A DNA stretch of 64,000 nt from positions 20,627,692 through 20,691,691 of the forward strand of contig OZ038533.1 in the NCBI GenBank assembly GCA_964036665.1, in the 5' to 3' direction. This DNA comes from Gordius sp. MW1 (lineage: Eukaryota; Nematomorpha; Gordioida; Gordea; Gordiidae). Made by a program: the position numbers and the translations under genes. This document shows, piece after piece, positions 1-64,000 of the stretch (the first letter of the stretch is position 1; the number at the start of each line of letters is the position of its first letter). The notes below the pieces were generated by a model, which did not search any database, was not told the origin of the DNA, and saw only the letters and a program-made list of their open reading frames with translations.

Positions 1-69
1 AATTTATTAATAATTTCTATTTAAGATTTTGAAATGATTAATTCTTCTTGTACGATTATAACCCCGCAG

Positions 70-138
70 ACTTCGATGAACGTGGGTAAAAATGTTCACG
101 GTTATTTTCTCGCCGGCAGAACTATCTCTTGGATACCG
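70..138 (+). CDS. SGLT exon 1 of window
   Basis: This exon encodes 23 residues containing [13 protein letters not shown], the end of the first visible loop and the start of the next helix. It has a CAG acceptor and a CCG|gttt donor, and both ends are in phase 0. Earlier exons are outside the window. Confidence 0.88.
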
Positions 139-3100
139 GTTTACATTTATTTCCCCCAAATTTACGAATAAATAAAACTTAAACTTTCTCTAATATTATA
201 AAATTATTTTAAAAATATTTTAGAACATACAAACTAATTAATTACCATCTAGCTTCTTAATATGATTGTGACCTATTATTAACAGTTTAAGATTAAGGAA
301 TTTATGCACATTTATAATTTTTATTCAGACCTTAATTGTAAATTTTGCACTTAATATATACCAAGGTTGGTGCATCACTTTTTTCCAGCAACATAGGCAG
401 TGGCCATTTTGTGGGTTTGGCCGGGGGTGCTGCGGCCAGTGGCCTTGGAACAGCTGTTTTTGAACTTAACGTAATTATGTGTTTTTATTAATCTCTTTAT
501 TTTTACGAACTATTTCATTAATAAATACCTATATTTTAAAGGATTTTTACCCTCGTAAATACCTATATATTTTTTTTCATTTCCTAAGCTTATATAATTC
601 TCAATTTTAAACCTGATGATGTCATCCAATTTCAATTTGTTTGGGAGAACATTAATAGAATTAGTATTTTATAGCTTTAGCGTAATCAAACCACTGCAAA
701 AGTTACAAGTAATAAGATTAGAGGAGTTTGGAAAATATAATTGATGATTATTACATTTTACTTAGAATGTCTTTTCACATTTTTGGAGTGAATTATGAAA
801 TAAACAATTCGTAATCTTATACACTTTAAATGTCATTTTACAGTGTTATTTTTGCATTGCTTTAGGCCCTATTCGTCGTACTTATCTTAGCTTGGGTCTT
901 TGTACCCGTTTACATCGCCTCAGACGTAATATTTTTTATCCATTTTTTGCATTGATAATTTGAATTTTTAAAATTAATTTAAATATTGATAGATTGTTAA
1001 CATATTTTCATGCTAAATGATCCACAATAATTTTTGGTTATTCTGCTTGGATTCACATTTTAACAATTTCGAAAGACTAATTTCTCTGTTTAACGCATCT
1101 AAATAATAAACATTAATTTTAATTAAATTAGATTATTCAATAGTTCTGGAAATTTATAGTAATTCAAAACAATAAATAGAAACAAATTTTGAAATATGAT
1201 AGGTTTACACTATGCCAGAATATCTGAAGAAACGTTTTGGGGGCCAAAGAATTCGCATGACCTTATCCATGATATCCTTAATCCTTTATATTTTCACAAA
1301 AATATCGGTTAAACTCAATTTATTGCACATATAATTTCAACTTTTTTTTCTTAATTATAAATTTTTAAACCAAATCATAAAAATTATTTTCATAAGACAT
1401 TTATTAAATAGATATCTTCGTTAAGATTATAATACTATAAAGTTTTGAGCTGTATCATAAAATTGTTCACATATTAATAATCTGTATCTTGATGACATTT
1501 TAGGCTGATCTATTTGCAGGAGCTATGTTCCTGGAACAAGCTCTTAATTGGAATCTCTATTTGGCTATTGTTATATTGTTAATCGTTTCTGCACTATTCA
1601 CTATAACAGGTTATTAATAATGATTAGCTAATATTATTTATGAATATTATTTTTATTAATTAGTATTAATATTGAATATTATGAATATTATTCATATAGG
1701 CGGTCTAGCTGCCGTGATATATACAGATACCATGCAAACTGTTGTCATGCTGATTGGCGCCTTCGTCTTGACTGTTTTAAGTGAAAATGATTTGTGTTAA
1801 TTAAATTGTAATTTTCATGTTTTGAATTCTAAGACTTCAAAACTTATTGGGTTCAATACAAACATATGTACATCCCCCATAAACACTATGTTATTTAAAA
1901 ATTGCTTAATGGCAATCATTAGTTACGATTGGACCATTTCATCTAACCCATTTTAATTTTGAAGGAGCAAAAGACTATTATAAGTGGAAACAAGTTTTGT
2001 AAAAAATAACGAAAAGAAATCATTGGCCAATAAATAGAACGGGATGATTTAAGATTTTTTAACCCCTTCCCAATGGAAAATCTTTAAACCCAACTCATCC
2101 CAATACAAGATCATTTTTATTTAAAATTGTAAGCGTTAGACTTTTAAAATGGTTGAAAAGTATAGAATCCATATGATTTTTATGTTTGTTTAGTAAAACA
2201 AAATTTGCCACTGATCAGGAAATTCATAAGTAAAAAAAGAAAAATTGGCTTTGATATTTATAAAGCAGAAAAGAGGGAAATTAGTATTGTAATCCCCATA
2301 AAACAATACCTTCTCACTTTAAAATGTGTAAAATGACGGCTTTTGCCTTTCAAGTAAAATTTAAGGATCTTGATCAAGGAGGCTCCATGTAAAAGTTATT
2401 TAACTTTAAAGAGAAAATTAATAGTTACAAACATAGGTTGTCCAAATTTATTATTTTCTAAGGCATACATCTTACAAGCAGTCCAATTATCATCCATAAT
2501 ATATCCCATATTTTTGTAACTGAAGTGGAGACAGTTATATAAATATATTCTAAAAAATCGGCATTTAGTCATTTTTTTTTGTTTGTATAGGTTTTATAGC
2601 GGTTGGAGGATATGGAGCAGTAATGGAAAAATTTTATTACGCCCTTTCTAAAAGTGCGATTTACAGCAATAATACATGCGGAGTTCCTCCGAAAAATTCG
2701 ATGAAATTACTTCGGGGCATGAATACGGATTTACCTTGGACTGGTAGTGTTTTTGGCTTAACCGTTTCTGCTGTATGGTATTGGTGCTCGGATCAGGTTT
2801 TTATTTTTATAACTTTTTTTATACAATTGTTTCTTTTATAACCTTGTTAAAAGCAGGAAGGAATAATATTTTATAAATAAATTTATGGTTATATACGTCC
2901 TTGTATAATGGTATGGTTTTATTTTTGTCTTTTATAAGTATTTTGTCGCGCAATAATGGTTTCAAAATTAATATAAAAATTGACACTCTGCTTATTATCT
3001 TTCGTTTAAAACAAAACCTTGAGGAAACTACTGTTTAACAAATATTGAAAAGTGAGTGCTATAATTTTATTTAATTACTAAAAGCATTACAACGTTTTTC

Positions 3101-6100
3101 TACATATGTACATTGCCTTTTATTTTATTAATGTCAACTTTTATCAATACAACTTTATTTAATTTACAGTAATGATTTTTGAACTATGTAGGTAATTGTG
3201 CAAAGAACACTTGCCAGTAAAAATTTTAGCCACGCTAAAGGAGGTTGCATACTGGCTGGTTACCTCAAAATTTTGCCCGTCTTTCTTATCATATTCCCTG
3301 GCATGATATCTCGTATTCTATTTCCCGGTTTGTAAAGGATTTTTGCAAATCTTATAAGCACGCAAATAATTTTATTTGAGAGATGATTTCGTAAAAAGTT
3401 TTAAAATGCTAAAAAACTAGAAATTTGTATTTAAGGCGTTGAATTATTGGAAAGCCTTTTTTGTTTTATAGTAATTCATATATAATTTTGGCATTATTTC
3501 CTAAACTTTCGTGCCCAAAATATAGTTATTCTGTATTTTAAAATTTAAAAATAGATATTGTGGGCTGCTCCGACCCGGATGATTGCTTTAAAAAATGTGG
3601 AATGCGTTACGGCTGCACTAACATAGCCTATCCTCAATTGGTTTTGAAAATTATGCCAGTTGGTAAGTCACCTTTAATTATAGACTTACAAACTGCTAAA
3701 ATTTTCACCAATCTTGAACATCTACCTAATTTTCATTGTGATATAGATTGTATTAGTCAATAAAAATCATTGATTTTATAATATATAATAACGCAATTTT
3801 TCCAATTTAACAATTTTATAGATCATTTAAACCGTTAGATGGTGCTTTAATAGTTATTTATATGTAAGAATGCACTTTTGTATGCACCACCTCTATAGTT
3901 TGAGTTCAAAAGGCTGAACTTAACTAAAATAATATCTTAATGGTTTGTATGTAAGACATAGCCAAGACCATTATAAAAATTTTCTAAACATCTAAATTAG
4001 ATGCTCAAGTTTGTTGTTAAAAAAATAAAGGAGGAAAGGGGTCAAGCAGTGTATTCCTCTCACGCGTTTTATAATTAGAATTACTTTTATTAAAATCGTA
4101 ATATTTAATAATCATAAATGCTTTAATCTATATTAGATATCATATAATTGTACCAACAGCTAGTAAAAGCTCTAGAAATTAAAACATTTTAACTATTTAT
4201 AACATGGTGATATGATTGTACAAGCGGAGCTCCGAAATTAAATTTGATGACATTTAATTAGTGTTGATGCTCGAATTGGTTGTGCTTGTATTGTGCTAAA
4301 CCTGGTAATAGGCATGTAGGGGTTAAAGTCTACTTTATTACTAAATATGGAGTAAGTTTATAATAACCAAAAGTTAGAGTGGTGTATTATCGTTAAGCAT
4401 TAGTTTATATATAATAGTGTAGAGGTTAATATGAATAACATTGTTAAAACGTACGGTATTCAATTATCAACTTCGATGTCCCTTGTATATTCAAAATTCA
4501 AATTATAATGAAGGGTGTAAATAGTGATATCCAAATAATAAAGGTGCGCCCGTATTCTAATTAGGGAATACTACATTATCCCCCTTCCACTAAAGGCACA
4601 TATCTCCTACCATTATCAGCATACGAGCACATGCTGCTTAATATCCGGTTACTAACACGGCAGATTAAAGTTGCTATGGTTGCTGGTTGAGAAAGATATA
4701 ACTAACCGGGCATTTGGCAGATTGGATTGATATAAACCGTGTTATCGAGCAGGGTTCTTTGAAACTATATGGTTTTTATAGCGTATTATTATAATTAGTA
4801 TTGTTGGCAGCTGACATATAATGCTAATCAATATTTTTTCAATCATGTATTAATTTAAAAAATGGTGATAAAATAATTAAAAACATATTATAAAGAACTT
4901 TGCCCCCTCCCTTTTTTTTGTTCCGTTGGTTTGCCCCCCCCCCTATTTTTTACCCTCCTTTTCACTGGAGTAGAGGGGGGTGATTTGCTCCCCCCCCCTT
5001 TTTTACCCTCTTTTTCACCGGGGGGGGGGGGGAGTAATTTGCTGCCCCCCTAATTTTTATCTTCTTTTTTATCCAAGGGGGGGGGGGGGGGGGGAGGGGG
5101 TGATCCGCCACCCCCTATTTTCTACCCTCTTTTTCACCCACCCCCTTATTTTTTTCCCTCATTTTTACCGGCCCTCCTTATTTTTTATCCTCTTTTTTAC
5201 CCGGGGGGGGGGGGATGTGATCTGCCACCCCCTTATTTTTAACTCTCTTTCTTAACCGGAGGGGGGGGGGGGAGGGTGATTTGCCCGCCCCCCTATTTTT
5301 TACTTTCTTTCTTAACCGGGGGGGGGGGGGTAATTTGCCACCCTCCCTTATTTTTGTCGAGTGGTTTGCCTCCCCCTTATTTTCTACCCTCTTCCCCTTA
5401 TTTTTACCCTCTTTTTCACCCGGATAGGGGGGGGGGGGTTGATTTGCCCCCTCCTTTTTTTGTCCCGTTGGTTTAATCCTCCCCCCATTTAATTTTCTAC
5501 CCTATTGGGGGGGGGGGGGGTTTAAGGGTAAAAAATAAGGGGGGAGGGGCAAACCAACGGGACAAAAAAAGGGAAGGGGCAAATCACTGGGAGGGGGCAA
5601 CGTTATTTATAATATATTTAATTCTTTTATCACCATTTTTGGTTAATATATGATTGAAATAAAACTCGGGCCTTCGGCCCTCGTGGGAAGGGGGAGGGGG
5701 GAAGGGAAAGGGAAGAGGGGAAGGGAAGGGCGAACTTTTCTATACTCTGTATAAAAGTAGCATATTTGCTTTGCAATTTATGGGCGAGAAAGGTGGGAAG
5801 GGGCTAGAATGACTATAGGGGGGTATTAAATGCAAAATGATTAGTTAATTATTTATACAAATATTAAAACAGAACTAAATTTTAACGTGTATTCGTTTTT
5901 TTGCATCTGTGCAAAATGTGTCTTGTCACTTGCGTGGAAAGGGTTTGATTGGATGATCTTAGCGTCAAGGAAAGTAGCATAAAAACCATAAATTACCTAG
6001 CAAAATTAATAAGAGCTGTTAAGAACTAGTTCATTTTGAACTAGTTCATAGAACTAGTTCACTTTTTTCTGAACTTAGAACTGAACTAGTTACCTTCCAA

Positions 6101-9100
6101 AAAATGTGAACTGTGAACTTGAACTAGTTAATTTTTTTTAAGATTGAACTTGAACTTGAACTAGTTAGTTTTTTCAAATTCTGAATTGAACTTGAACTAA
6201 ACAATATAATTGAACTAGTTCATCACAAATATATTATTTAAAATAAGTTTATAAGAGGAGTTATTGTTTGTATATGCATCAACAATTTGACGTGCATTGT
6301 CTTCGCGGTTATTATACAGACATATAGAAACCGCGCATTTTTGATTTTAAAAACACAAAAAAATTTCTTGCTTGTTTTATTGTCAGCCAGCACTTAGTAA
6401 GATTTAGCTAATTAATGTGATTTATAAGAGCCTTAATTAGAAAAGATGGATATCAATAGTGATACGGGTATTTTCTCGGAAGTAGATAATATAATAGGAA
6501 CGAGTATAGAGGTGCATACTCACAATGGTTTTGATTTCTTAGATATAAGACGTGATAATTCTAATAAAGAATTAATTAAAGACTATATTAAACTCAATAA
6601 TACCTCATTTGATATATTTGATGAATTTCCAAATCTAAAACAAAATTTTTTTTATCAAATATAACGCTTGTCTCCCATCTAGTGCTCCAGTTGAAAGGCT
6701 TTTTAGTTTGGGAAAACTTATATTTGGAGATAAGCGTTCTTGTTTATTAAACGATATTGTGAAGGTATAAAAAAAATATTTTTATATTTTATTAAAGCCC
6801 AATTAACATCTAATTTCACATGATTTTTATTATAAATTATAATTGTAAATAAAGATTTTAAACATTGTATAGTTGATGCTTTTGTCATATATGAATATTT
6901 CCTTAAATTAGATTTTCAAATATATAATTAATAAACTATAAATTTTATTTAAAAATTGGATAGGATTCAAAAAAATAGATTTTAATTCAGGAATTATTTC
7001 CTAAAACCCCTTGGATTAGATTTAAACTTTATCATATTTAAAAAATAAACTGAACTTTGGACTGAACTTGAACTAGTTATTTTTGTCAAATTCAACTATT
7101 AACTTGAACTAGTTACATTTTTTCCTATATGAACTTGAACTAGTTACTTTAAAAAAATATGAACTTGAACTGATTTTTTCAAATTGAACTATGAACTTGA
7201 ACTAGTTTGTATCATAGATGAACTTTAACAGCTCTTATTATATTAATATTAATAATATTAAGCATTTAAAATATAATAAAAACAATTAAAAACCTACTTT
7301 ATTAATGGATAATTGTAAGGGTGGCTTATAAAATCAATTAAAAATTTAGAAACCCAGACAATATAATTAATAAAACTTAATAAAAAACATAAAAAGTTGC
7401 AAATATACATAATGGAGAATAATGAATTTAATTGAATAATAGTAATGGACTTGCGACGTAACAAGCAGCGACATGCAATAGCTCCGCTATAGCCTGTTAT
7501 GACCGTACACCTAAAATGACACAAGTATTGTAAGGATATCTTAAAAAATTTACAGGTGCGAAATTAAAACTTTTTCAACCACATCTTGGCCAAAGGTCAT
7601 ATTTTTGCATTGGTCAGCAGACAGCGGACAGTCTATAAATATATAAGAGTCAAAAAAACGAAAAAAAAAACTTAGTATCACAGTTTGGCCAATGGTCATT
7701 TTTTCATTGGTCAGCAGCCAGGATACGGTAAAAGTGGATATAAATTCATAAGAGTCAAAAAAACGAAATAAAAATTTTCGATTCACATTTTGGCTAATGG
7801 TCATTTTTTCTATTGGTCAGCAGCCAACGGACGGCCAAAAAGCCATTTTACCAATGGTATTAACAAGAACAATCATGTCAAAAAAACGAAATAAATACTT
7901 GGATTCACATTTTGGCCAATGGTCATTTCATTCCATTGGTCAGCAGCCAACGGACGGCCAAAAAGTCTTATTATCAATGGTATTAACAAGAACAGTATAT
8001 TAATTTAAACTAAAAAAATAAAAAAAAATTTGGCTTCTCTGGGATGTAAACCCACATCAGGAGAGGCATAAGCTTTTGTAGGGGGGGGGCACAGGGACCC
8101 ATATCATTAGAGGCATAGGCTCTGCTAGGGGAGGGCATAGGGTAATTGTCAATGTTAGCCAAAAAAACGAAAAAAATAATTTCGATTCACATTTTGGCCA
8201 ATTGTCATTTTTTCCATCGGTCAGCAGCCAGCGGACGGCCAAAAAGTCATAATAGCAATGGTAGTAACAGGAACAATCATAATAGTCAAAAAAATGAAAT
8301 TCATTGGTCAGCACCCAACGGACGGCCAAAAAGTCTTATTATCAATGGTAGTAACAAGAACAATCAAAAGAGTCAAAAAAAACCCGGGATTCGAACCCAA
8401 AAACTAGTTAAATTAATAATAGCAATTAATAATAAAAGTAAACAGCGTCATTCGGTGCAAGACATTTCGGTGCAAGACAAAACATTCGGTGCAAGACACC
8501 GAAGAGCGTGACAAGACATCGGAAAATGGAAAGTGAGCCCATAAATTGCATAGCAATTAATATTGATTAGCATTATATGCCAGCTGCCAACTATACTAAT
8601 ACGCTATAATTAAATTTGCTAAAAACCGTATTTAGTTTCAAACAACCCTGCTCGATATCACGGTTTATATCAATCCAATCTGCCAAATCCGGTTAGTTAT
8701 ATCTCTCTCAACCAACTATGGCTGCTAGTGTTAGTTACCGGGGCAGCATGTGCTTGTTATGCTGATGGTAATGGGTGAGATGTATGCTACTACCATAGAT
8801 TATGGCTTTAGAATTTAAGCAAATTAACAACACTACATTTAATCATCTTATACAAATGGCCAAAATTTTCAAGAATCATCTTTTATTTTTTGAAATATTA
8901 TATTCGTCAAACAGGAGCCAAGGGATTAATGACAGCTGTTATGATAGCTGCCTTAATGAGTTCTCTGACATCAATTTTTAATAGCGCCAGCACTATTTTT
9001 ACCATCGACGTTTGGACTCGTATAAGGAAAAAAGCTTCAGAAACTGAATTGCTCATAATTGGAAGGTAAATTATAAGTAAATAATCAACTATTACTGTCG

Positions 9101-11221
9101 ATAGAGTATCTTTTAAGGTTAATTTTAAAGTAAACGTATCTAAGTTTATTTATCCAGATAGGTTATCCATTTCAAAATGTTGGTTTAAAATTTTGTCAAG
9201 TTCGTTAAATTTGCAATAACTTTATGAAATGTAAAAGTGTTAAATTTATATACACCTATGTAATGTAGCTAATTATGATAACGTGTAAAAAGCTTTTTGT
9301 GAGGTTTCAATATAATTAATGTTTTTTTGTATGGTTCAGGGTGTTTGTGATTGTTATGGTTGTTGTGAGCATCCTATGGATTCCTGTCATTCAAGGTTCC
9401 AAGGGAACCCGATTGTTCGATTATATTCAGAGTATAACCTCATTTTTAGCGCCGCCCATTTGTGCCATCTATGTACTAGCTTTAATGTGTCCCAGAGTCA
9501 ACGAAAAGGTAAAGAACATTCATGCATTTATTAATGCATTCATTCCTACAATGTTTTAGGGTGCTTTTTGGGGTTTAATAATGGGCCTAGCTATAGGTAT
9601 AACGCGATTTGTGTTGGAGTACTCATACCCCGACCCTGCATGCGGGTCCACTATAGATTTGAGACCACGAATAGTGACAAGCCTTCATTACCTCAACTTT
9701 GGAGCTTTGCTCTTTCTTGTTTCAGCATTTTTCATCTACGCCATTAGCATCATGACTGAACCCATCGACCCCAAATATGTTAGCTTTATTTTAATATCAA
9801 ATGAGAAATGCTTTATTAAAACACGAAATAGTTTGTATACCTATATTTGTATTAAGACTTTAAATATTATATTAAACTTATTCTGAAGTTATGACATAAT
9901 ATATAGTAATTCAAACTAATGTGCTAATGTCTTACTCTAACTACAGCTGAATCGATTAACATTTTGGACGCGGTATTGTAAAGAACCCTTGATAGAAATG
10001 CCTTCATCAGATATGAGAGAACAGGAAGATGCAATATTCAATAAAGATCACTTAACTAACGGTATAACCGAAAATGACCAGTACATGACAAGTATAAGAA
10101 TTTATTATGCATGATACATGACATATCCAAAAATTAAAAATTGAACTTGCTTTTAATCTAAAATGAGTGTTCGTGATCTGATACGTAAACATTGTTTTTT
10201 TAATGGCATATACGTATCGTTTATATTACATAATCACAACTTCAAGTACAGCGCCGCGCTTATTATACATCAGGGTAGAACAACCCTAGAGGGGCCGGCC
10301 AGACAACGAGTTTTTAAACAATACCTAAGCGTGGATAAGCAATTTATTTTTTGAACTTCAATTGTTTTAATTATGGATTAGGCCCATCCCGATTAAATTA
10401 ATGCACAATTATTTTTTTTCAGATATATTATGGTATGGAGGATGAATATTAGCCTTATAAATATTTTTTTTTCTGATAGGCCTGCATTCTTAAATGATAT
10501 CAATTACTAATTTTAAAAGATTTATCGCGCAACTAGTTACCTCCTTTAAAAATTTATTTACATATACAGATTTGCATTAACATATCTAAACCCTAATATT
10601 ATAAGAGAACTAATAAGTTAATCAATAACACAATATTCTATCCTCTTTATTTGTACGTTAAAATATATCTTAACCTAGACAAGATTCTAGGGTCAAGCCG
10701 GCCCTTGACAATTATGATCCACCGCTTGTAGTACCATGTACTTTAGTCTTATAAGATCATAGCGAAAAAGTATCCCAATTCGTTATAATAAAAATAAGAG
10801 CTTAATCATTTTTTTTCTTTCAGATAGCAAATCATTTATTTGACGTTCTTGAGCATCTTTAAGATTAAAACAATGTTTGCCATGCTTAACTATACCACCC
10901 ATTTTTATCTTAAATTGGTGATATTTTCTGGTTTAATGTATTTGTTAATAATTCCTTTTGTAAGTTTTTAACCTTATTTTATATTTTTGATTTAATATAA
11001 ATTACTAAGATACGTGGTGGAGAAATAACGCGGTCATTAGATTCTGTTGTGGCATACAGTCTGAAGAGGAATTAGCTAGGGAAAAGATGCTAGCTCGCAA
11101 GATGAGCATTCAATCCAGAGTAGATTACTTGGAAGAAAAAACATTTTGGAGAAATTTTGTAACTGTTAACGCCATTATTCTAATAATCGTGGGTGTGTTT
11201 TTGTGGACTTTTTACGCCTAA
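70..11221 (+). CDS. Sodium/glucose-type cotransporter (SLC5A/SGLT family), 5'-incomplete, 14 exons
   Basis: This gene encodes a sodium-driven solute symporter of the plasma membrane with the SGLT fold. Exons read by eye: 70-138, 366-470, 866-925, 1203-1307, 1504-1609, 1700-1780, 2591-2796, 3192-3327, 3555-3662, 8915-9065, 9340-9508, 9560-9778, 9947-10061, 11010-11221. They join in one frame to 613 residues plus TAA. Seen motifs in order: [56 protein letters not shown], a Cys-rich loop, [13 protein letters not shown] (sodium site 2 serines), FDYIQSI (the Gln that contacts sugar in human SGLT1) and a C-terminal helix ending in FYA. The Asn, His, Glu, Tyr-Trp, Lys and Gln sugar-site residues of human SGLT1 look kept, but the residue aligned with its Thr287 appears to be Ala. 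The start codon and first helix lie left of the window. Glucose, another sugar or myo-inositol could be the substrate; the exact paralog is not settled. Confidence 0.95.
366..470 (+). CDS. SGLT exon 2
   Basis: This exon encodes 35 residues starting [17 protein letters not shown] and ending FELN. The Asn and His of NIGSGH and the Glu of FELN match sugar-site residues of human SGLT1. The acceptor ataccaag lacks a pyrimidine tract. A better-looking cag at 386-388 would delete the conserved VGASLFS stretch, so 366 is chosen. Confidence 0.88.
866..925 (+). CDS. SGLT exon 3
   Basis: This exon encodes 20 hydrophobic residues ([20 protein letters not shown]), one transmembrane helix. The acceptor is tttag, the donor GAC|gtaat, and both ends are in phase 0. 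Confidence 0.88.
1203..1307 (+). CDS. SGLT exon 4
   Basis: This exon encodes 35 residues with the SLC5 signature [14 protein letters not shown], followed by a helix ending FTKIS. The acceptor is gatag, the donor TCG|gttaa, and both ends are in phase 0. Confidence 0.93.
1504..1609 (+). CDS. SGLT exon 5
   Basis: This exon encodes a helix pair beginning [19 protein letters not shown] and ending FTITG. The donor ACAG|gtta leaves phase 1, which fits exon 6. Confidence 0.93.
1700..1780 (+). CDS. SGLT exon 6
   Basis: This exon encodes [20 protein letters not shown], a strongly conserved SLC5 block. The donor TTAA|gtga leaves phase 1 and joins exon 7 as Ser-Phe-Ile. Confidence 0.93.
2591..2796 (+). 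CDS. SGLT exon 7
   Basis: This exon encodes the extracellular segment with YSNNTC (an N-glycosylation sequon), then [20 protein letters not shown] and SDQ. The Tyr-Trp pair of the sugar gate is present. The position aligned with Thr287 of human SGLT1 is Ala in SAVWYW. Confidence 0.93.
3192..3327 (+). CDS. SGLT exon 8
   Basis: This exon encodes [26 protein letters not shown] and [10 protein letters not shown]. The Lys of GYLK corresponds to the conserved sugar-site Lys. The acceptor is tgtag and the donor CCCG|gttt. Confidence 0.93.
3555..3662 (+). CDS. SGLT exon 9
   Basis: This exon encodes the Cys-rich extracellular loop ([17 protein letters not shown]) and [16 protein letters not shown], matching the NIAYP signature of the family. 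The donor gtaagt is strong. Confidence 0.93.
4601..4836 (+). repeat. Left arm of a long inverted repeat in SGLT intron 9
   Basis: This stretch of about 235 bases is the imperfect reverse complement of 8553-8790. Shared blocks include GATATAACTAACCGG, TTTGGCAGATTGGATTGATA and TATAATGCTAATCAATATT. The arms enclose about 3.7 kb of other repeats. They could be terminal repeats of one large element or two opposed copies of one small element. Confidence 0.8.
4836..5640. repeat. Foldback element with G-run and C-run minisatellite
   Basis: The ends are inverted: AAAAATGGTGATAAAA near 4858 recurs as TTTTATCACCATTTTT near 5626, and AAAGAACTTTGCCCCCTCCC is mirrored near 5590. The inside is an irregular tandem array of about 45-60 bases per unit. 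Each unit has a C run, TATTTTTACCCTC, a pyrimidine tract, then a run of 8-18 G and TGATTTGCC. At 5510-5590 the array turns to the complementary strand. The stretch can form hairpins and G-quadruplexes. Open frames across it are composition artefacts. Confidence 0.8.
5665..5865 (+). repeat. Dispersed purine-rich repeat W2, copy a
   Basis: The repeat starts with the hairpin GGGCCTTCGGCCC, followed by a GGGAAGGG-type purine tract, CTATACTCTGTATAAA, TTGCAATTTATGGGCGAGAA and AGGTGGGAAGGGG, ending near AATGCAAAATGATTAGTTAA. Five further copies lie at 32437, 51618, 52925/53762, 62215 and 63566. Confidence 0.85.
6010..7237 (+). mobile_element. Degraded hAT-family transposon
   Basis: The element is bounded by TAAGAGCTGTTAA on the left and TTTAACAGCTCTTA on the right, which are inverted. 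Both subterminal regions hold many copies of GAACTTGAACTAGTT in varied form, the usual hAT transposase-binding layout. Inside, at 6446-6770, is a remnant of the transposase C-terminus. I cannot find a clean 8-bp target duplication, so the edges may be slightly off. Confidence 0.82.
6446..6770 (+). pseudogene. hAT transposase C-terminal (hATC) remnant
   Basis: A 72-residue frame (start [13 protein letters not shown]) ends at 6664. One base-shift later the next frame reads [20 protein letters not shown] and [10 protein letters not shown], ending at a TAA near 6770. The [10 protein letters not shown] block is the hAT dimerisation motif (family form: SxxxERxFS). The N-terminal zinc finger and catalytic core are missing, so this is a broken, inactive remnant. 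Confidence 0.8.
7555..8535 (-). repeat. W repeat block in SGLT intron 9
   Basis: Several units carry TTTGGCCAATGGTCATTTTT, then CATTGGTCAGCAGCCAACGG and ACGGCCAAAAAGTC, in the orientation opposite to the 50-kb array. It ends with three copies of TTCGGTGCAAGACA (8452-8500) and AAATTGCATAGCAATTAA, the recurrent end motif of the family. Frames running across it are repeat shadows. Confidence 0.82.
8553..8790 (-). repeat. Right arm of the long inverted repeat in SGLT intron 9
   Basis: This is the imperfect reverse complement of 4601-4836. It ends about 125 bases before SGLT exon 10. Confidence 0.8.
8915..9065 (+). CDS. SGLT exon 10
   Basis: This exon encodes [40 protein letters not shown] and [11 protein letters not shown]. 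The serines of the SSLTS block form sodium site 2 in the family. The acceptor is caaacag and the donor GGAAG|gtaa. Confidence 0.95.
9340..9508 (+). CDS. SGLT exon 11
   Basis: This exon encodes a helix, then [20 protein letters not shown] and CPRVNEK. The Gln of DYIQS corresponds to sugar-contact Gln457 of human SGLT1. The donor is AAG|gtaaag. Confidence 0.95.
9560..9778 (+). CDS. SGLT exon 12
   Basis: This exon encodes [20 protein letters not shown], a short Pro/Cys loop, and a helix ending [12 protein letters not shown]. The intron before it is only 51 bases. Confidence 0.95.
9947..10061 (+). CDS. SGLT exon 13
   Basis: This exon encodes [20 protein letters not shown] and an acidic cytoplasmic loop ending HLTN. 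The donor AACG|gtat leaves phase 1, which fits the last exon. Confidence 0.88.
10062..11009 (+). other. SGLT intron 13
   Basis: This is AT-rich sequence. A 63-codon open frame at 10163-10354 has no recognisable family motif and is not needed for the transporter frame. I see nothing else. Confidence 0.6.
11010..11221 (+). CDS. SGLT exon 14, terminal
   Basis: This exon encodes [20 protein letters not shown], a basic stretch, then a last helix and TFYA followed by TAA. The family ends in the same way (helix plus a short YFA-like tail). The acceptor attactaag has a poor pyrimidine tract but is in phase with exon 13. Confidence 0.9.
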
Positions 11222-11660
11222 AAACTAAGGTTTTAAGTTAAGATCGTTAAAGCTTAATATGACTTACAAAAAACGTGTTTAGTTTGTTAGGCCTATCGTG
11301 AATATCTTTTTGTTGTTTTACCATTCATTGTCTAGGCATCCAATGTTTTAATTTTCAGTATGTTGTTTATTAACATGTATAAATATATGATCTATATCAA
11401 CATATTACATAATAAACATATTCACAAATAAACGTGTTAAATTTTTAAGACTTTTAAAAGTTGATAAAAATTGAATTTAATGACTACATTTAAAAACAAA
11501 TAACAATATGTTTTAAGTAAAACCATGTTTGTATTAACATTAATATTTTACTGTAGTGTAAATGCTTGTTTTTCAACATTAACTTAGATTTCATTACCAG
11601 TAACTTGAAATATTTTGTCGAACAGCTGTATGAATGCAATTCATATATTTTGATCAACAT
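11222..11660. other. Convergent 3' region between SGLT and GPCR 1
   Basis: This 440-base AT-rich spacer holds AATAAA for the + strand at 11411-11416 and 11427-11432. It also holds TTTATT (AATAAA on the - strand) at 11366-11371. If both are used the two mRNAs would overlap at their 3' ends. Confidence 0.55.
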
Positions 11661-13010
11661 CTATTTGCAGTTGCCAGTAGTGGCCGGTCTCTTTATTTTT
11701 TCCAAAATATCTTTAGCCCTTTTTTGCATTCTCTTGTCCAGTCCAAAGTTAATGTAAAATACAATTATAAAATACAATAGTTCAAGGCTATGACCAGATT
11801 CAACGAGCCAATCCATGTTAAAGCGAGTGGATGGTCGAATGTTTTCCAAATGTTGTCTGAGTGTTACCGTCAATAAGGCCGGAATGTGACATAAACAATA
11901 GAGTACGAAATAAATTATAGAGGAAATGTTACACAATATGTCCCGCTTCCAAATCTTTCGCATCCTAATATGATAATTTCTCTTTCTTTTGAGGGTTGCA
12001 GCTTTATCTCCAAACTGTTGCGTTTTGCTGTTGAAATTTAAAACCGTATCTTCGCTAGAACGAGCATTAACTTTATCGTCAATGCTCACATTAGCCTTTT
12101 CAAGTTTGTTGGGCAACAGCTTTGTCTTTGCTATATTCATTAAACTATGCCTCATTCGTCTTTTTCTAATGCGTCGGGCGTGGAGAAAGGCGTACAGGGA
12201 AAGACTGATGTAAATACCGAAATAGAGGATAAAAAGGCCTGGTAATGCGGATAGTACAATCTCCCGAAAGATATCGTAATAATATAGCCACAAAGGTTCG
12301 TGCAACTTCCTCTTGTAAAACATCATGGAGGCATAGCATTTTAAGCCTTGAGAAGTTCTGTTCAAAGTAAGGCCTTCTAGGTATTTGACAAACTTTTTTG
12401 CATTTATATTTATAGGACTTTCTTTAACACCACAAAGAGTGCTCGCTATGCAAGACCCGACGTCATACCATACATAACTCGAGCAGCACATTAAGGTAGC
12501 TACGAACCAAAATAACAACGGGAGTATTCGTAGGAACTTGTTACTTTGATATTTTGTGCCGCAGGACATAGGAAATTTGAGGGAAACGAATCTATCTGCT
12601 AACAGCAAGCACAAGGCAAAGACGCTTGCCTTCGACATAGATTTCAAGGCGATTAACTGATACCGCGACACAAACACCATCCACTCTAGATTGAAGTTGT
12701 ATGGCGAATGAATTTGCTGTCTTATTTTTTCCCCCAAATAACAAGCGTACATGCAACAGTAGCCCAGGTTAAATGAGACTTGATACCTCATGTAGTGCTC
12801 GTTCAAGGTAGCCATTCTACTCGGTGTTTTGTGTAAAAGAAACATACCCATACCGTTGCCCACCATGCCTATTATAATAAGAATTGGACCCACGATGAAG
12901 TTGTAAAACGTCCCATAATTCCATAGTAGCTGAGTAGGTTTATATGTAATTGGATTAAGCTTGCAAAAATTGACACTGAAAGAATGTATAGTGGAATTGT
13001 AGTGGATCAT
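11661..13010 (-). CDS. Divergent class-A (rhodopsin-like) GPCR, single exon, 449 residues
   Basis: This is a seven-helix plasma-membrane receptor with unknown ligand. Approximate layout: N-terminus with sequon N5-S-T; TM1 36-59 with the GN pair at 51-52; TM2 73-93; TM3 117-138 followed by ADRFVSLKFP, a DRY variant with Phe; TM4 160-180; TM5 around PGLFILYFGIYISL; a basic third intracellular loop of roughly 80 residues; TM6 with YFVLYCLCHIPAL (a variant CxxP motif); TM7 with FYINFGLDKR in place of NPxxY. The start ATG at 13008-13010 gives a plausible short extracellular tail. No intron is needed. It shares YxWxxVxSCI after TM4 and PGxFILYFGxxIS in TM5 with the receptor at 54.7 kb, so it is probably a paralog of it. 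Its family beyond class A is not identified. Confidence 0.88.
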   Translation of the reverse strand: MIHYNSTIHSFSVNFCKLNPITYKPTQLLWNYGTFYNFIVGPILIIIGMVGNGMGMFLLHKTPSRMATLNEHYMRYQVSFNLGYCCMYACYLGEKIRQQIHSPYNFNLEWMVFVSRYQLIALKSMSKASVFALCLLLADRFVSLKFPMSCGTKYQSNKFLRILPLLFWFVATLMCCSSYVWYDVGSCIASTLCGVKESPININAKKFVKYLEGLTLNRTSQGLKCYASMMFYKRKLHEPLWLYYYDIFREIVLSALPGLFILYFGIYISLSLYAFLHARRIRKRRMRHSLMNIAKTKLLPNKLEKANVSIDDKVNARSSEDTVLNFNSKTQQFGDKAATLKRKRNYHIRMRKIWKRDILCNISSIIYFVLYCLCHIPALLTVTLRQHLENIRPSTRFNMDWLVESGHSLELLYFIIVFYINFGLDKRMQKRAKDILEKIKRPATTGNCK

Positions 13011-13579
13011 GGTGAAATAGATGTTGTATGAAAGCCTTTCCTATCGAACGAACGGATTATCTGATGGCTGTTGCTTACCTTGCCTATCAACTAAAAACGT
13101 CAATTGGTATTGAAATATTAAAAAACAACAAGGGAATGGTTTATTAAAATAGAGTTTCTGAGTCATCAAAGGGCATGCAATGATTCAATAGCTGTGCGCT
13201 ACCTGTATATCTTTAAAAGATATGATGTTTGTTTAAGGTTGTTGAATTGTTATTTGCAAAAAATTGATGGTTAAAAATAAGAAATAAAATAAAACTTTAA
13301 TTTGCCTTAGTTCTGAATGGTGAATATGCAGGGCTTGCGTCCAACTCTATTCCCATCCAACCGATTTTGTTATCCTTCTTAGATGCGCAGTCTTTTCAAT
13401 TGCTACTGTCTATAGTTATACATATTTTTATTTTAATAACTGTTTAAGTAAACATATTGTTATTTATAGACATGTAGAATTTATCAATGGGGGGACCGTA
13501 TTAAAATTTTAAGATAATAAAATAATACACCACGCTTAGCTAAATTTAAAATATACATAGCAAATAAAAATCATAAGCA
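13011..13579. other. Upstream region of GPCR 1
   Basis: This is AT-rich and probably holds the promoter and 5' leader of the minus-strand receptor. I see no clear TATA box in the right place and no other gene. Confidence 0.4.
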
Positions 13580-13883
13580 CTACTAGTGTTTCGATCTCGT
13601 CTCGTATCGGTTTATAAATCTCGGTCTCGTCTCAGAGAATCTAACTTGTCTCGACTTAATTTTTTTATACTTAATTAAAATTTCTTCATATTTATTAAAT
13701 CATAAATGGCAATTTTTTTTTATTTTTTGAAAACCTTTATTTACAAACTTGAAAATGATTTAATGCGGCATGTCATTTACAATATGAACCAATTAATGAA
13801 TATAATTTTCTATAGAGAGCGCAATTTAAAAAGCTATAAATAAACTTGAAGTATAAATAATTAAAATTTTAAATTTTAACTTG

Positions 13884-14058
13884 TAAAATCTTGCTTGAAA
13901 CTATCATAATTTTGGAGTTGGTTTTTATAGCCGGTTTCCAACCTGACGCCAACCCTCCACTTTTTCGTCCGTGTGCAAAAAGTGGAGGGTTGGCGTCAGG
14001 TCGGAAACCGGCTATAAAAACCAACTCCAAAATTATGATAGTTTCAAGCAAGTTTTTA
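13884..14058. repeat. Near-perfect palindrome at the LINE 5' end
   Basis: Two arms of about 85 bases are separated by a loop of fewer than 10 bases centred near 13971. CTTGCTTGAAACTATCATAA, TTTTGGAGTTGGTTTTTATA and CCAACCCTCCACTTTTT occur on the left and their reverse complements on the right. Only one or two mismatches were seen (for example TTTCCAACC against GGTCGGAAA). Confidence 0.93.
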
Positions 14059-14060
14059 CA

Positions 14061-15897
14061 AGAAAAGGCTAGGGCGTCCTCCACAAACGACGCGCACTGC
14101 ATACCCCGCCCGTGCAATGTGAAAAATACACTAGGGTCACTGCCCAACTCACAACGAAGGCGGTTAAGGAAATTAGTTGTTGAAAGAATGCGAATAACGT
14201 GTTGGAATGTGGGAACGTTGACGGGGAAGAGCATCGAGGTTGCACAAATGCTAAAAAGAAGAAAGGTACACATCGCCTGCCTACAAGAGACGAGGTAACG
14301 GAACGAAAGCTCGGGAATTAGGAGAAGGATACAAGCTTTTCTACAGTGGGTCACCAAATCGTAGAAACGGGGTCGGTATCGTTCTTAGCGAATCGTTAAA
14401 GGACAAGGTGGTGGAAGTCAAGCGTTGTTCCGACAGGCTAATGTGGGTGGAGATTGCAGATCAAGGGGGCCTTCTAACCGTTATGTGCGCGTATGCTCCC
14501 CAAATTGGGTGTATGGAATCAGAGAAAGACATATTCTTCGATTCATTGGAAAAAGAAATACAAGGAATGCGACCCGAAGAAAGGCTAATTATTGGGGCCG
14601 ATTTCAACGCTCACGTAGGGAAAGATCGTCTCGGGTATGAACGTAATCATGGAGGCTATGGGCATGGTCTGAAGAACAAAGAAGGGGAAAAACTTCTCCA
14701 ATTATCCCAAGCATATGACATGGCGATCGTTAACACCTATTTTCAAAAACGAGAAGATCATATTGTGACCTATAGAAGTGGGAAGCATTTTAGTCAAATT
14801 GACTATTTGCTTATACGGCGAAAGGACTTATGGAGGATCAAGGATTGCAAAGTAATACCGGGAGAAGAATCGCCAGGCAACATCGTCCCCTTGTTGTGGA
14901 TCTTGATAGAAGAGTATTTACCGAAAGAAGAAAGGTCTATGAACCTCGAATTCGATATGAAAGGCTGAACGATACGTCGACAAGCGAAAAATATCATCAA
15001 AAAGCCTCCTCACTCTTGGGTGCAAGGAAGTTGCAAAGAGACGTAGACGACGATTGGGAGACGCTATCTAAGGACCTTAAGGAAACAGAGATTCATGTTC
15101 TAGGACAGACCAAAGGAGGCAAAGCTATGAATAGGGAACTATGGTGGTGGGATAAATCGGTTAGGGATTTCATCGAAAGAAAGAAAAATCTATATAGACG
15201 GTGGCATAAATCAAAAAAGTCGGAGGATTATCAAGAGTATAGGGATGCAAAGAGGGCCGCAAAAAAGGCCGTTGCAATAGCGAAGAATGCCGCCTACACC
15301 GAGATAGCAAACAAACTGGATCATAAAGGGGGCGATAGGCTTATGTACAAATTGGCCAAGATAAGGGAGAAGAAAAGTCGCGATGTCGGAGTTCTTAAAA
15401 TAGTCAAAAACGAGAAGGGTCAAACCTTATTCAAGCCAAAAGAAGTGATGGAAAGGTGGAAAGGATATTTTAAAGAACTTATGAATATTGCAAATGACAA
15501 GGATTTCCTTCCCAAAATTGAGCCGAATATAAGTTTGGTCGAACTCTTTCAGGAGGATGAAGTTAGGACACAAATGAACAAGATGCAAAAAGGAAAAGCA
15601 AATGGCCCAGATGGAATCCCTATAGAAGCATTGCTCGGATGTCGTGAAGAAGGAGTCACCACCATGACGAAATTTCTTAACAAGATATTGGTAGAAGAGC
15701 GAATTTGTAATCAATGGAGAGCAAGCACGATTATACCCTTATTTAAAGGCAAAGGAGACCCTCAAGACTGTGGCAATTACAAAGGTATCAAGCTAACTTG
15801 CCACTCCTTGAAGCTTATAGAAAGGATCTTAGTAACAAGGCTAAAAAACGAGGTGGAAATATCGGCGAGACCCAATCTTAAGACAAATAATGGATAA
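14061..15897 (+). pseudogene. LINE copy 1: endonuclease domain and N-terminal RT part, frameshifted
   Basis: The AP-endonuclease motifs read in order across frames: RITCWNVGTLTGKS, CLQETR (frame break just after, near 14297), VMCAYAPQIGC, LIIGADFNAHVGKDRLGYE and FSQIDYLLIRRKD. A second frame break follows near 14875, then QHRPLVVDLDRR. The frame 14830-15897 continues through a Lys/Arg-rich linker into early RT motifs: KANGPDGIPIEALL, LFKGKGDPQDCGNYKGIKL and LIERIL. It ends at a small deletion near 15860 that removes the QFGFxxGxST motif still visible in copy 2. Confidence 0.88.
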
Positions 15898-16967
15898 GTA
15901 TGGTGAAAAGAGGAAAGACCTACATATGGTCTTTATCAACTTGGAGAAAGCTTATGACACGGTTCCCCGCGATTTAATATGGTGGTGCCTGAGAAAACAA
16001 AATATTCCTGACGCATATATACGGCTTATGAAAAATATTTTTGTAGCCTCAAACTCTTGCGTTAGGACGACAGTTGGAGACTCTAAATCTTTTCGGGTTA
16101 AAATTGGATTACATCAAGAATCTGCTTTAAGTCCCTTTTTATTTAATATAATTATAGACACGATAACGATGGACATTCAAAAGCCATCGCCATGGTGTAT
16201 GCTATATGCCGATGATATAGTACTATGCTAGGAAACAAGGGACAAAGTATTCGAAGAAGCCGAAAAGTGGTCGAAGCGCTTAGCTGGATATGGTTTAAAG
16301 GTCAACGATCGAAAAACGGTATACATGGAAATGAACGGTACAAGCACCCCATCGCTGGATGACCATCTAAAATACCCCAAAGTAGACAGGTTTACATACC
16401 TCGGCTCGATGCTACATCAAGAGGGAGGTTGCACAACAGAAGTCAATGCCCGGATCGAAAAAGGATGGCTTAAATGGCGAAGTATATCCGGTGCAATGTG
16501 CGACAAGAAAATGCCAATATGGTTGAAGAGCAAAGCTTACAAATCCATCGTAAGACCGGTGTCACTATATGGAAGTGAAACATGGGCACTAAACACCACG
16601 GAAGGCAAGCTATTACAAGCCACAGAGATGAGAATGATACGGTGGAGCTTGGGGTATACTAAGCTCGGTGACGAATGACTTTCTCATGACAAAAATGGGT
16701 ATTCAACCTATGGCGGACATGATTAACGGAAATCGGCTAAGGTGGTATGGGCATATACTAAGAAGGGACACGGATGACGTCAATCAAAAAGTACTGGACA
16801 TGGAGGTACCGGGGAAGAGAGGAAGAGGACGACCCCGTGTCACGTGGAAAGAGCAAGTCGATAAAGTTATGAAAACTAAAGAGATTAGTCAAGACATGGC
16901 ACTCATTCGGTCAAGATGGAAGAAGCTTATCAAAACAAACCCCACGAATCTGGGACCCAATAACTGA
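15890..16967 (+). pseudogene. LINE copy 1: RT palm and C-terminal part, broken
   Basis: RT motif A reads VFINLEKAYDTVPRDLIWW; the first catalytic Asp (DLEKAYD in copies 2 and 3) is Asn here. Motif C is MLYADDIVLC, then an in-frame TAG near 16231. After the stop come a SGLKV-like block, FTYLGSMLHQEGG and a TETWAL-like block (SETWAL). A frameshift near 16675 leads to RLRWYGHILRR and GKRGRGRPRVTWKEQ, the tail usual for this LINE type. The Asp-to-Asn change, the stop and the frameshift make it inactive. Confidence 0.88.
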
Positions 16968-17108
16968 TAAAGAAGAAGAATAAATCAAATTTACTGTATC
17001 TGTCAATTACCAATATACTTTGAAATTTATATAAAAACTTGAGCCAATGAGACCCTTTATTAAGACTGTATAAAGCTCAAACTAGACCCTTTCTTTAACT
17101 AATTCAAG

Positions 17109-17257
17109 CATGGGCGTAGGCAGGGGGGGGGCAGGGGAATGACGAAAAAAAATTTTTTTAATGCAAAAACCCTTAAAAATTAAAAAAATTTACGTTTTGC
17201 CCCCCCCCCCCCCCCGAAATAAACGTTTCGCCCCCCCCCCACCTGGCTACGCCCATG
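17109..17257. mobile_element. 149-bp hAT-type MITE with perfect 8-bp target duplication
   Basis: The ends are CATGGGCGTAGGCAGG and CCTGGCTACGCCCATG. Flanking repeats are AATTCAAG at 17101-17108 and 17258-17265, identical. The interior holds two C runs separated by AAACGTTTCG. Related partial copies with CAAAACCTGGCTACGCCCA lie at 24135-24205 and 57215-57253. Confidence 0.93.
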
Positions 17258-17455
17258 AATTCAAGGCTACGTTTTAGTCTATTGATACTACCATCAATTA
17301 TATATAGCCCATAGAGTTTAGTATGTTTTCTATAACGTTTTAAACTACAAAGTGCGAGTGTATTATACATTTAATAACAATATAAAAATTAATAACTAGT
17401 TGCACATATTAGAACGCTGTAAAAACAATGCATTATTATTGGGATAGGAAGAAAA

Positions 17456-18002
17456 GGTTTTGTACGTATAATGTTATTATAACAAACTTTATTATGATCA
17501 AAAAGTTACTATGATAATATAGTTTAAGGTCCAATTTTATATTCCAAAAAATTACACAGGGCTACAAAAAAAACATCCAGCAATTGGATTTATAATTCTA
17601 ATAGAGAATTTTGCGCTGAACAAAAATCTCTTTATAGTTTTTTCCTAAACTTCGGGTTTTTTTTAGATAAAAGAGGTTGAAGATGCAAAAAATGCCTATT
17701 TTAACCTTTTTTGAGACTATATTGCCATGGTATTATTTATTTAGATTATTATTCAGGGCAAAATTATCTATCAGAATTATTCGTCTGATTGCGGGATGGA
17801 ATTACAAAGTCAATATTGTAGACCTGTTTTATCATCCCTTTTTAACTTAGTTTGACATATAATGCAGTATATGTTCGTGTATTTGTTTTATATTGCACAA
17901 TTGCTACATTTATAGTATGTTTGTATTTGCCCCCAAGACGCCAAAGAGCTTAACAAAAATTGAGCCCCTTCTCACGCCAAATGGCGCATAAGGTCACGTC
18001 AT
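17456..18002 (-). repeat. Y-repeat relic and AT-rich filler
   Basis: From about 17570 to 17840 the sequence resembles repeat Y (also near 35.25-35.73 and 42.2-42.55 kb): blocks like GCAAAATGCC, ATTGCGGGATGG and CAAAGTCAATATT recur. The rest shows nothing. Confidence 0.55.
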
Positions 18003-19837
18003 TAGTGTTACGATCTCGTCCCGACTTTTTAAAAAAATTAGATAAGAAATAAAAAGTTCTCCTGTTTAATTAAAAATATATAAGTATTAAAAAATTTAAA
18101 TGGCAAACTTTTATTTTTTTTGAGAAACTTTAATACACAAACTTTTTAAAAATTTAGCGGAACACAACATCTTATTGACAATATAAAGATATCAATTAAT
18201 TTATAAAAATAACATTTTCTATGGAAAGTGCAGACTAAATTTGAAAAACTGACCCGAGATCGAGACGAGAATTTTAATGTCGAACTACGACGATACGAGA
18301 TTATTTCGGCGAGATCTCGGCTTTTTATTGGCCACAGATTTTATTAAATTATAGTGTATTTGATTAGCCTGATTGCCTTTATGATATTAAATGCAAATCA
18401 ATATGATTGGAAAATATTTGTGTTAAAAAAGCACCTAAGTGTAGTAAATATTATATATTTTTGCAAAAAATTTAAAATTTGGCAATCAATCATTTACTTA
18501 AATATGGTTGACCCTTAGGGTATGTGAATAATTTATAATATGTTTATCACATATTTGTATATATAGCATTATTAAATGTTACATTATTTAAGGCTTAGAT
18601 TTAGTTCTGATGGAATAGTAAATACTAAAGCATATTTGAATTTCGCAATGACTCATTCTGCATGATGCGGAAATTATAAATTGGTAGTCAATCAGTTTGA
18701 ATAAGCATCCAAATTAAGATAAGATGGCTAAAGATTTTTGAGCACCCGCCTAACGATTTCAAAAATACAATATAAATAGATCAATTCTTAAATCATGAGG
18801 TTTCTAGAAATTTTTTTGCGTGAGGTATACTATTTTATACCTCACAAATTTTTGAACCTTAATAAGACATTGTGTGAATACATAGTTTTATCATAAGCAT
18901 TACTTTTCACATTATAAGATGGGTTGGAAGGTGCATTCAAATTTACTATAATTTCTATAATTTTGCAATATAAAATAAATACCCGAACCTATACTGTATT
19001 TGATAAATAATTATTTAATGGCAAAGTTAGTTAAAATTTTAATTAATTGAAATATATATTTGATTATAATGATTTTTGTCATAAATTAAAATACCTGCAT
19101 TTTAATTGAAAGTTCAAAACCTGATATTCTTAATCCTATAATAATGTTGCATATTTTGTTGTTTTAGAACGCTGTAATATGTGCAATTAATTATTAAATC
19201 TGTAAATAATAATATTATCATTTAAAGTCACTCGCACTTTGTGGTTTATAACGCTATATTAAACATGCAATAATGGGCTATAATTGATGATGATGATATC
19301 AATGGACTCAAATGATTGTCTTAAATATGTTAAGATCTACTTGAAGCTTTAGCCAGGGTTATTAAAGGGTCTCAATTTGCTCAATTATGCAACTAAGTCA
19401 ACTATAAGCGAACTCATGATTTTCTAAGGCTATTTATAGTTGACAAACAAATTTAATACAAATGTTATATGCTAAATCAATTTTTCATACTTCAAATTTA
19501 TTTATAGTTTTTTTAGTCTGCACTTTTCATAAAAAAATTATTTTTATGATTTAATTCATATTTTTATATTTTCAATGAGATGTCGTGTCCCGCTAAATCT
19601 TTACAAAGATTGTGTATTAAAGTTTTTCAAAAAATATAAAAGTTTGCCATTTGGATTTTTAAACACTTATTTAAAATTTTTGATAAAACAGGAGAAATTT
19701 TTATCCGTATATATTTTTTTCAAAGTCGAGACGAGACGAGACCGAGTTTTTCTAGACGAGACGAGATCGAGATTTTCACAATTGCTCCGAGACGAGATTT
19801 TGCTTTCGAGACTGAGACTAGATCAAAACACTCGTTA
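18003..19837 (+). mobile_element. TIR element X, copy 2
   Basis: The left end is TTAGTGTTACGATCTCGTCC; another terminal-type block at 18248-18330 (CCCGAGATCGAGACGAGAAT) suggests two ends or a rearranged copy. The right end is CGAGACGAGATTTTGC then GACTAGATCAAAACACT. The middle matches copy 3 at 39.5-41.3 kb. At 19240-19250 it preserves the uninterrupted site TTTGTGGTTTATAACGC that in copy 3 holds a solo LTR. No coding frame is seen. Confidence 0.7.
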
Positions 19838-20272
19838 TGGATCTTAAAAGAAAAATATTTCCCGAAAGAAGAAGGGTTTATAAACCTCGAATTCAAAACG
19901 AAACACTACGTCGGCAAACGATAACTACTATAAAATAGCGTCGCTTTTGAGTGCAAGAAAGTTGCAAAGAGAGGTAGACGACGTTAACTGAAGATCTAAA
20001 AGAAACAGAGAATTAGGTTCTAGGAAAGACAAAAGGAGGCCAAGCATGAATAGGGAACTATATAATCGATTAACGATTTTATAAGAAGAAAGAAAATTCT
20101 ATCTAGACCATGGCATAAATCAAAAATATCGGGGAATTAACAAGAGAAGAGGGAGGCAATTAGAGGCGCGAAATAGGCAGTGTAATAGCGAAGAATGCCA
20201 AACTGATATGGCAAAAAACTGGATCATAAAGGGGCGACAGACTTATGTAAAAAATGGCCAAGATAAGGCAAA
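19838..20272 (+). mobile_element. LINE copy 2, 5' part, heavily degraded
   Basis: It begins at TGGATCTTAAAAGAAAAATA, matching copy 1 at about 14897, so it is 5'-truncated or cut by the X copy beside it. It runs to GGCCAAGATAAGGCAAAAAA and continues at 21715 after an inserted X element. Confidence 0.82.
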
Positions 20273-21714
20273 AAACGTTTAGGGTTTCGATCTCGTCTCT
20301 GTCTCAAAAGCTAAATCTCGCCTCGTTTTAAGTACTATTATGAGAATCTCGATTGGGTCTCGGTTTGAAAATCTCGGTCTCAGCAATAAATCTCGACATG
20401 TCTCACTTTTATAGAAAAAAACTCTACTATTTTAATTTTTATCATGATTTATTTGATTTATTAAATAAATATTGAAAAACCTTGCCAATAAAAACGGCGC
20501 CCCATTTTTTTATTCAAAAACCTTATAAACGTGTCGTTTGCATATTTGAACTAGCTAAGACCATTAGTTAGCATTGGCTTTTAGATAAATAATTTTATAA
20601 AATAGTTGTAGCCCTTTAACCTTCATCATTTCATTCTTAAGAGTTTATTGCATGTCTATTATAATGTTATAGAAACTTAAAAAGTACGAGTGGATATTTT
20701 TATCAATATTAATAACATAAATTGCACACATCAACGTTGTAAAAACAGTAATAAAAGTAGCATTATTAGTGATGAGTTTTGAGTTTTTAAATAACTTGCA
20801 CATATTGAATACTATAGCAGGTACTTTTATATTCAAAAATTAAACCATTATTATAGGGTAGGCCCTATATTATGTCCCAAAATATTTACTTATTCGTTTT
20901 TAATTAATTCAACCACAAATTATTTTTTTAATATAGCTTATGCAAAATCGAAATTTCAGTGGATTAGAGTCCACTTGCCAACCCTATCTTCATAATGTGA
21001 AAAATAATGCAAATGACAAAACAAAAGTATAATGTGATTTATGACTTGAGAATTTAGATGTACTAAGAGTTCAGGATTAACACACTCCTGGTAGTATCGT
21101 GATATAAATAATGCATATGACCGGCAGAAAAGTCGCTAGGGTTCTCAAAAAATCTTTAACCGTCGCTGCCAAATTTATATAATAATTATGATTAATTAGC
21201 CATCAATTTAAAATATCTTCATAGGAGAGGATGTTGTAATTGTTGCGAAAGTTGAAGCTGCTTTAGGAATATTCATTAATGCATCAAAAACTCATTTTAA
21301 ATCTGATGTTTATAACATATTTTAATGGTAAGAATATAAAAGCAACAAATATATTGAAAAATATACATGTCTTGGGGGCTCTCATATTTTATTCAACGAG
21401 CTAAAACTATTAAAATTTGAATTAAACGCGGCTACTTGGTTGTGGTAAATTAATCAATATCCAAAGTGTTCTCAATATCAATTTATATATCTTAAATGTG
21501 AATTACAAAATAAATGATGCATAAATAAATTTACTTTATTATGATTATGATAATCAATTAAAAAATTTAATGGCCGAGATCTCGCCAATAAATCTCGCAT
21601 CGTCTCTCTCGAGGTTGAAGTTCTCGTCTCGATCTCGACTCAATTTTGAGAGTTTGTCTCGTTTTTTAGAGACCAGACGAGATCGAGATTTTTCTTTGTT
21701 TTCCGCATCACTTA
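20273..21714. mobile_element. TIR element X, copy inserted into LINE copy 2
   Basis: The left end is TAGGGTTTCGATCTCGTCTC; the right side has GAGACCAGACGAGATCGAGA and ends near CATCACTTA. AAAACGT occurs at both junctions, as expected for a short target duplication of about 8 bp. Sequence around 20640-20860 matches the X interior in reverse. Confidence 0.78.
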
Positions 21715-23212
21715 AAACGTCGTGATGTCGGAGGCCTTTTAATAATTTAAACTAGAAGGGTTAAACCTTATTCAAGTCGAAGGAAGTAATAGAAGGATAT
21801 TTCAAGAAATTTTAGAATATTGAAAATGACAAAGATTCCCTTTTTGAGATTGAGCCAAAAATAAGTATGGTAGTACTTTCAGGTGCATGAAGTTAGGACA
21901 CAAATAAAAAAGATGCAAAAAAAACTAATGGCCCAGATGGAATTTTTAGGGAAGCATGGATCAAATGCCGAAAAGAAAGAGTTACAATCATGACGAATTT
22001 CTTTAACAAGATATTGGTAGAAGACCTAATTTCTAATCAATGGATAGCAAGCAAGATACTCTTATTGAAAGGCAAAAAAGATCCTTAAGAGTGTGGTAAA
22101 TATATAAAGCTAATTTGTTAGTCCTTGAATCTTATGGAAAGGATCTTAGTAACAAGGTTGAAAAACGAGATGGATATAGCGAAAATCAATTTGGATTTAT
22201 GGCCGGCGAATCCACAGTCGACCGAATCTTCGCTCTAAGATAAATGATGGATAAGTATGGAGAAAAGAAAAGAAACATACATATGGTCTTTATCGACCTG
22301 GAGAAAGCATATGACACGGTCGCTCGCGATAATATGGTGTTGCTTGATAGAACAAAATACCCCTAACGCATATGTATGGTTAATGATAACTATTTATGAA
22401 GCCCCAAACTCTGGCGGAACGATAGTTGGAAACTCTAAACCTTTTTCGGATTGAAATTGGATAATATCAAGGATCTGCTTTAAGTCTCTTTGTATTTAAT
22501 AAATTCTGAACACGATATCTAGAGACATTTAAAAATCTCCTTGGTGTATGCTGTATGCCATTGATATAGTACTATGCGGAGAGACAAATTACAAAGTATT
22601 CAAAGAAGCCGAAAAGTGGTCAACGCGCCTATTTTGGTTTAAAGGTAACAATATAAAAAAACGGTATCAAATGTACATTACAAGCACCCCATCGCTAGAT
22701 GACCATTTAAAGTACCCAAGTATACAGGTACATACTTCAGCTCGATGCTACATCAAGAGGGATGTTGTAAATGAAGGCAATGCACAGACAAAAAAATGGC
22801 TTAAATGGCGGATTATATCCGGTGTAATGTGCGATAAGAAAATGTCAATATGGTTGAAGAGCAAAGCTTGCAATTCCGCCGTAATACCGGTGTTCCTCGA
22901 TGGAAGTGAAACATGGCATTCAACACCACGGAAGACTTATTACAAGCCACGGAGACGATGGAGCATAGAGTATATTAAGCCCGACAATATTATGAATGAC
23001 TTTCTCATGACTAAATGGGTATTCAACCTACGGCGGACGCATATCGAAAATCGGCTAAGGTGACCTCGTGTCACGTGGAAAGACAATCGGACAGAGTTAT
23101 TAAAACTAAGAAGATTAAATAAGACATGCCACTTACCGGATCAAGATGGAAAAAACTTATCAAACAAACCCCTCAAATGTGGGACCAGATAATTGATAGA
23201 AGAAGAAATAAC
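21715..23212 (+). pseudogene. LINE copy 2, RT part, degraded
   Basis: It resumes at AACGTCGTGATGTCGGAGGC. It keeps readable blocks such as KTNGPDG, QFGFMAGESTVDRIFALR, MVFIDLEKAYDTVARD (catalytic Asp present) and LYAIDIVLC, where YADD is changed, plus many frameshifts and stops. It ends near ATAATTGATAGAAGAAGAAA. Frames at 22257-22454 and 22548-23063 are pieces of it. Confidence 0.85.
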
Positions 23213-23249
23213 AATCATAAATCGCTTAGCAATTAATTATGTGCAGATG

Positions 23250-23688
23250 CTAATTTAAAAAAAAAGTTGATTTCTATGGAAGTGAAACATGGGCATTAAA
23301 TACCACGGACGGAAAGCTATTACAAGCCACAGAGATGAGAATAATACGGTGGGGCTTGGGATATACTAAGCTCGACCATATAACGAAGGACCTGCTCATG
23401 ACAAAAATGGGTATTCAACCTATGGCGGACATGATTAACGAAAATCAAGGTATGGGCATGTACTAAGAAGGGACACGAATGACGTAAATCGAAAAGTAAT
23501 GGAGGTACCGGGCAAGAGAGGAAGAGGACGACCACGTGTCACTTGGAAAGGGCAAGTAGATAAAGTAATGAAAACAAAAGAGTTAGTCAAGATATGGCAC
23601 TCACCCGGTCAAGATGGAAGAAACTAATCAAAACGAACCCTACGACTGTGCGACCAAATAACTGATAAAGAAGAAAGAGGAATGTATT
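23250..23688 (+). mobile_element. 5'-truncated LINE fragment, copy 4
   Basis: It begins at TTTCTATGGAAGTGAAACAT, equivalent to copy 1 near 16565, and ends at AACTGATAAAGAAGAAAG. It is closer to copy 1 than copy 2 is. This looks like an aborted target-primed insertion. Confidence 0.88.
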
Positions 23689-26600
23689 GAGAAAAACATA
23701 TTGTCACGCCTAATTGACATAAGAATTTGGGCCTTGCCAAAGATTACATTAAAAACAAAACGATCCGAACAGTTTATAAAAAAATGTGGATGTAGTTTTT
23801 TTTACAAAATATCTTAATCTATATAATATTAATATGAAAAAATTTTTATGGTTTTTCAATGATGTATTGGTGGATCAAAATATTAAGCCCCTGTCATGAC
23901 CTCCACAACCATTTGGAAGGGTGTCATGGGGGCGTGAAGAAATTTGTATAGCAATCAATATCAATATATATAGTTTTAAAGTTTATAGAAATTTGGAATC
24001 CAAAACAAAAAAAAACAAAATAGATTGTTTTTTATTTTTAGATTCTAATTGTAATTATATAAAATTATAAACTTATTTCCTTAGAATGTCATTTAGTTTT
24101 TGTTATTATTCATTAATTGAAATTTTATGTTTTGCCCCCCCCCCCCCCAATTAAACTTTTAAACGTTTCGCCCCCCCCCCCAATCCAAAACCTGGCTACG
24201 CCCAGCTTATATTTCATCTATGTTACGCCATCATCATAAAGTTGCAAAATATTTGCAAATGAACTAAAATAATAATAATACACCTACAAATTTAGATTTG
24301 ATTTATAATTTATTGAAAGCAGTAAAATAGAATGATGATCACAATAAACAATGTAAAAAAATAACAATAGCAAGTATAAAATTTTGTTGTAGATATTGGA
24401 TTTTATTAAATAAAACTATCCAAAGATTTTTAGTATCAATTTTGCTTTAATTAAGTTTGCAGTTATAATTTTGCTATGCTTTTAATTATAAAATATGATA
24501 CAATTATAAAGCTAAACACAATTTTTAAAATCATAGTAATAGCATTATCGTAGTTTCAGGATTCTGGCGTTTAGGCATTATGCTCAGGTATGTACTAAAA
24601 ATGTTTAAAATGTTGAAAGAGATTAATTTAAAAAATATCTTAAAAATGAGTCACCGATTAATAAATTTCAAAAATTGGTTAAATTTTCCCTACGTCATTA
24701 TTAAGCGCTTAATAAACTTGTCTCACCAAAACTTAACTATAAATCGCTCAATAAATCTCTTACATTTTTGACAAATCTTAACATAAATGGCTAAATGACT
24801 ATCCAAGAAAGTTCTCCATTATCAGGCTATAGGATAGGCCTACGCCTTGGAAAATAAGGACATCCCTTACCCTCCCGAATAAACAAATTTAGGTATTTGA
24901 ATCGCTTAAAAGTTAAAAAAGTTCGTATTAGCTTGATACTTGAACCCTCAGGCCTTAACGGTTAAATGCGTCCTGTCAGGCCTTTACATGCATAAGCTTT
25001 TTCGTATTTTTACACTTAATTATAATCCCATAACCCATGCCACCAGGCTAAAAATATAAGGCTCTCTTAAATATTTTAATCCCCAGATTTGCGTCCTCTT
25101 TTAACTCTTATGAAAAGTAGCGTTGACCTTTTTTAAAGAATTAGGCAGAAGACTGCCGTCTTATAAATATCCCACCCATTTTAATTAAAACAACCTATTG
25201 CAATTTAACTAGCAAAATTTAATTTTAAATTTGTTTAGGATTTTTGACTCATTCAAAGAGGAAAGTGATGACAAATTACTTATATATAACATTCTCCTCA
25301 TATTAATATATCATAATTGTAATATTTTGAACTCTATTATAAGCAAATATATATCAAAAAAAAATCATTTGTTAAAAGTCAATAAGTTCACGTTTATATC
25401 TATACCCGATTGCATACTCTAATGCTTTGCTGACTTGTCTATCTAGTATTTTAAATAAAAATATAATATGGGAGTAAATAGCCATAAAAATTCAAATCGC
25501 GTTTAAAAAAAAATAAAAATTATTTTTTCAATTTTTTTTGTTGGAACGGAATTTTAAGGTCTATTTTTAGTATAAGAAAAAAATTCAAACTGAAAAAATA
25601 GTTTTTTCACAAATTAATTTAAAAAAAAACAAAAACCCTAAAAAATGCCCGGGGCAAGTCATAGCCCCTTTCGGGGGATAGATTATCCCTTACGTTTTCA
25701 CTTCCTATTGGTGTATGCTAACTCAAACTAATAAAAGATTGTTTTATTTTAAAAAATCATAGGGAATGCAACTGTAATATGGTTATATTTTACATAATAC
25801 AAATAAAAAAGGGTCAAGATGATAATCTGATTTATGTACCCACATAAGCCAAATTCTGCAATGGGAAAAATCTTGAAATAGTCTATTAATATTCCAAATT
25901 ACACTAAGATAAATCATTATTAAACAAAATTATTGTTTTTTAAATCTTGACATTTGTCTACGCAATGAAAAATGGCTAGCACTAGCCCCTCTCCGACTAG
26001 CACCTACCCCTATTTTTATAAACAATTAATAATTCAACATGTTATATTGCAAATAGAAATTTAATTATTAGACATTTTTTGTATAAAAAATATCTTTTTA
26101 TAAAACAGAATTTAAATTAGTCCAAAATATACAGCCAAAAAAATTTTATGTTCAAAATATAAAATTTTGTCAAGGCTACTAATAGCCCCGAAAAATCGAT
26201 TTTCCTCTATAAAAATTTTAAATTTTTTTTACCTATACCTTATAAAAAAATACACATATGGTTTAAATTTTAATTATAAATCATTATTATTTCAAAAAAT
26301 AATTACAAAGATATTTTTAACCCCGGGCTACGACTAGCCCCGGTCTCCCCTATCTTTTTATTTTCTTAAGTAGGGAGAAACTTGGAAGAATATAATATTT
26401 TTTGTGTAAATATTTAAACCATCCACCCTTGAAAATTATTAAACTTCTACTAGATGTGATTAGTATATACACAAAAATTAAAAAGATGGCGTTGAGCCCT
26501 ATTTATAATTAATGCATCGTGCTATATGTTTGATGCCTTTATTATATTTATTGAAACAATGCCCTAATTCTGGACAAAACAAATATTTGATTAAGTTTTG

Positions 26601-28318
26601 GATTATCTGCTGATCTAATAACTTAAAGGCTGATTAAATAGGTCTGTTAAAATACACCCAGCTACCTATTGAGAAAGTCCATATTATTTACTATATATGG
26701 ACTAAACTAAGTAGTTTACATATAAAAGTAGGTACTATACCCTTTAATTACATTGCTTAATTATAACTATAAAAAATTAATAAAAATTATTTATCATTCA
26801 TATTTATTGTAAGATTTTAACCGATTTCAATTAATGTTTAATGAATATTGCTGTTAAATTAATTTTTACTTATATTATAATAGAATAAGGTGCGTAGCCT
26901 GAAGTTGAGCTGAAAGGAGAAGGCAATAATAGGTATAAGAGGGGCACAATATTTATTTTTTAAAAAATTTAACAATATACATTAGCAAATATGTTTAAAT
27001 AGTATTTAGGGGACGCCTGGCAACGATATTAAAAGATATCTGCCAATTATATTTAAATAACTCATATTCTACACTCAAAAATAAAACCTTGTAGCCTTAT
27101 AGCATTTACCTTTCAATAAAAATGTAGAAATAAATTTAAAAAAACGATTGATTTGTAAGTATAAGAATATTTAAAGAATTTATACTTGTTAGGTGGTGCA
27201 ACTAAGTTAGTTTAATTATGAGTACTAAATAGAAGCCACAAAAATTTATGTTCATCAGTTGATTAAACTAAACGATAATCATGTAATAATTTTCAAAAAT
27301 ATTGATGTTACAAATAGCAAAGCATCTCACGCGTGATTTAAAGTACATGTGATTTCTACTTGATACAACCTAAAAATTTTATTGCTTTGTAACATTTTTC
27401 CTATAAAAAAGTGTGACTTGCAAAACATTTTTTGGACAATTTAAAAAATTTATCACGTAAGAATAAAAATGCTTAATAAAAATAAAAAGAATTATTTTTA
27501 AATTTTACGAACCTAAATAATTAATTACAGCTTTGGCCTTATTAAAAAATAACTATTATACATTTAAGACTAAAAATTGCCAATTTTACTGATAGTTAAT
27601 TAGTTAATTGCACATTAGTTTAGGATTTTAAACAAAATATTTAAACTTACATATATCTTGGGAGGATATTATGAAATCTTGCAAGAATATTGGAACCTAA
27701 TGAATAATTAATTAGTAATTTGTAATATAAAAACGGCTTTTTCATGTAACAAACTTTGTCATTATTTTTTATCCATATTCAATCTAAAAATCGATATCTA
27801 GTAGTAATTTGAATCGAGAGACTGATTAAAATGTCAATTCTTAAATTACTTAATGCATTTTTTTCTTATCAGGAACATTATAGTTTTATGAATTCTCATT
27901 GTGTGATAACAAATTAATGAAACATGTCTTCTATTGATTTTTCCAAAAAAAATAATTTTTACAAATATTAGAATATCAATAGTTTACTAACTGGGTTTTA
28001 AATGAATTTTTAAATCAATATATATTTTATAAATATGTTTGTAAACATTTTAATTTATATTTACAATACTATTTAGTTTTGTATTTCTTTTATTTATTAA
28101 ATCTTTAATTAACTTTGACCTTCAAAAGCAAGAATGTTCTAGCTAGTTTCTAAATTATTTTTCTAAATTTAATATTCAACATTATTTTGCGTATTTAAAT
28201 TTAAGTAATAAATTTGTTTGTTTAAACATATAATGCGCCTATATAGCCAGATAAACTGCGAAACAGTTGTTAAAAAATAAATAGTATATTTAACTAGTTG
28301 TATTATAATGGGATATAA
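23689..28318. other. AT-rich region without supported genes
   Basis: A relic of the CCTGGCTACGCCCA MITE with two C runs lies at 24135-24205. Around 25645-25690 and 26320-26350 there are short GC-rich patches with CCCCGGGC / GCCCGGGG-like words and repeated TAGCCCC. Everything else is AT-rich with only short random frames. Confidence 0.5.
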
Positions 28319-29807
28319 TTAACACTCCGTTGGTTAGGTGGGGTCAATGAGGACCCCAAGCGGTTTCTAAATGTAGTACAAATTAAGTTAGTGATTATTA
28401 TTATTTCATTTTTTCAGTAGCTTAATAAAATTTATCCTAAAATATCTCTGCAAAATTTGGCCTGTTTTTATCATATAGTTTTTAAGAGACAACGTTAACC
28501 TTCCACAATATGAAACAAAAAAATTTAAATATTTTTTTTGAAATTTTTATCATAAACCATTATTCTTAACCTATTTGTAAAAATTTCTTCTAAACATTTT
28601 CTTTTATTTGAGATATTTAAATTTTAGACTCAGATTTTAACATGTTTATTTTTCCTCGTGGTATTTCAAAATTTTCCTGTGCACTTTGATATTTAAACAT
28701 ATCTAACATTAAAAAGTGCTATATATTTGATATTTTTTGTCTGAAGATGGTATATAAATATAAAAAGATAAAAAATTTTCAAGTGGTCCCAAATAAATAA
28801 ACATTAAATATTAGTTTGAAGAGTTTATACTTAATAGTTAATATTATAGTAGCTTAGAATTTAATAGACTAATTACTAATGTCTGTTTATAATGTGTATA
28901 AAGTAAGTAACCATAGACTAATAGACTGCTCATCTCTTATATAATCACGCATCAAAAGTGTTGCCAAAAACGACCGTCATTTTGATAAGTGAAGTAGAGT
29001 TTGTAATAGCTATGGATTGTATTGGACAATAATCATTGATCTTATAACATGAAACAACCCATTTTAATCATTAGCGATTTTAAACATTCATCAAACCATA
29101 TTAATTGGCCAAAATTCATGTTTCACTCTTCAAAATGGCTGCCAAAATGTGGAACACTTTTTAAAAGGGAATGTGCAGTCTATTAGTCTATGTAAGTAAC
29201 TGAATTAACTTTATTGTAAATTTAAAACAAATCAAATTTGATATTAATTATGCGTAGGTTTTTTTGCAATATTGACTGTTTTTATAGCCTTATATGATGT
29301 TTGATTTAAGACTATATGAAGCTTATTTTATATTCTTAAATTCAACCTTATACGATGTATTTCTATTTTAAAAATTTAAAACTAAGTTGAGCAATTACAA
29401 TAAAAATCTTTGTCTCCAAAAATAAAAAGTCAAAACTTCCTTAAGTTTGGACAACTCTATTTTTTTTGTTTTGAGGTTTTTATGCCAAATTTTTTATATT
29501 TATAGTTCCAACCTAATATATATGATCTTATATTAAATTATAAAATTGGGAGAGAAAAAATTGTTTTGCATAAATATAGTCACATAGGGGAAAATTTTAG
29601 GATTTGACTAATTGCAATTATAAAATTGTGACCACTTGTTCAAATACCCAAAGAACATATCAATTTACAGATAAGAGTTAAAGTATTATGCTTATAAAGT
29701 TTTAAAAGTTTATATCATAATACAACAAAGTTATAGCTATTTAAAGTTTGGGGTCATCATGACTTTCCATCCGTGTTAGGATTTTGACCTGACCAATGGA
29801 GGGTTAA
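28319..29807. mobile_element. piggyBac-like non-autonomous element
   Basis: It is flanked by TTAA at 28319-28322 and 29804-29807. Terminal sequences are CACTCCGTTGGTTAGG on the left and, in reverse complement, CCCTCCATTGGTCAGG on the right. Just inside are GAGGACCCCAA on the left and ATGACCCCAAA in inverted form on the right. The 1.49 kb interior is AT-rich, holds no transposase frame, and is interrupted by a second MITE at 28912-29192. Confidence 0.82.
28912..29192. mobile_element. 281-bp hAT-type MITE nested in the piggyBac-like element
   Basis: The inverted ends are CATAGACTAATAGACTGC and GCAGTCTATTAGTCTATG (18 bases, exact). The 8-bp target duplication TAAGTAAC is identical at 28904-28911 and 29193-29200. 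The interior is non-coding. Confidence 0.95.
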
Positions 29808-31026
29808 TAAAACATCACTTATCAACAATAAAGATTTATTTTGCCATTTAATTCTTTATTTCACAAAGGTTTTTAGCTAAATTAAATACAGACGGATGTT
29901 TTTAATTGTTTTGAAGTGCAAATGGTTTTTAACTTTCCCAGTAAACAATTTAAAAATGATTGATTATAAAATGTATCCTTAATAAATTACAAGATTATTG
30001 CTATGATATTTTGCAATCACTCTAATTGCTATTTTTAATCTTACAGGAAATGTTATGTATTCCGATAGATGATATCCTGCCATTTCGTAATTATAATGAT
30101 ACTTCCTCTAGACCCCTTGCACTCAAATAAAAATAAAGGCTTCCCTTCATTATTGGTTAAAGCTTGATAAGTCATTGTTCCTTATTATAGGAAAGTTATA
30201 ATAAATTGCATAGCACTTGTACGTTTTTAATATATAACTTGTGAATATGTTAATATCAATTGCCTTTCTAATGGCTTCTTCATGCATAATACATAAAGTG
30301 TATCCTACAAGCAGGGCAAACTAGCGAACTCGGCTCTTTTTCAATTAAAATTTATCTAATTTATACCCTTTTTATCACTTTTATATAAATCTACAATATT
30401 TCTGATGCCGCATAAAGTAAAATATGTACCAAACAGTTTATATTAGGCACTTGCGAATACAACCGAATTTTAGATTACTTGGTTTTATAATATAATAAAT
30501 TTGGTTCAACTAATGTTTAAATTTGAGCCCGAGGTTTTATTAATCGATATTATATATAATAGCCGGTCGGAATGGTGAGCAAAGCGGGTTTTAAAATATC
30601 AAAACGAGTTTGTGCCAGGCTAAGTATGGGTCCAAAATTTTGTGTTGGCAGACCTTGGAATGCAGCTTTTTACAAATTATAGTTAGATCAACGCTTCCAA
30701 GAGAGGCCTAGTTGCGTTCCTTAGATCTAAATTTAACTGCTAAATTATTAATAACCCATTACTTTTGTATGATCTTACATCTCCCTGCAAGTAATACTCG
30801 GTAGGGCAAGGCATATTCACCAGCCAAACTGATTTCGATTTACAACTTAACTGAGATAATCTATTTATCCAGTAATCAGTCTAATATCCTAATGTGGCTT
30901 CTAATTAAGCGTCTTTTCATTGATGTCAGCAGACATCCTATTGCTAATTCACGCCATCTATAATCTAAGTTTAAGGAACCAAGTGTCAATGTAAATTCAC
31001 AACTCTTTCTTCATATTTATGAAATA
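29808..31026. other. Region without supported genes
   Basis: The composition becomes slightly less AT-rich from about 30540, but no frame over 60 codons and no repeat boundary can be supported. Confidence 0.45.
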
Positions 31027-31630
31027 CTAGATGAACCTGGCAAACGTTGTTTTGCCATTTACCAGGGTGTATTAAATTTTGTTGGAATTTAGGCCATATA
31101 TGATGATAAAGCGATTATTGAAGTAAATATAAAGTTTGATGTCTGTTGCGTCAATTACTATTTTGCTCGCGGCATATTACTTATGTCTTGAAACTTAATT
31201 GACTCATTTACATTACCTTACCACTTCGCGACGTTAATGGACCAATCACATGTTCCTCGCGGATTCACCACTAAATGTAATTGATTTATTCAATTAATTC
31301 GCGATTATATAAAGGCGTTTAAAACACTTCTTTATACTCTTCGAACTCTTTTATTTTCCCTCACTTTATTATATACCTTCAATAAAGAGTCTCTCCTTTC
31401 CCAATATGTCTATATGTTCTACTTCTATTGTTCTATTTCCGTATACAGTGCAACGCGTACGAATACTCAAAAACTACTGGACCGATTTGGCTCAAACAAA
31501 TCTTAAAACATGCTCCGGAGTGTTAGGAATAAACTGTGAAATTTTGAGCCAAATCGGTCTGGTGGTTTTCCAAAATTGGTGGCGGCATATATACACACAT
31601 ATATACATAGTTTCATTTTTACATATAGGA
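31027..31630 (-). mobile_element. Complete non-autonomous Helitron, 604 bp
   Basis: Read on the minus strand, the 5' end is TCCTATATGTAAAAATGAAA, beginning TC after an A. The 3' end is the hairpin GGCAAAACAACGTTTGCC (31056-31039), eight bases, CTAG, then host T. Insertion between A and T, a TC start, and a hairpin followed by CTAG are the full Helitron signature. About 190 bases at the 5' side match the start of a second copy at 63758. Confidence 0.93.
31242..31386 (+). promoter_or_regulatory. CCAAT, TATA and poly(A)-type signals inside the Helitron
   Basis: CCAAT occurs at 31242, TATATAAA at 31306-31313 and AATAAA at 31381-31386, in the order and spacing of a compact Pol II promoter with an early poly(A) signal, or of an LTR. 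It points opposite to the Helitron. Function is inferred only. Confidence 0.4.
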
Positions 31631-32436
31631 TAAAAGCAACTTTGAATGCTATCTGATTTTAAATCTCATCTTTCTTTATTAAATGGGAACTTTGGAATTT
31701 ACATTCCTTGTTTAAGAGATGATGCAGTTGGAATAACATTTTTAATCACTTAATATAAAACCTTTTTTAATACTGTATTAAAAAATCGGCCACTTTTAAT
31801 TTTTCCTTTATTATACAAATACAAATCTCAAGCCTAATGCTAAGATCATTTTGGAATTCTGTTGTTAATTGGGCAAATATTTTACAGCTTTTCACCATTG
31901 TTCTAATCCAGGGCGAGGCTAACAATATCCTCAATTATAAAGAATTAAACAACCGAGTCCTCTTCCGTTGGTTTAGAGCCTTTGACCCTATTTTGAAAGA
32001 AAGTCCATTACAGAATCTATGAAAGGTTGTTATTCAAGGCATATATAATTACTATTTAAATTTGCTGATCAAATATAAAAATGGAAATAATTGGATTCAT
32101 TAAATAAGTAATAGGTTGTCTATGAGGCCATCACTTTCATAAAATTGATAGTTAATCTTAACTAGCACACGTAAACAGTTAAATCCTTTTATTCCGTTTC
32201 ATGAAATGTCACAACCTATCAAAATAGACTAAACTTTTTTAATGAAAAGTACATACAAGGATTACTATAATTAAAAAAATAGTAAACGTGTTCTATCCCA
32301 ACTTTTTGATAAATTTATGTATTGGTACGGTTTTTAATGTTTACCGCGTGTGTGCATAATGTAATCCCGTTTAATTAATGAATTATACTATCTATGTGTA
32401 TTTAATTTAACAAAAAAATAAAATAAATAATTAAAG
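31631..32436. other. Region without supported genes
   Basis: A 61-codon frame at 31837-32022 has no recognisable motif. The rest is AT-rich. Confidence 0.4.
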
Positions 32437-32790
32437 AGGTGGGAAGGGGGAGGGGGAAAGGGGAGGAGGGGAAGGGAAGGGGTGAAGGGAAGGGGGAACG
32501 AAACTCATCTATACTCCGTATAAACGTAGCATATTGATATGCAATTATGGGCGAGAAAGGTGGGAAGGGGCGAGAATGCCTATAGGGGGTATAAAATGCA
32601 AAATGATTAGTTAATTATTTATACAAATATTTAAATTTTATCAATGGTATTAATAAGAACAATATATTAATTAAAAAAATGAAATATGCCCTCTCCGGGT
32701 ATCGAACCAGCAATTCAGAACGTTGGAAGGACAACGGACGGACGGACAACAAAAAGCGAGCCCATAAATTGCATAGCAATTAGTAATCAT
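32437..32790 (+). repeat. W2 repeat copy b joined to a W repeat end
   Basis: A GGGAAGGG purine tract, TATACTCCGTATAAACG, TTATGGGCGAGAAAGGTGGG and AATGCAAAATGATTAGTTAA make up W2 copy b. It is followed at about 32640 by the W end in reverse: TATCAATGGTATTAATAAG, GCCCTCTCCGGGTATCGAAC, then four-base GGAC repeats and TTGCATAGCAATTA. Confidence 0.82.
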
Positions 32791-33757
32791 AAAAACGTCC
32801 CGAAAAATTGAACGTAGAGTAGGTATGTATGACATTGTACTTACCTCTGATAATGAATATACGGAATGGATTTTGTAGTGTCATAAAAGTGTCAAGCCAG
32901 CGAGGGGTGATAATTGGGCGGGATGGATACAGGTGGGTACACACCCTAGGGGGTGGCCTTTCAATACTGATTTAGATGAAGGTAAGCAATTTGCGGAAAT
33001 TTACTTGATGTCTTAATTTTACGAACAATAAGTGGCAGGGAGATTGATCTACTATTAACCACCATCTATTAATTAAAAAAGGGGAATGCCCATCAATCTG
33101 GGATGACAAATAAATGTGCCTGCCGTAGATAGTGCGATGATTTTCCATGATAAGTTTATTAATTATTATATTACAGTTTGGAGACAGAGAAGTGATATGG
33201 AGGGAGGTTGTGTGTGTGGTGGCGGATTAGATTAACATTGGCAATGAATTCGTTTTATGAGCGCTTGTCGTCGCCCTTTTGTCACTCACTGCTGCACTGC
33301 TAAACTAACTAGTGAGGGGGGGGGCACAGGGACCCATATCAGTAGAAGCATAGTCCCTTGTAGGGGGAGGGCAAAGAGAAATTATCAATGTTAACCTAAT
33401 ATAGCAACTCAAAAAACGAAAAATAACGATGACATTGCAAATATAAGATACGTATTACGCGTTACAAAAACTCCTAAATCTTTTGCTAAAATTATAGATT
33501 TTTGTATAGTATAAAGCGTATAAGTTAATTAATAGGATAATTGACGGAATAAGTTAATTTATTTAAAAAAATCCACAATGAGTTAGAACCTAATTACATA
33601 ATATATTGACTTTTAATACGTAAATTGAGTTCATTTGATTTAGGAGTTATTATAATTATTAATAAAAATTCCTTTTTAATCTGTTAAATGCCTTGGGGTC
33701 AAGGGACCCATCTCCCTTAGTAACCTATCATTTTAAACAATTATCACTACTTTTCAA
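32791..33757. other. Mostly unique-looking region with a short W relic
   Basis: The piece 32810-33250 is less AT-rich than its surroundings and not obviously repeated in this window. On the minus strand at about 32990-32870 an open stretch ends in a good donor (CAGAG|gtaagt), but no start or partner exon could be found. At 33310-33420 is a W relic (GCACAGGGACCCATATCAGT). Confidence 0.4.
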
Positions 33758-33956
33758 TAGAGTTGTTAAATTGCTAACTTTCTTCAACTCCAGCTACCAT
33801 CTGCTAGAGTTTCTGCTCGGCCCTCGAGCATTTTTATAGGCTACTGTTTTGCCTAGTGCACCGAACACCGAGCACATATTGTGCTAACGCGCATATTAAG
33901 CAACTCAGTGTGCGTGCTCGCGTCTGGAGTTTGAAGTTAGCAATTTAACAACTCTA
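33758..33956. mobile_element. 199-bp hAT-type MITE with perfect target duplication
   Basis: The inverted ends are TAGAGTTGTTAAATTGCTAA and, at the right, TTAGCAATTTAACAACTCTA (20 of 20 bases). The 8-bp duplication CTTTTCAA flanks it at 33750-33757 and 33957-33964. The interior has CTCG/GAGCAC-rich inverted words. Confidence 0.95.
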
Positions 33957-34324
33957 CTTTTCAATATAAATCTTGAAAGAAAATTATTTCGTTCAAACAA
34001 TTTTGATCTTTTTTTATCAGCTGGGCTGCCTGTTTTTTAGGTGACAATTAAATACTTTCGACCAAATGTACCACCACATTGTTTCCTGATTAATGTGACA
34101 AACGAATTTATATCTATCAAAATGTATTTTTTGACATTTTTTCTACTAATAATTTTTGGAATTATCCCATTGCAATACTTTTATTACTTTAGTTTATACA
34201 TAAAAATTTTATTTAATTAATAACAAAATTAAGTCAGTATTCGAATAGGCGAGCCATAATTTGAATTATGACTATAGACTCAATTTAAATCATGCGCACA
34301 TGTATAGTATAAACAAGATATTAA
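33957..34324. other. AT-rich spacer
   Basis: After the MITE target duplication I see only AT-rich unique sequence and no gene. Confidence 0.4.
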
Positions 34325-35235
34325 AAAAACGAAAAAATTCCCAATCAGACCTTGGCCATTGGTCATTTTTTCCATCACTTTGGCCAGTGGTCATTTATTC
34401 TAATGGATAGCGGACACCAAATAACTAGCCTATAATTGTAATCTAGAAAAAAAAATCGATTTTAATCTCATTTTGGCCAGTGGTCATTTTTTCATTCAGT
34501 AGCCAGGACAGGTCAAAAAGGATATAAATACATAAAAGACGAAAAAAAACTAAAAAAAATTTCGATTCACACTTTGGCCAAGGGTCATTTTTTCATTGGT
34601 CAGTAGCCAGGACAAGGTCAAAAAGGATATAAATAAATAAGAGACGAAAAAAACAAAAAAGAAATTCCGAATCACAATTTGGCCAAAGGTCATTTTTTTC
34701 ATTGGTCAGCAGACAGCGGACGGCCAAAAAGTCATATTATCAATATTAACATTAACAATATATTAATTTAAAAAAAAACTAAAATTTTTTTGCCCTCTCC
34801 GGGTAACGAACCAGCAATTAAGAATTTGCCCTCGCCGGATTGAACGCACATTAGTAGAGGCATATGCTTTTAAAGGGGGATGGGCACAGCAACACATATC
34901 AGTAGAGCATAGGCCCTTCTAGGGGAGGGCATAGGGTAATTATCAATGTTAACCTAATATACCAATTTAAAAACCAAAAAAAAAATTCGCAACATAATTT
35001 GGCCAATGGTCATTTTTTCATTGGTCAGTAGCCAGGACACGGTCAAAAAGTCATATTATCAATGGTATTAACAAGAACAATATATTAATTTTATTAAAAA
35101 AAAATTGCCCTCTTCGGGATTCGAACCCACATCAGTATAGGCATAAGCCTTTGTGGGGGGGCACAGGTATCCTAAGCCCTTGTAGGGGGGGGGGCATAGG
35201 TAATTATCAATGTTAACCTAATATAGCTATTCAAA
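34325..35235 (-). repeat. W repeat array
   Basis: At least five diverged units of TTTGGCCA..GGTCATTTTTT..CATTGGTCAG occur, with two insertions of the GC-rich module GCCCTCTCCGGGTAACGAAC / TTCGGGATTCGAACCCACAT (a B-box-like GGTTCGAATCC in reverse). The array is in reverse relative to that at 50 kb. Confidence 0.82.
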
Positions 35236-35735
35236 AAACGTTATTAGTGTAAAAGACCTTCCATATATGTATTGATGGAATCTTTTTACTCCATGTGTGC
35301 TTGGATAGATATGGGGGCGGGAGTGGAAGAGATGGAGAAAGGGAGAGAGAGATGTGTTAGTAAACAGCGCGTGTGTAATATGAACTCTAATGAACTCCTT
35401 TTTCCAGACATAGTGGGACGAATTTTGATAAGGAAAAGGGGTTTTCGCAAACGCGTATAAATTTGAGTATAAGGGAGATATAAAATAAAATAATGAACCT
35501 ATAGATGAAACTTTAATCTACACGAATATATCACTATTTTTCGCAATATTAAAAACGCCGTGGCAATATAGCCTCAAAAGGCTTAAAAAGATCATTTTTA
35601 ACACTTTCAACCTCGTATATCTAAAAAACTGGTAATCGTAGAAAAAAACTAAAAACATATTATTTTTTAGCGCAAAATTCTCACAGAATTAATGGTCGGA
35701 TGATACAATCACAAAGTCAATATTTTTATAGCTGT
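35236..35735 (+). repeat. Y repeat, most complete copy
   Basis: Recognisable blocks are TGCTTGGATAGATATGGGGG, GAGAAAGGGAGAGAGAGATG, CCAGACATAGTGGGACGAAT, ACCTATAGATGAAACTTTAA and CACAAAGTCAATATTTTTAT. The same order appears, with two insertions, at 39.29-42.55 kb, and partly in reverse near 17.6 kb. The 62-codon frame inside is not supported as a gene. Confidence 0.72.
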
Positions 35736-36112
35736 GTAATTATAGTTTGTTATTATCATATAAATCGTCATGATTTATTCTGCACGATTAACGAAATTAT
35801 TAGGGTTAACAATCCATTTGTTTTAAATCAGGGTCTTGATTCTAAAACAGGCAAAGTTTTAAAGAAATAGGGAAATTTAAGGAACAAAAAACTAATGAGT
35901 CAAAATAACTCAGGCAAAAAATGTTATTTACATTATACATGGAATTAGCGTTATTTTGTTAAGAGCAAAATCATTATATGTCGGTTAAAAAATTTGGGAA
36001 CACACTGAATTCCATTTAATATTGATCATCATAAATTAAAGAAACTATCAGTTTTTAATTAATCGCTTCGTAATGAGTTCATTCTTTCAAAATATTTTAA
36101 ATTTGAAAATCA
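35736..36112. other. AT-rich spacer
   Basis: Between the Y repeat and the minus-strand LINE I see nothing that can be named. Confidence 0.4.
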
Positions 36113-38440
36113 ACACAATGTCATATCTTCTTCTTCTTTATCAGTTATTAGGTCCCACAGTCGTGGGTTTTTAATGAGTTTCTTCCATATTGACCGGGTG
36201 AGTGTCATGACTTGACTAATCTCTTTTGTTAATAATTTTATCGACTTGCCCTTCCAGGTTACACGGGGTTCTCCTCTTCCTCTCTTCCCTGTTATCTCCA
36301 TGTCCAGTACTTTTCGGTCATTCGTCTACCTTCGAATATGCCCATACCATTTTTGTTCATGATCGTCATAGGTTAAATTCTTGTTTTTTTATAGTGAGAA
36401 AGTCAATCGTCATATGGTCGAGCTTAGTATACCCCAAGCTCCACTGCTTCATATCATCTCCGTGGCCTGTAATAGCTTTTCTTCCGTGGTGTTTAATGCC
36501 CATGTTTCACTTCCATAGAGTAACACCATTACGATGGAATTGTAAGCTTTGGTCTCCATATTGGTTTCTTATCGCACATTACACCGGATATACTCCGCCA
36601 TTTAAACCATCCTTTTGTCCGTGCATTGCCTTCATTTACAACATCCCTCTTGATGTAGCATCGAGCTGAAGTATGTACCTGTATACTTTTGGGTACTTTA
36701 AATGGTCATCTAGCGATGGGGTGCTTGTAACGTACATCTATAATACCGTTTATTTTATTAACCTTTAAACCATATTCAGATAGGCGCGTTGACCAATTTT
36801 CAGCTTCTTTGAATACTTTCTAATTTGTTTTTCGCATAGTATTATATGAACGTACACCAAGGAGATGGTTTTTAAATGTCTCTCGTTATCGTGCTCAGAG
36901 TTATATTAAATAAAAAGAGACTTAAAGCAAATCCCTGATATAAACCAATTTCAACCCGAAAAGGTTTAGAGTCTCCAATGTCGTCCTAACGCGCGAATTT
37001 CTGTGCGTCAGGGATATTTTGTTTCCCAAGCACCACCATATTAAATCACGGGGGACCGTGTCATAAGCTTTCTCCAAGTCGATAAAGACCATATGTCGGT
37101 CTTTCCTCTTTACACCATACTTATCCATCACCTTAATGCGAAGATTGGGTCGATTGTGGATTTGCCGACCACAAATTCGAATTGGTTAGCCGATATTTCC
37201 ACCGCGTTTCTTAGCCTTGTTACTAGATCCTTTCCATAAGCTTCAAGTTAGCTTGATACTTCTGTAATTGACATAGTCATGAGGGTCTATAATCGTGCTT
37301 GCTCTCCATTGATTAGGAATTGGCTCTTCTACCAATATCTTGTTAAAGAAATTCGTAATGGTCGTGACTCTTTCTTCTCCTCATCTGATTCATGCTTCCC
37401 TGGAAATTCCATCTGGACCATTAGCTTTTTATCTTGTTCATTTGTGTCCTAACTTTATTGACCCGAAAAAATTCTACCTATCTTTGGCTTACTATCGGGA
37501 AGGGAATCTTTGTCATATGCAATATTTACAAATTCATTGAAATATCCTTTCCATTACTTCTTTCGGCTTGAAGGTTTGACCCTTCTCGTTTAAACTATTA
37601 AAAGACCTCCGACATCACGGTTTTTTCCTTTACCTTGGCCAATTACTTAAGCCTGTCGCCCATTTAGGATCCAGTTTGTTTGCCATCTCAGTGTTCGCGG
37701 CATTCTTTGCAATTGCACGGCCTTTTAAGAGTTCTATTTGCCTCTCTATTCTCTTGTAATCGCCCGTTTTTAATTTATGCCACTGTTTAGTTAGATTTTT
37801 CTTTCTTTGATAAATCCCTAACCAATTGAGCCTACCACCATAATTCCCTATTCATAGTTTTGCCTCCTTTTGTCCTTCCTAGAACCTACATCATTGTTTT
37901 TTTTGTCAGCAGTTATCGTCTCCAAATCGTCGTCTACCTTCCTTTGCAACTTCCTTGCAATCAAGAGCGAGGAGGGGTTTTTATTGTATTTATCGTTTGC
38001 CGATATAGTGTTTCGTATCGAATTCAAGGTTCATAAACCCTTATACACTCAAAAAATATTATTCTTTTAAGATTCATATCAAGTGGACAAAATTGCCTGA
38101 CGACATCTTTCCTTATTACTTTGCAATATTTAATCCTACACAAATCCTTTCGCCTTATGAACAAAGAGTCAGTTTGATTAGAATGATCCCAGACCCCATT
38201 TCCACGATTTAATGATTCACTGTAGAACAGTTTGTATCCTTTTCCTAAATCCCGAGCTTTGGTCCCATTCCACCTCGTCTATTATAGGTAGGCGATGTGT
38301 ACCTTTCTTCTTTTTAGCATTTGTGCTACCTTGATGCTCTTCCCCGTCAACGTTCCTACATTCCAACACGTTATTCGCATTCTTTCCAAAACTAATTTCC
38401 TTAACCGCCTTCGTTGTGCGGCAAAGCCTTTTTCACGCTT
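36113..38440 (-). mobile_element. LINE copy 3, minus strand, broken
   Basis: The 3' end is at the low coordinate (TCTTCTTCTTTATCAGTTAT, the reverse of the copy 1 tail). On the minus strand, pieces of the reading frame are visible: GKRGRGEPRVTWKGK near 36290, MVFIDLEKAYDTVPRD near 37090 with the catalytic Asp present, and endonuclease motifs near 38360-38230. Stops and frameshifts are frequent. The 5' end fades near 38440, without the palindrome seen in copy 1. Plus-strand frames in this span are shadows. Confidence 0.88.
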
Positions 38441-39289
38441 CATGCGTGCATGCTTCTTTTTAAACTTATTTTAAAATTACTTTTCATTAAAAACTTAGTG
38501 TGTTAATTTTACATTTAGAGATTGATGATCATAATAAATAAGAATTAGTAATTGTCGTGTATTAAATTGAGTTTTCAAATCTACTACTGATCATAGCCAA
38601 CTTTATTAAAGCAAATGTAGTTGGCATCGTCATTCGTCATAGTCAATTTTTAAAAAATTCCGGCCTGCGGATGGTCTATAAATGTGCCAGACATGGATGG
38701 GCTTTTTGTTTGGAGTAAACTACAAGCCGGGATTGGACGGGGTGAACTAGCTCGGGCACGGCCTGGCTATAAGTAGGCCCGTCTCCGGCCAACAAAATAT
38801 TTTAAATAATGATTTGCTGTGTACTAATTGTTAATTTATAAAAATATATTTGTTTAATAATTATTTAAACAATTATAAAAATTTCTTATCATTTGTTCAT
38901 ACATTTTGCGTTGGTTCTTATTTTTAATAAGGTAAATTAAGAAAACTATTAATTTTTGCAAAAAACATAAATGGTTTTATGCAGCTAGTGCTTTTATAAA
39001 AGTTAAACGGTTGCTTGTTGGAAGAAATTACAATCCTTTTGAGACTGATAATTTTTTGACCTGATTGTTATTAAACGATTTCATTGTTTTAACATTGCCA
39101 TTATATTTGCATTTAAAGAGCATCAAAATGAAAAAATTTTTCAAGATTGGTTTAGACTAGACACGGGCATTCGAAAAAATTAGCGAGGGCTAGCGCCTAT
39201 AATTGAATCTCAACAAGCCTTAGCCTCGTACTGGGAGGGAAATTATAGCTTAAAGACCCGCGCATATCTCTAGTTCAAACAATGGCCCA
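38441..39289. other. Region without supported genes
   Basis: A GC-richer patch at 38660-38805 (CCGGCCTGCGG near 38662 and CGTCTCCGGCC near 38781) might be a short repeat, but no second copy was found in the window. The remainder is AT-rich. Confidence 0.4.
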
Positions 39290-39390
39290 CTTACTCTCGT
39301 CTCTCTCTCCCCATCTCCTACCCCCTTCGTGTGTTCTTGGCTAGATATAGGCGCGAGCGTGGAAGAGAAGGAGAAAGGGAGAGAGTAATG

Positions 39391-41495
39391 ATACGGAAAA
39401 CCGAGACAAACGTCTCGTCTCGAAAAACCGAAACGACCCGAGATCGGGACAAGAATTTTATGAGACGATACGAGATTTTTTTGGCGAAATCTCGGTTTTT
39501 TATTGACTATTTAGTAAATTATTGTGAATATTAATTTGAATAAATGCAAATCAATACGATTGGAGTATATATGATTTTAAAAAACATTTAAGTATAATAA
39601 ATATTATATATTGTTGCAAAATATTAAAAAATTTAGCAATTTCAGTTCGTTAACTTAAGTGTGGATGGCCCTTAAGGTATGTAGAGTTTTATTGTTGCGA
39701 TTAGTTTGTTTCGTATCGCCTTTTAAGCGTGTTTATGAAATTTTTGAAATATACTGTAAAGTAAACGATCGTGATAATCAGTAATGACTGATAAATTTTA
39801 ACTTTTTTTATGGATTTTACTTCTGAATCTAAAATTTTCATCAGAAGAATTGGTTTGAAAGAAAAAATTTAAAAATTTTTGCGTCGTAAAAAATATATGT
39901 ATCCATAGCATTTTTAAATATTACAAAATTTTAGGCTCAAAATGAGTTCTGATGTTGTAGTAAATGTTACTAAAGCATATTTGAATTTCGTAGTTTCTCA
40001 TCCTGCATGATGCGGGTATTATAAATTGGTGGTCAATTAGTATGAATAATTATAAGTTAAGCTTAGGTAGCTCGAAATATTTTGAGCACCCTAGTTTTAT
40101 TTGTGCCTGAATGATGATTTCAAAAGATTGAGTATTCGATGACACCGTAATAGATTAAATTATGAGTTTTCTATAAAATTTTATGCTTCAACTAATAGTA
40201 TACCACTAAATTTTTGAAACCTTATGCATTATTTTCACATTATAAACCGGGGTTGGCAGGTGCATTTGAATTTACTATAATTTTTATAATTCTCATCTAG
40301 GCAATAGAAAATAAATACACGAACGTATACTGTTTAGATAAATAACTATTGAATGGCAAGGTTAGTTAGAATTGGATGGTAATTATTTAAAATACAAATT
40401 CGATTATAATGCTTTTTGTCATAAAGTAAAATACGTGCACTTTAATTTAAGGTTAAAAACCTTATGTCCTTACTCCTATAATAATGCTGTTTTTATTGTT
40501 GTTTTTACAACGTTCTAATATATCGAACTAGTTATCAATTATGTAAATAATAATATTATCATTAAAAGTCACTCGCACTTTGTAGTTTTATGGGTTACCT
40601 TGGCAAGTAAAATCTGTATATGGCAACGCGACCATTGGTTACCTATGCAAAAACTTAACCTTTCTCTTTCAAGTATTCACGCAACCTATTCATAAAAGTT
40701 AATACATTCAAATAGTTAAAGGTCTTTCACCGTTATTATAACCTCGAACAGTGTATATAAACGCGTTATTTTAACTAAATAAACAATTCGTTCATTTCTT
40801 TCTATTATTTGGAAATAAATTGTTGTGTGCTTTCATTTGATTCCTTGTCTAATAAAATACTATATTTATTAACAGTTTATAGGTATCCAAGCCGCAACAG
40901 TTTATAACGCTATATTAAACATGCAATAAACTCTATGGGCTATAATTGATGATGATAATATCAATGGACTAAAATGTTTGCCTTAAATATGTTAAGGTCT
41001 ACTTAGAGGCTTTAGCCAGGGTTAATAAAGGGCCTCAATTTGCCTAATTATGTAACTAAGTCAAATATAGGTGAACTTAGAAATTTATACGTCATTTTAT
41101 ATTTGACATACACAGTGAATTTGATTCAAAGGTTACGATTTGCTAGAACTATATAATTTAATTTGTTATACTTCAAATTTATATACAGTTTTTTTTAATT
41201 GTCAATAATATGTCCTGTCGCGCAAATCTTTAAAAGTGCTTATTAAGGTTTTTGAAAAATATAACGGTTTGTTTACCACTTATTTAATATTTTTAATAAA
41301 AAGGAGGAATTTTTATTTCGTAAATTTAAAAAAAGGCGAGACAAGTCGAGAATTCTCGTCGAGACGAGACGAGACCGAGATTTTTCTAGACCGAGACGAG
41401 ACGACGAGATTTTTAAAATTGCTATTTTTAAAATTGCTCCCGTGGACGAGATTTTGCTTTCGAGACCGAGACAAGACGAGTTTGAAACACTAGGA
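39391..41495 (+). mobile_element. TIR element X, copy 3, with a solo LTR inside
   Basis: The left end is rich in GAGACAAACGTCTCGTCTCG and CCCGAGATCGGGACAAGAAT. The right end has CGAGACGAGACGAGACCGAG, TTTGAAACACTAG. The interior is parallel to copy 2 (18.25-19.84 kb): CTTTGTAGTTT, AACGCTATATTAAACATGCA and GTCTACTTAGAGGCTTTAGC. No transposase frame is seen. Confidence 0.72.
40591..40899 (+). mobile_element. Solo LTR of a retrotransposon
   Basis: It starts TGGGTTACCTTGG and ends AGCCGCAACA, giving TG..CA borders. Inside are TATATAA at 40754 and AATAAA at 40814. The flanks are GTTTTA on the left and GTTTA on the right, a short target duplication with one base of slippage. Copy 2 of element X keeps the empty site TTTGTGGTTTATAACGC at 19240, which independently defines the insertion of about 309 bp. 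Confidence 0.85.
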
Positions 41496-41531
41496 AAGTG
41501 TAATGTATCTGTAAGTAGTATGTACTCTAAT

Positions 41532-42216
41532 TAGAGGTCTGCAAAGTCACTTTTTTTCAACCCAAACCCGACCCGAAAGCGTTTTTAAATTTTCAACCCG
41601 AACCCGACCCGACCCGAAAGCGTTTTTAAAATTTCAACCCGAACCCGACCCGACCCGAAAGCGTTTTTAAATTTTCCCGACCAAGTAGAAAAATTTCAGG
41701 ATAAAAAATTTATTCGACAGAAATGATCATACAAAATTTGATTAATTAATTTATTAAATTGATTTACTAAAAATATGTATAAATATTGTGGCGTCTACAA
41801 TTTCGGGGCGTAAATTAGCCCTTCTCTCTTCTATAATTCTCCCAGCAGTGTAAAAAAACCTCTCGCTACTGGTAGACTATAATAGACTATAAACAATAAT
41901 AAATTATCATTTGTTAATATTTTACCTTTCGGGATTCAGCTTTAAATTTAAATTTGCCTCCAAATAAACGAAAACAATAGAAAAGGAAATTGATTATATG
42001 AATGAATGATTATAATTAATTATACAATTCTATATTGTTTAACAAAAATTATAGATTATAGCATTAATTTAACAAATACGTTTCGTTCATTTTGTAATGT
42101 AAGATTCATATCCTTTGAACCGGCTCTATAAATCCAACCGGACCCGACCCGAAAGCATTCTAAAATTTTCAACACCCGACCCGACCCAAAATTCGGGTGA
42201 CCCGTGCAGGCCTCTA
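41532..42216. mobile_element. 685-bp non-autonomous hAT element
   Basis: The ends are TAGAGGTCTGCAAAGTC and GACCCGTGCAGGCCTCTA. The flanks ACTCTAAT (41524-41531) and ACTATAAT (42217-42224) form an 8-bp duplication with one mismatch. CCCGACCCGAAAGCGTTTTT-type subterminal repeats occur at both ends. The middle is AT-rich and non-coding. Confidence 0.92.
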
Positions 42217-42615
42217 ACTATAATGTACATCGTTTTCCAGATATAGTGTGGCAAATTTTAATAAGGGGAAGGGGTTGAAATAAAATATAAATAACAGAAC
42301 CTATAGATAAAACTTTAATCTATAGGAATAAATTAATATTTTTTAGTATAGATGCAAAATGCGGTGAATACAGCTACAAGATGGGTTAAAATGGCCATTT
42401 TCAAATTTTTAACCTTGTTTATCTAAAAACTGGAGGGTTTAAAAAAATACTAAAATAATATTATTATTGAGCACAAAAGTCTCAATTAGAATTGTTATCC
42501 GATTGCGGGATAGCATCACAAGGTCAACATTTGTAGACCAGTGTATTCAATATATATTTTTTCCTTGTGATTCTCACATCTGTTTTTAAGCTTTAGTTTT
42601 TATTTTTGGAGGGAA

Positions 42616-42706
42616 ATGAAAGCCTTTTTTATATTTATACTAGTTTATAGACTCCATTCATCACCTATAATTCCCGTTAATAATGCTTTATATCCAGTTC
42701 TTCTAA
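42616..42706 (+). CDS. PLA2G15-like exon 1 with signal peptide
   Basis: The ATG opens MKAFFIFILVYRLHSSP, a short signal peptide, and continues to NALYPVLL. The donor CTAA|gtaatt leaves phase 1, and the join to exon 2 gives PVLLIPGDGG, aligning with PVVLVPGD of the human enzyme. This alignment is the main reason for choosing this start. Confidence 0.8.
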
Positions 42707-45700
42707 GTAATTTATTGTATACTAAATTTCTGCATGAATAAACCTAATAAGCAAATCTATAAGAAGTTATATTCAAGAAAGCCTTAACTTTAATATTTTT
42801 TAATCTAATAATTTTTATTAATAACAAATGCAATAATAGCATTTAATTAAATTATACTTATTAAGCTTACCTATGAGTTTCTATATCTTGTTAGGGTACT
42901 CTATAGCCAGTATTAAAAAGCATTGATTTTAAAATTAATTTATTGACAAATATAAATAACTCATTATATTTAATTTGTAAGCTTAGATTATTTAACATTA
43001 TGTTGTAGTACCAGGAGATGGTGGTAGTCACCTGGAAGCTCGACTCAACAAATCTTATGCTCCACATTATGTTTGTGACAAATACACCACAGAATGGTTT
43101 AATATTTGGTTAAACTTAGAGTTGCTCATGCCTTATGTCATTGACTGCTGGGTTGATAATGTCAAGTAAATTTTAATTTTTTATAATCTTAAATTTTAAC
43201 ATTTTTGGATTTATTGCTGCTGATCATGTGTTTACAAATTTTTAAATACAAATTTTTTGTTAAAGAATCCAAAATTTAAAAATGATGATATTTATTATTT
43301 TGGAACTTAGGCTTAATTATGACCCAGTCACCCACACTACTAGAAATACAATTGGGGTTGATATAAGGGTGCCTGGTTTTGGTAATACAACTACTATTGA
43401 ATGGATAGATCCCAATCAGAGATCCGTTAGTAAGCGGATTGGTATACATATATAAAACTCTCCTTTATTAACCCATTATGAAAAGGATATAAATTTTAAT
43501 TTAAGATTAGAGAAATTCTAAGATGTCTTTTAGTTAGGAATATTATTTTTCTCAATTTAATCAAAATATTCGATTCAAGTCATGATTATAATTGCATTTT
43601 TTCTCATCATTATTATAACTGGAAAGATATACTGTAAATTTGATAGTTTTTTTTAGCATTGTTTTGTAAGTACTAGCACCTTTTCAAATTAGGTTATACA
43701 GAAAACCATTACAAATTTTAATTTAGTATTATCTTATTTGATGCATTTTCATAAAAACAAATTTAATAGAAACATACCCTTTTTTGTTATTATATTTTCC
43801 TTTAAATGTTTTTATCTTGTGGTAAATGTAGCTTTATCAAAGTTTGATAATTTGCATCAGGTCGCTATTTTGCCTCTATAGTGGATAAATTGGTGACAAT
43901 GGGACTGGTCAGAGGTGTAAGTATAAGAGGAGCTCCCTACGATTTTCGGAAAACGCCATGTAAGTTATCTTTATCTACAAACACAAGCAATGCCACAAAT
44001 TCTTTATTTTAAATCAAATGGTAAAATTAAAACAAAAGATATTTGAAAGCTTACAAAATTATTTTCAAGTTGATTATAAATTTACAATGTTCTTCCTTTT
44101 GTTGAAATGTAGGCAAAAGTAGTAGGGGACTGACATAATAATGGTCATTTTATTATTTTCAATAATTTACATCCTATTTTTGTATATTTAAAAACTTTTA
44201 AAGGCTTTGCTAGTTTGGGTAGATAAAATAACACTTTAATTTTTTATAATTTTCTGATTTTATCCCGGATCCATCATAAAATTGAAGTGGAAAACGAAGA
44301 ACTCTTTAAAAATATGATAAAATTGGTGGAAGACATGTTTAAGTCATTTAATGCCACACCATTGGTATTGATATGTCACAGCATGGGTTGCATCTACATC
44401 AAGTATTGGCTCCAGACCATGCCGACCCCGTGGAAAAGCAAATACATAAAAGCTTGGATAACCCTTTCATCTCCTTGGGCCGGAACCGTGAAAGCTCTCA
44501 AAATGTTTGCTGCAGGTTTGCTCTCATATACATTACATATACGTCCTTTAGGAATTAGCAAAGGCTATACTAGTGATGTAATGAGAGGGTCTGCTAAACT
44601 AATATTATGGTTTGCCATAAATAATAGTCTCTCTTCTTTTTAGGACTTTGAATGTGAGCGTGGTGCAAGGCTAGCACTAGTAGATTAATTTGTCGTAGAG
44701 ACTCGGATGTGCCACTCGATAGATATATGCTTATTGAGCGTCTGATATCATGCTGTGTGCAGTTGCGTGCAGTCATATATAGACAATCTAAGCTTCTGGA
44801 GTGTAGCTAGAAAACAGGGCACATGATGCGGTGCTTAAAACATATCAACAATGCTCGCCTCATAGTAGTGTTATCTAAGATGGGGGGGGGGACCTTTCAC
44901 TAGGGAAGCACTCTCACGATAAACTCTTTTGATGGTGATAGAACTAAGTCTGTTTACTCCTTTTACCAGCTAAGGTGTAATAAGAGGCGCTAGTTAACAT
45001 CATTACGAAATAGTCTATGCTCACGTTACAATAATCTACTATGAGGCTAAATTTAAATTTGTTTCGGAAAGTATTATTTTTTAATTTTTGGTAACATTTT
45101 GTTCTTAGATCTACTTGATATGTGTTTATTTGCCTTGTGTCTAGGTGATAACTTAGATGCATACCCCTTGAACGCGCTCAAGATCAGAGATTCACAAAGA
45201 ACGTATCCTAGTTTAGCTTGGCTACTGCCCAGGCGGGAATTTTGGGCCGACAACGAAACTATAGCCACTACCCCGGCCAAAAATTATAGCGTGCGGGAGA
45301 TGGATCTATTTTTTAAAGATATTAACCTGACTGACCGTAATTCATGAAGAATAAAATCAATTATTTTTACGCTTTTAAATCTATAAACCTTAAAACGTCT
45401 CTTTTTATCATTCTCATTGTTAACTATTTGGATTTTATATTATAATAAGTCAGTACCTTAGTGCTCCCCCCTTCCCTACTTTTCAGAATTGCTAATAAAC
45501 TCTAGATGCTTATAAGTCCAAATTCTGGCTGACATGTTCTTTAATATGTTTACGAGTTTTTGACATTTAAAAGGTTTTCTGAGCTTTATAATTTTTAGTC
45601 CTCTAAACTAGTTTTTTGAAATTATTGGATTGTATTCTTAAACAATAATTATCTTGAACTGAAAGCTAGGGTTTATAGGAAATTATTAAAATCGAACCCA

Positions 45701-48625
45701 ACTGTGTTGAAAAATAAATTTGTATAGTGGTCAAGTTAATCAATATCAATATAAAATTGTTAGGATTTACTGGTAGTGTTAATAATCGCAGACAGTCTTA
45801 TTATTTGTTATATCGGCTCTAATTTATACCTATAAATTATCCAGTTGAAAATTAAATTCAAAGATACCCATATGAAATTATATTTATCGACAAATATTTA
45901 TTAAATAATTGAATACCTCAAAGGATAGAGGGCGTGCGAAGCGAAATAACTTGATAAATGCGACGTCTCAAGTTCCTATTGCTACAACAAACATTGCAGT
46001 TTGTAGTTTACTGCCTATAATGGTAAAAAGTGAAAAAAGTCCTGTCTCGTCCTCGTCTTGTTACTATATTATACCATGTATATTAATAATTTTTAATTGT
46101 GGTTTCTAGCGATAGAGATGTGGAAGGATAACAGGGACTTGATCGATTTGCAAAGGGGTCCGGGCGGGGTAGAGCTTCATTGCCTGTACGGCGTCAACGT
46201 GTCAACGCCCGAGCGGCTGATATGGAGTCGGGCTAAAGACTTCCCAGATCGGCAACCCCTGATCGGGGCTGGTGATGGGGACGGATCCGTAAATTACAGA
46301 AGTCTGGACGCCTGTAGCCGTTGGAATAATCGTAGGAATTATGCTCCCCTCAATACTTTATTCTTACTTTTGAAAGGCGAGCTAGGGCGTATTTAGGGGA
46401 AATTGTCCATCCATTGACGCCCTTTTTATTTTTGCTTGTGATAGCGTCGTTCTTAATGTTTTGCATTGACTACAAATTTCTCCCCGGATCTAAGTGTTAA
46501 GGATTAAATAGCGCGCGTGAAAATTTTAAAAAGTTAATGATATAGCTGCATAAAGTTTTGGATTCTCAACACATTAAATCTGACTTATGAATTATCTAAG
46601 GAGCTTAGACGCTTTAGCAATTTGTTTAGCTGCGGAAAAGACTTTACGAAATTATGGCAGCGAAAATGACACACGGTTAAAGCATTTAAATTTTATATAT
46701 TTTGCACCCTAAACGATAGTAATCAATGTTAAGACTATCCCTTGGTATTTATAAGCAAAACTATTTAAATGTGTGCAAAATATTCTTTTGAAAGGGGGAT
46801 GAGTGCTCCGTGACATAAAATAAAAGTTCCCTACTAATTCCTAACCCTACTAAATGTCGTCATCGTGTTAAAAATCCACATTTTGCAGTTCTTTTACCGA
46901 TACTACTCTACTTTATATTATAGTTTAAAAAGGGGAAAGGGCTAACTCTAATATTTCGTAGCTGGGAATTTTAGTTCGCACATTTTTTGGCTACTAGTCG
47001 TTTTAGGCAACCGTGGATCCATATTTTACACACGACTTCGAATTTCCTTCGTAGAAAATGGCATGGAGAGGGGTTTGAAATTTGTTTGTAAAACTTATAA
47101 TTTCATAAGTTAATTAGGGTTTGTGAACCGTGTACAGTTTCCTCCATCTTAATCTTGTTTTTAAAATTAATTTTTATGACCTGACAGCAACCCTGATCGG
47201 GACTTTGGTAGGTCGTCGTATCACAATTGATGATATGAAATATAATATGGGACGTTTTGAAAGTTCTTATTTGCTATCATATAAATTTTTTATTAGTAAA
47301 TGGACATTAAAGATTTTGCTATCATAAGCAATCGATCGCATGAGAAGGTGAATAGTGATATAATTACATAGGTAAGATTCACATGTTTATTCTTCTCACG
47401 AATTTTTGACGGGAAGTCCTTATGTGAAATCATCGATGAGTTTTTTACCGTGAGTAATTTGTTAAGTTGGGGTAAATAATAAAATGTGTTCGTTCTTTAC
47501 TTACACTCTTTAACCAATTTTAATTTTGCCTGCCCCTCCCTCCCAACAAATACGAAAATTTAATCAAAAAGACCTCTTGATGTTACCCAAATGATATCTA
47601 AACTTAAAAAAGTACATAATTTTTTCTGACGCTACAAAACTTTATAGGAAACCCTGGTGAGGTGACGATGTATCTTAATTTACACTTTTTCTTTCCCCTT
47701 TTTCAGTTCCAGTGAATCTGCTGGACGGCCTAAGCGGTTTGGGTAGGAAAGCGAGAGAAAGGGTGATTCGAAAAACGTTTCCCCTCGTTGAACACGTTCA
47801 CATTCTCTACAATAAAGACGTGATCGATTACATTGCCTCTGTGGTTAGTGGTCAGCCCCCGCCCACACACCACTACGGACCTTTTAAAAGTACGTCTCTC
47901 CCGCATACCCAAATTATAATTTATTACTCAATTCTTGCCAATTTTTAATCAAAGAATGGGGCTCTTTTTATATTAATAAGTTGAAAAATCTATAAACTTC
48001 TTTGATTGTCCAGATTTTGCTATGATTACATTCTGGTGCGTTGGGCTTGAAGAACGCAATCCTGCGTTTTTTGTTTTTGTTAATATACCTCTTTTGTTAT
48101 AATCTGTCCTTTTTAGCTTAATTCTGTAAAAAATATGACATTTATTTACTATCAAACTGAAACTTTTTTTCACTGATTTCATAATCATCTACCTTTTGAC
48201 CTTTAGCCTTTCCCGAAGACATCTATGCCGATGAAAGGGCATTTAAACCCGACACCTCCTCACATTCGCTGCAAAGGACTCTGCCCTGGTTCTTCCTATC
48301 CATATGGCAAAACACGAAAGCCTTCTTTAGCTGGCACCTGGAGGAATCTAACTTAAGGGCACCACCCTTAGTACCCATCCCCTCTCCCCCATTATTTTTC
48401 CCACTCACGGGTGTGCCCAAACACGTGGGGGGCCCTCTTGGAAATAGCGTGAGAATTGTTTGTAATCAAAGTGGCGAGCCTTTCGATCAGCAGCCATCTC
48501 CGCTCCACACCACTGAATTGTTACTACATTACGGGGTGTCTTTGCTCTTTTGCTTGGCTATAGTGGCCATTATACTAATTCTGCACAAATCTATCACCTC
48601 CACCTACCAACGTGTTTCCTCATGA
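42616..48625 (+). CDS. Lysosomal phospholipase A2 / LCAT-like acyltransferase (PLA2G15-like), 9 exons, complete
   Basis: This is an alpha/beta-hydrolase of the LCAT superfamily. Family members cut the sn-2 (or sn-1) acyl chain of phospholipids and can transfer it to ceramide or sterol. Exons 42616-42706, 43009-43165, 43311-43429, 43861-43959, 44288-44515, 45145-45336, 46110-46331, 47707-47889 and 48207-48625 join in one frame to 569 residues. Seen: signal peptide (about 1-16), LLIPGDGGS near the oxyanion site, WLNLELLMPYVIDCW, VRGVSIRGAPYDF, nucleophile CHSMGC (Ser187), APW-like SSPWAG, GDGDGSVN (Asp near 351-353) and LVEHVHI (His399). After the catalytic domain comes a Pro-rich extension of about 100 residues and a helix (about 540-556) with a short cytoplasmic tail, which usual PLA2G15 proteins lack. 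The variant is therefore inferred to be membrane-anchored. Sterol acyltransferase activity cannot be excluded. Confidence 0.95.
43009..43165 (+). CDS. PLA2G15-like exon 2
   Basis: This exon encodes PGDGGSHLEARLNKS, YVCDKYTTEWFNIWLNLELL and PYVIDCWVDNV. It contains the Cys pair and Trp lid region typical of the family. The acceptor is tgtag and the donor GTCAA|gtaaa. Confidence 0.93.
43311..43429 (+). CDS. PLA2G15-like exon 3
   Basis: This exon encodes LNYDPVTHTTRNTIGVDIRV, PGFGNTTTIEWIDPNQRSV. The donor A|gtaagc at 43430 is preferred over a later gt because it restores SVSRYF, matching SVGSYF of the family. Confidence 0.9.
43861..43959 (+). CDS. PLA2G15-like exon 4
   Basis: This exon encodes RYFASIVDKLVTMGLVRGVS, IRGAPYDFRKTP. 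The GAPYDF/W block is a family hallmark. The donor is CCAT|gtaagt. Confidence 0.95.
44288..44515 (+). CDS. PLA2G15-like exon 5, nucleophile
   Basis: This exon encodes ENEELFKNMIKLVEDMFKSF, then PLVLICHSMGCIYIKYWLQ and SPWAGTVKALKMFAAG. Ser of HSMG is the nucleophile. The acceptor ttgaag is weak, but it is the only one that keeps phase. Confidence 0.93.
45145..45336 (+). CDS. PLA2G15-like exon 6
   Basis: This exon encodes DNLDAYPLNALKIRDSQRTY, PSLAWLLPRREFW and NYSVREMDLFFKDINLTD, aligning with the SxxSWLLP and FFQDI segments of the family. It carries several N-glycosylation sequons. Confidence 0.93.
46110..46331 (+). CDS. PLA2G15-like exon 7, catalytic Asp
   Basis: This exon encodes PGGVELHCLYGVNVSTPERL, FPDRQPLIGAGDGDGSVNYR and SLDACSRWNN. 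HCLYG and GDGDGSVN are family motifs. The donor AATC|gtagga fits exon 8. Confidence 0.93.
47707..47889 (+). CDS. PLA2G15-like exon 8, catalytic His
   Basis: This exon encodes VNLLDGLSGLGRKARER, TFPLVEHVHILYNKDVIDYI and a Pro-rich end. His of VEHVHI matches the triad His. The acceptor is tttcag and the donor AAAA|gtacgt. Confidence 0.93.
48207..48625 (+). CDS. PLA2G15-like exon 9, extension and membrane anchor
   Basis: This exon encodes about 138 residues: FPEDIYADERAFKPD, a Trp- and Pro-rich linker, then a hydrophobic stretch VSLLFCLAIVAIILIL, a short basic tail ending QRVSS and TGA. The length beyond the catalytic fold and the helix are unusual for the family. Confidence 0.88.
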
Positions 48626-50029
48626 TATAATCCAGCCTAGCGCCCCATACAGTTTTGTATAATGGCTATAAGAGGGCTTCTTAATTAACTTTGTTAATCT
48701 AATAAGTCTCTATAATCATTTTAAATTTCCACTTTGATTGGTGAGTATTGAATTTTTGGAACAACCAACTAAACTCAACCCACCACTTCTTATTTTAGAG
48801 AGACTTTTTAAAGGCATGTAATTTTTTAGCTTAAAGGCTAACTCTTGTGAGTCTAAAATTTATGAAGCCACTTTGAAAAATATTAAACCGCACTCCAAAA
48901 GTTATTCTGGTTAGCTCTGAGATAGGGGTCAGCTTGTCATTATCCCATCACTATATGCAGCATTTTTTTAAATGTACCAGTGTACGTGATAAGTATATAG
49001 AAACTATCATATATTTATTTAAATATTCGAATATATTATTTATTTTCAAAAATATGATTTTCTACACATCGCGCTACATTACATCTCATATGTTAAATAT
49101 TTTGTCGACAAATTTGTGTGATGTGATTTTATAAATACTTCTAATTCTAACAGTCACAAGTTTGAATGAATCAATTTTTATACAATTGATAATAATGGCA
49201 TTTGTGTGTATGCTATGTTAATGTTTTTTTAACGAATACACTGTCTCGCCACATGATAAATGAAGCCTCATTTATTGAAATTCTAAATAATTTGATGGTT
49301 GAAATCTTTTGTTGGGTCTGTGCGTATGTTTTAGATAATTTACAAAAAGTGTTTTATTAAATGTAAACTTATTGAGTGCCACAAATGTACACTTTTATAC
49401 GAGTAAAAATTATAAAAAGGATATCTTTAACACATTAATTATATATGTTCAAGCCTACAACGAGCGTACATGTATGTGGCTTAGCTGTTGATTCATAGTT
49501 CTTTAAATAGCTATAAAATCTTTTTTATTCAACTAAGTTTCTTTAAGTGTAATAAATCGAAAGCGACGCATCAGATATAACATGCAATTTCTTTTAAGCA
49601 TCTCAATTTTCCGTTTCTGTTCAAACTAAAAGCTGTTCATTTCATAAGCTAATATAAAATGCTTGATGTCTTGTGGGGTCAGGGTTTTAAGGGCAAGGGT
49701 TAGGGTTCTCAATTAGATTTGCTTGGCTTTTGAAATGATCAGCTTTTAGTTTGAATAAGAATCCAATTTTCACCTTAAATTAAAAGATTGGTTTATTCTT
49801 TTTAAACAAACTTATTTTTTAATTAACTCTTAAATCACACCAAATTATTAAAAGTCGATATCTTTTTCTTAGGTTTTAAATTATATTTCTTATGATAAAG
49901 GGAATTACATATTTTATGAAGGTTAGATAAATAAATTAAAAAGTTAAGAATCGTAAATATTAGGAAAACATTCGATTATGGCTAATAAATTATATCTACA
50001 GATGTTATTGACGATATTTTAATTGCTAT
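48626..50029. other. Downstream of the PLA2G15-like gene; no further gene seen
   Basis: This is AT-rich sequence. A 20-base palindromic-type pair, AAACTAAAAGCTG (49625) and CAGCTTTTAGTTT (49740), may mark a small inverted repeat. The frame at 48934-49134 has no motif. Confidence 0.4.
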
Positions 50030-52625
50030 GCAATTTATGCGCTCGCTTTTTGTTGTCCATCCGTCCAACGTTCTGAATTGCTGGTTCGATACCCGGAGAG
50101 GGCAAAATTTTTTTTTTAAATTGAATTAATATATTGTTCTTGTTAATACCATTGATACTGTGACTTTTTGACCGTTTCCTGGCTACTGACCAATAAAAAA
50201 ATGACCATTGGCCAAATTGCGATTCGAAATTTTTTTTATGCTTTTAAATTGGTATATTAGGTTAACATTGATAATTACCCTATGCCCTCCCCTACAAGGG
50301 CCTATGCCTCTACTGATATTGGTCACTGTGCCCCCCCCCCCCCCCCCCCCATAAAGGCTTATGCCTCTACTGATGTGGGTTCGAATTCGAATCTTGGAGA
50401 GGGCAAATTTTTTTTATTTTTTTTAAATTAACAAATTAGGTTAACATTGATAATTACCCTATAACCCTCCCCTAGAAGGGCCTATGCCTCTACTAATATG
50501 GGTCCCTGTTCCCCCCCCCCATACAAAAGCCTATGCCTCTATTGATGTGGGTTCGAATCCCGGCGAGGGCAAATTCTTAATTGCTGATGCGATACCTGGA
50601 GAGGGCAAACTTTTTTTCAAATTAAATTAATATATTGTTGTTAATACCATTGATAATATGACTTTTTGGCCGTCCGCTGGCTACTGACCAATGAAAAAAA
50701 TAACCATTGGTCAAATTGTGATTCGAAATTTTTTTTTTCGTTTTTGTATTGGTATATTAGGTTAACATTGATAATGACCCTGGGCCCTCCCGTAGAAGGG
50801 CCCATGCCTCTACTGATATAGGTCCCTGTGCCCCTACAAAAGCCTATGCCTCTATTCTACTGATGTGGGTTCGAATCCTAGGGCAAATTCTGAATTGCTG
50901 GTTCGATACCCGGAGAGGGCAAATTATTTTTATTTTTTATTAATATATTGTTCTTGTTAATACCATTGATAATATGACTTTTTGGCCGTCCGTTGGCTAC
51001 TGACCAATTAAAAAAAAATGACCATTGGCTTAAGTATAAATCGAATTTTTTTTTTGTCGCTTATGTATTTATACCCTTTTTGACCGTGTCCTGGCTACTG
51101 ACCAATGAAAAAAATGACCAATGGCCAAAGTATAAATTGAATTCTTTTTTCGTTTTTTGAATTGCTATATTAGGTTAAAATTGATAAATACCTATGCCCC
51201 CCCTACAAGTGCCTACGCCTCTACTGATATGGGTCCCTGTGCCCCCCCCCCCCCAACAAAGGCTTATGCCTCTACTGATGTGGGTTCGAATCCCGGAGAG
51301 GGCAAATATATATATATTTTTTTTAAATTAATATATTGTTCTTGTTAATACCATTGATAATATGACTTTTTGGCGTCCGCTGGCTACTGAAAAATGACGA
51401 TTGGCCAAATTGTGAATCGAAATTTTTCTTTTTCGTCTTTTATGTATTTATATCCTTTTTGACCGTCTCCTGGCTGCTTACCAATGGAAAAAATGACCAT
51501 TGGCCAAAGTGTATCAATTTTTTTTCTATTTTAAATATAAGCTATTTGGCAGTCTGCTGGCTACTGACGCATGGAAAAAACGACCACTGGCCAAAGTGAG
51601 ATTAAAATCGGCATTTTATACCCCCCCCCCCATTGGCATTCTAGTCCCTTCCCACCTTTCTCGCCCATAAATTGCATAGCAAATATGCTTAGTTTATACG
51701 GAGTATAAATGAGTTTCGTTCCCCCTTCCCTCCTGCACCTCCCTCCCCCCTCCCTTCCCCGCCTTCTCTTCCCCCTTGCCCTGGTTTTTAGAAACTTATC
51801 TATTCAAAATATATTTAATTTCATATATTTTTAATTGCTATGCAATTTATGGGCTCGCTTTTTGTTGTCCGTCCGTCTGTCCGTCCGTCCAACGTTCTTA
51901 ATTGCTGGTTCGATACCAGGAGAGGGCAAAATTTTTTTTTAAATTAAATTAATATATTGTTCTTGTTAATACAATTGATAATATGACTTTTTGCCCGTGT
52001 CCTGCTGACCAATGAAAAAAATGACCATTGGCCAAATTGTGATTCGAATTTTTTTTTCTCGTTTTTGAAATGGTATATTAGGGTAACATTGATAATTACC
52101 TATGCCCCCCTACAAGGGCCTATGCCTCTACTGATATGGATCTCTGTGCCCCCCCCCACAAAGCTTATGCCTCTACTGATGTGGGTTCGAATCCCGGAGA
52201 GGGCAAATATTTTTTTTTTAAATTAATATATTGTTCTTGTTAATACCATTGATAATATGACTTTTTGGCCGTCCGCTGGCTACTGACCCATGGAAAAAAG
52301 GACCATTGGCCAAATTGTGAATCGAAATTTTTTTTCGTCTCTTATGTATTTATATTCTTTTTGACCGTCTCCTGGCTGCTGACCAATGGAAAAAATGACC
52401 ATTGGCCAAAGTGTATCAAATATTTGGCAGTCTGCTGGTTACTGACCAATGGCAAAAAATGTCCACTAGCCAAAGTGAGATTAAAATCGATTTGTTTTCT
52501 ACATTATAATTATAGTTTAGTTATTTGGCTGTCTGCTAACCATTAGAAAAAAATGATTACTGGCCAAAGTGATGGAAAAAATGACCAATGGCCAAGGTCT
52601 GATTTGAAATTTTTTTCGTTTTTTT
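50030..52625 (+). repeat. W repeat array, largest block
   Basis: The block opens with ATTGCTATGCAATTTATG and (CCGT)n. Modules alternate. One is GGTTCGATACCCGGAGAGGG or GGTTCGAATCCCGGAGAGGG, matching the Pol III B-box, at about 50083, 50377, 50556, 50590, 50870, 50908, 51290, 51907 and 52187. Another is TTGTTAATACCATTGATAAT. A third is the dyad TGACCAATG...CATTGGCCA. The last is GGTTAACATTGATAATTACC with C runs. A purine/pyrimidine W2 copy (51618-51788) and a second W start (51830) interrupt it. Coding frames across it are artefacts. Confidence 0.88.
51618..51788 (-). repeat. W2 repeat copy c
   Basis: It reads in reverse: GGCATTCTAGTCCCTTCCCA, CTTTCTCGCCCATAAATTGC, TTTATACGGAGTATAAATGA, then a CCCTTCCC pyrimidine tract. 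Confidence 0.82.
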
Positions 52626-52924
52626 AATATCTTGTTTATACTATACATATGCGCATGATTTGAATAAAGTCTATAGTCATAATTCAAATTATGGGTCGCC
52701 TACACCAAAGTGTTTAAATTTATACAGTATCAAAAAAACTCTAAATTGAGAGTTGTACGTTTTGGCAGGATGACTATTGGCTTTTCCAAAGTCCTACCCT
52801 CTATTTGTCCTTTCTTCATTTTGATTAATTTAGAAGTTGATAAATAAGAATGAATGAAAGAAAACCTATTCCTCAATAAATAAAGTATTAATAAGTGTTT
52901 TATAGCAGGTTTTACAAAAATTTA
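52626..52924. other. Spacer between the W array and W2 copy d
   Basis: This is AT-rich with no gene. The first part (TTTATACTATACATATGCGC) also occurs in reverse near 34300, so it belongs to the end of the W family. Confidence 0.5.
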
Positions 52925-53935
52925 ACTTTAATTAACCCATCATTTTGCATTTTATACCTTCCTATAGGCATTCTAGGGGTGTGCACGGATCAAATTTTTT
53001 TGATCCGATCCGAACCGAGGGGTTTTTGAAAAATTTTATATCCATCCGATCCTATCCGAGTTTTTTAAAATCTAAATCCGATCCGATTTGAGTTTTTTAA
53101 AATCTAAATACGATCCTATCCGATCCGAAATTTTTAAATTAAAATTTTATGAACAGAACTTTTTATTGATGATTAAATAATACATAAAAATAAGGTATAG
53201 CAATTTTAATAGACCTGAAATAAATATAAAATTTTATTTGACTAATTCCATATTATCATATAAAAATAATAAAGAATCTAATTTTCTTGTTTAATTCGGG
53301 GAAAGGAGCGACGCGTCTGCTTTAAGGAAAGGGGAGATTGTGATTGATAATTTTTGGAGTTGAGTTGAGTTGAGATAGAAAGAGATGCGTGTGCTAAAAA
53401 GGAAACGGGAGATGCTGATTTATCATTGACACTAGCTCCTTTCTCGCCAAACAAGAAAGTCTAGCTAGGGAAAAACGCTAGAGAAATACTGATAAATATA
53501 TTAGGGTAAGTTAGGTGAGAGGTGGTATTGGGCAACAGAAATGGTAATTAAAAAAAGAATGCAAAGATAATTATGAAAAGGTATACTAAAAATTATAAAT
53601 TTAATTAATTAGAACTTATTATTGTTTATTTTAAATTTGAAAATCCGATCCGATCCGACTAAAATAAAATGTTCATCCGATCCGATCTGATTTCCAAAAT
53701 TAAAATGTTGATCCGATCCGAGTTCGGACGGGGCGGATCGGATTGATCCGTGCACACCTCTTAGGCATTCTCGCCCCTTCCCACCTTTCTCGCCCATAAA
53801 TTGCATAGCAAATATGCTACGTTTATACGGAGTTTAGATGAGTTTCGTTCCCCCTTCACTCCTGCACTTCCCTCCCCCCTCCCCTTCCCCCTACCTCTTC
53901 CCACCTGGGCCGAAGGCCCTGGTTTACTACCTACA
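52925..53935 (-). repeat. W2 repeat copy d, split by a hAT element
   Basis: AACCCATCATTTTGCATTTT and CCTATAGGCATT lie left of the insertion; TAGGCATTCTCGCCCCTTCC through the hairpin GGGCCGAAGGCCC lie right of it. Removing the insertion and one target copy restores the same order as in the other W2 copies. Confidence 0.85.
52973..53761. mobile_element. 789-bp non-autonomous hAT element with perfect 8-bp duplication
   Basis: The ends are AGGGGTGTGCACGGATC and GATCCGTGCACACCTCT. TAGGCATT flanks both sides (52965-52972, 53762-53769). GATCCGATCC-type subterminal repeats cluster at both ends. The interior is AT-rich without a transposase. Confidence 0.94.
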
Positions 53936-53974
53936 CTTTTTATATAGCTTTTACCTACACCGTTGTTTTAGTTA

Positions 53975-54299
53975 TAGGACTTATCTTAATATCGGATTCA
54001 GATTCGAATCGCGCGAATTTATATTTGTCTAAATATCCGATTCATTTCAAAGGTCAAACTCGGTTATGTAATATGTTTTTTGATAGTTAAAAACCTTTTT
54101 TTATTTCAACTTTTGAGATTAAATCTAAACTTTGCATACAACATCTAAGCTTAGAAAAATTTTGCATCTTACAAATTCGCTGTTATGTTATTCTGAAATG
54201 TAAATCTGCTGTGAATTCGAAGTTAGAACACGCGTATGTTATAACCCGTACGACGATTTTCGCTGCGCAGCAAAATTCGATATTTAGACAAGCCTCTAG
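53975..54299. mobile_element. Possible degraded hAT-type MITE
   Basis: The left TAGGACTTATCTTAATATCG resembles the reverse complement of the right end, TAGAGGCTTGTCTAAATATCG. No target duplication is visible. It sits between W2 copy d and GPCR 2. Confidence 0.45.
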
Positions 54300-54699
54300 A
54301 AAAAAATAATATAAATATATTCACCTTTAAATTACCAAGCCGTTGATGGTTCGCATAAAGTATAGCAACCACAACAAGTCAACCTTTGTTGGATGATATA
54401 TATATATGCAATTAATATTTTTACCAATAATTATATAGAATTTTAGAACCCGCAAATCTCGAGAGCAACGTAAATTTTCTTTAGCGTAATACATGTGAAT
54501 AGCGTACGGAACAAAAATCAGGTTGAAAAAATAAGATGAAACATCTCAGCGTCGCTCGCCACCCCAGTGGGTATTTGCGAGTGAGCGAACGAGATATATG
54601 AACTCATCATGCGATAATAATAACTTATGCGCAAGACAAACATAGCGTACATAATTAGTAATGTGTAAACAATCTTAGTAGAGGGAAAATGAAGTATAA

Positions 54700-55842
54700 T
54701 CAGTGTTTGCATTTGAAAAATTGGCGAAAGTTATCGTCGAAAAAGAAATAAATATAAACGTTTACAGCGACAAATGTAACTTCACATACATTCGCGGACG
54801 CAATCAAAGAATCGACTAAATTAGGTGACTTATATCTATTAGCTTCTATCTTATGTCTTAAGATCATGATGAGGGCGGTTGGAATGCTAAAAACACAATA
54901 GGCAAGGAAATGTACCAGAGTGCTCACATTTTTAAGTCGCCCCGTAATTCCACCAGGACTTAGTGGAACGCTTACTAGAGGTTTGGCAGTGGGAGGAGAT
55001 TTCGAAACTGCAATTGTTATGTCATTGTTTGGTATATTAGCGGGACGCCCTTTTTTGAATCCATTTAAGTCGTCGACGATTCCTTTGATAGGTGTTGGCA
55101 TTGCAGTCTCATGAAAATCAGTTAAACTTATAGCACTATGCACTGGATATATAATCCGTTTGAAATTGGCATCATTTTTTTCCGGAGATGAATCTAATTG
55201 AGGTAAGATGAGGCGTCGCCTCTTAGCTCTAAAGTAGCGTACCAAGGCGTAACTAATGTTGACTCCAAAATATAGGATGAAAATCCCGGGCACTATGTAC
55301 TGTACTACACTGGCAAAGGTGTCGAATCGTTCTACCCAAACTTTTTCCTCTAGTTTGGCCATGTAATATTTACGGAGACCGGTTTGGCGATCTATGCAAG
55401 ATTTGACCCCGAACCAAGCGTAACTGCTGCTCGACAAAACCAAATTGAATATAAAAATAATGGGAGGCATGCGTTTTAGGCAGAGACGTTTCCTGAACAG
55501 TGCATATTGCAAGGGCTTGCACAGCGCGACGTAACGATCTAACATCACGAAGCACAGGCACATGGTGCCACTATTGAAAAAGGAATTTATCAACATGAGA
55601 TTAAAACGGGCGGAAAAGGTGATGAAACCGTAATCGGTCGTGGTTGATGAGACCAAATAAACGCGAATATCTTTTGCGGCAAGCAACCAGTATGATGCGC
55701 CCGTAAATAGGTTGAAGACACAAATCCATTTGAGGAAAAAGTAATGCACGTCATTCTTATTTAGTGTCAATATCAATAAAAACCCAAAAGCGTTTCCTAG
55801 AATTCCGATGACTAAAATGAGAGGCGTTATAATAAGTCTCAT
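54700..55842 (-). CDS. Class-A (rhodopsin-like) GPCR 2
   Basis: This is a seven-helix plasma-membrane receptor with unknown ligand. From the ATG at 55840-55842 it has 380 residues. Seen in order: TM1 with ILGNAFGFLL; TM2; TM3 ending MLDRYVALCKPLQY, a classical DRY block; TM4 with SSSSYAWFGVKSCI; TM5 with YIVPGIFILYFGVNISYALV; a third intracellular loop of roughly 100 residues rich in Pro and Ser; TM6 with YCVFSIPTAL; TM7 with NVYIYFFFDDNFRQFF in place of NPxxY plus helix 8. The frame stays open upstream to a TAG near 55922 through NVS and NAT glycosylation sequons but holds no ATG. An upstream exon spliced near there is therefore possible and the true N-terminus is open. Motifs after TM4 and in TM5 match the receptor at 11.7-13.0 kb. 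Confidence 0.88.
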   Translation of the reverse strand: MRLIITPLILVIGILGNAFGFLLILTLNKNDVHYFFLKWICVFNLFTGASYWLLAAKDIRVYLVSSTTTDYGFITFSARFNLMLINSFFNSGTMCLCFVMLDRYVALCKPLQYALFRKRLCLKRMPPIIFIFNLVLSSSSYAWFGVKSCIDRQTGLRKYYMAKLEEKVWVERFDTFASVVQYIVPGIFILYFGVNISYALVRYFRAKRRRLILPQLDSSPEKNDANFKRIIYPVHSAISLTDFHETAMPTPIKGIVDDLNGFKKGRPANIPNNDITIAVSKSPPTAKPLVSVPLSPGGITGRLKNVSTLVHFLAYCVFSIPTALIMILRHKIEANRYKSPNLVDSLIASANVCEVTFVAVNVYIYFFFDDNFRQFFKCKH

Positions 55843-55925
55843 CACGAAAACAAATGGTATCAATGGCTTGGTGGCGTTGCAAATGTTCCCGCCGCTTTCT
55901 TTTAGGCTAACATTCTCTAACTATA
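55843..55925 (-). other. Possible N-terminal exon extension of GPCR 2
   Basis: In frame with the receptor, minus-strand codons read ENVSLKESGGNICNATKPL, a good extracellular tail with two sequons. No ATG precedes it. TTTTATATAAAATTTGTATATAG just upstream could act as a splice acceptor. The matching first exon was not found. Confidence 0.45.
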
Positions 55926-58784
55926 TACAAATTTTATATAAAAATGTGAGATCTATGATTAAACTTTATTACAGTTTAGTTTTCCTATTGATTCGCGTAC
56001 AGATGCACAAATGCTTAAATCACTTGATAAATCTTGTATAAAACAATTTAAAAATGCTTGGGTTTAATGCATTGACATAGAGCAGCTGCCTTAATATAGG
56101 ATCTTCTCATTCCAAAAGGCTTATGCTTAAATTCATTGAATAAATCAAATTCACCTTTAAATCAAACTGGCAGAGAGCATATTTTAACATTAACCAATAA
56201 TATTGTGAAATTATACAATCCTAAATAAAAAGGTTTTTTGGCTTAAAATGGACTAATGGACACTTTAGACAGCTGTTTAATTTTTGGGGATGGGATTAAA
56301 TTTCCGCATATTTAATATTAGTGATTGTTTTGTATATAAGACATTTGTGTAAAATTAGAAAATTTATAAAGTCTCAACGACATTAGCCTATTTAATTTGC
56401 AAAAAGTTTGAAGCGTACAAAACATCCGCTTACATAAATTAACTGTTTGATTATGGTTATTCTGTACAATTTGTAATCAATATTTCTTTCTATAATTTTG
56501 AAAGTTGTTTATATATATGTAGCATCACGTGCAACTTATTTCGCATAATCTAAGAAGTTGTAAGAAAAGCCAAAAGAGGGATTTATGATGTACATTAGTT
56601 CTTACTTGGAGAGTAATGTTGGTGATCAAAGAATTAAAAGCGTGGATCGTACGATTTGTTGCCTGTAAGTAATGCATATACATACATACATATATTAACA
56701 TTATTCGCGTGTATATATGTATTTCCAAACCCTTTAGTATGTATTAACACAAGTATTTAAGCTCGATATTTTAAAAACTTAAGAGTATACTACATGGAAG
56801 CTTTTATATTTTTAAAATATTGTTTTCTTTATTTATACGCTAATTATACTATATCCCTGTTTATAATTATTATAATTTTTGCTATAAATATTAATTAAAT
56901 AATTAATATTAATTCATTATATATTTGTACATCTCACATTGACTTGGGTGAAGACTAGGTCATGGACGTAATTTAAAAGATTCAAAGCTGTTTCCACATT
57001 TTTCTAAGTGTAGTATAAAACCGAATTTTTTATATATTTAACGAAATAAAAATAACAATAAAATAATTTAAATGAGAGAAAATTCAACGATTGCAATTAA
57101 ATAATGCTCTTAACTCATTTGACAAATTAACTAAACAAGTTCTTAAGTCTTGGGACATCTTAAAGCCGACTTGAGAAAAATGATCCTTTTAATTATTTTA
57201 AAGTACTACTGCTATGCCCCCCCCCCCCTAATCCAAAACCTGGTTACGCCCATGTGTGAATATGTCGATTTAATCTCAAATTTACCTTAGCAATAACAGA
57301 ATATACTGTAATTACTAATAACAAAATATTTAACCATCGTAAACAATTATCTGTATTTGCAAGTGAACGGTACAACAATTTACCGAGAGAGGAATGTAGT
57401 CTGGGTAAAAGTTTAAAAATCTAATAAGTAAGTTAAAATTTCTCCATTTTTTGAAGTTAATAGTTTAAATATCCGTATGAATTGAGGAGGGGTAGGAGTG
57501 ATGGGGGTGGCCAGAATTCTATATGGGGGGGGGGAGTTGTTTCTCATTTAATAAGGGTCAAAATTATTAAATAATAAATCTGCAATTCAAGGGTCCCCTT
57601 CACTTTGCCAGCTTTGCCTAAGCCCATAGTAATGGAGGTGGGTAGTCGAGTTGTATATCTTGGTAATTTGAAATTTCACAAAATATACAATATAACAACT
57701 ATAAGCGCCGTGATTTAAAATTAGTTTTAGGAAGGTGTTTAGCATCGTGCGTGAAGTGACTAGGCGTACAGCATTAACGCTTCAAAGTGCCATAGTGTAA
57801 GGCAACGCCAATTATTCGTAATTAATTAGCCTTTCATAGGCACTGAAATCTAGTTTTATTAATACAATGATGAAAGTCATAGTAATAAAAGGTTGAAATC
57901 ATAAGTTCAAATTCTAACCTTATGTGAAATTAAAAATATGCAATTAAGTTCTGTAGCATTATTGTTAAAGATAGCACGGCGTTGGGTCTAAAGTTCTTAT
58001 TTAACTTAACTTTAATAATTGAGACCAATATATTAAAGAAAAAAGCTATAAGCTAAGAAAGAAAATATATTTTATTTTGGTTATTAGTAGATGTAATATA
58101 AGTTTTAATTGCTATGCAATTTATGGGTATATTTATCATATATATATCATAAATTATATAAAATTATAAACTAACCTCCTCAGTCATAGAATGGAAATTA
58201 TAATCATGGAATTTTTAATATACGATTCTTGGCACATACAAACATCATATATCGTGAGCAAATTAAACCTAATAAATATATAATTAATTTAAGACCCACA
58301 ATTTGATACTCAGTTTTGGATAGAGACATTGTTGCTTATCATTGACTTGCCAATTTAAATAATTATTTTATTATGTATGACAAATGCTGAAATAACGGAG
58401 AAAAAAATTAAACGATTTTGCTATTATGTTATTGAATTTTGCTGATTTTATAGCTTCATATTAAATCAAATTTAATACTTTCAATGCCGAAGCATTACTA
58501 TAGGCGGAGGGTACGAAAATAGGGTTATGAATAGTTTCAATTCTTCGTCTCACCTTTAATTACAAGCATCTCTTTTCATTTAAAATTGTAATTTATGTGG
58601 CTATATTTTTAGTAATGAATACAAAAGTCTGGTCGAATCCAGCGCAAATTTAAAAGGGTAATTAGCCAACCATTTCAAACTAAATATATTATGTAGGACC
58701 TTATATTTATTGACCAAAATCCAACGATTTTCTCGCAGATTACCAATTGTATATTATTTGATGACTAAATCTCTTTATTAATTG
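55926..58784. other. AT-rich region upstream of GPCR 2; no gene supported
   Basis: A relic of the CATGGGCGTA MITE (C run, CCAAAACCTGGTTACGCCCATG) lies at 57215-57253. A G-run is at 57520-57535. Only short random frames exist otherwise. Confidence 0.45.
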
Positions 58785-59815
58785 ATATGCAATTTATGGG
58801 CTCACTTTCCATTTTGTTTGTCACGCTATTCGGCGTGCGCACCGAACGTGGATGTCACGCACCGAACGTGGATGTCACGCACCGTTTTGTTTACTTTTAA
58901 ATTTTGTTAATTTAACCAGTTTTTGGGTTCGAATCCCGGGTTTTTTTGACTTTATGATTGTTCCTGTTACTACCATTGCTATTATGACTTTTTGGCCGTC
59001 GGTGCTGACCAATGAAAAAAATGACCATTGGCCAAAATGTGAATCCAAGTTTATTTTTTCGTTTTTTTTCGACTATTATGATTGTTCCTGTTACTACCAT
59101 GCTATTATGACTTTTTGGCCGTCCGTTGGCTGCTGACCAATGGAAAAAAATGACTATTGGCCAAAATGTGAATCCAAGTTTATTTTTTCGTTTTTTTCGC
59201 CTATTATGATTGTTCCTGTAACTACCATTGATAATAAGACTTTTTGGCCGTCCGTTGGCTGCTGACCGATGGAAAAAAATGACCATTGGCCAAAATGTGA
59301 ATCCAAGTATATTTTTTCGTTTTTTTCGACTATTATGATTGTTCCTGTTACTACCATTGCTATTATGACTTTTTGGCCGTCCGTTGGGTGCTGACCAATG
59401 AAAAAAAAGACCATTGGCCAAAATGTGAATCCAAGTTTATTTTTCCCGTTGTTCCTGATTATTATGATTGTTCCTGTTACTACCATTGATAATAAGACGT
59501 TTTGGCCGTCCATTGGGTGCTGACCAATGAAAAAAAATGACCATTGGCCAAAATGTGAATCCAAGTTTATTTTTTCGTTTTTTTTCTCGCCTATTATGAT
59601 TGTTCCTATCTGTTGGTACTGACCAATTAAAAAAAATGATGTTTACTCTTATAAATTTATATCCACTTTTACCGTGTTTTGGTTGCTGACCAATGAAAAA
59701 ATGACCATTGGCCAAAATGTGATTCGAAAATTATTTTTTCGTATTTTTGACTTCTATGAATTTATAACCACCTCTACCCTGTCCTGGCTGCTGACCAATG
59801 AAAAAAATGACTTAT
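58785..59815 (+). repeat. W-type tandem array, about 129-bp period
   Basis: It opens with TTGATATGCAATTTATGGGC, two copies of GCACCGAACGTGGATGTCAC and GGGTTCGAATCCCGGG. Then GACTTTTTGGCCGTC or a variant recurs at 58985, 59109, 59238, 59367 and 59496 (spacings 124, 129, 129, 129), followed by decayed units. Each unit holds the dyad CTGACCAATG..AATGACCATTGGCCA. Frames of 90-170 codons in both strands are produced by the periodicity and are not genes. Confidence 0.9.
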
Positions 59816-60601
59816 ACCATTTTTGAATATCTATACTATTTTATTTTTAGATATTATTAATGAATCTAATTATTATTACATCTTATTTTTAAAAGTCATA
59901 TTTTTTAATATCTAACGCATTTTTATATATTTAAATTTTATTTTCAAAAATTTGATAAAATTAAAAATAACAATTAAAATAAGAAAAAAATTTTCAAGCC
60001 GTGATTGAGCGTAGGTCAACCTGGGAGGGGCAAAGTGATTTTTTTAAAATCTTTATTTCCAATTCTGTAATATTATTAAAAAGTTGATCAATTAATTTTA
60101 TTATTTCTAATTTCCGCCTGTTGTTATTTTAATTTGAAACTATTTTCTAACACTTAAAATTAACCTAATATTTAGGTTTGAAATTGCAGTTGTCATAATT
60201 ACCTAATATTTAGGTTTGAAATTGCAGTTGTCATAATTGAAAATTACAACTAGATAATCAATATATTAGAATTATTATTATATAGCACTTAAAAGGGGAA
60301 AGGGGGAAATTATTCCTTCGTCATTTTATATTGATTTTTTTTTCAATGGCGCTATGCCAAGGTTAAACCCCTACACCTATCTTCCTCGGGGCGGGAGTGG
60401 AGGAGTCATAATCTTCTTCTTTCTCGTTGATACACAGACAAATTCCTAGAAGGTGAAAGTGCCTGTCTAAATCTGTTGTTCCAATAAAAGTGGAAAGCCT
60501 TGCCATGTGATCTTGTACGTTGCATTAGCATGCACCAATTTTGATAATTGTGAATTTAAGAGCAGCCTACATTAATTTTATTTAATATGACACAATATAT
60601 A
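59816..60601. other. AT-rich spacer with a 38-bp tandem duplication
   Basis: ACCTAATATTTAGGTTTGAA... is repeated exactly at 60163-60200 and 60201-60238. Nothing else can be named. Confidence 0.6.
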
Positions 60602-61096
60602 TTACCTTTTTGTTGATATAAAAAACTTAAATGTACTGTTCTCATAGGATATTCTGTAAGAAACGATATAAGGTATATCATTGTCATCAGGTAATGGGGA
60701 TTTCAAAATGAGCCAATGCTCTAATTCTCTCAAGCTTATAGAAGTTGGGCCATATTTTTCTTTTTTTAAACCACTTAGGTAATTCCTTAACTGATTTATA
60801 GATGGCACTTGCTCTGATTTTTGAAGATTCTTGAATATAGATTTTGGTTTAAGGCCCATTAAAACCATTTTTTTAATTTCGCTTCTGTCAAATTTTGAAC
60901 CCTTAATATCAAGTTCATCGTGTGTATGTGATGAAGTTGACCGAAATATTATAACCCTATCAGAAATTGATTCATATAATACTGTGTATGTGTAGTGTAG
61001 CTTATAAATTTTAACAAGTGCAGCTATATATAAATGATATGATCCGAGACATATTTTAAGGTCTTGAGGCGGAGTGGATTGTATTTGTGACCGGCG
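60602..61096 (-). pseudogene. MULE/FLYWCH-type transposase fragment
   Basis: The minus-strand frame is open for about 165 codons, from a TGA near 61097 to the stop at 60602; the internal ATG at 60866-60868 is not needed. Readable blocks: LYIAALVKIYKLHYTYTV, SSHTHDELDIKGSKFDRSEI, KKMVLMGLKPKSIFKNL, PSINQLRNYLSGLKK and LPDDNDIPYIVSY. The HTH-type order GLKPxxIxxxL..P...QLRNYL is, from memory, usual for the region before the catalytic domain of Mutator-like transposases in invertebrates. The catalytic domain is not found, so it is a truncated relic or one exon of a domesticated gene. Confidence 0.6.
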
Positions 61097-61142
61097 TCAA
61101 TACATCTCAATACCTCGTAGGTTCGAATCCCCCCACCTATCT
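61066..61142 (+). ncRNA. tRNA-derived SINE head (A and B box)
   Basis: An A-box-like GGCGGAGTGGATT (61068-61080) and an exact B-box GGTTCGAATCC (61120-61130) are about 40 bases apart, as in a tRNA. The flanks do not form a full acceptor stem, so this is a tRNA-derived SINE or tRNA relic and not a working tRNA gene. Downstream, AATAAAAAACTTGGCAA-like words repeat to about 61300, ending with TTGCATAGCAATTAA. Confidence 0.5.
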
Positions 61143-62214
61143 GTTTTATTTAAAAACTAAAACCACTTTGCATAAAAAAACTTGGCAAGTGTATTTAATC
61201 TCTGAGCAAATTAATAAAAATCTGAACATTTAATAAAAAACTTAACATTTTATTCAAAACTTGGCAAATTGAATAAAAAACTTGAAAAAGGGCAAAAAAA
61301 AATAAATTGCATAGCAATTAACTTTGCACTTTGAATAAAAAACTATGCAAAATAATTTGTTGCCTTTATTTATGCCGAGTTTAGTATGTAGTAATAACAT
61401 TAAACATGCATAATACGTATATAGTCAATAATTTTCAATCCATCCCTACAATCGCTATTGTTAATTTCTCGCTATAACCAGTTTTTGTAATTTTTTTTTT
61501 TGTATCTATATCATCGTTGTTATAATCACTTTACTTCATTTTTATTTTTTGAGACTTCATCTTCTCCTTTTTTTTTTTTTTTCTGAAGATGGACCATAAG
61601 TGTCCGAAATATTGCGTTCCATTTCCCTCTACCTACGCTATCAATCCAAATCCACCGTATTTATACAATGAAATTTATGCATAATACGTCTTCATATTTA
61701 CATGGATATTGAAAAGATTTATATATGGAAGAGAATACCAATAGTTTTATATTAATAGTAGTGGCCAGAATTTAATTTAAGGTTCATCAATTGGCCTGGT
61801 TATTTTTATAACCCCCTCCTTGCCTTTTATATTTTAGCAAATAAATTAATTTAAAATTAGTAATACACTAAAGAAAGCCTAACCTAGACGAGGATAATTG
61901 TTGTTATAACTGGAAACATTCTTTACGACAATATGGATTTTTGAATTAATAATAGAATTTTTAAAGTATATTTGATTATTTTAATGTTAACATTTCATTT
62001 TACAAAACAATCCCTTGTTACATAGCCAGCTTCTGCCAAATTAAAAAAATACTATCTTTTTCTTCTTCAAATTTTTATCACATGCAAAACATACGTTATA
62101 AAACGGCGAGTAAAATTGAGGTTTTTTTAAATGAATTTTATTTTTTTTACAAAAAAGTAGATTTTTATGTTGTGTAACTAGCATGGGAGTAGTCAAGGGG
62201 GAAACCCTAGCAAT
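61143..62214. other. Short tandem words, then AT-rich sequence
   Basis: Words like TAAAAAACTTGGCAA occur several times from 61150 to 61290. From 61320 to 62214 I see nothing that can be supported. Confidence 0.45.
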
Positions 62215-62475
62215 TATCCTACCCCCTATAGGCATTCTCGCCCCTTCACACCTTTCTCGCCCATAAATTGCATAGCAAATATGCTACATTTATACGTAGA
62301 ATAGATGAGTCGTCCCCTCTTCCCTTCCCCCCCCCCCCCCTCCTTCCCTTCTCCCCCCTCTCCGGGGGTCTGGAGGCGGAGCCCCCAGGAGATGGGGCCA
62401 ACGGGGGACTGGGGGCGGAGCCCCCAGCAGGGGGTTTGGGGGCAAGGGGGTCTGGGGGCGAAGCCCCCAGTTACG
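62215..62475 (-). repeat. W2 repeat copy e with GGGGGCGGAGCCCCC hairpins
   Basis: It opens CTACCCCCTATAGGCATTCT, CTTTCTCGCCCATAAATTGC, then a CCCTTCCC tract. At 62360-62475 four near copies of GGGGGCGGAGCCCCC(AG), separated by GGGG-rich spacers, replace the usual single hairpin. Frames on both strands here are composition artefacts. Confidence 0.85.
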
Positions 62476-63565
62476 ATTTTTCACTGCGTGTTGTATGACC
62501 TGACCAAACCGATAATTTAGCTGTATCGAAATAAATATTTCTATAAATCCAAGAGCTAAAAACACTTTAATATATCCCTAATACACATTAACGATTATTA
62601 ATGTTAAGGGGGTAGAGTATTATAACACAAACACAAGTTTCACATACTAAAATCAATTAAATTGGTCAGGTGTAAAATTTTTAAATGTTTATAATTAGAT
62701 TGTTGTACACCAAAAATTAAAAAAATGCCGTGTATAAATTTTTCTAATCGCAACCCGTCAATTGACCATCTTATATCCTGCCGAGATTTCCTGATTATTA
62801 TTACAAATTAATATAAATTCTAGACCTAAAAGTCAATTATTTTTGTGACTATTTAATTTAAGGGCCACACTTAGGCCCATTGAGTTAGGGTTCAGAAGAA
62901 ACATTTAATTTTAAAAACCGAAAATATTTCCCAGTGGATTCAAGGCTCTATAAAAACAAGTAAGTTTAGTATAAAAACTATGTGGACAAGGGGGTAGGTT
63001 TCAAAAATATTTCAATAACATTTAAGAAGCGGTCTTCAGCCACTATATTGGTTTCAAATTGGGATGAGTGACTTGGGGTCTAAATTTGTTTTAATAATGC
63101 TCCTTATCAAACAAATTAGAGTAGCATTTAGAGTTTGCACAAGTATAAGACATTGGGAAACTTAAGAAACAGCGAATCTTTAAGCCGGATAGAAGATTTA
63201 CTAGCTTCTGTTTATTTTATCAAAATGGACATACCTTTCACTTTTTTGCTCGCTATTTATTTTGACTGTAACTTAAAATCAATCAATTTAGTATAAAAAT
63301 GATCATAGGATAAAAATGCTACACTTTAAAAAGGTTCAAAGTTATTTTAGTTGTCAATTTTTGCTCTTATTTTAGTCTATTTATTCTTATAATGAAAAGA
63401 ACAATGGAACCTGACGTTATACTAAACATTAAAATTGAGTTCATTTCAAGCACAGGTAGATAACTTAAAACTTTATTTGGTAGACTTTTTAAAGAAGAGC
63501 TTTTAATAGCTTAATTTTAATGATAAAAATACACATCAACTTTAATCTACAAATTTATATAAAAA
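62476..63565. other. AT-rich region without supported genes
   Basis: I see no frame over 60 codons and no repeat border. Confidence 0.45.
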
Positions 63566-63757
63566 CTCGGGCCTTAGGCCCTCGTGGGAAGGGGAAGAGG
63601 GGAATGGGAGTAGGGCAAGGGAAGGGGGCAAGGGAAGGGGGAACTCTTCTATACTCCGTATAAACGTAGCATATTTGTTATGCAATTTATGGGGAAGAAA
63701 GGTGGGAAGGGGCGAGAATGCCTATAGGGGGATATTAAATGCAAAATAATAAGTTAA
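63566..63757 (+). repeat. W2 repeat copy f
   Basis: The hairpin GGGCCTTAGGCCC, a GGGAAGGG tract, CTATACTCCGTATAAACG, TATGCAATTTATGGGGAAGA and GGGGATATTAAATGCAAAAT run directly into the Helitron start at 63758. Confidence 0.85.
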
Positions 63758-64000
63758 TCTTATATATAAAAATGAAACTATGTATATATGTGTGTATATA
63801 TGTATGCCGCCACCAATTTTGGAAAACTTCTCGACCGATCTGGCTCAAAATTTCACAGTTTATTCCTGCCACTCCGGAGCGTGTTTTAAGATATGTTCCA
63901 GCCAAATCGGTGTAGTAGTTTTCGAGATATTGGGTTTTATGCGTTTTGACGTTGTATCGCACGTCAATCAAACGCCCTGCTCTCATCACGTACTGCTGCG
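63758..64000 (+). mobile_element. Second Helitron, 5' end; runs off the window
   Basis: It begins TCTTATATATAAAAATGAAA directly after an A, the standard TC start. Its first ~190 bases match the 5' side of the Helitron at 31630 in reverse (GCCGCCACCAATTTTGGAAA, GGCTCAAAATTTCACAGTTT, CTCCGGAGCGTGTTTTAAGA). The 3' end is outside the window. Confidence 0.85.

Follow-up and report, generated by a model that had tools for sequence, protein, structure and literature searches.

PLA2G15 (LPLA2) has the activities of an acidic PLA2 and a ceramide transacylase. It digests phospholipids in lysosomes and has been studied for drug-induced phospholipidosis, and electrostatic attraction is given as the way in which it binds anionic membranes (PMC8243516). 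The locus analysed here lies in a stretch of 64,000 nucleotides of Gordius sp. MW1, which we call the window. It raises the question of whether an enzyme of this type can be held in the membrane by a C-terminal extension of its own and, if so, in which compartment it would work.

At 42616-48625 on the forward strand, nine exons could be joined in frame from the ATG at 42616 to the TGA at 48625, all introns being GT-AG (Table 1). The ATG of exon 1 is the first in an open frame that starts at 42571. Exon 7 has two usable in-frame donors: donor 46332 gives a product of 569 residues, the length proposed in the initial annotation and obtained again here, and donor 46389 one of 588 residues. With an alternative acceptor for exon 8 the lengths become 586 or 567. 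The C-terminus is identical in all four models, as everything after exon 8 is unchanged. Residues are numbered throughout on the 588-residue model (exon-7 donor 46389). The 57 in-frame bases between the two donors (46332-46388) may encode 19 residues that are used alternatively, ahead of the catalytic His. Relative to human PLA2G15, the protein carries an insertion between the conserved Trp and this His of about 14 residues with the short donor or 33 with the long one. Because human PLA2G15 would lack about 14 of the Trp-His residues in the one case and 33 in the other, the short-donor model of 569 residues appears more likely than the long-donor model of 588. Rfam gave no match within the 64-kb window.

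Table 1: Coordinates of the exons of the predicted enzyme and of the C-terminal features encoded by exon 9.
Feature	Position	Strand	Content
Exon 1	42616..42706	+	Start codon, hydrophobic N-terminus MKAFFIFILVYRLHSS, beginning of the fold
Exon 2	43009..43165	+	PGDGG motif, Cys53 and Cys77
Exon 3	43311..43429	+	
Exon 4	43861..43959	+	
Exon 5	44288..44515	+	HSMG nucleophile motif, Ser187
Exon 6	45145..45336	+	AGDN region
Exon 7	46110..46388	+	DGDGSV acid motif, Cys320 and Cys364; alternative donor 46332
Exon 8	47707..47889	+	Insertion relative to human PLA2G15, LVEH (probable catalytic His418), fold end near G437
Exon 9	48207..48625	+	C-terminal extension: linker, predicted transmembrane helix, tail and stop; 419 bases including the stop
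Pro-rich linker	48209..48517	+	Mostly low model confidence; Trp/Phe-rich predicted helix 470-500; one N-glycosylation sequon, N536
Predicted transmembrane helix	48518..48583	+	About residues 554-575, ends assigned by hand; from hydropathy and the AlphaFold2 helix 548-587
Basic tail, 13 residues	48584..48622	+	HKSITSTYQRVSS; YQRV (YXXphi) from residue 583

The predicted protein matches the LCAT profile PF02450 with 210.8 bits (E 4.9e-62) against a family cut-off of 21, and its placement in the LCAT/PLA2G15 family is sound. At E <= 0.001 it matched eight distinct solved sequences, six from LCAT and two from PLA2G15. PLA2G15 4x90 ranked first (E 2.7e-103, 349.6 bits, residues 27-374), and the best LCAT structure (5bv7 and others) reached E 1.9e-82 and 280.8 bits. 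By bit score, compared between the two subfamilies with solved structures and without a tree, the enzyme is closer to PLA2G15 than to LCAT. The PLA2G15-like fold spans residue 27 to about G437. Ser187, in the HSMG motif, was aligned with the 4x90 Ser that 4x92 replaces by Ala, the DGDG acid motif was aligned with its counterpart in 4x90, and Cys53, Cys77, Cys320 and Cys364 fell on 4x90 cysteines. We take the four conserved cysteines to form two disulfides, and presumably the Ser, Asp and His named here are the catalytic residues.

The His is less straightforward. When the C-terminal piece of the short-donor model was compared unedited with 4x90, the best stretch stopped before the His, and only one of the eight rows obtained with this query (LCAT 5txf) spanned it, reaching query residue 115. 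With the insertion removed from the query, the piece aligned to the last residues of 4x90 (domain E 0.00058), LVEH lying on the SEH of 4x90 and VVSG, whose last residue is 437, matching the final residues of the 4x90 chain. His418 is therefore the probable catalytic His. The complete Ser/Asp/His triad claimed earlier holds for Ser and Asp, which align with PLA2G15, but for His it depends on the removal of the insertion from the query. Similarly, the N-terminus is hydrophobic, as expected of the signal peptide in the initial annotation, but it is short and no clean cleavage site is seen by eye.

To all appearances this is the only LCAT-family gene of the genome, as judged by a search made exon by exon in which the best candidates alone were scored. 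With PF02450 (E <= 0.001) two matches were found, both exons of this gene, and with the whole protein (E <= 10) nine, all again exons of this gene. A 367-residue piece of the enzyme had no confirmed relative in viral and prokaryote genome contigs, in a scan that detects close relatives only.

The 588-residue model continues for 151 residues past the end of the fold at G437, and the extension proposed earlier, of more than 100 residues with a Pro-rich linker, a hydrophobic helix and a short basic tail, was thus recovered. A soluble protein that ends with its fold is not what this gene would encode, given those 151 residues and the predicted membrane helix; solubility is typical of the human members, and we do not regard it as a defining trait of the family. 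The GC content of exon 9 is 0.489 against 0.17-0.38 in the introns, rising sharply at 48200 and declining more softly after 48600. Shuffling its bases left the reading frame without a stop in 19 of 5,000 trials. A codon model was trained on stop-free segments from 17 of 30 kinase loci (11,418 bases), four loci from one long frame having been left out and nine dropped for stops. Exon 9 scored in frame with z 3.2 (0.5-3.74 for the other eight exons), in a test that is weak, since the in-frame score itself was negative (-0.112) and three reverse-strand frames with 5-9 stops each scored higher. The tail third of the exon had an in-frame advantage (-0.145 against -0.245 and -0.246). In a faulty version of the test, which dropped minus-strand loci and used 13 of the 30 segments (five coming from one long frame), z was 2.75 for exon 9 and 0.28-3.91 for the other exons, and the tail third showed no in-frame advantage. 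Taken together, exon 9 looks coding. DNA and protein searches found it once in the genome, and an origin from a transposon was rejected because of this single copy. Exon 9 matched no Pfam family even when E values up to 10 were allowed, the best of the PDB chains reached an unconvincing E of 0.36, and no relative was confirmed in viral and prokaryote genome contigs, where animal genes are not expected.

Within exon 9 the most hydrophobic 19 residues have a Kyte-Doolittle mean of 2.56; when the exon-9 peptide was shuffled 20,000 times, 38 of the products attained this value. Among 149 other open frames of at least 60 residues in the window, all lying below position 42000 or above 49000, a hydropathy of at least 2.5 was found in two, and in none of the 47 of these frames with a GC content of at least 0.42. 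AlphaFold2, run on exon 9 alone from one sequence, gave a mean pLDDT of 65.3 and two helices, 470-500 and 548-587, with a poorly defined stretch between them; the second helix is the best defined, with block pLDDT values of 78, 91, 93 and 80. Helix 470-500 was considered as an amphipathic second membrane helix, and its hydrophobic moment is at most 0.41. The hydrophobic helix is flanked by basic residues towards the tail and by Glu553 at its other end. By the positive-inside rule, the basic flank of a membrane helix faces the cytosol, and the distribution of charges here fits a cytosolic tail. A basic polar tail after the hydrophobic helix argues against a GPI signal, and a GPI anchor was rejected for this reason.

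The tail contains a YXXphi motif, YQRV. Seven residues separate the end of the hydrophobic run (L575, a helix end assigned by hand) from Tyr583, so that the Tyr is the eighth residue of the tail. YXXphi motifs of lysosomal proteins are described as usually separated from the membrane by 6-8 residues; their x positions are as a rule acidic, and in some a Gly precedes the Tyr (PMC4584282). YQRV matches this type in its spacing, and both the acidic x residues and the preceding Gly are missing. When tails of 13 residues were drawn at random from the composition of this protein, 12.2% contained a YXXphi motif, and 6.3% contained one with the Tyr at positions 6-10. A further point against a sorting motif is that YQRV is predicted to be helical in the single-sequence AlphaFold2 model. 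As a lysosomal sorting signal the motif is suggestive, not proof. For the adaptor mu-type family PF00928, a search of the genome gave 12 matches at exon level.

The best reading of this sequence is a membrane-anchored PLA2G15. We give about an even chance to the fuller reading, a type I lysosomal phospholipase A2 that its own tail directs to endolysosomes. According to this model, the N-terminus would direct the protein into the ER, where the PLA2G15-like catalytic domain and its sequons would face the lumen, joined by a linker of about 115 residues to one transmembrane helix. Clathrin adaptors would then read YQRV in the cytosolic tail and carry the protein to endosomes and lysosomes. Lumenal membranes would be its site of action there, whether the enzyme stays tethered or is cut free within the linker, as happens to lysosomal acid phosphatase. 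According to the initial annotation, a tether would alter the enzyme's place of work in the cell. The anchored PLA2G15 stands as the best fit, but the relocation found no support: the tail has a YXXphi motif at lysosomal spacing, which suggests the same compartment reached by another route.

Several other explanations of the extension have to be weighed against this model. The same anchor and topology would serve a membrane-anchored ecto-enzyme at the cell surface, for example of the gut epithelium, that digests extracellular lipid much as brush-border phospholipase B does. YQRV would then be an endocytosis signal, since YXXphi motifs are described as serving internalization as well (PMC4584282), or a product of chance, given its chance level of 6-12%. 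We find this rather unlikely, as lysosomal PLA2G15 matches the catalytic domain better (E 2.7e-103) than plasma LCAT does (E 1.9e-82) and neither genome search turned up a further gene of the LCAT family; therefore this product probably must supply the lysosomal activity. It is also unlikely, and a little more so, that the main transcript encodes a soluble enzyme and exon 9 belongs to a minor splice or end variant. Read-through of intron 8 would stop after 19 further residues, giving 468 amino acids with the whole fold kept, and the two in-frame donors of exon 7 mean that the model is not unique. However, a search of intron 8 for AATAAA, ATTAAA, AATATA and AGTAAA found a single AATATA, and exon 9 has an exon-like composition and GT-AG sites.

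The remaining explanations seem to us very improbable. The splicing of exon 9 was predicted from one genome sequence alone, and the exon might be part of another transcript or be untranslated; against such an error of the model stand the fitting phase of exon 9, the GC step at 48200 and the codon z of 3.2, and its single copy shows that it is not a repeat. Slightly more doubtful still is an anchored acyltransferase resident in the ER, working in the manner of PDAT/Lro1, which belong to the LCAT family and also have a membrane helix. In PDAT/Lro1 this helix is N-terminal and here it is C-terminal, the tail ends in SS and carries no KKXX-type retrieval signal, and the closest solved relative is a lysosomal enzyme.

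Human PLA2G15 and LCAT are soluble, LCAT being a plasma enzyme. PLA2G15 4x90 shares with the predicted protein the catalytic fold (residues 27-437 here), the Ser/Asp/His motifs and the four cysteines. However, its solved chain has 380 residues and the match ends at 379, whereas here about 150 more residues follow, with the predicted membrane helix and the tail. LCAT (5bv7 and others) has the same family and fold with a weaker match. A membrane helix next to an LCAT-family domain is a feature in common with PDAT/Lro1, in which it is N-terminal, and with Arabidopsis LCAT1, both compared by description; we know of no comparable sorting tail in either. For Arabidopsis LCAT1, the term transmembrane protein is used in PMC13377104. 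Membrane-bound proteins of the LCAT family are already known, and what would be new is a PLA2G15 variant with a sorting tail. A transmembrane PLA2G15 was not described in the literature searched, that is, in titles and beginnings of abstracts among the matches listed, with few subscription journals. In Schistosoma japonicum, silencing of a PLA2G15 gene is reported to widen the gut, and the excerpt of that report does not mention an anchor (PMC11977999).

ACP2 offers a functional analogue of the proposed route. It has a type I topology, is released by cleavage, and has an unrelated catalytic fold. It is a lysosomal hydrolase whose C-terminal tail, like the one predicted here, has a YXXphi motif, and in ACP2 this motif is described as necessary and sufficient for lysosomal targeting (PMC9526733). 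It may be that the sole lysosomal phospholipase A2 of the lineage gained a C-terminal exon and so became a self-addressed membrane enzyme, held at the membrane of the compartment where it works and needing no receptor of the mannose-6-phosphate type; we put this forward tentatively, with more doubt than confidence. The idea that the anchor arose because the mannose-6-phosphate route was lost found no support: PF02157 (Man-6-P_recep) has two matches in the genome, so that soluble lysosomal enzymes may have a receptor route available. PF00878 and PF11380 had no genome matches, but the controls were equally silent and this result is uninformative. If the model is true, a soluble lysosomal enzyme can change its sorting route by acquiring one exon, and the protein would be a natural construct in which recruitment to the membrane does not necessarily depend on charge.

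Elsewhere in the window, two long single-exon frames lie on the reverse strand. The one at 54703-55920 matches the rhodopsin-type receptor family (E 1.8e-9), and the one at 11664-13040 has by eye the look of a seven-helix receptor, with no family above the cut-off. Fragmented, retrotransposon-like frames occupy 14255-16967 on the forward strand, including a weak endonuclease/reverse-transcriptase match below the cut-off at 14255-14965 (E 0.00065), and reverse-strand frames at 58912-59730 contain diverged repeat units such as WPMVIFF.

The genome consists of 12 contigs. One of them (C12, 14,798 bases) carries COX1 with an in-frame TGA, and the other eleven are presumably chromosomes. All four genetic codes tried keep the COX1 frame of C12 open, table 5 being the best by eye. 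Just before cox1 of the mitochondrial contig (L014:3635-4088) there is a tandem repeat that translates as YYYLTITLLLP. Many COX1-like matches with an in-frame TGA were also found in nuclear sequence, on C1, C3, C4, C5 and C8 (for example C8:2829490-2830827). One nuclear match comes close in strength to the one on the mitochondrial contig, and one COX1-like piece of C4 is present four times with equal score. An insect origin was rejected on repeat counts: four units of TCAGG had no match in the genome and four units of TTAGG had 12, and four units of TTAGGG were matched 24,301 times, the first listed matches lying at the start of C1.
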